In this document: one piece after another, positions 1 to 47,997 of the stretch | Layout: each line of letters starts with the position of its first letter | Numbering within the stretch: the first letter of the stretch is position 1 | From: Bacteroidales bacterium | Lineage (GTDB): Bacteria; Bacteroidota; Bacteroidia; Bacteroidales; GWF2-38-335 | DNA length: 47,997 bases | Direction: 5' to 3' | NCBI GenBank assembly: GCA_016936815.1 | Contig: JAFGXD010000099.1 | Location: forward strand, 1-47,997 | The notes under the pieces: generated by a model | The model's database searches: none | The model's input: the letters and a program-made list of their open reading frames with translations, nothing else | Told to the model about the DNA's origin: nothing | Position numbers and translations under genes: made by a program

Positions 1-1722
1 GCTTAATTCATGAGTAAAACCCTGAAAAACTTTTTCCTGCAGAGCAATATTTACAACCGGCGATTTACATGGTTCTGTAACAGTAACGTGTTTAGATTTA
101 CTATCTTGACCACAATCGTTTCTTACACTAACCATAACATTATGAGTTCCGGGAAGTAATTTATATGATGAACCAATTTTTCCTGTAGCTGCGTTAAAAG
201 TAAAAGAATTATCGGGTTTCCCGTCGAGCGTAACATTTACACCGGTTTTATTATTAATATTGCTAACAATTGCAGTAAGAGAATGAGTGAAATTTCCCTG
301 ATTAGTTTCATTAAAACTGAGACTTAATACAGATGGTGAATCGCAAGGAGTTCCTTCAACAACAGTTGCAGACTCCGAATCTTGCCCGCAATCATTTTTT
401 GCAGTTACAGTAACAGTGTGGCTACCCGGCGAAAGATTGTATGAAGAGTTGAAACTATTAGAGCCTGAATTAAAGGAAAATGAATAATCAGGTTTACCAT
501 CTAAAGTAATTGTTAACGAAGACTTATATTTAATATTTGAAGCAGATCCGGAGAGACTATAAGTAGAATTATTAGTCTTTGCAAATGACATATTTACAAC
601 AGGAGTAGGGCATGATGATCCAACAATTATTTGTTTAGTTTCAGTATCCATGCCACATTCATTCTTGGCTGAAATATATACTTTATGAGTTCCCTTGTCG
701 AGATTGTAAAAAGAACTTACCTCATTAGTAGCAGGAACAAATCTAAAATTATTATCGGGAGTATCATCAATTGTTCCCAGAACTCCGGCGCTTGATTTCA
801 TATTGGTAATAGAGCCTGTAAGTTGGTGAGTGTAAGCCGAGTTAGATAATTCAACAACCGAAACATTAATTAGTGGGGGATAACATGGGTTTGTAGGGTC
901 AACTGTGTGGTTGTTATTTGTGTGAGAATTGTTTTGTTTTTTTCCAATGTCCCAAACGAAAACAAGAGCTGTATAATTGTTCCTGTCAATTTTACTTGAA
1001 TTATTAATTACCCCGTCAATATTGGCACCTGTAAGTTGATTGTCTTCTTTAAGGAAGAAATTAATTTTGTGTTCCAGTCCGAGAGAAAAGTGTTTGGTAA
1101 ATTTATATCCCAGATAAATCCCAATGGTAGGCGTAAAGCAGAGTTGATTACTACCCGGAGTTTCAAAACTCCCATCCGAAAGGTCTTTTAAATCGTTATA
1201 TATTTTTCTCCTGCTATCTGTTCCATAAGGGTTAATAATTGAATAATCATGTTGTATTACGCCAAATCCCCACATGTCATCAATATACAAATCGTGTTTT
1301 GTTATATTATGAGCAAGACCGCCGCCACCGAAAAGGCTTATTTTTACTCCGGTATTTTCCATTAAGCGATTGAAAGTAAGAACAAATTCAAAATCGTAAT
1401 TAAAATGTGTGTATTGCAAATTGTTGTATGTGCTATCAATATTTATTCTATCGTCGAATGCAGTTGATAAGCCTCCTAGAAATCTAAATCGCCAATCTAG
1501 TCCAAAAAATGCATCTTTCTTTTGAAAAATTGAATGGCCAAAAGTAAAAGTCCATCCGCCTCCATAAAAATTTCTAATGTCGCTGGTTTGATAAGATCCA
1601 CCCAATCCAAAGCCAATATCGAAGCCACTTTCGCTTTCAATATCAATTCGCTGAGCATTCAGGGTATTTAAGCCATTAAAAAAGAAGGTAATAGCTAACA
1701 GGAAAAATAGAAATCGTTTCAT
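1..1722 (-). CDS. Outer-membrane barrel protein with tandem ~90-residue repeats (partial, 3' end outside window)
   Basis: The frame is open from an ATG at 1722 to the window edge, so the C-terminus is missing. It starts with a signal peptide (MKRFLFFLLAITFFFNGLNT, then LNAQ). The next ~270 residues look like a small beta-barrel, with alternating aromatic/glycine strands such as GFDIGFGLGGSYQTS and FGGGGLAHNIT. After an Asn/His-rich linker come at least three full copies and part of a fourth of a ~90-residue unit. Each unit opens with a Cys-Pro-like motif (Cys codons at 883-885, 610-612, 343-345 and 67-69) and carries the motifs TLDGKPD and NDCGQDSES. The ATG lies 12 bases after the stop of the preceding gene, so the two are probably co-transcribed. 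I infer a surface or periplasmic repeat protein anchored by a barrel. I do not recognise a named family and assign no function. Confidence 0.75.
   Translation of the reverse strand, partial: MKRFLFFLLAITFFFNGLNTLNAQRIDIESESGFDIGFGLGGSYQTSDIRNFYGGGWTFTFGHSIFQKKDAFFGLDWRFRFLGGLSTAFDDRINIDSTYNNLQYTHFNYDFEFVLTFNRLMENTGVKISLFGGGGLAHNITKHDLYIDDMWGFGVIQHDYSIINPYGTDSRRKIYNDLKDLSDGSFETPGSNQLCFTPTIGIYLGYKFTKHFSLGLEHKINFFLKEDNQLTGANIDGVINNSSKIDRNNYTALVFVWDIGKKQNNSHTNNNHTVDPTNPCYPPLINVSVVELSNSAYTHQLTGSITNMKSSAGVLGTIDDTPDNNFRFVPATNEVSSFYNLDKGTHKVYISAKNECGMDTETKQIIVGSSCPTPVVNMSFAKTNNSTYSLSGSASNIKYKSSLTITLDGKPDYSFSFNSGSNSFNSSYNLSPGSHTVTVTAKNDCGQDSESATVVEGTPCDSPSVLSLSFNETNQGNFTHSLTAIVSNINNKTGVNVTLDGKPDNSFTFNAATGKIGSSYKLLPGTHNVMVSVRNDCGQDSKSKHVTVTEPCKSPVVNIALQEKVFQGFTHELS
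67..885 (-). repeat. Tandem ~270-bp repeats in the barrel/repeat protein
   Basis: The Cys codon that opens each unit occurs at 883-885, 610-612, 343-345 and 67-69, giving periods of 273, 267 and 276 bp (91, 89 and 92 codons). The array continues past the left edge. Confidence 0.8.
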
Positions 1723-1734
1723 AAGCCGGAATTT

Positions 1735-2481
1735 TTATTCACCAAGAATATGTTTTCGGTAATAGGAATAGTAGTAAGATTTACTGTAAACAGGAATAAT
1801 TGAAATGCCTATTGAATATGGCGTTACAGAAGGGCCTAACTGTTCTTGAAAGACTTTTGACATAGAATAAAACCCAAAAAAGCTAAACTTGCCATAACCA
1901 ATTCTTCCATAAATTCCATATCTTAAATCGCTAACGTTTTTTATTCTGTATTCTTTAAATTTTATATATTCTCCGAAGGAATAAGTATGATAATCTTCTC
2001 CTTGATATTTGTGATATGACTGCAATTTATATCCGACCAAAACCCCGGCTGCAATTTTAAAATTCTTCTGTTTTCTGTTTGGAGTTGTTCTTATTCTCAA
2101 TTCAAAAGGAATATCAACATAAACATTTGTCATTTTATTATTTCTGTATTCAATAGATTCTGGAATTTTTTCGAGACTAGTGATTCCATTTGGATTAAAT
2201 GCAGGAAATACGTTAGATTTAACATTTTGGGCAACAAATCCAAAACCGGTGGCAAGGCTGATATTGAATCTTTTTCCAAGAATAGGGGTCATGGAATAAA
2301 AGCCTATTTCTGTTGAATTTGGCTTAATTTCCATCCCTTTCGGAGCATTAAGCCAATTTAATTGTGCAATATTTAGAATAAATGCTTCATTGGTCATTAT
2401 TCTTTCCCTATCGCTTTTTTCTTGAGAAAAAACAGAATTGCTTAAAAGAATTAATAAGAAAATTAGCAAAAATTGGCGCAT
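1735..2481 (-). CDS. Outer-membrane beta-barrel family protein, function unknown
   Basis: 248 residues with a clear signal peptide (MRQFLLIFLLILLSNSVFSQ). The mature part has the alternating hydrophobic/aromatic pattern of a small Bacteroidota outer-membrane barrel, for example FNISLATGFGFVAQN, VYVDIPFELRI, YGIYGRIGYGKFSFFGFYS and YSIGISIIPVY. It is the first gene of a two-gene unit with the larger barrel/repeat protein that follows 12 bases downstream. A good TTTG-N20-TAGGTTTG promoter sits just upstream. The fold class is inferred from composition and strand pattern only, and no specific ligand or partner can be named. Confidence 0.6.
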   Translation of the reverse strand: MRQFLLIFLLILLSNSVFSQEKSDRERIMTNEAFILNIAQLNWLNAPKGMEIKPNSTEIGFYSMTPILGKRFNISLATGFGFVAQNVKSNVFPAFNPNGITSLEKIPESIEYRNNKMTNVYVDIPFELRIRTTPNRKQKNFKIAAGVLVGYKLQSYHKYQGEDYHTYSFGEYIKFKEYRIKNVSDLRYGIYGRIGYGKFSFFGFYSMSKVFQEQLGPSVTPYSIGISIIPVYSKSYYYSYYRKHILGE

Positions 2482-2495
2482 AAGTCATTTTTTTT

Positions 2496-2527
2496 CAAAC
2501 CTACATGATTTTTTGCAAACCCCCAAA
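2496..2527 (-). promoter_or_regulatory. Bacteroidota-type promoter for the barrel-protein pair
   Basis: On the minus strand TTTG (2524-2527) is followed after 20 bases by TAGGTTTG (2496-2503), matching the TTTG/TAnnTTTG consensus of the Bacteroidota primary sigma factor. It lies about 15 bases upstream of the ATG at 2481. Confidence 0.55.
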
Positions 2528-2542
2528 ATATAGGGCAAATAT

Positions 2543-3991
2543 CTACTTTCTCCAAAACGCCGGAGAAATAATTACCAGAACCGTAAAAATTTCTAAACGT
2601 CCCAGTAGCATTAGGAAGGAAAGAAACCACTTGCCAATATCGGGAATATGGCTAAAATTTTCGGCAGGTCCAACCGAGCCAATTCCCGGGCCAATATTTC
2701 CCAAAGAAGCAATTACAGAGCCTATTGCTGACTGAAAATCAAGTCCCAGAGCCGACATGAAAACACTACCAAAAACAAAGATAAGTACATAGAACACTAT
2801 GAAAGCCAATATATTAGAAATAATATCTGGTGAAATTGCTTTATGATTAAATCTTACCGGAATTACGGCATTTGGATGAATTAGTCTCTTCAGCTCCAGC
2901 ATTGAGTTTTTCATTAACAACAATATTCTAATAATTTTAATTCCACCACCTGTAGATCCTGAACTTCCTCCAAAAAACATAAAAACAAACATTAGAAAAA
3001 CAAGAAATGGTATCCATTGAAGGTAGTCAACTGTTGCAAAGCCGGTTGTAGTAATTATTGAAACAACCTGAAAGGCAGAATCACGAAATGATTGAGAAAG
3101 GCTAAGATTGGAATTGAAAAACAGCACAACTGCGAACAAAATCACAAAAAACAATACAATTCCTGAATAATATCGGAATTCTTCGTTTTGATAGACCTTT
3201 TTAAAATTCAGCTTTAGAGCAAAATATGAAAGAGTAAAATTTACACCTGCAATAAACATGAAAATAGTAATAACCCAGTGGATATAATCGGATTCCCAAT
3301 AAGCAATACTGGCTTGTTTTGTAGAATATCCGCCCGTTGCCATTGTTGTTAGCGAGTGATTAACGGCATCAAAAAGACTCATCCCACCAAAAAGAAGCAA
3401 AATCATTTCTGTAAAGGTAAAAGCGACATAAATAATCCATAATCGTTTCGCTGTTTCCTTAATTCTCGGATGAAGTTTATCCGGTTTCAGTCCCGGAACT
3501 TCGGCAACAAACAACTGCATTCCTCCAATTCCAAGTAAAGGTAAAACAGCTACTGAAAGCACAATTATTCCCATTCCACCCAGCCACTGTGTAAGACTAC
3601 GCCAAAAAAGCAAACCATGAGGCATAGATTCAATATCGTTTAAAATTGAAGCTCCGGTAGTTGTAAACCCCGATATTGTCTCGAAAAATGAGTCAGTAAA
3701 ACTTGGTATTGCACCGGAAAGATAAAAAGGCAAAGAGCCAAAAATTGAAAACAAAATCCAGCCAGTTGTTACAATAATATAACCTTCTTTTTTATCAATA
3801 TTTTTGTTGGCATTTTTTGAAAAGAACCACATTAACCCTCCAAAAACAATTGTAATAATGGAGGAAAGAGCGATTTCCTGACATGCTCCATCGTTGTATA
3901 AATAGTCAACCAAAGCCGAAATACCAATAAACATTCCTTCAATAAGTAAAAGAATGCCCAGAATATTAATTATAATTTTGTAATTAAACAT
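2543..3991 (-). CDS. trkH: TrkH-type potassium uptake channel subunit
   Basis: 482 residues, the usual TrkH length, with many hydrophobic helices. TrkH/KtrB proteins are the K+-conducting inner-membrane subunits, with four pseudo-repeats each holding a pore loop. The glycine-containing loops are visible: FETISGFTTTGASI (~residues 104-117), LTTMATGGYST (~214-224), IITTTGFATVDY (~312-323) and ASLGNIGPGIGSVGP (~440-454). It starts five bases after the stop of trkA, so the two are co-transcribed and probably translationally linked, as expected for a channel and its cytoplasmic regulator. The start is the ATG at 3991. The family is near certain; the coupling ion is not determined. Confidence 0.93.
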   Translation of the reverse strand: MFNYKIIINILGILLLIEGMFIGISALVDYLYNDGACQEIALSSIITIVFGGLMWFFSKNANKNIDKKEGYIIVTTGWILFSIFGSLPFYLSGAIPSFTDSFFETISGFTTTGASILNDIESMPHGLLFWRSLTQWLGGMGIIVLSVAVLPLLGIGGMQLFVAEVPGLKPDKLHPRIKETAKRLWIIYVAFTFTEMILLLFGGMSLFDAVNHSLTTMATGGYSTKQASIAYWESDYIHWVITIFMFIAGVNFTLSYFALKLNFKKVYQNEEFRYYSGIVLFFVILFAVVLFFNSNLSLSQSFRDSAFQVVSIITTTGFATVDYLQWIPFLVFLMFVFMFFGGSSGSTGGGIKIIRILLLMKNSMLELKRLIHPNAVIPVRFNHKAISPDIISNILAFIVFYVLIFVFGSVFMSALGLDFQSAIGSVIASLGNIGPGIGSVGPAENFSHIPDIGKWFLSFLMLLGRLEIFTVLVIISPAFWRK

Positions 3992-3996
3992 GGCTT

Positions 3997-5337
3997 TTAG
4001 CTAAAAAACTCTTGAACTCTGTTAATAGCTGAAGGCAAAGTAAAAACTACAACTTTATCTCCGGCAATTATTTCTGTATTTCCTTTTACAATAAATGCGG
4101 CATTTTCTCTAACCAATCCGCCAATAATGGCCTCTTTTGGAAATTTCAAATCTTTTACCTGTTTTTTTGTTATTGTACTGCCTTCTCTAGCAATTAGCTC
4201 AATAACCTCAGCATCGGCACCTGTTAAGCATCTTAATGAAGCTACATCGGCAGATTTTGTATATTTAAAAATGTGACTTGCAGCAAGTAGCTTCTTGTTT
4301 ATTATGGTGTCTATTCCTATGTTTTCAGCTAAGTCAATATAATCAATGTTTTCTATTTCAGCAATAGCCTTTTTAACACCATAACTCTTTGCAAGAAGGC
4401 AAGATAAGATATTAGTTTCTGAATTTCCTGTTACCGCAATAAAGGCGTCCATTTTTTCTAATCCTTCTTCCTTAAGCAGAGCTATATTAGTTCCATCTCC
4501 GTTAATTACCAAAGTTTTCTCAAGAAAATCGGCTAGGAAGAAGCATTTTTCTTTTTTTGCTTCAATAAGTTTTACATGCAAATGCCCTTCCAAAGCTTTG
4601 GCAGCACGCTTTCCTATTCTGCTGCCGCCTAAAATCATTATATTGCCAATGTCAAACTTTTCCTTTCCGGCATATTTTAATACTTCCTTTATGCCTTCCT
4701 TATTTGTAACAACGTATACAAAATCATCATTCTGAAAAACGTCGTTTCCTTTAGGAATAATTGTCTTATTATTTCTGGTAATTGCAACCGCTCTAAAATC
4801 GAAATTTGGGTTAATTGCATCGGTTTCCTCCAACGATTTTCCTATAATTTTAGATTCCTCATCTAATCTAATTACCACAAGTGAAAGAATTCCACTCGAG
4901 AACTCAAAAACTTCGGTAGTTCCAACCTGCTTAAGCAAACCTGCAATTTCCATGGCAGCAAGATTCTCAGGACAGATTAAAATGTCAACACCTAAATTTG
5001 TAAAATAATCCTTGCTTTGTTTGGTAAGAAATTCTTTAGTGTCGATTCTTGCTATAGTCTTTTTGGCTCCAAGGCTTTTTCCAACAATTGCTGTAAGAAT
5101 ATTTACCTCTTCCGAATCTGTTACAGAAATAAGTAAATCTGCGGATTTTACCTTTGCTTCTTTTAGAGTCTCAAAAGAAGTTGACGAACCCTGAATTGAT
5201 AAAATATCAAAATGATTGTCGGCAAATTTTAAATTTTCTTCGCTTAAGTCAATAACAACAATATCGTGCTTATCTCTTGCCAACATTTCTGCAAGATGTG
5301 TTCCTATTTCCCCGGCTCCGGAAATTACAATTCTCAT
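3997..5337 (-). CDS. trkA: Trk system potassium uptake regulatory protein TrkA
   Basis: 446 residues from the chosen start. TrkA is the cytoplasmic NAD(H)-binding ring that gates TrkH. It has two RCK units, each a Rossmann fold plus RCK-C domain. The first nucleotide-binding loop is GAGEIG near the N-terminus and the second is GGSRIG near residue 238. Conserved acidic strand ends (VIDLSEENL, LIEAKKE) follow each, and the second RCK-C domain ends the protein. I use the ATG at 5337 (MRIVISGAGEIG) rather than an in-frame TTG at 5355: TrkA proteins normally begin right at the Rossmann strand, and the TTG is part of a likely -7 promoter element (TTACTTTG at 5353-5360). It is the first gene of the trkA-trkH operon. 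Confidence 0.93.
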   Translation of the reverse strand: MRIVISGAGEIGTHLAEMLARDKHDIVVIDLSEENLKFADNHFDILSIQGSSTSFETLKEAKVKSADLLISVTDSEEVNILTAIVGKSLGAKKTIARIDTKEFLTKQSKDYFTNLGVDILICPENLAAMEIAGLLKQVGTTEVFEFSSGILSLVVIRLDEESKIIGKSLEETDAINPNFDFRAVAITRNNKTIIPKGNDVFQNDDFVYVVTNKEGIKEVLKYAGKEKFDIGNIMILGGSRIGKRAAKALEGHLHVKLIEAKKEKCFFLADFLEKTLVINGDGTNIALLKEEGLEKMDAFIAVTGNSETNILSCLLAKSYGVKKAIAEIENIDYIDLAENIGIDTIINKKLLAASHIFKYTKSADVASLRCLTGADAEVIELIAREGSTITKKQVKDLKFPKEAIIGGLVRENAAFIVKGNTEIIAGDKVVVFTLPSAINRVQEFFS

Positions 5338-5352
5338 TTTACTTTTTTTCTG

Positions 5353-5360
5353 CAAAGTAA
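5353..5360 (-). promoter_or_regulatory. Possible -7 element of trkA-trkH
   Basis: The minus strand reads TTACTTTG, one mismatch from TAnnTTTG and identical to the -7 element proposed for topA. It is 15 bases before the ATG at 5337. No well-spaced TTTG -33 box is evident, so this is tentative. Confidence 0.3.
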
Positions 5361-5530
5361 ATTAATTCTTGCTTACAATTCCTATTTTTTTTTAATATTT
5401 AATTATCTGTTTACATTCTTACACGAATAAATATAAAAGGAAAGCAATTTTTTCTACATTCATTAACCTAAGTAAATTAACTCATACAAAATCAGCATCA
5501 GTATTGATTTTATTAAGTATTTTTTTGTAA

Positions 5531-5538
5531 TAATTTTG
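5531..5538 (+). promoter_or_regulatory. Probable -7 element of the chitinase gene
   Basis: TAATTTTG is a perfect match to TAnnTTTG, 32 bases before the chitinase ATG. A TTG at 5504-5506 lies 24 bases upstream, slightly further than usual for the -33 box. Confidence 0.4.
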
Positions 5539-5570
5539 CTGACATCATTTAAAAACTAATTATTAATAAA

Positions 5571-7034
5571 ATGAAAAAACAAATAATTTTTCTTGCTTTT
5601 CTTGTTATAATTTTAAAATCGTTTTCTCAATCGCCTTGTAAAGAAGTTATTGGCTATTATCCAAACTGGCAGTGGTACGACAGGGCAAAGTTGGTAAATC
5701 CACAAAGCATTGATTACGAAAAATATACGATAATTAATTATGCTTTTTTTAGTCCGCAGCCCGATGGTTCCATAATTTCTACCGATACATGGGCAGATGA
5801 AAATCTTCTTCTTGGGAATATTATCTGGTATCCCGAAGAGAGTCATGATTCAACAAGTTCAATTATTTATCTGGCACATAATGCAGGTTGTAAAATTCTT
5901 CCTTCAATTGGGGGATGGACACTTTCTGACAATTTTCCTCAAATTGCCGCAGATCCGGGAAAAAGAGAGGTCTTTATTAATAGTTGCATTTCACTAATTA
6001 CTACCTATAATTTCGATGGAATTGATATTGATTGGGAATATCCGGGGTTTGCCGAGCATTCGGGAACTCCTGCCGATAAAGTAAATTTTACAATTTTAAT
6101 GCAGGAATTGAAAACAGCATTGGATAATCACGAAATTATTGCTGAAAAGGAGCTAATTCTTACTGCTTGTTTTAGTGCCGATCCACTGAAAATGCAAAAT
6201 GTTGAATATAATAATCTTATCGACATTATTGATATGTTTAATATGATGACTTATGATTTTTCCGGTACTTATGATGCTGTTGCAAACCACAATTCTCCCT
6301 TGTTTCAGCCGGCAATTGGGGAAGCGGATTGGAATCTGGACCGAACATTTTACAATTTGACCGAAATCTATGGAGTTCCTGCCAACAAAATTAACCTTGG
6401 AGTAGCCTTTTATGGCAAATCGATGACGAATTGTTCCGGGCTATTTCAAACACATTCTGGATTGGCAAATACAGTTTTGTTTGCCGCAGATGAAGGAACT
6501 CCTCTGTATTATAATGTACTCTTGAATATTAACGAGTTTCAATACAATTGGGACGATCAGGCTAAAGTTCCTTACTTAACAAATGGACCGGATAATACCT
6601 TTGTAACCTACGACAACGAAGAATCAGTTAGATTAAAAGGTGAATTTATTGCCGAAAATAGTGCAGGGGGAGCAATAATTTGGGAAATTACAGGCGATTA
6701 TATAGAAAGCTTTTCGGGTTCGGGAATAATTGCAGGAACCCCACTTGTTGATGCATTAATTCAAGGTCTTTGTAACGAAACTGAAACAGAGTTTCTTTTA
6801 AATCAAGTAAATGAATCATATTTGCAACCGATTAATAATAAGAATTTTGTTGTTAACAGTAAAACTAAAAACACATACCTTACTATTTATGATTTAACAG
6901 GAACATTGGTCTTTTCTGAGATAGTAAATTCGGAAAAAAAATTGATTAATCTAAGTTTTTTGAACAATGGGATTTACTTATACCAATTTTTTTCTGAAAA
7001 TGAAAATTCAGGTGGGAAAATTTACATTTTCTAA
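5571..7034 (+). CDS. Secreted GH18 chitinase with T9SS type A sorting domain
   Basis: 487 residues. A signal peptide (MKKQIIFLAFLVIILKSFSQ) is followed by a GH18 TIM barrel from ~residue 24 (KEVIGYYPNWQWY). It carries the SxGG strand PSIGGW (111-116) and the catalytic DxxDxDxE motif as DGIDIDWE (149-156), where E156 is the expected acid/base. Later barrel motifs MMTYDFSG and GVAFYGKSM are present, and GGAIIWEITGD gives the substrate-binding Trp near the end of the barrel. The last ~75 residues look like a T9SS type A sorting domain (YLTIYDLTGTLVFSE, then LNNGIYLYQFF), so it is probably exported across the outer membrane. Known GH18 activity is hydrolysis of beta-1,4-GlcNAc polymers; chitin as substrate is inferred. 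There is no separate chitin-binding module. The gene stands alone between divergent trkA and a convergent peptidase. Confidence 0.9.
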   Translation: MKKQIIFLAFLVIILKSFSQSPCKEVIGYYPNWQWYDRAKLVNPQSIDYEKYTIINYAFFSPQPDGSIISTDTWADENLLLGNIIWYPEESHDSTSSIIYLAHNAGCKILPSIGGWTLSDNFPQIAADPGKREVFINSCISLITTYNFDGIDIDWEYPGFAEHSGTPADKVNFTILMQELKTALDNHEIIAEKELILTACFSADPLKMQNVEYNNLIDIIDMFNMMTYDFSGTYDAVANHNSPLFQPAIGEADWNLDRTFYNLTEIYGVPANKINLGVAFYGKSMTNCSGLFQTHSGLANTVLFAADEGTPLYYNVLLNINEFQYNWDDQAKVPYLTNGPDNTFVTYDNEESVRLKGEFIAENSAGGAIIWEITGDYIESFSGSGIIAGTPLVDALIQGLCNETETEFLLNQVNESYLQPINNKNFVVNSKTKNTYLTIYDLTGTLVFSEIVNSEKKLINLSFLNNGIYLYQFFSENENSGGKIYIF

Positions 7035-7060
7035 TTTTTTTTCCCATTAGCAAAGAAAAT

Positions 7061-7879
7061 CTAATTATTACTTGTTGCTGTTCCCGCAATAAAGATATTC
7101 TTTTCAGAATTTATATCCCAAATATTTCCTGATTTGTCGACACCGTAACGATAATTTCTGTAATTGTAAATCCACGAATAATTTCTCGATTCCGAATTGG
7201 TTTTCTTACCAATAACTATTGCTTTTCCGTAATTGTCGAACCAAATAATATCGTTATTGCTGTTAACGAAATACACGTTTGGGTCGCCTTTAAATTTGCA
7301 CTTAAATTCGAACTTTTCCAGATTTGCATTGGCTTCATTAATGATTGCTGAATCCTTTGTAAAGCTTAAGTATTCGGCCTGTAACCAGCCATTAGACACA
7401 GCCTGCAACCTTAGATTAACAGGAGGGTGATTAATTGTATCTATTTCATTTCCAATTGCTTTAAGGGCAGACTTAGCTTCTTCGAGACTTGCGCCCATTT
7501 GAAAAAGGATAAACCCCGAGAACTTATCGGCAGCCAGCTCATCTCCGGGGTTAATTCCTTTGGGTTTAATAGTATGCCCGGCAAGATGATGGCCAATTTC
7601 ATGTGCCAAAACGCTTACGGCAGCCCAGTCGGTTTGTGAGGTTTTTTTTACCCGTTTAATAAAATCTGGATTATAACCAATATATCTCTGAGAACCTTTT
7701 ACATAGGCGTTGGCTGTTTTTGTAGTTTCCTCAACAATTAAGAAATTTGGTTCCAATCCGGTGTATTTCATTACCAAAGCCACTGCTTCTTTGGCTTGTT
7801 TATCGGGTTCGGGGGTAATTTCTTCTTGTGCTGTAACAGTACAAACAATTCCAAATATTAAAAATATCAATATTGTCAT
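7061..7879 (-). CDS. M48-like zinc metallopeptidase, secreted or periplasmic
   Basis: 272 residues from the chosen ATG at 7879. The zinc site HEIGH is at residues 93-97 and the third ligand is probably E114 in ELAADKFSGF, the gluzincin/M48 arrangement. The start at 7879 gives a clean signal peptide (MTILIFLIFGIVCTVTAQ) and leaves one base after the upstream stop. The longer in-frame GTG start at 7930 would overlap that gene by 50 bases and bury the signal peptide. The C-terminal ~85 residues (KGDPNVYFVNSNNDIIWFD onward) form a small beta-rich tail unlike the standard M48 core. It is co-transcribed with the DUF4139 gene before it. The substrate is unknown, and the protein is much smaller than membrane-bound HtpX or Ste24 proteases. 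Confidence 0.8.
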   Translation of the reverse strand: MTILIFLIFGIVCTVTAQEEITPEPDKQAKEAVALVMKYTGLEPNFLIVEETTKTANAYVKGSQRYIGYNPDFIKRVKKTSQTDWAAVSVLAHEIGHHLAGHTIKPKGINPGDELAADKFSGFILFQMGASLEEAKSALKAIGNEIDTINHPPVNLRLQAVSNGWLQAEYLSFTKDSAIINEANANLEKFEFKCKFKGDPNVYFVNSNNDIIWFDNYGKAIVIGKKTNSESRNYSWIYNYRNYRYGVDKSGNIWDINSEKNIFIAGTATSNN

Positions 7880-7880
7880 T

Positions 7881-9470
7881 CTAGTTGTAAATGTAAATTG
7901 TATAAGAGTATTTAATTTCTTTTTCTTCACCAGGTTTTAGCTCCAATTCCCACGAAACATCATTGGTTGGATTAATGTTGTAATAATTAGCCGAATTTAA
8001 TTTCTTGGCTACATCCCAGGTTATGTTGCTGTCTTTCATTTCCCCTGTAACAGATCTCTGAACACTTACTTTAACGGAGGTTTTCTTATAGTTTTTAGCC
8101 TTAATTATACCTTCAACAGTTACAAAATCGTAGTAACTATTATCTTTCTTTTTGGCCTTTTCAGTTCTTTTTACCTCTTCTTCTTTATCTTTTACTGAAA
8201 TATCGGGAGATACTGTAATTTTTAGAAATCCATTGCTTTGTGAAGGGGTGTACTTCATCATATCCTGAGATATTGGTTTAACTTCTCCATTCTCCTTCTT
8301 AACTACCATTGCAGTTCCGGTAGTCCATGGCATTTTTGAGGTATTTTTCAATTTAATTGAGTGCCAAACTTTGTTCTGACTATCGTCGAATGAATAGCCT
8401 TTAGAATTGGCATAATAGTAATTGCTTGTTGTGTTGGGATTTAAAATTACTTCATAAATATGTTCGAATGGAACCTTGGTATTAAGAAGTTCATAACTGG
8501 CTCTTTCGCCCTTTTTAAGGTTTATGTTTTTGAAATTGTAGAAAAACATATCTTCCTGAGAACTTCCTTCTGCTTCGAACTCAGCATAGGCAACATCCCC
8601 TCCAAAATCTGCTACTTGTTCGGGTCTGTTCATTTCCTGAGACATTATGGCATTTGAAAAGACATTGCTATTGTCGAAATTCATTGCTCCGCGGTATGAA
8701 TAGCTGAGGCCGTTTAAGGAAGAAATAAATTCTTCAAGAGTTTGTGGACTGCATAAAGGAGATTTTACGTAATTGTATTTAAAGTTTGGAACACCTACAA
8801 CAAACTCAATTTCAGCATTTTCTAAATCCTCAACGTCATTTATTAAGGTTGATTTTAAAGTAATTACCGCTTCTTTTTCATCAGAAATTTCTATCAAATA
8901 GCTTGGAAACCAAGAAATGCCTCTTTGAAGGTACATCATATCTAATGTTTTTTTTCCGGACTTTTCGAACTCCAAAACCATTTGATTAGATTCTATTTCT
9001 TTATTGTAATCAAAATTTGGTTTTTCTAAAAATTCAACAGAAGCAATATCATTAACTGCCCTGGTAATCCACTTGTCTTTTCCTTGAATTACAACCATTT
9101 CATCGTTAACTGAGAAAATTTTTCCTTCTGCAACCTGATTAGTATGAACGAAAATTTTAACTGATTTTCCGACATTACCGGCCAACATGTTTTTAACGTT
9201 TTTTGCGGTTTCTGTTTCAAAGCCTTTTTCTTTGGTAGTATGAAGATTCTTGATTCTTTCTTCCCTTGCTGAAATCCAAAAAGTTCCAAATAGTGCCTCC
9301 GGTGTTTTTGTGAGTGTATATTTCCCTGAAGGAGCATCAATTTTCCCTGTTTTAATGAAATATCCTGTTCCATTTTTAAAAACAGCTATTTTCTGACTTG
9401 TAAAATCGCTTTGTGCGAATACATTTATAAAGTAAAATGCTGCTAATGAAAGTAATAAAAGCTTTTTCAT
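7881..9470 (-). CDS. DUF4139-type exported protein
   Basis: 529 residues with signal peptide MKKLLLLSLAAFYFINVFAQ. The N-terminal ~140 residues are a beta-rich domain (KIAVFKNGTGYFIKTGKI). From ~residue 180 it matches the look of DUF4139 proteins: LQRGISWFPSYLIEI, then LINDVEDLENAEIEFVVG. The Lys/Glu-rich stretch near residues 425-440 (KDKEEEVKRTEKAKKKD) looks like a linker before the last beta domain, which ends in WELELKPGEEKEIKYSYTIY. The DUF4139 family has no established biochemical activity, so no function is assigned. It is first in a two-gene unit with the metallopeptidase. Confidence 0.65.
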   Translation of the reverse strand: MKKLLLLSLAAFYFINVFAQSDFTSQKIAVFKNGTGYFIKTGKIDAPSGKYTLTKTPEALFGTFWISAREERIKNLHTTKEKGFETETAKNVKNMLAGNVGKSVKIFVHTNQVAEGKIFSVNDEMVVIQGKDKWITRAVNDIASVEFLEKPNFDYNKEIESNQMVLEFEKSGKKTLDMMYLQRGISWFPSYLIEISDEKEAVITLKSTLINDVEDLENAEIEFVVGVPNFKYNYVKSPLCSPQTLEEFISSLNGLSYSYRGAMNFDNSNVFSNAIMSQEMNRPEQVADFGGDVAYAEFEAEGSSQEDMFFYNFKNINLKKGERASYELLNTKVPFEHIYEVILNPNTTSNYYYANSKGYSFDDSQNKVWHSIKLKNTSKMPWTTGTAMVVKKENGEVKPISQDMMKYTPSQSNGFLKITVSPDISVKDKEEEVKRTEKAKKKDNSYYDFVTVEGIIKAKNYKKTSVKVSVQRSVTGEMKDSNITWDVAKKLNSANYYNINPTNDVSWELELKPGEEKEIKYSYTIYIYN

Positions 9471-9541
9471 AATTCTGTTGTTTTTAATATATGACCCATT
9501 AATTAAAAAATATTTCTTTCTTAAGAAAATATATTAGATTT

Positions 9542-9549
9542 CAAATGTA
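9542..9549 (-). promoter_or_regulatory. Possible -7 element of the DUF4139/peptidase unit
   Basis: The minus strand reads TACATTTG, a perfect TAnnTTTG, about 72 bases before the ATG at 9470. The -33 box is not clear (a TTG only 14 bases upstream). Confidence 0.35.
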
Positions 9550-9725
9550 AAATAATATTACGACAATTTTTTGAATAAATGATGAATCATTGCTTTCACT
9601 AAATAAAATATCCTTTCCAATTAACAAAAATTAACTCCAAAGAATATAAAAACGGAATAATCTTTGATTTTTTTGCGTTTTAAGAGTAAATGATTGTATT
9701 TTTAGCAGGTAAAAAAAATTATAAT

Positions 9726-11330
9726 ATGACAAAAACAATAACAAAATCTCTCTGCACTGCTTTATTAATTACCTTTTTTGTTTTTAATTCTAAAGCCCAA
9801 ACGGTTGGCGACCAGGCTGCTAAGTTTTCAAGAGTTTTAAGTCTAATAGAAAACTACTATGTAGACACAACCAATCAGGAAAAACTGGTGGAACATGCAA
9901 TTATTGAGCTTTTGCACAAACTCGATCCACATTCCATTTACATTAGCAAAGAAGAAGTAAAGGCTATGAATGAACCGCTTGAAGGAAACTTTGAGGGAAT
10001 TGGCGTTCAATTTAATATATTAAGAGACACTATTATTGTGGTAGCACCCATTTCCGGTGGACCTTCGGAAAAATTGGGAGTAAAAGCCGGAGATAGAATT
10101 ATTAAAATTGAAGATGAGCTTGTTGCCGGTATTGGAGTAAAAAACAAAGATGTTAGAGATAAACTGCTTGGCGATAAAGGAACTAAAGTAAAAATTTCAA
10201 TTCAAAGAAAAGGGGAGAAGAAGCTTTTGGATTTTACCATTACCAGAGATAAAATACCAATTTACAGTCTGGATGCGGCTTATATGGTAAATGAAGAAAT
10301 TGGATATATTAAACTAAATCGATTTGCAAAAACCACAATGGAGGAGTTTAATACTGCAATGGAAAAATTGAGAGACAAAGGAATGAAAAGTCTAATTCTT
10401 GATTTGCAGGGAAATGGAGGTGGATTTCTTCAAACCTCAATTGAACTTTCAGATGAATTTCTCGATAAAGACAAACTTATTGTTTATACTGAGGGTGTTC
10501 AAAGTCCTAAGGTTGAGTATAAATCTAATCCAAAAGGCTCTTTCCTTAAGGGAAAACTGGTGGTTTTGGTAGATCAAAGTTCTGCATCGGCAAGCGAAAT
10601 TGTTTCGGGAGCATTGCAAGACTGGGATAGAGCGGTGGTTATTGGAAGAAGAACATTTGGAAAAGGACTTGTTCAACGACCGTTTTATTTAACAGACGGG
10701 GCAATGATTAGACTTACAATTGCAAGATATTATACACCAACCGGAAGACTTATTCAAAAACCATACGAAGATGGTTATGAGGAATACACTAAAGATTTAA
10801 TAAACAGATATAATTCCGGTGAACTAAGTTCTGAAGACAATATTCATTTCCCTGATTCATTGAAATACAAAACATTAGTAAACAAACGTATAGTTTACGG
10901 TGGTGGAGGAATTATGCCAGATTTGTTTGTGCCAATTGACACAACAAAATTTCCGGAGTATTTTCGGCAGCTTATTAGAAAAGGAACTATAAGAGATTTT
11001 ACCATGAATTATGTCGATAACAATAGAAACAACCTAAAGCAAACCTACTCTTCATTTAATAAATTCAATGAGAATTTTAAAGTGAGTGAAGATATGCTTA
11101 AAGATCTGCTTTCCGATGCCGAGAAAGCCGAACTAAAATTCAATGAAGAAGAATTTGCTGCGGCTAAAGACGACATAGCTCTTCAAATTAAGGCTCTAAT
11201 TGCTCGAGACATTTGGGACACCAGCGAGTTTTTTGAAATCATTAACTTAACAGATGAAGTTTTCCTTCAAGCTGTTAAATTAATTTCCAACGATAAAAAG
11301 TATAACGATTTGCTAAAAGGTAATAATTAA
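9726..11330 (+). CDS. S41 family C-terminal processing peptidase
   Basis: 534 residues. From the chosen ATG (9726) there is a signal peptide, MTKTITKSLCTALLITFFVF then NSKAQ. An earlier in-frame ATG at 9690 would put 12 charged or mixed residues in front of it. Order of domains: N-terminal helical part, PDZ domain (EGIGVQFNI to VKISIQRKG, ~90-163), then the S41 protease core with LDLQGNGGG. The catalytic pair is Ser288 in SSASASE and Lys313 in TFGKG, spaced 25 residues as in known Ctp/Prc enzymes. A ~190-residue C-terminal extension is mostly helical and charged. Family members cleave C-terminal tails of periplasmic or membrane proteins. It is monocistronic, followed by a hairpin terminator. 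Confidence 0.92.
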   Translation: MTKTITKSLCTALLITFFVFNSKAQTVGDQAAKFSRVLSLIENYYVDTTNQEKLVEHAIIELLHKLDPHSIYISKEEVKAMNEPLEGNFEGIGVQFNILRDTIIVVAPISGGPSEKLGVKAGDRIIKIEDELVAGIGVKNKDVRDKLLGDKGTKVKISIQRKGEKKLLDFTITRDKIPIYSLDAAYMVNEEIGYIKLNRFAKTTMEEFNTAMEKLRDKGMKSLILDLQGNGGGFLQTSIELSDEFLDKDKLIVYTEGVQSPKVEYKSNPKGSFLKGKLVVLVDQSSASASEIVSGALQDWDRAVVIGRRTFGKGLVQRPFYLTDGAMIRLTIARYYTPTGRLIQKPYEDGYEEYTKDLINRYNSGELSSEDNIHFPDSLKYKTLVNKRIVYGGGGIMPDLFVPIDTTKFPEYFRQLIRKGTIRDFTMNYVDNNRNNLKQTYSSFNKFNENFKVSEDMLKDLLSDAEKAELKFNEEEFAAAKDDIALQIKALIARDIWDTSEFFEIINLTDEVFLQAVKLISNDKKYNDLLKGNN

Positions 11331-11350
11331 CAATTGGTTTTAAAATATAA

Positions 11351-11385
11351 AAAAAACGGAGGTAAGTTAGATTGCCTCCGTTTTT
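11351..11385. terminator. Bidirectional intrinsic terminator
   Basis: The arms CGGAGGTAA (11357-11365) and TTGCCTCCG (11372-11380) form a 9-bp stem with one G-U pair and a 6-base loop. An A-run precedes it and a T-run follows it, so it can act on both strands. It lies between the convergent peptidase and giant surface-protein genes. Confidence 0.8.
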
Positions 11386-11404
11386 GTTTCAATTATTAGC
11401 TTCC

Positions 11405-14400
11405 CTACTTATCAATTACCAGAATTTCAACTACAACCTCCTTCTTCGCAATAATTCTAACATTGTACACCCCTGAAGATAAGTATGATAAATCAATGTT
11501 TTGCTTTCTGCCGGTAATATTTGTCGCATTTACTTTTCTTCCGCTTATATCATAAATCTCAATTAACTCAAAATCAAATTCGCTCTCTAATGTTACTATT
11601 CCTGAACCCGGATTTGGATAAAGCTTTACAATTCCTGAACTTAAATGATTAATGCTAACGTCATCACATTCAACATTTATTGTTACAGCAGAGCCTGTGC
11701 AACCGGAAACTCCTGTTTCAACAACTGAAATTGCTCCGGCAGTGCCCGAAAACTCAACTTCAATTTCATGAGTTCCCTGACCTGAAACTATTGTTGCTCC
11801 TGCGGGAACTGTCCATTGGTAAGTTGAACCTGCTGTTTCTACTACTGAATATGTTGCAATAGATCCGTTGCATGCTACCAAAACATTTCCGGTTATAGCA
11901 GAAGTATTTACAGGGGCTCCAACAACAATATAATTCGTTTTTGTCTCACTGTCGTAAGGATAGCCAAATGCGTCAATATACTCCAAAACAACTGTTTTAT
12001 TTCCAATTGTGTTGTAGGTAACTGTATGTGGTCCGTTTCCCGTTGCTGTTGAAGGCACTGCTCCTGATCCAAACGACCATGTAGGGGTAAACCCGCCAAA
12101 ATACGAAGCATTTGTGTAATTGTAGAAGGTTACGGAATTGCCGGAACAAATATTTGTTGGAATTCCGGCAAACATAACTTCCCAATCGCATGTACCCGAT
12201 GAATATGGGCTAACAGAATAGTTTGAATAAACTCCGTCGCCACATTCATTTCTTGGTGTTACTCTTATGGTTGCTCCGGTGTTTGTCATTGCCACCACTA
12301 TTCCTGTGCTTCCTTGCCCCGAACTTATTGAACCGGCAGTTGAAGGTATTATTTGCCAATGATAATAATCAGCGCCTACACTTGTTGGTACTGAAAAACT
12401 AAGTACTTCACCCGGGCAAAACTGATTTACACCCGAAATACTTCCTGCTGCGCTTGGTACGGTATTTTCAGAAATAATAATGGTATTCGAAGTGTTTACG
12501 CAAACATCCTCAACCTCAACATAATAAGCTCCCGATTCGTAAACATCAAAAATATTGTCAAGTCCTGCTGCACCCAAACTTATGCCATTCCTGAATAATT
12601 CGTAGCTTGCACCGCTTACAAAGTTTGCTGTAATAGTTATGTAATCTCCTGAACAAAAACTTGTAGTGTTTGCAACAATGTTGGCCAAAGGAAGAGGCAA
12701 TTCGTAAATTGAAACTGTCTCCGTAAGTCCTGCACATCCTTGTGTGTTTGTTACTTCAGCATAATATTCTCCGGCAGATGTTGCATAATATGTAGAACTA
12801 ATTGCTCCCGAAATTACTCCACTTTCATTCATCCATACAAAACTCGCTAAATCTGAACCTGAAACAGAAAGTTCTAGTGATGAACCTTCACAAAATTCTG
12901 TACCTGAATATACTAAATTTACAATAGGAGTAGCACCTTCAAGCAGTTCAAAAATTGTGTTATCTGAACAAGAATTTACGTTGGTAACAATCAATTCGTA
13001 TGTTCCCGGATTATTTGCTTCTATGGTTTGGGTGTTGAAACCGGTTGCCGTTCCTTCATAAATCCACTCGTAGGTTTCTGCTGCATCGGAGCTTAAAAAT
13101 ACTCCTGTTTCACCAGGACAAATACTTGCAGCACTGCTACTTATATTGGCTACAGGATTTGAATAAACAATTACTTCAATAGAATTACTTGGTGCTGAAA
13201 TACATCCTGAACCTCCATCTTCATAGGCAAAATAGGTTCCCGATTCGCTAACGGTTATTTCAGAAGTTACAGCCCCATTCGACCATAAAAATCCTGATGA
13301 CGAATTACTTGAAAGCACTACTGAACCTCCCTCACAGAAACTTGTTGAGCCTGAGGCGGTAATTATCGGACTAGCAGGAATTTCTCCCAAAACAACTACT
13401 TCAACACTACTAGGCGATGAAACAGTTCCGCAATCGTTCCACGAACTTAATGTGTAAGTTCCTGCATTTGAAGCAATAACAATATGATTATCGTCGAAAA
13501 CCGGAGTTCCGTTAAGATACCACTGATAATGTTGACCGGAAAAATTTTCTGATTCAAGTTCTACACTGCCACCATTACAAAATGATGTTGCTCCATTTGC
13601 AACAAAAGTTGGTGTTTGCGGAGCTGAATTAACAACTATTTGCACAGTATTGGCCGAATTGGCATAACCACATTCATTTGTCTCCGTTAGCGAATACTCA
13701 CCGGCTTCGCTTACAGTTATTGTATTAATGTCGGTTCCAAAAGCTATTCCATCCAAATACCATTGATATGAGCTTCCTGAATTCAAACCTACGCTAAGTT
13801 CAACATTACTTCCTTCGCAAAACTCTGTTGCGCCGGAGGCAGAAATCAATTGCGAAACAGGCGCAGGGGTTAAGTGGGTAATTGTAATCTGATTGCTGCT
13901 GTTAACACTTCCACAAGAATTATTAGCCGAAATTGAATAAACTCCCTGACTTGTTGCATCAAGAATATTTGAATTTGTTCCGGTATTTATTCCATCTAAT
14001 GTCCATTGCCAACTAACATTTTCTAACCATTCAACAGATAATTCAACACTTTCTCCGTTACAAAAATCTGTAGCTCCTGCTGCCGTTATAAGTGGCTCTG
14101 AAAGAGGATATTCCTCGGCTAATTCAATACTATTTGAAGAAGAAACAGTACTGCAAGTATTTGATACTTCCAATGTGTAAATTCCTCCATAAGTTCCTGT
14201 AAAAATATTGGAATTAGAACCAACATTAACAGCTCCATCTCTAATCCACTGATAATTTACGCCGGATTGAGCAGTTGTGCTAAGTGTAACACTTCCGGTA
14301 TTCTGACAAAATGTTGTGGCTCCAACTGCCGAAATTACCGGTGCAGTTGGATTGGCAATTATTACAACCGGATTTGGCGACTGACTTCCCAGCATTGGAG

Positions 14401-17400
14401 GGTCGTTTGAAACTACTCTTATTCTGTAATTACTACCCGAGATTGTTCCTCCGGGAATTGTCGCAGAAATTGTTCCCGATTCTGTTGATGTTATTGTTCC
14501 TATGTTCGTAGGTGAAGAAAAACTTCCTGATGCATCGCTCAATTGCGCTGTAAAAACATTTCCTGAGTTTACAACATCGTTCAAAATATAAGGTATATCA
14601 ACAGTTTCTCCGGCACATAAAGGACTGTTTATCCATGCAACATCTATTGCACTTTCTGTAAAACATGAAATCGAGAAGTCCCATCCGGCAGTATTTCCTG
14701 CCATGGTATTTGTAGAATTAAAATGAAAAGTCAAACTGGAACCTGTAGATTCGAAAACAGCCGGTGGATATGCATAATTTGTATAAGTTCCAATTAATGG
14801 AGAGGCCGTACTTGGCCCGTCATATACCGAAATTGGATGTCCACCATTGTTGCCGTTACAATCGAAAGAATTTCTTGTAAACCTCAATCTTTCTCCGCTA
14901 TAAGATGTATATGTTTGAGTATAAACACCATCGGGATAATTACTTGTTCCTCCCGGATCTAAGAATTTTCCATTGCAAACATATCTAACTCCACTACTCA
15001 TATTGTAAGAAATTTGGGCAGGAGGAACAGTTATGCAAGAAATAACTCCTTGATAACCTCTGCTTTGACTAGTTGCATTGGAGGAAAAAACAAAAGTTAG
15101 ACAAGTTCCTGAAGATACAATCTGGTCTATTCTTGAGCTTGTAATATACATACCCAGAGGTGGGGATAAAACTGAATTGCCATCGTAAATCCATAAGGTA
15201 TCACCTGAAGCAAGACCTGTTTCGTTATGATTGAAAATTACCTGCAAAAGCTGGTCGTTGTCGGAACAAACCACCGTTGTATCTTTTCTGTTTGCGCTAT
15301 AATTAACGGCCGGCCCGGCATGATCGTAAATAACTGCATCGCAAATTGAAACATCATCATCCCCGGTATAAATATGAGTTAAAACCGGTGTAGTACATAC
15401 CCAAGTTCCTTCCCAACCCGGACGTGTACCGGCCGATGTATTTGTGGAATTGAAGTTAAACGTTATGTATTCACCTGTTGATTCTACCATTGAAGATGGT
15501 GGCCATGCCCATTCGTTATAGCTTCCAATTAAAGGATAAGCGGTTGTGGGACCATCGTAAACACTAAGCCAATGACCGCCATTATTGCCATTAATATTCA
15601 GCATTGTAAATAAAAGCTTAAGTCGTTCTCCGTCGGCAGATTTGAAAGTCTGGGTTACATTTGTGCCAACCGAATAATTGCTGCTTCCGCCCGGATCTCT
15701 GAATGTTCCGTTGCAAACTGCTCTAATTCCGGTGCTCATATTGTAAGTAACAGCATTTGCAGGAGGATCAACGCAATTTATATATGCTTGCCAACCTCTT
15801 CCACCACCTGTTCCATCAGATTTAAAAACAAATGTTAAGGATGAACCCGAAGAATAAATTGGATCCATTCTTGAGCTTGAAATATACATTGCCTTTAGAT
15901 TGTCCCATGAAATATTTCCATCGTAAACCCATAAAGTATCTCCCGAACCAAATTGTGTATTATTATGATTGAAAGTCATATACAATATTTTTCCAGGTTC
16001 AGCACTCAAAACTATTGATTCATTAGAATTAGATAAATAATTTGCATTGGGTCCGCCATTATCATAGAAAACACCTTCACAAACTTGTGTATCTTCATCC
16101 TGAATATTAATAATTTGAAGTGGCGGTGTTGTACATTCCCAGGTTGCCTCCCAGCCCGGACGCGAACCTGCAGAAGTATTTGTTGAATTGAAGTTAAAAG
16201 TTAGATATTCTCCTGTTGATTCTACAATTGATGATGGAGGCCATGCCCACTCATTATAACTTCCAATTAAAGGATAAGCGGTTGTGGGACCATCGTAAAC
16301 ACTAAGCCAATGTCCACCGTTATTTCCATTAATATTCAACATTGTAAATAAAAGTTTAAGTCGGTTACCGTCGGAAGATTTGAAAGTCTGGGTTACGTTT
16401 GTCCCAACTGAATAATTTCCGCTTCCACCCGGATCTCTAAATGTGCCACTACAAACTGTTCTAAAACCGGTACTCATATTTGTAATTTCTGCCGGCATTG
16501 AAGGATCTTCCATGCACCAATACTGTGCCTCCCAACCACTTGTGGTAGATGAACCGTCGCTTTTAAACTTAAAAGTAATATTATCGCCCGACGACCAAAT
16601 GTAATCTGTATTTGAATAGGCTATGTAAATTGCAATAAGTTCATCGTTTACTGTTGGCCCATCGTAAGCCCATAATGTATCGCCTGTGCCTATACTCATA
16701 GAGGTAAATTGAAATCTAAATGGATCTCCTGTACCGGAGCAAAAAGTAATTACACTATTTTCGTTATTTAAATAATTTGCAGTATTTCCTCCCGAATCGA
16801 AAAATCCGCCCTGACAAGCTGTAATTGTAGCATTTTCCATATTTATTCCTTCTCCTACTTCAACTTCCTGAGAATAAGTACTAACACAACCTCCGGTGTT
16901 CATATAGCTGTAAACAATTGAATGTGTTCCCACTCCGGCAGTGCTTGGATTAAACACAGAGGCACTTATTCCCAATCCGGAAAAATATCCTCCGGCAGGA
17001 CTTCCGGTTAGAGTTACAGAAGAAGCTCCTGTATAAGTTGTTGAAGGTAATCCTGAAAAAGAAACTGAAGCCTGAGATCCCGGATAAACTACGGTAACAT
17101 CAGTGCTATCAATATATGAACACAAACCGTCGCTTATAGTTACATAATATCTTCCTCCGTTGGCAGCAGCTACTGATTGTATTTCTTGAGTTCTTCCGTT
17201 TGCCGAAAAAGCGGGTCCCGACCACACATAGCTTGCCCCCGGAATGTCTGCTGCTTCAAGAAAAATGCTATTTCCATCGCAAACCGGGGAATTAGAAAAG
17301 GCCATCCCATCAAAAGCCAGAACCTTTATTTCCGACTCAGACAAAGCTCTTTTCCAAATTGAAAAATCATCGAAAACAGCATTCGCATAAGAATCAGTAG

Positions 17401-18949
17401 ACCAATTACTTCTTCCAATGTAGTTTATGTTTCTAAAAATCAATCTTGCACCACTGGAGGTGGTTGTTGCAACTTTTACACCGTTAATATAAACAGAGGC
17501 TGTTGAACCATCAAAAACTGTTGCCAAATGATTCCATTCATTTAAGGATGAAACAGTCCCTGCAAGAGTTGTAACTTCTGTAGAACCTTGCCTTATACTT
17601 AAAAACTGTTTACCTGTTGTTGATTGTGATAAAGCCCATACAACATTTTCATTATTTTCCCCTTTTCCAAAATCAAAAATTCTAGACCAAGAAATAAAAG
17701 AAATTGGTTTTACCCAAACCGATGCAGAAAATGGGCCGCTATCGAACCAAACACCCTCAGGCACAACAACATGACCTGTAGTTCCATTCATCTGCATTGC
17801 CGAAAAAGAGTTTCCAAACCTATCATCAACATAGGAGCATCCGCCAACAGCTGTTCCGTTTTGGCTATTTCCGCTAAAATCATTTGTATTACCATCGAAT
17901 TTATAGTAAAGCATTCTTTTGTACTCTAAAGTTGACAACCCCTCCGAAGGATTAAAAATACTTAAGGTTGAAGAAGAAACAGTGCCCTGAAAAATAGGCA
18001 AATCTCCTACTATTCTCAATTTGTAAGAATCGCCGGTTTTCAAATATTCGGGCAAAATAACGCCTGAGAAAGTTCCGGAAGAAGTTCCTGTTTGCTCAGC
18101 TAAGACTATTGGATTATCGAAATATCCGTTTTCATCGCTTAATTGCAAATAGAAATTATTTCCGGTTTCTATTCCTGAACCCAATATTGTATAACTAACA
18201 TTTAAGCTCTCTCCTGCGCACAAACTTGTTTCACTAACAGAGCTAATTGCAAAGGTTAGAGATATTACTGATGAGAGAAGATTTATTTCATCCACATTTA
18301 ACACTCTGTTATAAAACCTAACCTCATCAACCTTTCCTCTTAACCAGCTATTGTCGCTTTGGTTTACCACATTACCTCCAATTCTGGGAGGATACACGCT
18401 TGAAGTTAAAGAATAATTTCCAGTTAAAGTGTTTACAAGCACACCATTAAGATAAATTTTCATTTCTGTACCACTACAACTAATCGATAGATGATTCCAC
18501 TGTTCGGTTACGGAAGTTAATGGTACGCTAACACCTCCGGAAGTTGGATGATAAACAACAATACGATTTGATGATGTATAAAACCCTGTTTCCAAAACAT
18601 TGTCTTGCCCAACCAAACTCATTCCATTGGTTAGAGATGAAAGATTAAACCAATAAGACAATGAAAATTCCGTAAGGTTGTTCATTAATTCGGCAGGACA
18701 AGTAATCATTCCCTGCTCGTAAGTTCCATTAAACAGCATTGCTTTGGTTTTAATACCGTTGGCATCTGTTGTGCCATAAGCACCTGTTGATGAAACAACA
18801 CCATCGTTTGCTCCGGAACTATTGTCCACTGCATTTCCATCCAGAGAATAATGAAGAATTAATCCTTCATTCAAATCTATCTGGGAATAACCATTTTGAT
18901 TGCATATCAACAAAATGGATAAAATCGAAATAAATAAGCTTTTTTTCAT
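11405..18949 (-). CDS. Giant T9SS-exported surface protein (LamG, CUB-like, Ig-like, PKD-like, sorting domain)
   Basis: 2514 residues from the ATG at 18949, which gives signal peptide MKKSLFISILSILLICNQ then NGYSQ; the in-frame start 33 bases upstream adds a non-signal leader. Modules in order: LamG/concanavalin-type (LILHYSLDGNAVDNSSG, ~25-235); a CAGESLNVSY domain; a second LamG (MLYYKFDGNTNDFSGN, ~350-545); an Ig/PKD-like part; six CUB-like domains (~705-1430) in alternating A-B-A-B-A-B order, typified by SGDTLWVYDG (A) and GGHWLSVYDGP (B); a second CAGETVDIPY domain; about eight Ig-like repeats opening with motifs such as GATxFCxG; PKD-like domains; and a T9SS type A tail (LYPNPGSG, then YDISGRK, then LSSGVYNVRI). 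It is probably an adhesin or matrix protein on the cell surface, inferred from modules only. It converges on the S41 peptidase gene. Confidence 0.88.
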   Translation of the reverse strand: MKKSLFISILSILLICNQNGYSQIDLNEGLILHYSLDGNAVDNSSGANDGVVSSTGAYGTTDANGIKTKAMLFNGTYEQGMITCPAELMNNLTEFSLSYWFNLSSLTNGMSLVGQDNVLETGFYTSSNRIVVYHPTSGGVSVPLTSVTEQWNHLSISCSGTEMKIYLNGVLVNTLTGNYSLTSSVYPPRIGGNVVNQSDNSWLRGKVDEVRFYNRVLNVDEINLLSSVISLTFAISSVSETSLCAGESLNVSYTILGSGIETGNNFYLQLSDENGYFDNPIVLAEQTGTSSGTFSGVILPEYLKTGDSYKLRIVGDLPIFQGTVSSSTLSIFNPSEGLSTLEYKRMLYYKFDGNTNDFSGNSQNGTAVGGCSYVDDRFGNSFSAMQMNGTTGHVVVPEGVWFDSGPFSASVWVKPISFISWSRIFDFGKGENNENVVWALSQSTTGKQFLSIRQGSTEVTTLAGTVSSLNEWNHLATVFDGSTASVYINGVKVATTTSSGARLIFRNINYIGRSNWSTDSYANAVFDDFSIWKRALSESEIKVLAFDGMAFSNSPVCDGNSIFLEAADIPGASYVWSGPAFSANGRTQEIQSVAAANGGRYYVTISDGLCSYIDSTDVTVVYPGSQASVSFSGLPSTTYTGASSVTLTGSPAGGYFSGLGISASVFNPSTAGVGTHSIVYSYMNTGGCVSTYSQEVEVGEGINMENATITACQGGFFDSGGNTANYLNNENSVITFCSGTGDPFRFQFTSMSIGTGDTLWAYDGPTVNDELIAIYIAYSNTDYIWSSGDNITFKFKSDGSSTTSGWEAQYWCMEDPSMPAEITNMSTGFRTVCSGTFRDPGGSGNYSVGTNVTQTFKSSDGNRLKLLFTMLNINGNNGGHWLSVYDGPTTAYPLIGSYNEWAWPPSSIVESTGEYLTFNFNSTNTSAGSRPGWEATWECTTPPLQIINIQDEDTQVCEGVFYDNGGPNANYLSNSNESIVLSAEPGKILYMTFNHNNTQFGSGDTLWVYDGNISWDNLKAMYISSSRMDPIYSSGSSLTFVFKSDGTGGGRGWQAYINCVDPPANAVTYNMSTGIRAVCNGTFRDPGGSSNYSVGTNVTQTFKSADGERLKLLFTMLNINGNNGGHWLSVYDGPTTAYPLIGSYNEWAWPPSSMVESTGEYITFNFNSTNTSAGTRPGWEGTWVCTTPVLTHIYTGDDDVSICDAVIYDHAGPAVNYSANRKDTTVVCSDNDQLLQVIFNHNETGLASGDTLWIYDGNSVLSPPLGMYITSSRIDQIVSSGTCLTFVFSSNATSQSRGYQGVISCITVPPAQISYNMSSGVRYVCNGKFLDPGGTSNYPDGVYTQTYTSYSGERLRFTRNSFDCNGNNGGHPISVYDGPSTASPLIGTYTNYAYPPAVFESTGSSLTFHFNSTNTMAGNTAGWDFSISCFTESAIDVAWINSPLCAGETVDIPYILNDVVNSGNVFTAQLSDASGSFSSPTNIGTITSTESGTISATIPGGTISGSNYRIRVVSNDPPMLGSQSPNPVVIIANPTAPVISAVGATTFCQNTGSVTLSTTAQSGVNYQWIRDGAVNVGSNSNIFTGTYGGIYTLEVSNTCSTVSSSNSIELAEEYPLSEPLITAAGATDFCNGESVELSVEWLENVSWQWTLDGINTGTNSNILDATSQGVYSISANNSCGSVNSSNQITITHLTPAPVSQLISASGATEFCEGSNVELSVGLNSGSSYQWYLDGIAFGTDINTITVSEAGEYSLTETNECGYANSANTVQIVVNSAPQTPTFVANGATSFCNGGSVELESENFSGQHYQWYLNGTPVFDDNHIVIASNAGTYTLSSWNDCGTVSSPSSVEVVVLGEIPASPIITASGSTSFCEGGSVVLSSNSSSGFLWSNGAVTSEITVSESGTYFAYEDGGSGCISAPSNSIEVIVYSNPVANISSSAASICPGETGVFLSSDAAETYEWIYEGTATGFNTQTIEANNPGTYELIVTNVNSCSDNTIFELLEGATPIVNLVYSGTEFCEGSSLELSVSGSDLASFVWMNESGVISGAISSTYYATSAGEYYAEVTNTQGCAGLTETVSIYELPLPLANIVANTTSFCSGDYITITANFVSGASYELFRNGISLGAAGLDNIFDVYESGAYYVEVEDVCVNTSNTIIISENTVPSAAGSISGVNQFCPGEVLSFSVPTSVGADYYHWQIIPSTAGSISSGQGSTGIVVAMTNTGATIRVTPRNECGDGVYSNYSVSPYSSGTCDWEVMFAGIPTNICSGNSVTFYNYTNASYFGGFTPTWSFGSGAVPSTATGNGPHTVTYNTIGNKTVVLEYIDAFGYPYDSETKTNYIVVGAPVNTSAITGNVLVACNGSIATYSVVETAGSTYQWTVPAGATIVSGQGTHEIEVEFSGTAGAISVVETGVSGCTGSAVTINVECDDVSINHLSSGIVKLYPNPGSGIVTLESEFDFELIEIYDISGRKVNATNITGRKQNIDLSYLSSGVYNVRIIAKKEVVVEILVIDK
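14663..16840 (-). repeat. Three tandem ~740-bp units encoding CUB-like A-B pairs
   Basis: Within the giant gene the A-B CUB pair is repeated three times, with starts near 16836, 16090 and 15350. Matching sites in the first two units (AAAGGATAAG at 16269 and 15531) are 738 bp (246 codons) apart. Their B domains differ at only about 9 of ~108 residues; the third unit is more diverged. Confidence 0.85.
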
Positions 18950-19096
18950 AATTGTGATCTTTTTTTTGCAAATAAACGACAAATTGTTTCGTTGGTTATT
19001 TTTTTTATCTCACAAAAATCTCATAAGCCATAAACTTAACATCGAATTAATCTCATATATAAAAAGCTATAATGCTGATTATCAGCACTAGAATTC

Positions 19097-20956
19097 TCAC
19101 AAGCTCTTTAAAAACTCCTCAAGACCGATATTTGAGTCGAGATTCAGTTTTTTTCTAATATTGCTGCGGTAATTATCAATTGTAGCGGGGCTTATATTTA
19201 AAATTGAAGCCATATCCTTAGAACTGAGCCCTAAAGAAAGAAAAACACAAACTTTCTTTTCAGTCTCTTTCAGGTCATTACTTAAATTATCAAGCTTTGA
19301 GAAGAAAACCTGCCCAGCCTGCTTAGTTAAATGTTCTAGCTCTTGTTTTTCTCCGGGAATAAGTAAATGACTGTTTAAGATTGATATGAGTTCTTGCTGC
19401 TTCTCTTTATCTATTTGCTTTTTCTCAGTTAATTTGCTTCTAATTGTGGCAAATAAATCGTTTTTTTCAGAAATTCTCATTACATAATTAAGGAGTAGCT
19501 TCTTTCTCATCTCAATATCAGTTTGAGCAGCAGCAAGTTTTGTTTCAGCAAGCATCTTGGTCGCTTCCATTAGAGCCATTTTCTTGTTCTTAATTGTTTT
19601 TTGCCGAGAAAAAATAATTAACAAAAATGCAATTAGAAGAACGGATATTGCAATTATTGAATAAAATCTAATATGAGCAATTCTCTTTTCGTTATTCAGT
19701 TTATCTATTTCCTGTTGTTTTTTTTCGGTTTCGTAAGAAAATTCAAGATTCTTTATAGTCTGAATCTTTTCTTGACCTAAAAGACTATCGCTTAGCATTT
19801 TATGTCGACTCAAGACTTCGTAAGCTTCTTTATACATTCCGGCACTTTGGTATGTATTTGCAAGCTCCAAACTTACCGATTCTTCTAAATTTAAAGCTTT
19901 ACTTGAAGATGCTGAATCTAATGCTTCTTTCAGGTCGGCAATGGCCGCTTCAAAACTTCCTGTCTCACGCAATAATATTCCTCTTCCACTTAATCCTGAA
20001 ATCAATCCATAGGTAAAACCAACACCTTTTAGCATCTCAATTGATTTTGTATAATAAGCCAATGCCGTATCGGCAACCCTTCTTTCCCTGTAAATATCAG
20101 CTAAATAAGTCCAAGCTAGCCCTTCTCTTTGAATATTGCCGGTTTCTTTATAAATATTTAAGGCAGAAAAATGATAGAAATAAGAACTATCAAGATTAAT
20201 GTCGAAATAAACAACTGCCAAATTTGTGTACGACTCTCCTACTCCCAGCTTATCATTGCATTTTTCATAAATCCTAACAGCTTTCCAATAATAACCAATT
20301 GATTTCTTTATCTCTTTTAGTTTATGATATATTATGGCAAGATTCACATAATTGTTTGCCAAAATATTGAGTGTGGGATTGTCCATATTTTCTAAGATGG
20401 AAGCTGCCTCAAGGTAGTTTTTTATTGCCTTATCTAATTGCCCTACCTGAAAATAAATTACTCCAATATTCTGTTTCTGTAGAGCGATCCCTTCCTCGTC
20501 ATTTGTCTTTACATATATATCCAAAGCCAATTGATAATAAGAAATTGCTTCAGTAAAATTACTCATATCGGCATTACACAATCCTAAACCATTATAAATT
20601 CTGGAAAGCAAATATTCATCATTGCAGTTTTCTATTAAAAATGCAGCTTGCCTAAAGGTTTCTATGCCTCTTGAAGCATCGCCTGCATTAAAAAACAGAG
20701 AACCTTCATAAAAGAGAACTTTTCCGATTTTGCAATCGTCGCCCATTTTCTCTGCTATTTCCATTGCAGTTTTTATATACTCTCTTCCTGAAGCAATATC
20801 AATTCGCCTTTCCTTCCATGCCCATTCACACAAAGAATCAAGCTTTTGACTATCTGTCCAATCCGACTTAACTGCTTTTTTTTCAGTCATTGCCGTCATC
20901 GAAAAAATCAAATTAATAAAAACAATTATTGGTATTATTCTTTTACTGATGGTCAT
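19097..20956 (-). CDS. TPR-repeat regulator with C-terminal LuxR-type HTH
   Basis: 619 residues from the chosen ATG at 20956. It begins with a hydrophobic export or anchor segment (KRIIPIIVFINLIFSMTAM). About 8-10 TPR-like helical repeats follow, including AISYYQLALDIYVKTNDEEG and SIGYYWKAVRIYEKCND. Then come a transmembrane helix (FYSIIAISVLLIAFLLIIFS, ~460-480), a coiled-coil segment and a C-terminal LuxR/GerE-type HTH (VFLSLGLSSKDMASILNISP). This layout, TPR sensor outside the membrane and HTH inside, recurs in Bacteroidota one-component regulators; the signal and targets are unknown. An ATG at 20998 was not used because the likely -7 box (20988-20995) would then fall inside the gene. It is divergent from panC. 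Confidence 0.8.
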   Translation of the reverse strand: MTISKRIIPIIVFINLIFSMTAMTEKKAVKSDWTDSQKLDSLCEWAWKERRIDIASGREYIKTAMEIAEKMGDDCKIGKVLFYEGSLFFNAGDASRGIETFRQAAFLIENCNDEYLLSRIYNGLGLCNADMSNFTEAISYYQLALDIYVKTNDEEGIALQKQNIGVIYFQVGQLDKAIKNYLEAASILENMDNPTLNILANNYVNLAIIYHKLKEIKKSIGYYWKAVRIYEKCNDKLGVGESYTNLAVVYFDINLDSSYFYHFSALNIYKETGNIQREGLAWTYLADIYRERRVADTALAYYTKSIEMLKGVGFTYGLISGLSGRGILLRETGSFEAAIADLKEALDSASSSKALNLEESVSLELANTYQSAGMYKEAYEVLSRHKMLSDSLLGQEKIQTIKNLEFSYETEKKQQEIDKLNNEKRIAHIRFYSIIAISVLLIAFLLIIFSRQKTIKNKKMALMEATKMLAETKLAAAQTDIEMRKKLLLNYVMRISEKNDLFATIRSKLTEKKQIDKEKQQELISILNSHLLIPGEKQELEHLTKQAGQVFFSKLDNLSNDLKETEKKVCVFLSLGLSSKDMASILNISPATIDNYRSNIRKKLNLDSNIGLEEFLKSL

Positions 20957-20980
20957 AAAAATTTCTAATTCCTTTTTTGG

Positions 20981-21015
20981 TTTGTTACAAAAATACATTT
21001 TTTCCTATACTTTTG
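20981..21015 (+). promoter_or_regulatory. Promoter of panC, interlocked with regulator promoter
   Basis: TTTG (20981-20984), 23 bases, then TACTTTTG (21008-21015), a perfect TAnnTTTG. It is 16 bases before the panC ATG, so the leader would be very short. Confidence 0.5.
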
Positions 21016-21022
21016 CTCCAAA
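20988..21022 (-). promoter_or_regulatory. Promoter of the TPR/LuxR regulator, interlocked with panC promoter
   Basis: The minus strand reads TTTG (21019-21022), 23 bases, then TATTTTTG (20988-20995), a perfect TAnnTTTG. The ATG at 20956 is about 31 bases downstream. The elements interleave with those of panC on the other strand. Confidence 0.5.
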
Positions 21023-21031
21023 ATTTTTCAA

Positions 21032-21874
21032 ATGAAAATATATAATAAAATTAAAGACTTACAGCAAGACCTGCAACAACCGATACTTCAAAAGAAAAAA
21101 ATCGGATTTGTGCCAACAATGGGCGCTCTGCATTCAGGACATATCTCTCTTGTAGAAAAGTCAAAATCAGAAAACGATTTCACGGTAGTTAGCATTTTTG
21201 TTAACCCCATTCAGTTTAACAACCCCGAAGATCTGGAAAAATATCCTAGAAACCCCGAAAAAGACTTCGAAATGCTAAAAAATGCCGGAGTAGATTTTGT
21301 TTTCTATCCCGAAGTTGCTGAAATGTATCCCGAGGAAGTAAATGAAAAATACAATTTTGGAAATCTTGAAACAGTTATGGAAGGAGCTTTTCGTCCCGGA
21401 CATTTCAATGGAGTGGCTGTTGTGGTTAGAAAACTTTTCGATATTGTAAAACCTTCAAATGCCTATTTCGGAGAAAAAGATTTTCAACAACTCGCCATTA
21501 TTAAGAAAATGGTTCACGATTATTCAATTCCTGTGCAAATTGTTCCATGTTCAATAGTTAGAGAACCCAACGGCCTGGCTATGAGCTCCAGAAATGCTCG
21601 TCTTTCTATCGAAGAAAGAAATTCAGCAAAAGAAATATTTAGAATTCTTAAAGAATCTAAAGCAAAAATAAATATTCTCAGTTTAAGAGAAATTGAAAAA
21701 TGGGCTACAGAACAAGTAAATAAAATTCCTTTTTTAGAAACTGAATACTTTCAAATAGTTGATAGCCAAAATCTTCAACAAGTAGACTCTCCGGATAGTT
21801 CCCAATCTCTTACTGCTTGCATTGCAGTTTATGCAGGTAAAATAAGGCTTATCGATAACCTTAAATTCAAATAA
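21032..21874 (+). CDS. panC: Pantothenate synthetase
   Basis: 280 residues, the normal length. PanC joins pantoate and beta-alanine using ATP to make pantothenate, the precursor of coenzyme A, in the cytoplasm. Signatures seen: PTMGALHSGH (28-37, with the HxGH nucleotide site H34/H37), FVNPIQFN, PRNPEKD, VMEGAFRPGHFNGVAVVV, FGEKDFQQ and AMSSRNARLS (the KMSKS-like loop). It is followed after 88 bases by panD, whose product supplies the beta-alanine substrate. panD seems to have its own promoter, so the two are neighbours rather than strictly one transcript. Confidence 0.96.
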   Translation: MKIYNKIKDLQQDLQQPILQKKKIGFVPTMGALHSGHISLVEKSKSENDFTVVSIFVNPIQFNNPEDLEKYPRNPEKDFEMLKNAGVDFVFYPEVAEMYPEEVNEKYNFGNLETVMEGAFRPGHFNGVAVVVRKLFDIVKPSNAYFGEKDFQQLAIIKKMVHDYSIPVQIVPCSIVREPNGLAMSSRNARLSIEERNSAKEIFRILKESKAKINILSLREIEKWATEQVNKIPFLETEYFQIVDSQNLQQVDSPDSSQSLTACIAVYAGKIRLIDNLKFK

Positions 21875-21907
21875 ATATTGAAAAATATTAAATCTTAACA
21901 GTTCTTT

Positions 21908-21940
21908 TTTGATTCAATTGTTTTTTTTTCCATAACTTTG
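21908..21940 (+). promoter_or_regulatory. Promoter of panD
   Basis: TTTG (21908-21911), 21 bases, then TAACTTTG (21933-21940), a perfect TAnnTTTG. It is 22 bases before the panD ATG. Confidence 0.6.
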
Positions 21941-21962
21941 TAGGCTATTAATTTTTTGAATC

Positions 21963-22316
21963 ATGAACATTGAAGTTGTTAAATCGAAGATTCATAAGGT
22001 TACTGTAACACAAGCCAATTTACAGTATGTTGGAAGCATTACAATTGATGAAGAATTGCTTGATGCTGCTAATATTATTGAAAATGAGAAAGTTCAGGTT
22101 GTAAACATCAATAATGGTGAAAGACTGGAAACCTACGTCATAAGAGGAAGAAAAGGCTCCGGAGAAATCTGTTTAAATGGTCCCGCTGCCAGAAAAGTAG
22201 CTGTTGGTGACGTTGTTATTATTATCTCTTATGCTTCTATGGAATTTGAGGAAGCAAAACAACATAAACCTACCTTACTTTTCCCCGATACTGCTACCAA
22301 CAAGCTCTTAGACTAA
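21963..22316 (+). CDS. panD: Aspartate 1-decarboxylase
   Basis: 117 residues, typical length. PanD decarboxylates L-aspartate to beta-alanine using a pyruvoyl group made by self-cleavage. The cleavage pair Gly24-Ser25 is present in YVGSITID, so Ser25 would become the pyruvoyl residue. Other family motifs: [20 protein letters not shown] (with the N-G-P-A-A motif) and [10 protein letters not shown]. The next gene begins four bases downstream, so panD heads an operon with the YbhN-type and RfaE2-like genes. Confidence 0.96.
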
Positions 22317-22320
22317 TCCT

Positions 22321-23346
22321 TTGAACAAAAAAATCCTGAATATAATTACCTACGTGCTCTTTACAGGGTTGGGGGTTGGCTTGTTTTGGTATTTATACCG
22401 CGACCAAAATATGGATTTGCTTATTTCCGGCCTTAAGAAAGTTGATTATTACTGGATTATTATTTCTGTATTTGTATATATTCTTAGCCATTTCATAAGA
22501 GCTATCAGATGGAGAATTCTGGTAAAACCTCTTGGATATTCTCCTTCTCTTGCTAATTCGTTTTTCTCTGTAATGAGCACTTATCTAGCTAATTACGCTT
22601 TACCTCGCTTAGGGGAGGTTACACGACCAACAATTATTAAAAAATACGAAAATATTCCTTTCCCACAAACTTTTGGAACTATTGTTACAGAAAGAATAAT
22701 AGATATGGCTATTCTGCTTATTCTTACCCTTGTGGTTATTCTTTCTCAGTTCCCGTTAATTTCACAGTTTCTTCAGGAAAACCCTGAAACCTACGACAAA
22801 ATTGTTCTAATAACCAAATTGCTAGTAATTTTAATGGTGGCTTTAATTGCCGGAATAATCATTTTTTGGAAATTCTTTAGAAAAAAACTAAAAACCAACT
22901 TCTTTTACAAAAAACTCTCAGACCTTGCAAAGAAGTTTTTTGAAGGTTTAAAAACTATTTTTAAACTGGAACAAAACACACTTTTCGTAGTTTATTCAAT
23001 TCTTATTTGGGGCCTTTATTTCATTGGTCTATATGTTAGCTTTCTTGCCTTTGATTTTACAAAAGACATAAATTTAAATTGCACTTTAACCGTTTTTGTT
23101 ATTGGCTCTTTCGGTATGGTTGCTCCTTCGCAAGGTGGCCTCGGAACTTGGCATATAATGACTTCCAAAGCTCTGGTAATTGTAGGAATTGCAGGCGCAA
23201 CATTAAGTATTCAAAACCAGAATGCTGAATTTTTTGCCCTTGTTCACCATGGTGCTCAAACTCTTATGGTTCTTTTGGTAGGCTCAATCTCAATTATTCT
23301 TCTTCCAATTGTTAACAGAAAAAATAAAAAAAATGTCAAGGCTTGA
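22321..23346 (+). CDS. YbhN/UPF0104-type polytopic membrane protein (lysylphosphatidylglycerol synthase TM family)
   Basis: 341 residues with about eight hydrophobic helices. Family features: HFIRAIRWRILVKPLGY near residues 58-74, YALPRLGEVTRP near 92-103 and the late loop APSQGGLGTWHIM. Relatives include the membrane part of MprF and putative lipid flippases. The start is a TTG at 22321, four bases after the panD stop; the first in-frame ATG would delete the first helix. The gene overlaps the following nucleotidyltransferase gene by 14 bases, indicating translational coupling. It is probably a lipid transporter; the substrate is unknown. Confidence 0.75.
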   Translation: MNKKILNIITYVLFTGLGVGLFWYLYRDQNMDLLISGLKKVDYYWIIISVFVYILSHFIRAIRWRILVKPLGYSPSLANSFFSVMSTYLANYALPRLGEVTRPTIIKKYENIPFPQTFGTIVTERIIDMAILLILTLVVILSQFPLISQFLQENPETYDKIVLITKLLVILMVALIAGIIIFWKFFRKKLKTNFFYKKLSDLAKKFFEGLKTIFKLEQNTLFVVYSILIWGLYFIGLYVSFLAFDFTKDINLNCTLTVFVIGSFGMVAPSQGGLGTWHIMTSKALVIVGIAGATLSIQNQNAEFFALVHHGAQTLMVLLVGSISIILLPIVNRKNKKNVKA

Positions 23347-23827
23347 AAAAATAGAAGGTAAGATTCTTAATCCTGATGAATTAAACCTAAAACTTTCGTT
23401 CTGGAAATTTAAAAACTGTAAAATTGTTTTTACTAACGGTTGCTTCGACATTTTGCATCGTGGTCATATCGAATACCTTGCAAAAGCTGCAGACCTTGGA
23501 GACCTGCTAATAATTGGACTTAATACCGATAGTTCGGTTGTCCGTCTTAAGGGTGCTGAAAGACCAATTCAAGATGAAAAATCAAGAGCTTTGCAACTGG
23601 CTTCTTTAGGTTTTGTTTCTGCAGTTGTACTTTTCGAGGAAGATACTCCTTACAATTTAATAAAAACCATTAATCCCGATTTTCTTGTAAAAGGTAGCGA
23701 TTATAAACCCGAAGACATTGTTGGTTACGACATTATTAAGAAAAACGGAGGCGAAATTTGCACCATAGATTTTGTAGAAGGTTATTCAACTTCAAACCTT
23801 ATTGAAAAAATTAAGAAAAACCTATAA
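23333..23827 (+). CDS. rfaE2: RfaE2-like D-glycero-beta-D-manno-heptose 1-phosphate adenylyltransferase
   Basis: 164 residues from the ATG at 23333. It is a cytidylyltransferase-fold enzyme: TNGCFDILHRGH holds the HxGH nucleotide site (42-45), with GLNTDSSVVRLKG, VKGSDYKPEDIVG and a C-terminal YSTSNLIEKI (the ISSTxxI-like loop). It corresponds to the separate adenylyltransferase domain of bifunctional HldE, which makes ADP-heptose for lipopolysaccharide. The longer frame from 23309 was not used because it overlaps the previous gene further and adds MLTEKIKK, which is not typical of the family. No heptose kinase is present here. FAD synthetase or glycerol-3-phosphate cytidylyltransferase are less likely alternatives. 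Confidence 0.85.
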   Translation: MSRLEKIEGKILNPDELNLKLSFWKFKNCKIVFTNGCFDILHRGHIEYLAKAADLGDLLIIGLNTDSSVVRLKGAERPIQDEKSRALQLASLGFVSAVVLFEEDTPYNLIKTINPDFLVKGSDYKPEDIVGYDIIKKNGGEICTIDFVEGYSTSNLIEKIKKNL

Positions 23828-23833
23828 CGCTTT

Positions 23834-23866
23834 TTTGCTTTTTAATTGGTTATTTTTTTATATTTG
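23834..23866 (+). promoter_or_regulatory. Promoter of the lipoprotein-radA unit
   Basis: TTTG (23834-23837), 21 bases, then TATATTTG (23859-23866), a perfect TAnnTTTG. It starts seven bases after the preceding stop and would give a leader of about 70 bases. Confidence 0.6.
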
Positions 23867-23943
23867 CTTTTTAATTGTCTGAAAAATAACGGGTAATAAT
23901 TAGGCAATGGTAAGCAAATAACCTGTATGATAAAGATTTTAAT

Positions 23944-24348
23944 ATGAAAAACACTATTTACATATCTTTTCTGGCAATTTTTTCGCTTTTCGTTATAACG
24001 GTTTCAACACCTTCATGTAAAAAAGCAAAAGAATCGAAAATTATTGGCGTTTGGAAAAGCATTCCGCTTCACTCTTCATGGGACGATGAAACTTACTGGG
24101 AATTTACTCCGGGAGGAAATCTTTACCGCATTTACAATGGCGTTCCGAGCGATACCGGAACATATTTTATTGAACAAAATCTTTTTGAAGGCTATGTTAC
24201 AATAGATAATCTTTCGGAAATAGGCGGTGAAAATGTTAACGGACGTTACAGAATAGAGAAACTTAACAAAACCATTTTAAACATTCTGCGGGAGGTTGAC
24301 CCATACGGTAACAACGGCTATAAGCGCAGAGAATTTGTTAAGCAATAA
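23944..24348 (+). CDS. Small lipocalin-like lipoprotein, function unknown
   Basis: 134 residues. A lipoprotein signal peptide ends at STPSC, so Cys25 would be lipidated. The mature part has the motifs IIGVWKSIPL, YWEFTPGGNLYRI and GTYFIEQN. These resemble the short lipocalin-like domains common in Bacteroidota lipoproteins (an IxGxW opening and a W-x-F-x-x-x-G strand). It sits six bases before the GTG start of radA and shares its promoter; a functional link is not implied. Confidence 0.65.
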   Translation: MKNTIYISFLAIFSLFVITVSTPSCKKAKESKIIGVWKSIPLHSSWDDETYWEFTPGGNLYRIYNGVPSDTGTYFIEQNLFEGYVTIDNLSEIGGENVNGRYRIEKLNKTILNILREVDPYGNNGYKRREFVKQ

Positions 24349-24354
24349 AAAAAA

Positions 24355-25719
24355 GTGGCTAAATCACGAATTACTTATATTTGTTCCAATTGCGAATACC
24401 AAACTCCGAAATGGGTTGGTAAATGTCCTTCTTGTGGAATGTGGAATTCGCTGGAAGAAAAAATGACTGCTACAAAAACTACTTCAAAAACCGAAAATAG
24501 AATTAGCTCCGGCAGTCTGCCTGTAAAACTTTCTGAGGTTGAATACAGCAACGAAACAAGAATTATTTCCGGTATTGGAGAATTAGACAGGGTACTTGGT
24601 GGAGGAATACTTCCCGGTTCTTTGGTCTTGGTTGGTGGCGAACCCGGAATTGGCAAATCTACTCTTATGCTGCATCTTGCTCTGGAAACAAAAAGCAAAA
24701 AAATAATCTATATCTCCGGCGAAGAAAGTACAGGTCAAATTAGTCAAAGAGCCCAAAGAATTGGCGTTGAAAACGAAAATTGCTATCTTCTGGCTGAAAC
24801 AAATCTGGAGAATATTCTGTCGGTTATCAGCAGTCAAAACCCCGGAATTGTTATTATTGATTCCATTCAAACTGTGTTTTCCGAAAAAATTGACTCCTAC
24901 CCCGGAACAGTTACTCAAATTAGAGAATGTGCTGCGGCTTTGCTTAGTGTATCTAAAAAACTGTCGATTCCAATTTTCCTTATAGGCCATATTAATAAAG
25001 ACGGAAATATTGCGGGGCCCAAAATTCTAGAGCATATAGTTGATACTGTTTTGCAATTTGAAGGCGATAAAAATCACATGTACAGAGTTTTACGCTCAAT
25101 AAAAAATCGTTTTGGTTCTACTTCCGAAATTGGAATATTTGAAATGATGAGCCACGGTTTAAGGGAAGTTACTAATCCCTCAGAACTTCTTTTCTCACAA
25201 AAAAGAGACGATTACAGCGGAATTGCAATATCTGCAACTGTTGAAGGTATTAGGCCTTTTCTTATTGAGGTTCAAGCCCTTGTGTCATCTGCGGTTTATG
25301 GAACTCCTCAACGTTCTGCAACAGGTTTCGATATCAGACGTCTTAATATGCTTTTGGCTGTTCTCGAAAAACGAGCAGGCTTTAAACTTTCCCAAAAGGA
25401 TGTCTTTCTTAACATTGCAGGTGGAATTAAGGTGGTAGATCCGGGAATAGACCTTGCTGTAATTTGCTCTATTCTTTCTTCCGATGTGGATATTAGCATT
25501 CACAAACAAACCGCATTTGCAGGAGAGGTTGGTCTTTCAGGCGAAATTAGACCTGTTTCAAGAATTGAACAAAGAATTTCTGAGGCCGAAAAACTTGGAT
25601 TTACAAGAATTTTTGTTTCCGAAGCTAATAAAAATGGAATTTCGGGCAAATACAAGAAAATTCAAATAGAGTTTGTTGCAAAAATTGAAGATGTTTTTAG
25701 AAAAATCTTTGCCGATTAA
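24355..25719 (+). CDS. radA: DNA repair protein RadA (Sms)
   Basis: 454 residues, usual length, starting at a GTG. RadA is a RecA-like ATPase that acts on recombination intermediates. It has an N-terminal C4 zinc finger (C10, C13, C24, C27), Walker A GEPGIGKST (95-103), Walker B VIIDSIQT (~166-173), the RadA-specific KNRFG motif (250-254) and a Lon protease-like C-terminal domain (GIKVVDPGIDLAVICSILSS, then AGEVGLSGEIRPV). It follows the lipoprotein gene by six bases. Its stop codon overlaps that of the opposing penicillin-binding protein gene. Confidence 0.96.
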   Translation: MAKSRITYICSNCEYQTPKWVGKCPSCGMWNSLEEKMTATKTTSKTENRISSGSLPVKLSEVEYSNETRIISGIGELDRVLGGGILPGSLVLVGGEPGIGKSTLMLHLALETKSKKIIYISGEESTGQISQRAQRIGVENENCYLLAETNLENILSVISSQNPGIVIIDSIQTVFSEKIDSYPGTVTQIRECAAALLSVSKKLSIPIFLIGHINKDGNIAGPKILEHIVDTVLQFEGDKNHMYRVLRSIKNRFGSTSEIGIFEMMSHGLREVTNPSELLFSQKRDDYSGIAISATVEGIRPFLIEVQALVSSAVYGTPQRSATGFDIRRLNMLLAVLEKRAGFKLSQKDVFLNIAGGIKVVDPGIDLAVICSILSSDVDISIHKQTAFAGEVGLSGEIRPVSRIEQRISEAEKLGFTRIFVSEANKNGISGKYKKIQIEFVAKIEDVFRKIFAD

Positions 25720-28193
25720 TAATTCATTATTTCATCGTCGTCTTCATCTCCCATTCCTTCCAGCATTTCCATCTCTCTGTCATACTTGCTGCAGTCCAGC
25801 TCAATATTTAGTTTGGTATCAGGCTTTTCAAAAATATCCTTTTTCGAATATCCTGTTAAAGTAGAATCTGCATAAACCATATTCATGTATTTTGCCCAAA
25901 TTGGTAATGCCATCCTAGCACCTTGTCCGTAAGTCATATTAGAAAAACTAATCGGCCGATCTTCTCCACCAACCCAACATCCCGAAACAAGATTTGGCGT
26001 TATTCCAATAAACCATCCATCTCTTGAATAGTTTGTTGTTCCGGTCTTTCCGGCAATCTGATTAGTTAGTCCGTACTGATATCTAATTGAAGTGGAAGTT
26101 CCATGCTGAACAACCCCTTCCATTAAACTTAACATTAAAAATGCCGATTTTTCGTCTAAAGCCATTTTTCGTTTTGGAGCAAAATATCCCAAAACATTAC
26201 CATTGGAATCTTCAATTCTTGTAACAAAAATTGGCTTGGTAAAAACTCCTTTATTGGCAAATGTTCCATAAGCCCCAACCATTTCGTAAACAGAAATTGC
26301 ATCGGGCCCTAAACACATAGCATATACCGGGTCGAGATGACTCGTAACTCCCATATCTTTAGCAATTTTTACCACGGCTTCAGGACTTTTAAACCTCTTC
26401 ATTATCCATGCAGTAATCCAGTTACTCGACATTGCCAATGCCCATTTTAATGTAACATTCTTGCCGGTAAATTTTTCAGAAACAGCATTTCTTGGCGACC
26501 AGGTTTTTCCATCCGGCAAATCAATTGTTACTGGCACATGCGAAACAGTGTAACAGGGAGAATAGCCGTTTGTCATTGCCAAAGTATATACAAATGGCTT
26601 AAAAGTTGAACCAACCTGTCTCTTTCCCTGCTTCACCTGATCGTATTGAAAATGCTTGAAATTTGTTCCCCCAACATAAGCTCTAACAAAACCTGTTTGC
26701 GGTTCAAAAGACATGAACCCGGTTCTTAAATAAAACTTATAATAACGCATCGAATCCCAGGGAGTCATAACTGTATCAATTTCAATCATTTTGATATCAT
26801 ACTTTTCTTCATTTCCTTTTGAAGGCAGCTTTTTTCTTTCATAAGCAAAAACCTTCATTTCCACAGGCTTATGAAAAGAAGCAACAATATCCTCTTTTTT
26901 CCATCCTGCCCTTTTCAAATCCATATATCTGCCCGAATTTCGCATAGAAGCATTCATAATACCTTCAATTTCCTCGTCAGAAACCAAATATTTATTCCAT
27001 TCGAAAGGTGCTCTGGCATTATTCTTTTTGTCAAGAAAAAATTTCTCCTGTAGGAAAGACATGTGCTCCAAAACTGCTGCCTCTGCATACCTTTGCATTT
27101 TGGAATTGATGGTAGTAAAAATCTTTAAACCGTCTTTGTATATATCGTAAGGCTCACCATTTGGCTTACGGTTTTTATTACACCAACCGTATAAAGAATT
27201 TTCCTCCCACTCCAAAGAATCTTCATAATATTGGTAAATATTTGAATAATCTCTTCTAACAGGCTTCTTTGCCGACATGGTTCTTCTAATATACTCTCTT
27301 AAATGCGGAGCAATTCCCTCCTTGTGATCGACTAATTGATAATCCAGTCCAAGTGGCTGAACCTTAAGCGTATCAAAAGCCTTTTGATCTAGTTTTCCAT
27401 ACTTTACCATTTGCGACAAAACTACATTTCTCCTGTGTTTTGTTTCTTCTGCTCTTTTTAAGGGATTATATAAGGAAGGATTCTTCACCATTCCTATAAG
27501 CATGGCTGCTTGATTAACTGTAAGTTTTTCGGGTGTTGTATTAAAGTAAACCTTTGCTGCTGAATTAATTCCAACCGCCAGATTTAAAAAATCAAATTTA
27601 TTAAGATACATAGTAATAATTTCCTCCTTTGTGTACCTCTTTTCAAGTTTCACGGCAATAACCCATTCTTTAGCCTTTCTTGTGGCTTTGTCATATGCCG
27701 AACTAAAATCGTCTCTAGGAAAAAGCAGTTTAGCCAATTGCTGACTAATAGTACTTCCTCCTCCTTGCTGATTTCCCGAAATTACTCCTTGAAAAACCCT
27801 TCCCATTGCCCTGAAGTCAATACCGGAATGATCGTAAAACCTAACATCCTCTGTAGCAACAAGTGCATCAATTACATTTGGGGAAATATTCTCGTATTCA
27901 ACAATAGTACGGTTTTCAACAAAATAACTCCCAATTGTATCTCCATCGGAAGAAATTACTATTGAAGCAAGATTACTTTTTGGATTCTCTAATTCTTCAA
28001 AACTAGGCATGTATCCAAAATAACCTTTAGAAACCATTGAAAAGAAAATTATCAACAATACCACAGGTGTAAGAAAAATAAGCCAAAAAGCAATTATGTA
28101 TTTTCTATACCTTTTCTTTATTGGATTTTTTTCGGCTTTAGCTTTTTGCGGCTCAGCCTTTTTTCCTCTTAACTTGTTAAATATCTTTCGCAT
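25716..28193 (-). CDS. Bifunctional penicillin-binding protein 1A (class A)
   Basis: 825 residues. One N-terminal transmembrane helix (YIIAFWLIFLTPVVLLIIFF, ~32-51) anchors it in the inner membrane. The GT51 glycosyltransferase domain carries ATEDVRFYDHSG with catalytic E115, then GGSTISQQLAK (145-155) and RKAKEWVIAVKLEK. The transpeptidase domain has STFK (catalytic S529, K532), SSN (589-591) and KTGTT (716-720). All key residues for polymerising and cross-linking peptidoglycan are present. The C-terminus ends in an acidic stretch (GMGDEDDDEIMNY). The gene is alone, with a likely -7 box at 28249-28256, and meets radA tail to tail. Confidence 0.95.
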   Translation of the reverse strand: MRKIFNKLRGKKAEPQKAKAEKNPIKKRYRKYIIAFWLIFLTPVVLLIIFFSMVSKGYFGYMPSFEELENPKSNLASIVISSDGDTIGSYFVENRTIVEYENISPNVIDALVATEDVRFYDHSGIDFRAMGRVFQGVISGNQQGGGSTISQQLAKLLFPRDDFSSAYDKATRKAKEWVIAVKLEKRYTKEEIITMYLNKFDFLNLAVGINSAAKVYFNTTPEKLTVNQAAMLIGMVKNPSLYNPLKRAEETKHRRNVVLSQMVKYGKLDQKAFDTLKVQPLGLDYQLVDHKEGIAPHLREYIRRTMSAKKPVRRDYSNIYQYYEDSLEWEENSLYGWCNKNRKPNGEPYDIYKDGLKIFTTINSKMQRYAEAAVLEHMSFLQEKFFLDKKNNARAPFEWNKYLVSDEEIEGIMNASMRNSGRYMDLKRAGWKKEDIVASFHKPVEMKVFAYERKKLPSKGNEEKYDIKMIEIDTVMTPWDSMRYYKFYLRTGFMSFEPQTGFVRAYVGGTNFKHFQYDQVKQGKRQVGSTFKPFVYTLAMTNGYSPCYTVSHVPVTIDLPDGKTWSPRNAVSEKFTGKNVTLKWALAMSSNWITAWIMKRFKSPEAVVKIAKDMGVTSHLDPVYAMCLGPDAISVYEMVGAYGTFANKGVFTKPIFVTRIEDSNGNVLGYFAPKRKMALDEKSAFLMLSLMEGVVQHGTSTSIRYQYGLTNQIAGKTGTTNYSRDGWFIGITPNLVSGCWVGGEDRPISFSNMTYGQGARMALPIWAKYMNMVYADSTLTGYSKKDIFEKPDTKLNIELDCSKYDREMEMLEGMGDEDDDEIMNY

Positions 28194-28248
28194 AGTAAAA
28201 TATTCCGTTTCAAAACTTAATCAATGCTTTTCAAAAGAAAATAAACAA

Positions 28249-28256
28249 CAAACCTA
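28249..28256 (-). promoter_or_regulatory. Probable -7 element of the penicillin-binding protein gene
   Basis: The minus strand reads TAGGTTTG, a perfect TAnnTTTG and the same octamer as at 2496-2503. It is 55 bases before the ATG at 28193. No clear -33 box is seen. Confidence 0.4.
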
Positions 28257-28310
28257 CAAGAATTTTGCTGAATTTTATCCCATTTATTAGAAAATTTTCC
28301 ACAATTACAC

Positions 28311-28350
28311 CTTCAAACTATCAAACAATCAAACTATCAGACCATCAAAA
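28311..28350. repeat. Five tandem 8-bp repeats, consensus TATCAAAC
   Basis: The octamers CTTCAAAC, TATCAAAC, AATCAAAC, TATCAGAC and CATCAAAA follow each other without gaps. They lie between the divergent penicillin-binding protein and thioredoxin-fold genes, ending 35 bases before the latter's -7 box. Confidence 0.7.
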
Positions 28351-28385
28351 AATAACATTTTCCACTTTTTGGTTAAAAATTATAT

Positions 28386-28393
28386 TATATTTG
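28386..28393 (+). promoter_or_regulatory. Probable -7 element of the thioredoxin-fold/PKD gene
   Basis: TATATTTG is a perfect TAnnTTTG, 24 bases before the ATG at 28418. A TTTG at 28368-28371 is only 14 bases upstream, so the -33 box is uncertain. Confidence 0.4.
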
Positions 28394-28417
28394 TCTTAAT
28401 ACTAACAACCATATTTT

Positions 28418-30532
28418 ATGAGAAAAACTTTCCTTTCCTTTATTGCAGCAGTTTTCTTAACATTTGCTGCAAATTCTCAGGTAACTTTAACTACTGCTGT
28501 TGATTTTACTTGTAACGATATCGATGGTAATGAAGTACACCTTTTTGAGCTGCTCGACAACGGCAAATATGTCGTTCTGGAGTTTTTTACCTCTTGGTGA
28601 ACCACCTGCCCTGCTGTCGCAACGACAACAAATGAAGCTTATGTATATTTCGGTTGTAACAACGGAGATGTCATATTTATCGGCGTTAACGAAGATGTGG
28701 ACGACGCCGCATGTGAAGCCTGGGATTTAGCCAATGGGGTAGAATACACCACCATTAGCGGAACTTCCGGAGGAGCAGCAATTCATGCAGATTATGGAGT
28801 TAGTGCATACCCAACAATGTGCCTTATTGCCCCCGACCATTCAATTGTGGAACAAGATATTTGGCCTATTTCTACCGTTTCTGATATTATTACACCTCTC
28901 GAAAGTTACGGACTAACAGAAACATCTTGCGCCGTTGCTTTCGAAGCAAATTTCTCGGGAACTCCAACTACCGTGCCCGAGGGTGGATCTGTAAATTTCA
29001 CTGACCTAACAACGGGAGGACCAACAACTTGGTCTTGGACTTTTGATGGAGGAACTCCCGGAACTTCAACAGACCAAAACCCTTTAGGAATAGTTTACAA
29101 TACTGCCGGAACTTATACTGTTAGTTTGGAAGTTTCCAACGGAACAAGTACCGACACAGAAACCAAAACTGCCTACATAACAGTGGAACCTTCAACTTAC
29201 ACTGCGCCAATTGCCGATTTTACAGGTAATCCAACTACTTTGGTTGCCGGAAACTCAGTTGATTTTACCGACCTGTCCCTAAACAGCCCAACTACATGGC
29301 TTTGGGAATTTACAGGAGCAGATGTTACTACTTCTGCTGTGCAAAATCCCTCCGGAATTGTTTATAGCAGTCCCGGTGAATTTCCAGTAAAACTAGTTGT
29401 AACAAACCCTGCCGGTGAAGATTCTCTAACAAAAATTGAATACATTAAAGTAATTCTGGATACAAGCTCCTTGGCTCCTTCAATTGATTTTGAAGCCTCG
29501 GAAAGACTAATCTCATCAGGCGAATCAATTGATTTCACAGATTTATCTGCTAATTACCCTATTAGCTGGTCATGGACTTTTTCCGGTGGAACCCCCAATT
29601 CATCAACAGACCAGAATCCTACCAACATAACTTATTCTATTCCGGGAATTTATTCGGTTACTCTAAGTGCTACAAATGTTTCCGGCACAGGAACTCTTAC
29701 AAAAACAGACTATATTGTTGTTACAGATTTTCCTACTGCTGAAATATGCGACACCCTTACCAATATGTTTTCCGGAGAGGCTATGGTAATACAATCTCTT
29801 ACCTCAACTTGGGGTTACTTGCCCGGCCACAACGGCAAATTTGTAACTGCTTATGCCGACAGATACGAAAACTACATGATTTCCGAAGTTAGCGGATTGC
29901 TTTACCCCGTAAAAAAAGCTTATGCTGGCGGTGGAAAAGTAACTTTTACTGTCTGGGACGAGGAAGACGGAAAACCAAATAATGTTCTTGGCTCTAAACA
30001 AGTTTACATTTCTTCAATTGGAGAAAACCTTGTAAATATCGTAAATTTTAGCAGCCCTATTCCGGTTAATCGCATCTTCTACATTGGTTATCAATTAAAT
30101 TACTCAACACCCGATACCCTTGTTATTACTATGGCTCCAAACCGCGGAACTTCAGGAACAAACACTCTGTTTTGCAAAAAAGACGGCAACTGGCAAACTG
30201 CTACAAGCCTTTTCGATGTAAATACATCCTCTGCAATGAGGGTTTTAGGATGCATTACCGATATTCAAATTATTGATTATAACGAAAATCAAATTCTAAT
30301 TTATCCGAATCCCGGAAATGGACTTTTTACTATCGATCTTGGAAATCTTTCTTCTGCTAATATTTCAATCGAAACTTACGATGTTTCGGGCAGAAAGATC
30401 AATTCATCATTAGATAAACAAATGTCCGGCTTATATCAAATTAATCTGGAAAATGCTGCATCGGGACTTTATTTTTTAAGCTTTAACATTGACGGACAAA
30501 CATTTACAAAAAGAGTCTCTGTTGCTAAATAA
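28418..30532 (+). CDS. Secreted thioredoxin-fold/PKD/T9SS protein with in-frame UGA at the first CxxC position (candidate selenoprotein or nonsense mutant)
   Basis: The frame runs 704 codons if UGA at 28598-28600 (codon 61) is read through. Signal peptide: MRKTFLSFIAAVFLTFAANS. A thioredoxin/TlpA-type fold follows: VDFTCNDIDGNEVHLFELL, YVVLEFFTSW, then UGA, TTCPAV, and later VSAYPTMCLIAPDHSIVEQ with the cis-Pro loop YPT. The UGA sits exactly where the first active-site Cys belongs, giving U61-T-T-C64. Three PKD domains follow (WSWTFDGGTPG, WLWEFTGADV, WSWTFSGGTPNSS), then a beta-rich domain (~365-610) and a T9SS type A tail (IYPNPGNG, YDVSGRK, ASGLYFLSFN). No other stop or frameshift occurs. 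A start at 28697 would lose the signal peptide and active site. Selenocysteine insertion, a Cys-to-stop mutation and a sequence error are all possible; no selenocysteine genes are in the window. Confidence 0.7.
28613..28629 (+). promoter_or_regulatory. Weak SECIS-like hairpin after the in-frame UGA
   Basis: TGTCG (28615-28619) pairs with CGACA (28623-28627) around a CAA loop. A C-A mismatch and one more G-C pair (28613/28629) lie below. The loop is about 20 bases after the UGA, the right distance for a bacterial SECIS, but the stem is short and the tight loop lacks a G unless the closing pair opens. Confidence 0.25.
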
Positions 30533-30551
30533 AATTATTAAGAATAATCTG

Positions 30552-30585
30552 AAACGGAAGCCAGAAATGACTTCCGTTTTTTTTT
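30552..30585 (+). terminator. Intrinsic terminator after the thioredoxin-fold/PKD gene
   Basis: AAACGGAAG (30552-30560) pairs with CTTCCGTTT (30571-30579) around a 10-base loop, and the T-run continues to 30585. It begins 20 bases after the stop codon. Confidence 0.8.
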
Positions 30586-30685
30586 GAAAAAAATAATGCT
30601 CTTTTAAACCCCTTTTAAACTCTTACTATTAAGTTGTTTATTTATTAATAAGGCGTGTATCCAAAAAAATTTATATTAAACAAAA

Positions 30686-30718
30686 TTTGGAAAATCAAAA
30701 TCTATTTATTTTACTTTG
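30686..30718 (+). promoter_or_regulatory. Promoter of topA
   Basis: TTTG (30686-30689), 21 bases, then TTACTTTG (30711-30718), one mismatch from TAnnTTTG. It is 45 bases before the ATG. Confidence 0.5.
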
Positions 30719-30762
30719 TGAAATTTTTGAAATTGAATCTTGTACAAAACAAACATAAATAG

Positions 30763-33075
30763 ATGGAAGAAAACTTAGTAATCGTTGAGTCCCCTGCAAA
30801 AGCAAAAACTATTGAAAAATTTTTGGGCAAAGGATTTCTTGTAAAATCAAGTTATGGTCATATTCGCGATCTAGTAAAGAAAAACTTCGGTATTAATATC
30901 GAAAAGAATTATGAACCTCAATATGAAATTTCGCCCGACAAATCGAAAATGGTCGCCGAACTTAAGAAACTAGCCAAATCTGCCACAACAGTATGGCTTG
31001 CATCCGATGAGGACCGCGAAGGAGAAGCAATTGCCTGGCACCTTTCGGAAGTTTTGGAACTGAAAATAGAAAAAACTAAACGTATTGTATTTCACGAAAT
31101 TACAAAAGAGGCAATAGATAATGCAATAAAAAATCCTCGTCAAATCGATATTAACCTTGTTAACGCGCAACAAGCCAGAAGGGTACTAGATAGACTTGTA
31201 GGTTTTGAACTATCACCCGTGCTGTGGAAAAAAGTTAAGCCTTCATTAAGTGCAGGCCGAGTTCAATCGGTGGCTGTAAGACTCATTGTTGAAAGAGAAA
31301 GAGAAATTAAACATCATAATTCTGTTTCATCATTTAAAGTAATTGCTGTTTTTGAATTTGAATCGGGTGGAAAAAAATATGAATTAAGAGCTGAATTACC
31401 TGAAAATCTGAAAAATGAAGAACAGGCATCAAAATTGCTTGAGCAGTGTAAAAATCTTAATTTCTCTATTGAAGAAATAATTACTAAACCCTCTAAAAGA
31501 TCACCTTCTCCTCCTTTTACAACATCAACTCTTCAACAAGAAGCAAGCAGAAAACTTGGTTTTTCGGTTGCACAAACAATGGCTGTTGCACAAAGGCTAT
31601 ACGAATCGGGAAAAATAACATACATGAGAACCGATTCCGTTAACTTATCGCAATTAGCAATAAACTCGGCAAAATCTGAAATAGTTAAGGAATTTGGTGA
31701 AAAATACTTGCAGACTCGTCAGTTTGCTACAAAATCAAAAGGTGCTCAGGAAGCCCACGAAGCCATTAGACCAACTTACCTGCAACACAAAGAAGTTGAT
31801 GGAACAAAACAAGAACAAAGGCTATATGAACTGATATGGAAAAGAACCATCGCTACTCAAATGTCGGACGCTGTTATTGAAAAAACCATTGCTACATTAA
31901 CAGCTCCCGGTCTTTCACAAAAGTTTACTGCCACCGGTGAAGTTATTAAATTCGATGGGTTCCTTAAGGTTTATCGAGAATCATCCGACGACGATCAGGA
32001 AGAAACTCAGGCAGGTATGCTTCCTCCAATTGATAAAAACACAATTTTAATAACAAAAGTAATTAAAGCTACAGAAAAGTTTTCTGCTCATCCTCCCAGA
32101 TACACTGAAGCCAGTTTAGTTAGAAAACTCGAAGAACTTGGAATTGGAAGACCTTCAACTTATGCTCCAACTATTTCAACTATTCAGCAAAGAGAATATG
32201 TTGTTAAAGAAGACCGAACAGGCATTGAAAGAAATTTCATTGAACTGGAGCTAAAAAATCAGAAAATTGCAAAAACAACTAAAACAGAAATAAGCGGGAA
32301 AGAAAAAAGTAAATTATTCCCAACAGATGTTGGAAGCATAGTAAACGACTTTCTAACAGAACATTTCGTAGAAATTCTTGATTTTAACTTCACTGCTTCT
32401 GTTGAAAAAGACTTCGACGAAATTGCCAATGGAAAAAAAGAATGGGTACAAATGATTGATAAATTTTATCACCCTTTCCATAAACAAGTTGAATTAACCT
32501 TAAAAACCTCCGAAAGAAGCAAAGGCGAAAGAATCTTAGGAAACGATCCTGTTTCAGGTAAAGAGGTTTCGGTAAAAATTGGAAGATACGGACCTCTCGC
32601 TCAACTGGGAGAAACAGAATCCGAAGAAAAACCACGATTTGCAAGTCTGAGAAAAGACCAACATCTTGAATCAATAACTCTGGAAGAAGCTCTCGACCTT
32701 TTTAAACTTCCCAGAACAATAGGCTCTTACGAAGAAAAAGATATTGTCATAGGAATAGGGAAATTTGGTCCTTACGTACGTCACGATTCCAAATTTGTAA
32801 GTATTAAAAAAGGAATCGACGACCCCTATACTATAGAGCAGGAAAGAGCTATAGAACTAATTGAAGAAAAACGTAAACAAGAAAGAGAAAAGGTAATTAA
32901 AATTTTTGAGGAAGATAAGGAACTTAGCATTTTAAACGGAAGATGGGGTCCATATATAGCTTTAGGAAAAAAGAATTACAAAATTCCAAAAAAAATTAGT
33001 CCTGCAGAATTAACTTATAAACAATGTATTGAACTAATTGAAAAAGCTGAAAAAGCAGATAAAACAAAGAAATAA
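30763..33075 (+). CDS. topA: DNA topoisomerase I
   Basis: 770 residues. A type IA topoisomerase, relaxing negative supercoils by cutting one strand through a tyrosine. The Toprim domain opens with VESPAKAKTIEKFLG and has the acidic SDEDREGE (81-88). LSAGRVQSVAVRLIVERE is present, and the catalytic tyrosine is Y287 in ITYMRTDS. EAHEAIRPT and GIGRPSTYAPTI are also conserved. Instead of C4 zinc fingers, the C-terminus has two or three copies of a short beta unit (GRYGPLAQLG, GKFGPYVRHDSK, GRWGPYIALGKKNYKIPK), common in Bacteroidota and Chlamydia-type TopA. The stop overlaps the next start as TAATG. Confidence 0.97.
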   Translation: MEENLVIVESPAKAKTIEKFLGKGFLVKSSYGHIRDLVKKNFGINIEKNYEPQYEISPDKSKMVAELKKLAKSATTVWLASDEDREGEAIAWHLSEVLELKIEKTKRIVFHEITKEAIDNAIKNPRQIDINLVNAQQARRVLDRLVGFELSPVLWKKVKPSLSAGRVQSVAVRLIVEREREIKHHNSVSSFKVIAVFEFESGGKKYELRAELPENLKNEEQASKLLEQCKNLNFSIEEIITKPSKRSPSPPFTTSTLQQEASRKLGFSVAQTMAVAQRLYESGKITYMRTDSVNLSQLAINSAKSEIVKEFGEKYLQTRQFATKSKGAQEAHEAIRPTYLQHKEVDGTKQEQRLYELIWKRTIATQMSDAVIEKTIATLTAPGLSQKFTATGEVIKFDGFLKVYRESSDDDQEETQAGMLPPIDKNTILITKVIKATEKFSAHPPRYTEASLVRKLEELGIGRPSTYAPTISTIQQREYVVKEDRTGIERNFIELELKNQKIAKTTKTEISGKEKSKLFPTDVGSIVNDFLTEHFVEILDFNFTASVEKDFDEIANGKKEWVQMIDKFYHPFHKQVELTLKTSERSKGERILGNDPVSGKEVSVKIGRYGPLAQLGETESEEKPRFASLRKDQHLESITLEEALDLFKLPRTIGSYEEKDIVIGIGKFGPYVRHDSKFVSIKKGIDDPYTIEQERAIELIEEKRKQEREKVIKIFEEDKELSILNGRWGPYIALGKKNYKIPKKISPAELTYKQCIELIEKAEKADKTKK

Positions 33076-34211
33076 TGGAAACCGATCTTTATTTCGATTG
33101 TGTAAGTCCAAATTTTGATAAGACCTACGAAAAAAATAGTCTTGGATTTGCCATTGCAAAAAATTTCGATAACTCTCCAAAAACTATTTGCAATAAGTAT
33201 AAAATTGTAATTTTTGGAGTAACCGATAGCAGAAAATCTTATTCAAACTATGAAAACGGGCCTGATTTTATCAGAGAACAACTTTATAAACTAAAAAACA
33301 ATTTCAAATTACCAATTCTGGATTTGGGGAATCTCAAACAAGGGAAAAAACCTTCAGATACCGATGCAGCTATTGCTGATATTACTTCATTTTGTCTGCA
33401 AAACAATATTATTGTAATTCAACTTGGAGGCGGATTTGAATTGACATATTCGACATACCTCGCTTATGAAAAACTAAAAAAAACCGTTTCAATGGTTTGC
33501 ATAGATTCTCTTCTTAATATTAAATCCGAAAAGGAAGCTCTAAATCCTGAAAACTTTGCAGGCAAAATTGTGATGAAAAAATCAAATTATCTTTTCAACT
33601 ACTGCAATATAGGATTTCAGTCGCATTATGTTTCTGAAGAAGAAAAAGAATTAATTAATAAACTCTATTTTGATGCATTTAGATTAGGAGAGGTTAGAGA
33701 AAATATTTCCGCCATAGAACCTGAAATAAGAGATGCCGATATGGTTTCTATAAATCTGAATTCGGTAAGACATGCCGATTCGCCCGGAACTTCCTTAATT
33801 TCACCCAATGGTTTTTTTGGTGAGGAAGTATGCCAACTTGCAAAATATGCAGGTCTAAGCGACAAAAATTCAAGCTTCGGAATTTATGAATTCTGCCCTC
33901 AAAAAGACAATTCGGGTCAAACAGCCGCTTTGGCTGCCCAGATTATTTGGTATTACTTAGAAGGAATAAATCAAAGAAAAGGCGATTACCCCTTTTGTAG
34001 CGAAAAAGAATACAAATCTTTTCATGTTAGCTACGATCATGGAAAAAGTGATATAGTTTTTTATAATAGTTTATTAAGTAATAGATGGTGGTTTGAAGTA
34101 AATGCAAAAGAACGCAAACTATTGATTTCATGCAGCTATGAAGATTATTTGAGAGCATGCGACAATCAACTTCCCGATAAATTCTGGAAAATTTGTCAAA
34201 AGATAATGTAG
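33075..34211 (+). CDS. Arginase/formimidoylglutamase-fold protein lacking canonical metal ligands
   Basis: 378 residues. The arginase-like layout is seen: IVIFGVTDSRKSYSNYENGP with DFIREQLYKL, LDLGNLKQG, VIQLGGGFELTYS (normally GGDHS), VCIDSLLN (normally DAHxD), DMVSINLNSVRHADSPGT (normally SxDxDxxDP) and a late PQKDNSGQTAALAAQIIWYYLEG. Several Mn-binding Asp/His residues of true ureohydrolases are therefore absent, so catalysis by the usual two-metal mechanism is doubtful. It overlaps topA by one base and precedes the porP-gldKLMN cluster. Annotation pipelines would probably call it formimidoylglutamase, but no other histidine-degradation gene is nearby. A structural or regulatory role is only a guess. 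Confidence 0.7.
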   Translation: METDLYFDCVSPNFDKTYEKNSLGFAIAKNFDNSPKTICNKYKIVIFGVTDSRKSYSNYENGPDFIREQLYKLKNNFKLPILDLGNLKQGKKPSDTDAAIADITSFCLQNNIIVIQLGGGFELTYSTYLAYEKLKKTVSMVCIDSLLNIKSEKEALNPENFAGKIVMKKSNYLFNYCNIGFQSHYVSEEEKELINKLYFDAFRLGEVRENISAIEPEIRDADMVSINLNSVRHADSPGTSLISPNGFFGEEVCQLAKYAGLSDKNSSFGIYEFCPQKDNSGQTAALAAQIIWYYLEGINQRKGDYPFCSEKEYKSFHVSYDHGKSDIVFYNSLLSNRWWFEVNAKERKLLISCSYEDYLRACDNQLPDKFWKICQKIM

Positions 34212-34440
34212 TAAGAATTTTGATTTTAATCAGATTTTTTCATATCTTGCTCAAAATTTTTTTGTAGTTAATAAAATAAAAATAATAACTTATTAAAACT
34301 TTTTAAAAATATATTCGTAACAGGCTCAAGTGATTAATTCACTTATTAACTAATATCTGTTAATAAAATTTGTTGGAAAAGAATTTTTTTACTTACTTTA
34401 CGTTTTTGTATTGTATAACATATATGTTTTAAACAAAAAT

Positions 34441-35385
34441 ATGAAAAAAACATTTGCTATTCTACTTCTGATTACTGCCGGCTACTGGGCTAATGCACAG
34501 CAAGATCCGCAGTATAGCCTTAACTCATTTAACAACGCTGCAATTAATCCCGGTTATGCCGGAAGCAACGAAATGATTTGCGCCAAAGCCCTCATGAGAC
34601 AACAATGGATGGGCTTCGAAAACGCCCCAAAAACTACTGTTTTTAACATCAACGCTCCTATTGAACCGGGAGGAGTTAAATCAGGTGTTGGACTTACTAT
34701 TATAAGCGATCAGCTTGGATTTGAAAGCAATCTGCACATTAAAGGCGCTTACGCCTACAGAATGGAACTTGGCGATGGTATGTTAGGTATAGGTCTTGGT
34801 TTAGGACTTATTAATAAGTCAATCGACGGTGATTGGGCTTCCCCTGCATCAATTCAATCAGGTGGAAACGTATTTACCGACCCAAGTATTCCTCACATGG
34901 ACAGCAGAATGACTTTCGATATGGATTTTGGAGCATACTACGTTACGGATGAATATTTCGCAGGTCTTTCAACAACTCATATAACAAAATCTACTCTAAA
35001 AGTTGATGACAAACAATCAATTTTTAATGCCAGACATTATTATATAGCTGCAGGATATCATTATCAGCTACCTAACCCACTTCTTATGTTTAGCCCGTCT
35101 TTATTGATGAAAACCGATGGTGCCACAACCCAATTTAATATTAATGCATTACTAACATACAATAAAAAGTTTTCCGGAGGCGTTGCTTATAGTGTAGGCG
35201 ATGCAATAACACCCATGATTGTTGGAAGATTCGGCGATGTTCAGTTTGCACTAGCTTACGATATAGGATTATCTGACATAGCAAAATATAATAACGGCTC
35301 TCTTGAAATAATGGTAGGTTACTGTTTCACCATCACAAAAGATACAAAGACCGGAAGATATAAAAGCGTTAGATTCTTAAATTAA
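34441..35385 (+). CDS. Type IX secretion system PorP/SprF family outer-membrane protein
   Basis: 314 residues from the ATG at 34441, giving signal peptide MKKTFAILLLITAGYWANAQ; an ATG at 34411 adds MYNIYVLNKN in front and was not used. Family hallmarks follow: QDPQYSLNSFNNAAINPGYA, MRQQWMGFENAPKT, GVGLTIISDQLGF and a barrel of about 14 strands ending in LEIMVGYCFTI. PorP/SprF proteins are outer-membrane barrels tied to the T9SS, either in the core or in attaching SprB-like adhesins. Its place directly before gldK favours a core role. The spacing of 39 bases to gldK suggests co-transcription. Confidence 0.9.
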   Translation: MKKTFAILLLITAGYWANAQQDPQYSLNSFNNAAINPGYAGSNEMICAKALMRQQWMGFENAPKTTVFNINAPIEPGGVKSGVGLTIISDQLGFESNLHIKGAYAYRMELGDGMLGIGLGLGLINKSIDGDWASPASIQSGGNVFTDPSIPHMDSRMTFDMDFGAYYVTDEYFAGLSTTHITKSTLKVDDKQSIFNARHYYIAAGYHYQLPNPLLMFSPSLLMKTDGATTQFNINALLTYNKKFSGGVAYSVGDAITPMIVGRFGDVQFALAYDIGLSDIAKYNNGSLEIMVGYCFTITKDTKTGRYKSVRFLN

Positions 35386-35424
35386 TTTGTTATTCTTGCA
35401 AAGCAATATAAAAATGACGGAATT

Positions 35425-37056
35425 ATGAAAAAGTTAATTTTTCCAAGTGTTGTCATAGCTCTTATGCTGGTAATTACCGGATGTCCCCCGGCAGGTAATG
35501 GTGAGCTAACCGGAGTTATGAATCGTGAAATCTGGTATGAACCGGATCCTTATGGAATGCTTTTCATCCCTATGGGAAGCTACAACATGGGGCCAAACGA
35601 TCAAGATGTTCCATGGGCAATGACTGCTCAGTCCAAAACCGTTTCTATTCAGGCTTTCTGGATGGACGAAACCGAGATAACCAATAACGAATACCGACAA
35701 TTCTGTTATTGGGTTAGAGATTCCCTTGCATACAAAATTCTTGCAGGAAAAGATGGTAACGGTAATGTTCCTGCCAACAAAAGAGATAGAAGCTACCTGA
35801 AAATTTTAGGTGCTGATGACGATATTTGGTATGAGCCCGATGAAATGTCAGATTTGGATGAACAACTAATTACAAGTAATCCTTTTATTAATTGGAGAAC
35901 TGAAATTGATTGGAAAGTTAAAGATGCTCAGAATGAACTCGAACGTGCTGGTTTCTATTACCCTCCTCACGAAAGATATTACAGAAGAAAAGAATTCGAT
36001 GTAAGAAAATGGAATTTTGAATACTATTGGATTGATCTTCAACAAGCTGCTAAGAAATTCTACTACACTGATAAAGACCAAAATGGACTCGCAATTGAGA
36101 AAACTCGTACTTACCACCACTTCGATATTAACGTTAAAGAAGATAATAACGGTGAGAAAAAAATTCAATTCCGGGACTTTAAATCAGGTCAGTTTAAAGA
36201 ACTTAATCAACAACAAGTTACTATTAACGGCGATTTCGAAGAATATGGAGGAATTGTTGATAACGACCCTGTAAAGTATTTTAACGAAAGAGGTGAAAAG
36301 GTTAATGTTAGAAGTCGTGCCTCTTTTATTATGAAAGACGTTATTAACGTTTACCCCGATACTCTTTGCTGGGTTAGAGATTTCTCATACTCTTATAATG
36401 AACCAATGACTAAAATGTACTTCTGGCATCCTGCTTACGATCATTATCCTGTAGTTGGGGTTAGTTGGAAACAAGCCAGAGCATTTAGTATTTGGAGAAC
36501 ACAATTACTAAACGGTTTTTTGGCTGAAGGTGGACAAACTTTTGTTCAGGATTTCAGACTTCCAACAGAATCTGAATGGGAATACGCTTCCAGAGGTGGT
36601 CTAGATCTTTCTATGTACCCTTGGGGAGGTTATTATACAAGAAATTATACCGGTTGTTTTATTGCCAACTTTAAACCTCTAAGAGGAGATTATCGTGCAG
36701 ACGGAGGTTTCCATACTGTAATTGTTGCATCCTTCGATCCTAACGATTATGGACTTTACGATATGGCAGGTAACGTTGCAGAATGGACTAGAAATGCTTT
36801 TGATGAATCAGCTTATAGTTTTACCGATGACTTAAACCCTGATTACTTCTATGAAGCAAGAGAAGAAGACCATTGGCAGAAAAAGAGAAAGGTGCTTAGA
36901 GGAGGATCCTGGAAAGACATAGGTTATTACATGCAATGTGGTACTCGTACTTATGAATATCAGGACACTGCAAAATCTTTTATTGGATTTAGAAATGTGA
37001 GAACATATCTGGGTCGTGATAAAAACGATGATGTAAGCCGTTCTCAGGTATATTAA
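35425..37056 (+). CDS. gldK: T9SS/gliding lipoprotein GldK (PorK)
   Basis: 543 residues. The lipoprotein signal ends MLVITGC, with Cys20 as lipidation site. The body is an FGE-sulfatase (formylglycine-generating enzyme-like) fold: FIPMGSYNMGPNDQD, WMDETEITNNEYRQF, VGVSWKQARAFSIWR, FRLPTESEWEYASRGG, YDMAGNVAEWTRNA and VLRGGSWKD. In T9SS, GldK/PorK pairs with GldN/PorN in periplasmic rings attached under the outer membrane, so the enzyme fold is used structurally. A long polar insert lies between ~residues 110 and 330 (including YFNERGEKVNVRSR). It is the first gene of the gldKLMN block, 50 bases before gldL. Confidence 0.95.
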   Translation: MKKLIFPSVVIALMLVITGCPPAGNGELTGVMNREIWYEPDPYGMLFIPMGSYNMGPNDQDVPWAMTAQSKTVSIQAFWMDETEITNNEYRQFCYWVRDSLAYKILAGKDGNGNVPANKRDRSYLKILGADDDIWYEPDEMSDLDEQLITSNPFINWRTEIDWKVKDAQNELERAGFYYPPHERYYRRKEFDVRKWNFEYYWIDLQQAAKKFYYTDKDQNGLAIEKTRTYHHFDINVKEDNNGEKKIQFRDFKSGQFKELNQQQVTINGDFEEYGGIVDNDPVKYFNERGEKVNVRSRASFIMKDVINVYPDTLCWVRDFSYSYNEPMTKMYFWHPAYDHYPVVGVSWKQARAFSIWRTQLLNGFLAEGGQTFVQDFRLPTESEWEYASRGGLDLSMYPWGGYYTRNYTGCFIANFKPLRGDYRADGGFHTVIVASFDPNDYGLYDMAGNVAEWTRNAFDESAYSFTDDLNPDYFYEAREEDHWQKKRKVLRGGSWKDIGYYMQCGTRTYEYQDTAKSFIGFRNVRTYLGRDKNDDVSRSQVY

Positions 37057-37106
37057 TTTTGAACCATCTTAACCATTTATAAACATTAATTAAAAATTCG
37101 TGCGCT

Positions 37107-38171
37107 ATGAACTTAACCGAAATTGTTGAATCCAAAGGTTACAAAGCTTTTATGTCAAAGCTCTACGGAATTGGAGCTTCCGTAGTTATTGTTGGAGCTC
37201 TTTTTAAAATCATGCACTGGCCATTTGCAAGTGAAATGCTTATTGCCGGTCTTGGAACCGAAGCACTTATCTTCTTCGCTTCTGCTTTCGAGCCACCACA
37301 CGAACAAGTTGACTGGAGTTTAGTTTATCCTGAACTTGCAGGCTTATCAGACGACGATGAACAAGCTCTTCACGAAGACCCAAAATTGTCTCAGAAAAAA
37401 TCTGCTCTAGAAAAATTCGATGAAATGATTAATGAAGCTCAAATATCACCGGAGCTATTTCAAAAGCTTGGTTCGGGCTTACATAATCTAAACGAAACTA
37501 CTTCAAAATTGTCAGACCTTTCTGATGCTTCTTTAGTTACTAACGACTACGTTAAAAACGTAAAACAAGCTTCAGATTCTATGGCTTCTTTTAGTACTTC
37601 TTACGGAAATTCAATTGATTCTTTAAATCAATCTGCCGGAACTCTTTCTGAATCTTATATTAAGACTTCTGAAATTATTGACCGTTCAGGACAAGAATTC
37701 TCCGGTACTTTTAAAGAATCTTATTTACAGTCAACAGAGGCTATTAAGACTTCTGCTCAGGCTTTTGCTGAAAATATTGCTTCAGGAGGCTTAGAAATTA
37801 ACAATACTGTAAAACGTTCTGCTTCAGAACTTGCAGAAACTTACGAGAAACTTACTGCTTCAATGAATGAAGAATTTACTAAATCAACTGAAGGAAATAA
37901 AACTTACGGTGAACAACTTGATATTATGGGTAAAAATCTTACTGCCCTTAATGCTGTTTACGAAATTCAGTTGCAGAATTCTAACGAACATCTTGATGCT
38001 TCAAAAGAACTTTACAGCGGTCTTCACGAAATGATGACAAGCTTTAAAGATTCTGCTAACGATGCTAAAGTTTACAGAGAAGAGGTTTCTAAATTAGGTA
38101 AAAACCTGATGGCATTAAATACCATTTATGGCAATATGCTTTCAGCTATGACAATTAAGTCTAACGATTAA
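37107..38171 (+). CDS. gldL: T9SS/gliding motor protein GldL (PorL), long form
   Basis: 354 residues. Two inner-membrane helices lie near the N-terminus: LYGIGASVVIVGALFKIMHW (19-38) and MLIAGLGTEALIFFASAF (44-61). Charged residues in or next to them, K34, H37, E52 and E62, match the pattern of functionally important residues described in flavobacterial GldL. With GldM it forms the proton-driven rotary motor that powers T9SS and gliding. The C-terminal ~270 residues are Ser/Thr/Glu-rich with coiled-coil character, including repeated SYIKTSEIIDRSGQEFSGTF-like segments. It is longer than the Flavobacterium johnsoniae protein as I recall it (about 215). gldM starts 15 bases downstream. Confidence 0.94.
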   Translation: MNLTEIVESKGYKAFMSKLYGIGASVVIVGALFKIMHWPFASEMLIAGLGTEALIFFASAFEPPHEQVDWSLVYPELAGLSDDDEQALHEDPKLSQKKSALEKFDEMINEAQISPELFQKLGSGLHNLNETTSKLSDLSDASLVTNDYVKNVKQASDSMASFSTSYGNSIDSLNQSAGTLSESYIKTSEIIDRSGQEFSGTFKESYLQSTEAIKTSAQAFAENIASGGLEINNTVKRSASELAETYEKLTASMNEEFTKSTEGNKTYGEQLDIMGKNLTALNAVYEIQLQNSNEHLDASKELYSGLHEMMTSFKDSANDAKVYREEVSKLGKNLMALNTIYGNMLSAMTIKSND

Positions 38172-38185
38172 TTTGCATTTAAACT

Positions 38186-39814
38186 ATGAGTGCAGCGAAT
38201 TGTCCCGAAACCCCGCGGCAGAGAATGATTTCTATGATGTACTTGGTGCTAACTGCTCTGTTGGCACTAAACGTCTCGAAAGAAATTCTCGATGCCTTTG
38301 TTATAGTAAACGACGGTCTTACTGCAACAACTGAAAACTTCAATAAGAAAAATCAGGCCACCTACGATGAATTTAATAAGCAATACGAACTAAGTAAGGA
38401 AAAGGTAGGTCCATGGAAAGATAAAGCTTTTAAGGTAAAAGAAGAAGCCGATAAACTATTTAACCGTTTTGAAGAATTAAAATATGAAATTCTTACAACT
38501 GCCGGTGAAGATGAAGCTATGAAAGAAGAGGATGGCAGAAAATTTATTGACGGCATGGCTATTGGCAAGAAAGATAATGCCGATGTTCCTGCTCAGATAA
38601 TGATTACTGCCGGAAAAGGTAAAGAGCTTATGGAAATGATGAAAGGTTTTAGAGAATTCCTTGTTGGCATGGTAAAAGAAGACGGTGGAGATCAGGTTCT
38701 AATTAATGGTATAGAACAATTCCTAAACACCGATGAACACAAAGACCTTAAAACCGGTGAGGTTCACCCCTGGGAATCCTATCACTTTGAACACCTTCCT
38801 TTGATGGCAGTTCTAACAATTATGTCCAAAATGCAAGGGGACGTTAGAAATGCCGAAGCTAATACAATCAATTTCCTAATGTCTAAAATTAGTGGAGAAG
38901 ATATTCCTTTTAACGCTATTAAGCCTATGGTTTATGCAGAGGCTAACGATATTGTTTCAGGTGGAGATTATAAAGCAGAAATTTTTATTGCTGCCTACGA
39001 CTCTACAGCAAAACCTAAAGTATGGATTGGTGCTTACGACAGTGTTACTCATGATGTAAAGGAAGGCGAAGGATTTTGGTTATCAGACTCATCAATTGTT
39101 GATGGTAAAGGAATTTATCACCTAAAGAGTCCAAGTGTTGGACAGTATAACTACAAAGGATTTATTCGTTTATCGACTCCAAAAGGTAATCTAAATTACG
39201 ACTTTAAAGCCGGTTACCGTATTGTACCTCCAAGTGCTACAGTTTCTGCAACCAAAATGAACGTATTATATATTGGTGTTGATAATCCTATTAAGGTGTC
39301 TGCACCGGGTGTACAAGCCGATCAGGTTAACGCTACTTTAGCAGGAAATGGATCCTTAACTCCAAGAGGTAATGGTGAATATATTGCCCGAGTTAGAGGT
39401 GGAACAACATGTAAAATTAATGTTTCTGCAACAATAGATGGCAGGGCTACTTCAATGGGTAGTATGGACTTTCGTATTAAGAAAATTCCAAATCCTACCG
39501 GCGGTGCTGTTGGACAAACTTCCGGAGGAAGGGCTCCTATGAATGCATTTAGACCTGGTGCTTTTGTTTTTGCTCGTAACGATCCGAACTTCGAATTTGA
39601 AGCTAACTTTAATGTAACCAGATTTCAGGTAAGAGTTGATGACAAAGGAAATACTATTACTAAACCTGCAAATGGAAACAAAATTACTGCAGAACAATTT
39701 GCTGCTATTCAAAAACTAAGACCTGGGGGAACAGTAGTTTTCGAAAAAATTGTTGCTGTTGGTCCGGATGGTGATCCAAGGAATTTACCACCGGTTGTTA
39801 TTACAATACAATAA
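38186..39814 (+). CDS. gldM: T9SS/gliding motor protein GldM (PorM)
   Basis: 542 residues, typical length. The N-terminus has the conserved NCPETPRQRMISMMYLVLTA and a single inner-membrane helix (MISMMYLVLTALLALNVSKE, ~14-33). A large periplasmic region then runs as helical and Ig-like domains to the outer-membrane ring. Seen in it: WESYHFEHLPLMAVLTIMSK, the domain start IKPMVYAEANDIVSGGDYKA and the C-terminal VGPDGDPRNLPPVVITIQ. GldM dimers sit in the GldL pentamer and transmit rotation to GldK/GldN. A strong hairpin lies immediately after the stop. Confidence 0.96.
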   Translation: MSAANCPETPRQRMISMMYLVLTALLALNVSKEILDAFVIVNDGLTATTENFNKKNQATYDEFNKQYELSKEKVGPWKDKAFKVKEEADKLFNRFEELKYEILTTAGEDEAMKEEDGRKFIDGMAIGKKDNADVPAQIMITAGKGKELMEMMKGFREFLVGMVKEDGGDQVLINGIEQFLNTDEHKDLKTGEVHPWESYHFEHLPLMAVLTIMSKMQGDVRNAEANTINFLMSKISGEDIPFNAIKPMVYAEANDIVSGGDYKAEIFIAAYDSTAKPKVWIGAYDSVTHDVKEGEGFWLSDSSIVDGKGIYHLKSPSVGQYNYKGFIRLSTPKGNLNYDFKAGYRIVPPSATVSATKMNVLYIGVDNPIKVSAPGVQADQVNATLAGNGSLTPRGNGEYIARVRGGTTCKINVSATIDGRATSMGSMDFRIKKIPNPTGGAVGQTSGGRAPMNAFRPGAFVFARNDPNFEFEANFNVTRFQVRVDDKGNTITKPANGNKITAEQFAAIQKLRPGGTVVFEKIVAVGPDGDPRNLPPVVITIQ

Positions 39815-39822
39815 AAAAAACT

Positions 39823-39852
39823 TGCGAACCATCTTTGTATGGTTCGCATTTT
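39823..39852 (+). terminator. Hairpin between gldM and gldN (terminator or attenuator)
   Basis: TGCGAACCAT (39823-39832) pairs perfectly with ATGGTTCGCA (39839-39848) around a 6-base loop, with an A-run before and TTTT after. It begins nine bases after the gldM stop and ends about 30 bases before gldN. The short T-run suggests partial termination or mRNA-end protection. Confidence 0.65.
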
Positions 39853-39881
39853 AAAATATGTTTTATTAATACTATATTCTT

Positions 39882-40928
39882 ATGAAGAAAGTAATTATTT
39901 TATCGATCTGCCTTGTTTTTGTTGTTACTGCCTTTGCTCAGGATGCCGATATTCTTGGTGGCCTTTATAAGAAAAGTCATGTTCCTGCCAGAGAAGATAT
40001 TAAATATCACTCTTTTAGGGAAGCTGATGCTATGTGGACAAAAATTGTCTGGAGAAAGCTTGATTTACGGGAGAAAATTAATCACCCTTTGTATTTTCCT
40101 CAGATAAGTGCCTTCAGTATTGAAGAGGTGTTTGAACCAAGAGACGACAGGTACAATATTACAACACTTCTTCTTTATAAGTATATTGGTACAAATGCTC
40201 TAAATGCCGTTAATTACTTTAAAAACAGATGGCCTGATATTTATAGTGGCGATCCAAAAATTATTAGATTGGTGCACATTTTGGAAAGAGAAATTGATAA
40301 TGTAAGTAAAGATATCTCTCCTGCCGGCGACAGCAAAAATCTTGATGATTATCTGAAGTACATGGTTTTTGAAGATCACGAATTTAGAAAACCTAAGTAT
40401 TTTATGGACATGTATAAGGGTGCAGGAGGATATAAGGACTCTATTTTACAAACTGACCAATATGGAAACCCAATTATTACTCAGTTTGGTACTTATGCTT
40501 ACAGCGAACCTTTCTATACAGGAGTTAGACCCGATTCAATTACTGAACTTCTAATGAAAGAAATATGGTATTTTGACAAAAACAGAGGAAAAATGGAGGT
40601 TAGGATTGTTTCTATTTGCCCAAGAAGAGTTGTTTGGGATCCTCAGGGAAATGCATATTCAGGTACTGAGGTTGGTTGGTTCTATTTCCCTGCGATTAGG
40701 CCTACTTTAGCTAGCCATGAGGTTTTTAACACTAGCAACGATGCAGAAAGAAGAACTTTTGATGATATTTTCTGGAAGAGACATTTCTCCAGTTTTGTTT
40801 ACGCAGAAACAAACGTTTTTGATAACAGAATGATTCGCGAATATAAAGCAGGTTTAGATGCCCTGCTCGAAGCTGAAAGGGTAAAAGACTGGATGTTTAA
40901 AATTGAGCACGATATTTGGAACTATTAA
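39882..40928 (+). CDS. gldN: T9SS/gliding protein GldN (PorN), first copy
   Basis: 348 residues with signal peptide MKKVIILSICLVFVVTAFAQ. Family motifs: WTKIVWRKLDLREKINHPLY, DRYNITTLLLYKYI, FEDHEFRKPKY, KEIWYFDKNRGKMEVRIVSI, GWFYFPAIRPTLASHEVFN, RTFDDIFWKR and the C-terminal IREYKAGLDALLEAERVKDW. GldN/PorN is the periplasmic partner of GldK in the outer-membrane ring. It stands between two hairpins, so its level may differ from that of gldM and of the second copy that follows. Confidence 0.95.
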   Translation: MKKVIILSICLVFVVTAFAQDADILGGLYKKSHVPAREDIKYHSFREADAMWTKIVWRKLDLREKINHPLYFPQISAFSIEEVFEPRDDRYNITTLLLYKYIGTNALNAVNYFKNRWPDIYSGDPKIIRLVHILEREIDNVSKDISPAGDSKNLDDYLKYMVFEDHEFRKPKYFMDMYKGAGGYKDSILQTDQYGNPIITQFGTYAYSEPFYTGVRPDSITELLMKEIWYFDKNRGKMEVRIVSICPRRVVWDPQGNAYSGTEVGWFYFPAIRPTLASHEVFNTSNDAERRTFDDIFWKRHFSSFVYAETNVFDNRMIREYKAGLDALLEAERVKDWMFKIEHDIWNY

Positions 40929-40940
40929 AATAACAATATT

Positions 40941-40966
40941 AACCCTGGTAAATCCGGGGTTTTTTG
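40941..40966 (+). terminator. Intrinsic terminator after first gldN
   Basis: AACCCTGG (40941-40948) pairs with CCGGGGTT (40954-40961), with one G-U pair, around a TAAAT loop. A T-run follows. It begins 13 bases after the gldN stop. Confidence 0.7.
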
Positions 40967-41029
40967 TTTCTATATAATAAGACCGGCATATTTATCGTTT
41001 AGTAATTAGAACCAAGAAAATCTTATTCC

Positions 41030-42085
41030 ATGAAACAACTAATGATGCTAAATCTGGTTGTTTTTGTTGCTTGCTCCGCCCACTCTCAAAACACTCTAAG
41101 TCCTGTCTCGGAACCTTTGGCCGAACGAAAAGCCATAAGCTCTGAAACCGATTTTATGCCTTACCCAAAAATAAGACAAGCAGACATTATGTGGTCAAAA
41201 ATTGTGTGGCAAAAAATAGACCTTAGAGAAAAAATTAATCAACCCCTCTATTACCCAATAGAGAATTATTACGACCCCGAAAATTATCTAATTCCTTCCG
41301 ACAACAGGTTCAATATTACTGCATTGTTAATTTTCGAATATTTAGGCGAAAAAGGCAATGTTGATTTAATAACTAAAAAATATCCTGCAGATTATCCAAA
41401 TTCGAACGGAATAGCCAAAATCCAACATATTCTTGATGTAGAAAAGGAATTAATGGCTTGTGGGAACAGTTTTCAATGCATAAATAATAACTCAGCAAGT
41501 TCAAAAACTCAATTAAACTATTATGTGTATGAAGACCACGAGTTTAAGAAACCAAAAAGCCTTAGTCAAATTTGGGATGATTTAGGAGGAGGAATGGATT
41601 CAACAGTAAAAATAAATCAATATGGTGAGGAAGAGTTCGATGCACATGGTAGGGCCATTTATGATTATTACCGAAAATCTATTCGTCTTGATGAGGTTGT
41701 TGAACTTCAAATTAAGGAAATATGGTATTTCGATAAAAACCGAGGGAAAATGGAGGTTAGGATAGCGGGAATCTGTCCGGTACGAAAGTATTTTGATGAA
41801 CTAACACAAAAAAATATTAGAATTGAGATAGGTTGGTTTTATTTTCCGGCAGTAAGGAAAACACTTGCCACTCATGAAGTTTTTAATTTTGTAAACCAAA
41901 ACGAAAGAAAATCCTTTGATGATATTTTTGTGAAAAGATTTTTCACATCAATTATTTATGCAGAGTCTAATGTTTACGACAACCGAGAAATCAGGGAGTA
42001 CAAAATGGGTCAGGATGCTCTTGAAGAATCTGAAAGAATAAAAAAATGGATTTTCGAATTTGAACACGATTTGTGGGAATACTAA
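41030..42085 (+). CDS. Second GldN-like protein (gldN paralogue)
   Basis: 351 residues with signal peptide MKQLMMLNLVVFVACSAHSQ. It aligns with the first GldN over its length: WSKIVWQKIDLREKINQPLY, DNRFNITALLIFEYLGEKG, YEDHEFKKPKS, KEIWYFDKNRGKMEVRIAGI, GWFYFPAVRKTLATHEVFN, SFDDIFVKRFF and IREYKMGQDALEESERIKKW. The middle (~residues 120-215) is the most different and has an extra Cys pair (MACGNSFQC). Tandem gldN duplication is also known in F. johnsoniae (gldN/gldO). A terminator separates it from the first copy, so it may need read-through or its own promoter, which I could not identify. Its stop overlaps that of the opposing gene. Confidence 0.92.
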   Translation: MKQLMMLNLVVFVACSAHSQNTLSPVSEPLAERKAISSETDFMPYPKIRQADIMWSKIVWQKIDLREKINQPLYYPIENYYDPENYLIPSDNRFNITALLIFEYLGEKGNVDLITKKYPADYPNSNGIAKIQHILDVEKELMACGNSFQCINNNSASSKTQLNYYVYEDHEFKKPKSLSQIWDDLGGGMDSTVKINQYGEEEFDAHGRAIYDYYRKSIRLDEVVELQIKEIWYFDKNRGKMEVRIAGICPVRKYFDELTQKNIRIEIGWFYFPAVRKTLATHEVFNFVNQNERKSFDDIFVKRFFTSIIYAESNVYDNREIREYKMGQDALEESERIKKWIFEFEHDLWEY

Positions 42086-43173
42086 ACGAAGCTGTCACCC
42101 TTTTTAAGCTTCACATCGTTAACTATTTGCCTTATTTCTTGTTCGTCTTGACGCTTACAGATTAACAATGTATTATTCGATTCAACTACAATATAGTCGT
42201 TAAGTCCTTCAATAACAACAAGTTTATCTTTAGAAACATTTACAATATTTCCTGTTGAATTATAGGCTAAAATATTATCACCATGAAGAACATTATTTTC
42301 TTCTGATTTATTAGAATTTTCGAACAGAGAACCCCATGTACCAAGGTCAGACCAACCAAAATCGGAACAAAGAGTATAAACATTTTTAGCCTTCTCCATA
42401 ATACCATAATCAATAGAAACATTGGTACAGGCAGCATAAACTTTTTGAATCTCAGAATCTTCATTCTCGGTATCAATATGGGCAAATCCTCCGGCAAAAA
42501 GGCTGTCAACATCAGGTAGATGTTTATGAAATGCCTTTAATATTGAAGATAGCGACCAGATAAAAATCCCTGAATTCCACATGAATTCTCCGGATTTCAG
42601 AAAAAATTCTGCCATTTCGTGATTTGGCTTTTCAGTAAAAGTCTTTACTTTTCTTAGTTTTTCAAATCCTTCGAAACTAACCTCATTATTTACCTGAATG
42701 TATCCATAGCCTGTATCGGGTCGGTTAGGTTCAATACCTAAGGTTAATAAAGCATCGTTTTTTTCTGCAAAAGCCATTCCGTTAAACAAATATTCAACAA
42801 ACGAATCTTCGTTAATTATTAGGTGATCTGAAGGAGCAACAACCATAATAGCATTAGGATTTTGCTTTTTAATTTTGTAGCCGGCGTAGGCAATGCAAGG
42901 GGCTGTATTTCTTCTATAAGGTTCCAACAAAATTTGCGATTGTTTTATTTCAGGTAATTGTTCCATTGTAAGATTTTTATAATCTTTGTTAGTAACAATT
43001 AAAATATTTTCCTTTGGACAAACCCTAACGAGCCTGTCATATGTCATTTGTAGAAAAGTTCTTCCTGTACCTAAAATATCAATGAACTGCTTTGGCATTG
43101 AGGTGCGGCTTAGAGGCCAAAAGCGACTTCCAATTCCTCCGGCCATAATTACGCAATAATAGTTTTTATTCAT
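42082..43173 (-). CDS. Mannose-1-phosphate guanylyltransferase
   Basis: 363 residues. A cytoplasmic nucleotidyltransferase making GDP-mannose from GTP and mannose-1-phosphate. It has VIMAGGIGSRFWPLSRTSMP near residues 8-27 with the GGxGxRxxP loop, PKQF (27-30), APSDHLI, FTEKPNHEMAEFFL, WNSGIFIW and SDFGWSDLGTWGSL. It is the single-domain form, lacking the C-terminal phosphomannose isomerase domain of bifunctional ManC. GDP-mannose would feed surface polysaccharide or glycoprotein synthesis; no such genes are adjacent. A likely -7 box is at 43203-43210. Confidence 0.95.
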   Translation of the reverse strand: MNKNYYCVIMAGGIGSRFWPLSRTSMPKQFIDILGTGRTFLQMTYDRLVRVCPKENILIVTNKDYKNLTMEQLPEIKQSQILLEPYRRNTAPCIAYAGYKIKKQNPNAIMVVAPSDHLIINEDSFVEYLFNGMAFAEKNDALLTLGIEPNRPDTGYGYIQVNNEVSFEGFEKLRKVKTFTEKPNHEMAEFFLKSGEFMWNSGIFIWSLSSILKAFHKHLPDVDSLFAGGFAHIDTENEDSEIQKVYAACTNVSIDYGIMEKAKNVYTLCSDFGWSDLGTWGSLFENSNKSEENNVLHGDNILAYNSTGNIVNVSKDKLVVIEGLNDYIVVESNNTLLICKRQDEQEIRQIVNDVKLKKGDSFV

Positions 43174-43202
43174 TTTAAAAGGTTTTCTTTACGAATTAAA
43201 TG

Positions 43203-43210
43203 CAAAAATA
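43203..43210 (-). promoter_or_regulatory. Probable -7 element of the mannose-1-phosphate guanylyltransferase gene
   Basis: The minus strand reads TATTTTTG, a perfect TAnnTTTG, 29 bases before the ATG at 43173. The -33 box is unclear. Confidence 0.4.
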
Positions 43211-43260
43211 ACAAAATACTCAGGTAAAAAAAATTAGCAACATTTTTAGGTTAAGTTAAA

Positions 43261-43878
43261 CTATAAAACCTCTACCACCTCAGCCAGAGGATGAACAGAA
43301 AAAACACGATGACCACCAATTTCCTTACAACTGTAACGAGTACGTCTTTTCTCTCCCAGCACAAAAGTCCTTCCCGATTTAAGAAGAAACTTAGTCCCTA
43401 TTTCTAAGTCCTTAACAAGAATTTTCTGTCTTTTTGAATACTCTCCCATTTTTAATCTTAATTCGTCTATTAATATATTTGAAAAACCTTTCTTTGAAAA
43501 AACAACCTTTTCAATTTTTTCTTCAATTTCTGTGGGAAAAATATCTTTTTTTAAGACAGTGGAAAGTAGATTTCTAAATTCCAATTTCCATTCCTTTCCA
43601 TGCGGCTTTACCTTGTTTCCGAATGACTTATTAATATTAAGATGTGCAAACTCATGCAAAAAAGTTATTAAGAATTCAAAAGGATTTAGCTCACCATTAA
43701 TGGTTATTCTGTGTCCTTTTCCATTAAAAGGCGGCCTATAATCGCCTAATTTAGTATTTCGAGTTTTAGTAATTTTAAGGTTTACATTATCGTTTTTTAA
43801 AAGAACAAAAGCAGTATCTACATAATTTTCAGGTAAAAATCGTCTTAAAATGACTTTATACTGATGTTCATCCGACAT
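43261..43878 (-). CDS. SprT-like zinc metalloprotease-fold protein
   Basis: 205 residues. The zinc motif HEFAH is at 75-79 in FLITFLHEFAHLNINKSFG, and a third ligand H93 sits in KPHGKEWK, the HExxH...HGxxW pattern of SprT/Spartan-like proteins. A C-terminal beta-rich part (GTKFLLKSGRTFVLGEKR, then YSCKEIGGHRVFSVHPLAEV) replaces the classical zinc-ribbon. There is no signal peptide, so it is probably cytoplasmic. Bacterial SprT-like proteins have no firmly established role. It is transcribed in the same direction as the guanylyltransferase gene 87 bases downstream. Confidence 0.82.
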   Translation of the reverse strand: MSDEHQYKVILRRFLPENYVDTAFVLLKNDNVNLKITKTRNTKLGDYRPPFNGKGHRITINGELNPFEFLITFLHEFAHLNINKSFGNKVKPHGKEWKLEFRNLLSTVLKKDIFPTEIEEKIEKVVFSKKGFSNILIDELRLKMGEYSKRQKILVKDLEIGTKFLLKSGRTFVLGEKRRTRYSCKEIGGHRVFSVHPLAEVVEVL

Positions 43879-43914
43879 AAAAGAGAATTTTTAGTATAAA
43901 CCTAAATTTATTTG

Positions 43915-43922
43915 TAATTTTG
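43915..43922 (+). promoter_or_regulatory. Probable -7 element of the MlaEF-type operon
   Basis: TAATTTTG is a perfect TAnnTTTG, 48 bases before the ATG at 43971. The leader can form a small hairpin, CGCTGA (43926-43931) with TCAGCG (43939-43944). No strong -33 box is seen. Confidence 0.4.
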
Positions 43923-43970
43923 AGCCGCTGATAAATTTTCAGCGCAACAAAATTAGTTATTTTTTAAAGA

Positions 43971-44711
43971 ATGCGAATATTTTTTCATGTTGGAAGGTAT
44001 TTCTCATTGCTGGGAAGGGTAATTGCAAGACCTGAGCGGCCTAATATTTTCTTTAGCAATATTGCCAAAGAGATTGATGTAATTGGAATAAATTCAATAG
44101 GAATTGTTGTAATTATTTCATTTTTTATGGGAGCAGTAATTACACTTCAAACTGCATTAAATTTCGATAACCCATTAATTCCCAAAACTTTAATAGGCTA
44201 TGCAGCAAAAGAATCTGTTGTATTGGAATTTTCTTCCACCATTGTGGGATTAATTCTTGCCGGGAAAGTTGGATCCCATATCGCATCAGAAATAGGATCT
44301 ATGAGGGTGACTGAACAAATTGATGCTATGGAAATTATGGGAGTAAATTCATCTAGCCATCTTATTTTTCCTAAAATTATTGCTGCTGTGGTTATCAATC
44401 CATTCCTTACAATAATTAGCATGTTTATTGGAATACTTGGAGGATATCTAATTACAGTAGCCACGGGTGTATTCTCTCCTGTTGACTATCTTACAGGTAT
44501 TCACATGTTTCCAAACGATTTTTATATTTTTTATGGATTAATTAAAGCCATGGTTTTTGGTTTTATAATAACCTCCGTACCTGCTTATCATGGATATTTT
44601 GTTTCAGGTGGTGCGCTTGAAGTAGGAAGAGCAAGTACTAAAGCTGTTGTTTACAGTTGTATTTTAATTTTGTTGTTTAACCTTTTGCTAACCGACATTT
44701 TGCTAACATGA
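43971..44711 (+). CDS. MlaE-type ABC transporter permease
   Basis: 246 residues with about five membrane helices. MlaE/YrbE family features: VISFFMGAVITLQTALNF, VLEFSSTIVGLILAGKVGSH, ASEIGSMRVTEQIDAMEIMG (the conserved E-I-G-x-M-x-V-T-E-Q-I-D-A signature) and FGFIITSVPAYHGYFVSGGA. In Gram-negative bacteria this permease works with MlaF ATPase and an MCE (MlaD) protein to move phospholipids between membranes. Its TGA stop overlaps the ATG of the ATPase gene (ATGA), so they are translationally coupled. Confidence 0.93.
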   Translation: MRIFFHVGRYFSLLGRVIARPERPNIFFSNIAKEIDVIGINSIGIVVIISFFMGAVITLQTALNFDNPLIPKTLIGYAAKESVVLEFSSTIVGLILAGKVGSHIASEIGSMRVTEQIDAMEIMGVNSSSHLIFPKIIAAVVINPFLTIISMFIGILGGYLITVATGVFSPVDYLTGIHMFPNDFYIFYGLIKAMVFGFIITSVPAYHGYFVSGGALEVGRASTKAVVYSCILILLFNLLLTDILLT

Positions 44712-45463
44712 TTGAAGTGAACAACATAAATAAATCTTTCGGCGATTTGCATGTTCTCAAAAACTTATCAACTGTTTTCGAAAAAGGCAAGATTAACCAA
44801 ATTATTGGGCGAAGCGGTTCAGGAAAAACAGTTTTTCTTAAATCCTTGGTGGGTCTTCACGAAATTGATAGTGGAAGCATTTTATACGATGGCAGAGATT
44901 TTTCAAAAATGAATTTTAAATCCAGAAAGGAAATAAGGAAAGAAATTGGAATGGTTTTTCAGGGTGGGGCTTTGTTTGATTCGGCAACTGTAGCAGAAAA
45001 CGTGATGTTTCCATTAGACATGTTTACTGAAATGTCGTTTAAAGAAAAAAAGGAAAGAGTAGACTTCTGTCTTAAAAGAGTAGGAATTTTAGAATCAAAT
45101 AATTTATTTCCCTCAGAAATTAGTGGAGGTATGCAAAAGCGCGTAGCAATTGCAAGAGCTATTTCCTTAAATCCGAAATATTTATTTTGTGATGAGCCTA
45201 ATTCGGGATTAGACCCAAAAACAGCAATTTTAATTGATAATCTTATTAAGGAAATTACATACGAATATAATATTACAACTGTAATTAACACGCACGATAT
45301 GAATTCCATAATGGAAATTGGTGATAATATTATTTTTATTTATCAGGGAGAAAATATCTGGGAAGGCAGTAAAAATAATATTTTTAACTCTGATAATGAA
45401 TTACTTAACGATTTTGTTTTTGCGTCTGAGCTATATAAAAAAATAAAATTAATACAAATCTAA
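44708..45463 (+). CDS. MlaF-type ABC transporter ATP-binding protein
   Basis: 251 residues. Walker A GRSGSGKT (34-41), Q-loop Q85 in VFQGGALFDS, ABC signature SGGMQKR (139-145), Walker B YLFCDEPNSGLD with catalytic E163, and the H-loop in VINTHDMNSI. The GGALFDSATVAENV stretch is typical of the MlaF/Mkl subfamily. It forms the motor of the lipid transporter with the permease just upstream. No MCE-domain gene follows in the window; the next gene is a surface repeat protein. Confidence 0.93.
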   Translation: MIEVNNINKSFGDLHVLKNLSTVFEKGKINQIIGRSGSGKTVFLKSLVGLHEIDSGSILYDGRDFSKMNFKSRKEIRKEIGMVFQGGALFDSATVAENVMFPLDMFTEMSFKEKKERVDFCLKRVGILESNNLFPSEISGGMQKRVAIARAISLNPKYLFCDEPNSGLDPKTAILIDNLIKEITYEYNITTVINTHDMNSIMEIGDNIIFIYQGENIWEGSKNNIFNSDNELLNDFVFASELYKKIKLIQI

Positions 45464-45625
45464 TCATTCCTAAACAACCTTTTTACCCAATTCTTACGTC
45501 TTTAGTTTACTGACGGCGTTTTCATACTTATTATTTCATTTTTTTTACACATATTTGTGTTATATAAAATACTGTAACTTTTTGTATAGAAAACCGTACA
45601 TTATCAGGTAATTTAAAAATATGGT

Positions 45626-47997
45626 ATGAGGCTTATTTTTACATTTTTAACTTTCGTTTTAATAATTGTTTCCACACTCAATTTGGGCGCACAAGAAAGA
45701 TATTGGGTAAATGGAGACGGAAATTGGAACGACAACTCACATTGGGCTGAAACGAGCGGAGGTGAAGGAGGGGCTTCTGTTCCGGAATTGGAAGATTTAG
45801 TGATTTTCGACAAAAAATCAGGAAATCCTGAAGTCTCTGTTAATGGTATTTTCTTCTCCCAATCAATAGATTTTCAATCTAAAGCAAAATTTGTTTATGC
45901 CAATAATTCTAAAATATATTCTAATGAATTAGTAAATAATTCCAATCTAAGAAACGAAAATGGTGAAATAAGTTTACTAAAAAGCGATGATACAAAGGCT
46001 GTTTTTTCGGTAGTGTGTTCAAGAGTTGATGAAACATGTCCCGGCTACTGCGATGGTTCTATTACTGTTGATGTGGATTTTGGGACTCCCAATTTTCCGG
46101 TTACTCTCATACTTAATGCCGATAACTCTTGTGCCACCGCAGATCAGTCACTTGTAATTAACTCATTTCCATATACTTTTTCTAACATTTGCGGTTGTGG
46201 TGCTGCGTATAGCATTATTGCCATTGACAGCGACAATTTTATGATTGGCTGTGAAGCTACAGTGGTTGGAAAAGCTCCAATGAATCCTTTTGAAAATATT
46301 ACCGATGAATCATGCTTTGGTGTTTGTGATGGGCAAATAATGATTTCCATTGTTTTTCCTATTGCTGGAGCTCCATACACTTACGATTGGTCACCAAATG
46401 GTTTTACAGGAGATGGAACAAATACATATTCAGACCTTTGCGACGGAGATTACGATGTTCTCCTTACCGATAAAGACGGTTGTCAGGAAACTTTTACATA
46501 TACAGTTAATGGACCTGCCCTGCTTACTATTTCAATGGATTCAACTAATGTTACTTGTAATGGCTTCTGCAACGGTACCTCTACTGTAACCGCAAATGGA
46601 GGAACTCCTCCTTACTCATACGATTGGTCACCAGACGGCTCTACAGGAGACGGAACTGACACATACTCAGATTTGTGTCCGGGAGCTTATTCAGTTACAG
46701 TAACGGATGATAACGGTTGTACAGAAACAGATGGTAATTCTATTACAGAACCTGTAGTGCTTGATGCTAACATTATTAATCATACCGATGTAGTTTGTGG
46801 TGGAGCTAGCGATGGAACTGCCAATGCAGCTCCAACAGGTGGAACAACACCATATTCTTACCAATGGTCCCAAGGAACCGGAAGTAATACCCCAAATGTA
46901 ACTGACCTTGCCGGCCCCGGTTGGACTTACCTAACTGTTACAGATGCAAATTTATGTCAACATGTAGATAGCGTTTATATTGATGCTCCTCTTTCAGTTG
47001 TAAGTGTAACAGTAAACGGAATCATTGATGTTTTGTGCAACGGAGATTGTAATGGTCAAGCCACAGCAAATGGTGCAGGAGGAACTCCACCTTACACCTA
47101 CTTATGGGAAAGCGGAGAAACAAGCAATCCAGCATTAGCACTTTGTGCAGGCAACCAGAATGTTACCATTTACGACGCAAACTTATGTCCCGCAACCGAA
47201 ACTTTTGTTGTTGGCGAACCTACAGTATTAACAGCAGCAATTGGAGCATTTACAAACATTTCATGTAACGGTCTTTGCGATGGTTCAGCCACCGTAAATG
47301 TTGGAGGTGGAACAACTCCATATACATACTTATGGGATAATGCTGAAATAACCAATCCATCCATAGCATTGTGTGTTGGAGCAACAGACGTTCTGGTAAC
47401 AGATGATAATGGTTGTACAGCCTCAACAACCGCAAATATTACAGAGCCAACAGCAATTAATGTTAGTCTAAATACCTCAACAAATATAAGCTGTAATGGA
47501 ATTTGCGACGGATCTGCAACCTTAACGGTTAGTGGTGGTACAGCACCTTATGATTTTGAATGGGGGAATGGAGAAACAACAAACCCAGCCACAGCTCTTT
47601 GCGCAGGAAATACTGATGTAACCGTTACCGACGATAATGGTTGTTCTGTAACTTTCAGCGTAAATCTTACCGAGCCGGATCCAATTGTAATAAATGTTCT
47701 TGCAACAACAGATGTACTTTGTTTTGGCGATTGTAACGGTTCTGCTACTCTTGGCATTGTGGGAGGAACTCCTGCTTATACTATTGGATGGGGTAATGGA
47801 GAATCCGCCAATCCTGCGACAGCTCTTTGTGGAGGAAATACCGACGTAACAGTAACAGATGCAAACAATTGTACTGCCACTCAAACTGTAAATATTGTTG
47901 AACCTCCTGTAATTACAATTGCTCTACTTGTTTCTACTGATGCAAGTTGTAACGGTGTTTGCGATGGTTCTGCTACTTTAAATGTTGGTGGTGGAAC
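45626..47997 (+). CDS. SprB-like repeat surface protein (partial, 3' end outside window)
   Basis: The frame is open from the ATG at 45626 to the window edge (790 codons). Signal peptide: MRLIFTFLTFVLIIVSTLNL then GAQ. The N-terminal domain starts YWVNGDGNWNDNSHWAETSG, a type seen at the start of large Bacteroidota adhesins. A diverged repeat (CPGYCDGSITVDVDF) and then seven full and one cut SprB-type repeats follow. The unit is TNVSCNGxCDGSATV, then GGTxPYxYxW, LCxGxxxVTVTDxNGC and a closing EP. SprB in F. johnsoniae is the mobile adhesin moved by the T9SS/gliding motor, so this is a plausible cargo; the expected C-terminal sorting domain would lie outside the window. An ATG at 45621 meets a stop two codons later. 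Confidence 0.85.
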   Translation, partial: MRLIFTFLTFVLIIVSTLNLGAQERYWVNGDGNWNDNSHWAETSGGEGGASVPELEDLVIFDKKSGNPEVSVNGIFFSQSIDFQSKAKFVYANNSKIYSNELVNNSNLRNENGEISLLKSDDTKAVFSVVCSRVDETCPGYCDGSITVDVDFGTPNFPVTLILNADNSCATADQSLVINSFPYTFSNICGCGAAYSIIAIDSDNFMIGCEATVVGKAPMNPFENITDESCFGVCDGQIMISIVFPIAGAPYTYDWSPNGFTGDGTNTYSDLCDGDYDVLLTDKDGCQETFTYTVNGPALLTISMDSTNVTCNGFCNGTSTVTANGGTPPYSYDWSPDGSTGDGTDTYSDLCPGAYSVTVTDDNGCTETDGNSITEPVVLDANIINHTDVVCGGASDGTANAAPTGGTTPYSYQWSQGTGSNTPNVTDLAGPGWTYLTVTDANLCQHVDSVYIDAPLSVVSVTVNGIIDVLCNGDCNGQATANGAGGTPPYTYLWESGETSNPALALCAGNQNVTIYDANLCPATETFVVGEPTVLTAAIGAFTNISCNGLCDGSATVNVGGGTTPYTYLWDNAEITNPSIALCVGATDVLVTDDNGCTASTTANITEPTAINVSLNTSTNISCNGICDGSATLTVSGGTAPYDFEWGNGETTNPATALCAGNTDVTVTDDNGCSVTFSVNLTEPDPIVINVLATTDVLCFGDCNGSATLGIVGGTPAYTIGWGNGESANPATALCGGNTDVTVTDANNCTATQTVNIVEPPVITIALLVSTDASCNGVCDGSATLNVGGG
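46300..47997 (+). repeat. Array of ~225-243-bp SprB-type repeats
   Basis: The conserved Cys codon of the CNG-like motif recurs near 46308, 46549, 46789, 47032, 47261, 47489, 47713 and 47945. The first four periods are near 240 bp and the later ones near 228 bp. The array runs off the window. Confidence 0.85.

Follow-up and report, generated by a model that had tools for sequence, protein, structure and literature searches.

Comparison of related genes across an order of bacteria leads us to predict, with strong confidence, that the gene at positions 28418–30532 of the window (the whole 47,997-nucleotide stretch of Bacteroidales DNA analyzed here) encodes an exported selenoprotein, a reading in which selenium incorporation, export by the type IX secretion system (T9SS) and redox function are inferred. 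Judged from sequence, the gene is very probably unbroken and its product a genuine exported selenoprotein, because related genes throughout the order keep the same UGA codon in genomes that carry the machinery for selenocysteine (Sec). The predicted features of the gene are as follows.

28418–30532, + strand: predicted selenoprotein coding sequence of 704 codons, Sec at codon 61, stop codon TAA (frame translation; a homologue of equal length, 704 aa, is found in sister genome G001)
28418–28480, + strand: putative signal peptide, residues 1–21 (MRKTFLSFIAAVFLTFAANSQ), assigned from the sequence by eye, with a similar leader in most homologues
28493–28849, + strand: AhpC/TSA (thioredoxin-like) domain, residues 26–144 (PF00578, 47.0 bits; nearest structures, ResA-type oxidoreductases)
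28598–28600, + strand: in-frame UGA, read as Sec, at the first position of UxxC (same column in 28 of 28 listed TGA homologues)
28612–28630, + strand: putative bacterial SECIS stem-loop, core stem 28615–28619 paired with 28623–28627 (z of −1.8 to −2.4; covariation; family structure peak)
28811–28813, + strand: codon of the cis-Pro, P132 (column invariant among aligned homologues)
28946–29761, + strand: three PKD domains, limits approximate (PF00801 and PF18911, three stretches each)
30299–30520, + strand: T9SS type A C-terminal sorting domain, residues 628–701 of 704 (TIGR04183, 43.5 bits; PF18962, 51.7 bits)

Translation of the window reveals exactly one internal stop in this frame, as the sequence-only reading had claimed: a TGA at codon 61 in the context FFTSW-U-TTC-P, which falls on the first Cys position of the CxxC motif of the AhpC/TSA-thioredoxin domain and gives a predicted motif of UTTC. 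The parts of the protein that the same reading had described as intact are also borne out, with a hydrophobic stretch ending FAANSQ at the N-terminus (judged by eye), a cis-Pro loop whose P132 is invariant, three PKD stretches that together score 102.2 bits (Pfam), and the sorting tail. Besides this frame, the window contains one other single-TGA run of at least 200 codons, which is 207 codons long and antisense to an ORF. TGA is a genuine terminator in three of the 28 window ORFs checked, so the code is not reassigned as a whole. A standard-code ORF finder places the start of the gene at an internal GTG and reports a protein of 611 aa from which the active site is lost, and comparable proteins are therefore probably miscalled in many genomes.

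The UGA is conserved far beyond the window. We searched 393 genomes of the order with an alignment of the thioredoxin domain, keeping only the best matches, so that all counts are lower bounds, and find homologues with one in-frame TGA in at least 28 genes from at least 20 genomes. The in-domain TGAs listed (28 of 28) fall in a single profile column, that of the first Cys of CxxC, and the same column holds TGT or TGC, and thus Cys, in 23 other listed homologues; alignment at codon 61, which had been proposed as a check, therefore returns UGA or Cys in other species. TAA or TAG is the terminator of all 28 listed UGA genes. When the read-through protein was used to search relatives, three sister-species genes matched with one TGA each, at 57–69% identity, and one-TGA matches also appeared in three other families. 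The window's own genome encodes a second UGA homologue (G000:C184:11115-11528; L141:404-1147, − strand), a protein of 247 aa with the motif FFAYY-U-VSC, no other stops and a weak T9SS-like tail.

Named records with the UGA form include Bacteroidetes bacterium GWF2_38_335, a metagenome-assembled genome (MAG) labelled Marinifilum and other Bacteroidales; homologues labelled Flavobacteriales, Chitinophaga(ceae) and Crocinitomicaceae have the Cys form. Outside Bacteroidota, TGA takes the place of the first CxxC cysteine in each of two thioredoxin-like domains of a MAG labelled Fibrobacteres (L171, CAIOZP010000094.1). One genome (G028:C69, L076) has a tandem pair of the family, one member with Cys (ECLVC) and the other with UGA (GUGTC), and some proteins have a second thioredoxin-like domain that has lost its CxxC cysteines, e.g., GDSYSE (L113, L120 and L123, from G348, G200 and G285). 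One match with TAA, in G338, was dropped, as it has an ordinary Cys motif, WCGPC.

These data bear on the simplest alternative, that the TGA arose from faulty base calling or assembly, or from a chance TGC/TGT-to-TGA nonsense mutation in a Cys-containing thioredoxin-like gene. One changed base at the Cys codon would suffice, and the assembly is fragmented; yet the same codon is TGA in every UGA gene counted above, including three in the sister species and the additional one in the window's own genome, and the sequences of the genus differ from the window at 30–35% of domain residues, which rules out copies of a single error. The conserved TGA column refutes error or nonsense mutation as a general explanation, and we assign it a negligible probability.

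Conservation of the UGA is accompanied by Sec machinery. We find selA above the cut-off in 43 of the 393 genomes of the order, and to that extent the earlier view of selenoproteins as rare in Bacteroidota should be revised. The gene is concentrated where the UGA form occurs, in 17 of the 20 listed UGA genomes vs. 26 of the 373 others (Fisher p = 1.6 × 10^−15, kinship ignored), and ARAGORN identifies tRNA-SeC(tca) in 18 of the same 20; the two assemblies without it are the window's own and one that is 76% complete. Among the 60 nearest genomes, the seven with selA are the same seven in which ARAGORN reports tRNA-SeC(tca). Other RF01852 matches in these 60 genomes, where examined with ARAGORN, are tRNA-Ser.

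Physical linkage is also observed. The UGA gene adjoins tRNA-Sec, selA and selB in G032 and adjoins tRNA-Sec in G145, and it shares a contig with selA in G198, G157, G264 and G346, at a distance of ~4.5 to 10.5 kb; selB is present in the sel loci examined. For G145, an assembly that is 97% complete, the search for selA was negative, and the first 14 kb of its contig C83 likewise lack the gene (L184 / L224). As a separate observation, the selD gene of G053 (G053:C154:2143-3060, L199) contains one in-frame TGA, and SelD of this genome is probably itself a selenoprotein.

Bacterial SECIS elements lie just where we observe a peak of RNA structure in these genes (PMC1088965). In a scan of the family, segments of 30–39 nt gave little signal and segments of 48 nt gave a signal, while sliding segments of 45 nt located the peak, which starts +3 to +9 nt after the codon and is found in UGA genes only (mean z of −1.56 vs. 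+0.19 for Cys genes, p = 5 × 10^−6). The difference between UGA and Cys genes fades by 15 nt after the codon with the 45-nt sliding segment; a weaker difference appears at the far upstream edge, at −57 (p = 0.006), with nothing comparable elsewhere. Within the genus, three of the five core pairs of the 5-bp stem show compensatory changes, and this covariation is lost in a shifted register, although only four sequences are available, and for one of them a different fold is predicted. The hairpin of the window sequence itself is modest, at −5.1 kcal/mol and the z-scores listed above, and its predicted apical loop is CAA, only 3 nt long when the closing G-C pair is made; for the loop to include a G, the top G-C pair has to open. 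The expectation of a SECIS hairpin directly 3' of the UGA is met by the family-wide peak and the covarying genus stem, with the element itself best described as putative.

Could the UGA be decoded in another way, either through simple readthrough or by a suppressor tRNA for Cys or Trp? A suppressor of the Cys type is likewise compatible with the exchange of Cys and UGA in the conserved column, but nearly all listed UGA genomes have tRNA-SeC(tca) and selA, with selB in the sel loci examined, and the sole tRNA-Cys among the RF01852 matches of the window's own genome has the anticodon GCA. Hairpin structure that follows the codon in UGA genes only, and the continued use of TGA to end genes, further disfavor decoding as anything but Sec, and we consider such decoding highly improbable.

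Evidence against the Sec reading comes from the window's own genome. No selA, selB or tRNA-Sec was found in its assembly of 192 contigs, which is 95.5% complete, while selD is present (355 bits); a search for the sel genes, suggested at the outset as a check, thus succeeds for selD alone in this assembly and recovers the complete set in the sister species. The RF01852 matches of the genome that ARAGORN reads are tRNA-Ser, -Leu, -Cys, -Tyr, -Thr and -His, so these are rejected as tRNA-Sec, and its TIGR00475 matches, considered as SelB, all fall below the cut-off and look like ordinary translation GTPases. Nor can selD serve as proof of Sec, since the 2-selenouridine synthase MnmH/SelU is present in this genome and also needs SelD.

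The location of selD suggests where the missing genes may be. In the sister species the order of the locus is tRNA-Sec, selA, selB, a cysteine desulfurase gene (csd), a yedF-like gene and selD, and contig C189 of the window's genome (6.5 kb) carries csd, yedF and selD in this same order; only 15 bases of contig remain upstream of the csd ORF, the flank on which the sister has selB and selA. The three genes are 52–56% identical to those of the sister (52% for csd), whereas the csd found beside selD in selA-negative genomes is only 27–37% identical to the sister-species gene; the csd-yedF-selD order was not seen in selA-negative genomes within flanks of 1.5 kb. Because the contig ends beside the place that selA, selB and tRNA-Sec occupy in the sister genome, an assembly gap is the likely cause of their absence, an inference that does not exclude true loss. 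The absence of selA, selB and selC, which the sequence-only reading had named as a result that would refute it, is thus met on the present assembly, but that assembly breaks at their expected place.

A recent loss must accordingly be weighed, in which the lineage used Sec and the window's species has since lost selA, selB and selC, leaving a young pseudogene that is translated only as far as codon 60. It would account directly for the genes not found, and selD could persist for the MnmH/SelU that is present. The contig break beside the missing genes speaks against it, as do the lack of any further stop or frameshift in 704 codons, the second UGA gene of the same genome, likewise without other stops, and the end branch of the window gene in a tree of the domain, which at 0.13 is the shortest in its clade. 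We judge recent loss to be very unlikely.

Sequence constraint agrees with a gene that is translated past the UGA. Identity to the equal-length sister homologue in the thioredoxin domain is 67% before the UGA and 68% after it, and codons 62–704 of the same pair give a dN of 0.38 and a dS of 2.2, the latter near saturation. With dN far below dS after the UGA and a conserved gene free of other stops, the earlier claim that this is not a decaying pseudogene is supported; homologues that accumulate additional stops would have counted against it, and the UGA form is conserved without them. The domain tree requires six changes between Sec and Cys, two of which are forced by well-supported branches, and groups the four genus sequences, all UGA, in a fully supported clade. 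A tree-based test of independent pairs has only two supported pairs and is too small to decide.

The domain that houses the UGA matches PF00578 above its cut-off of 26 bits and PF08534 at 33.9 bits, and the solved structures nearest to it are ResA-type thiol-disulfide oxidoreductases. A Sec/Cys pair together with a cis-Pro in a thioredoxin-like domain predicts thiol-disulfide exchange, although the activity is inferred. The PKD repeats, of a type often found in surface proteins, probably serve for spacing or binding. The C-terminal tail exceeds the cut-offs of both TIGR04183 (23 bits) and PF18962 (27 bits), and TIGR04183 is above cut-off in nine of ten further UGA homologues tested as well; the exception is the C184 homologue of the window's own genome, at 20.1 bits. 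T9SS core genes lie ~4 kb downstream of the UGA gene in the same window (34411–42085).

34411–35385, + strand: PorP/SprF family T9SS membrane protein, in the neighboring cluster presumed to provide the export route (TIGR03519, 220 bits)
35425–37056, + strand: T9SS protein PorK/GldK (TIGR03525, 546 bits)
37107–38171, + strand: T9SS motor protein PorL/GldL (TIGR03513, 227 bits)
38186–39814, + strand: T9SS motor protein PorM/GldM (TIGR03517, 353 bits)
39882–40928, + strand: T9SS protein PorN/GldN, copy 1 (TIGR03523, 150 bits)
41030–42085, + strand: T9SS protein PorN/GldN, copy 2 (TIGR03523, 178 bits)

The sorting tail and these core genes make the window protein very probably a T9SS cargo and lend support to the route first proposed for it, with export predicted and not shown by experiment. 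Sec might still be incorporated into a protein that is not T9SS cargo, one that stays in the periplasm or reaches the surface by another route: there is no export experiment, and at least one homologue, that of C184, has a weak tail. This is unlikely in view of the type A tail of the window protein, the tails of the other UGA proteins tested, and the PorP, GldK, GldL, GldM and GldN genes encoded in the same window. Two other features of the window are recorded here, the tandem arrangement of two GldN/PorN genes downstream of gldKLM and, at 5571–7034, a glycosyl-hydrolase gene that resembles chitinase D (116 bits, below the model cut-off of 750).

Sec in a redoxin domain is already known; as far as could be checked, the exported architecture and the spread in Bacteroidales are new. 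A 2026 inventory of 119 prokaryotic selenoprotein families includes the Prx-like thiol:disulfide oxidoreductases (PF00578, UxxC) and Redoxin (PF08534, UxxC), which have the same domain and the same UxxC as the window protein, and names no family with PKD repeats or a T9SS tail (PMC13188914). The window protein meets the sequence criterion for membership in the Prx-like PF00578 UxxC group (47.0 bits vs. a cut-off of 26; UTTC), but its domain is only the N-terminal part of a 704-residue protein that continues into PKD repeats and a T9SS tail. The Cys-containing ResA/TlpA-type oxidoreductases provide both the closest structures and the closest NCBIfam redox model and have CxxC and cis-Pro in common with it; the window protein differs in having Sec for the first Cys and a T9SS cargo architecture, and at 35.8 bits it does not reach the cut-off of the ResA subfamily model (170).

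The ResA-like selenoprotein with a WAxxUGC motif (NF041054) likewise places Sec in a ResA-like domain, but its motif is UGC and that of the window family UxxC; the sister protein scores 18.2 bits against a cut-off of 300, and the window protein gives no match at an E-value of 0.001. The TonB-dependent receptor selenoprotein (FCYXU type, NF049945) is by name also a cell-envelope selenoprotein, of a different protein family and route, although we know it from the family list only. No dedicated model for the UGA protein was found in NCBIfam release 20.0, and no T9SS-cargo selenoprotein in the full-text literature, a search that did not extend to subscription papers or NCBI protein records; the sole paper that the full-text search found with both "selenocysteine" and "type IX secretion" uses the terms for different organisms.

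In the mechanism that we propose, Sec-tRNA(Sec) would be brought by SelB to the SECIS hairpin ~15 nt after the UGA, and codon 61 would be decoded as Sec, creating a U-T-T-C redox center in the AhpC/TSA-thioredoxin domain. The signal peptide would then direct the protein to the periplasm, and the type A sorting domain would direct it through the T9SS to the cell surface or the medium, where the selenol/thiol pair, now outside the cell, may act as a thiol-disulfide oxidoreductase, with the PKD repeats providing spacing or binding.

A survey in 2006 found no Sec decoding among Bacteroidetes (PMC1794560); against this stand, within one order, selA in 43 of 393 sampled genomes and a selenoprotein that recurs there with the build of a T9SS cargo. 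We think it likely, if less firmly than for the window gene alone, that uncultured Bacteroidales and some of their neighbors have a family of selenoenzymes that the T9SS carries to the cell surface or secretes, with some species encoding several of them. Their Sec would be incorporated in the cytoplasm, withstand passage through two membranes and be active outside the cell, and these proteins would be the first T9SS cargo to contain Sec. If export occurs as predicted, the role of an extracellular selenol redox center, and the identity of its reductant there, become testable questions.
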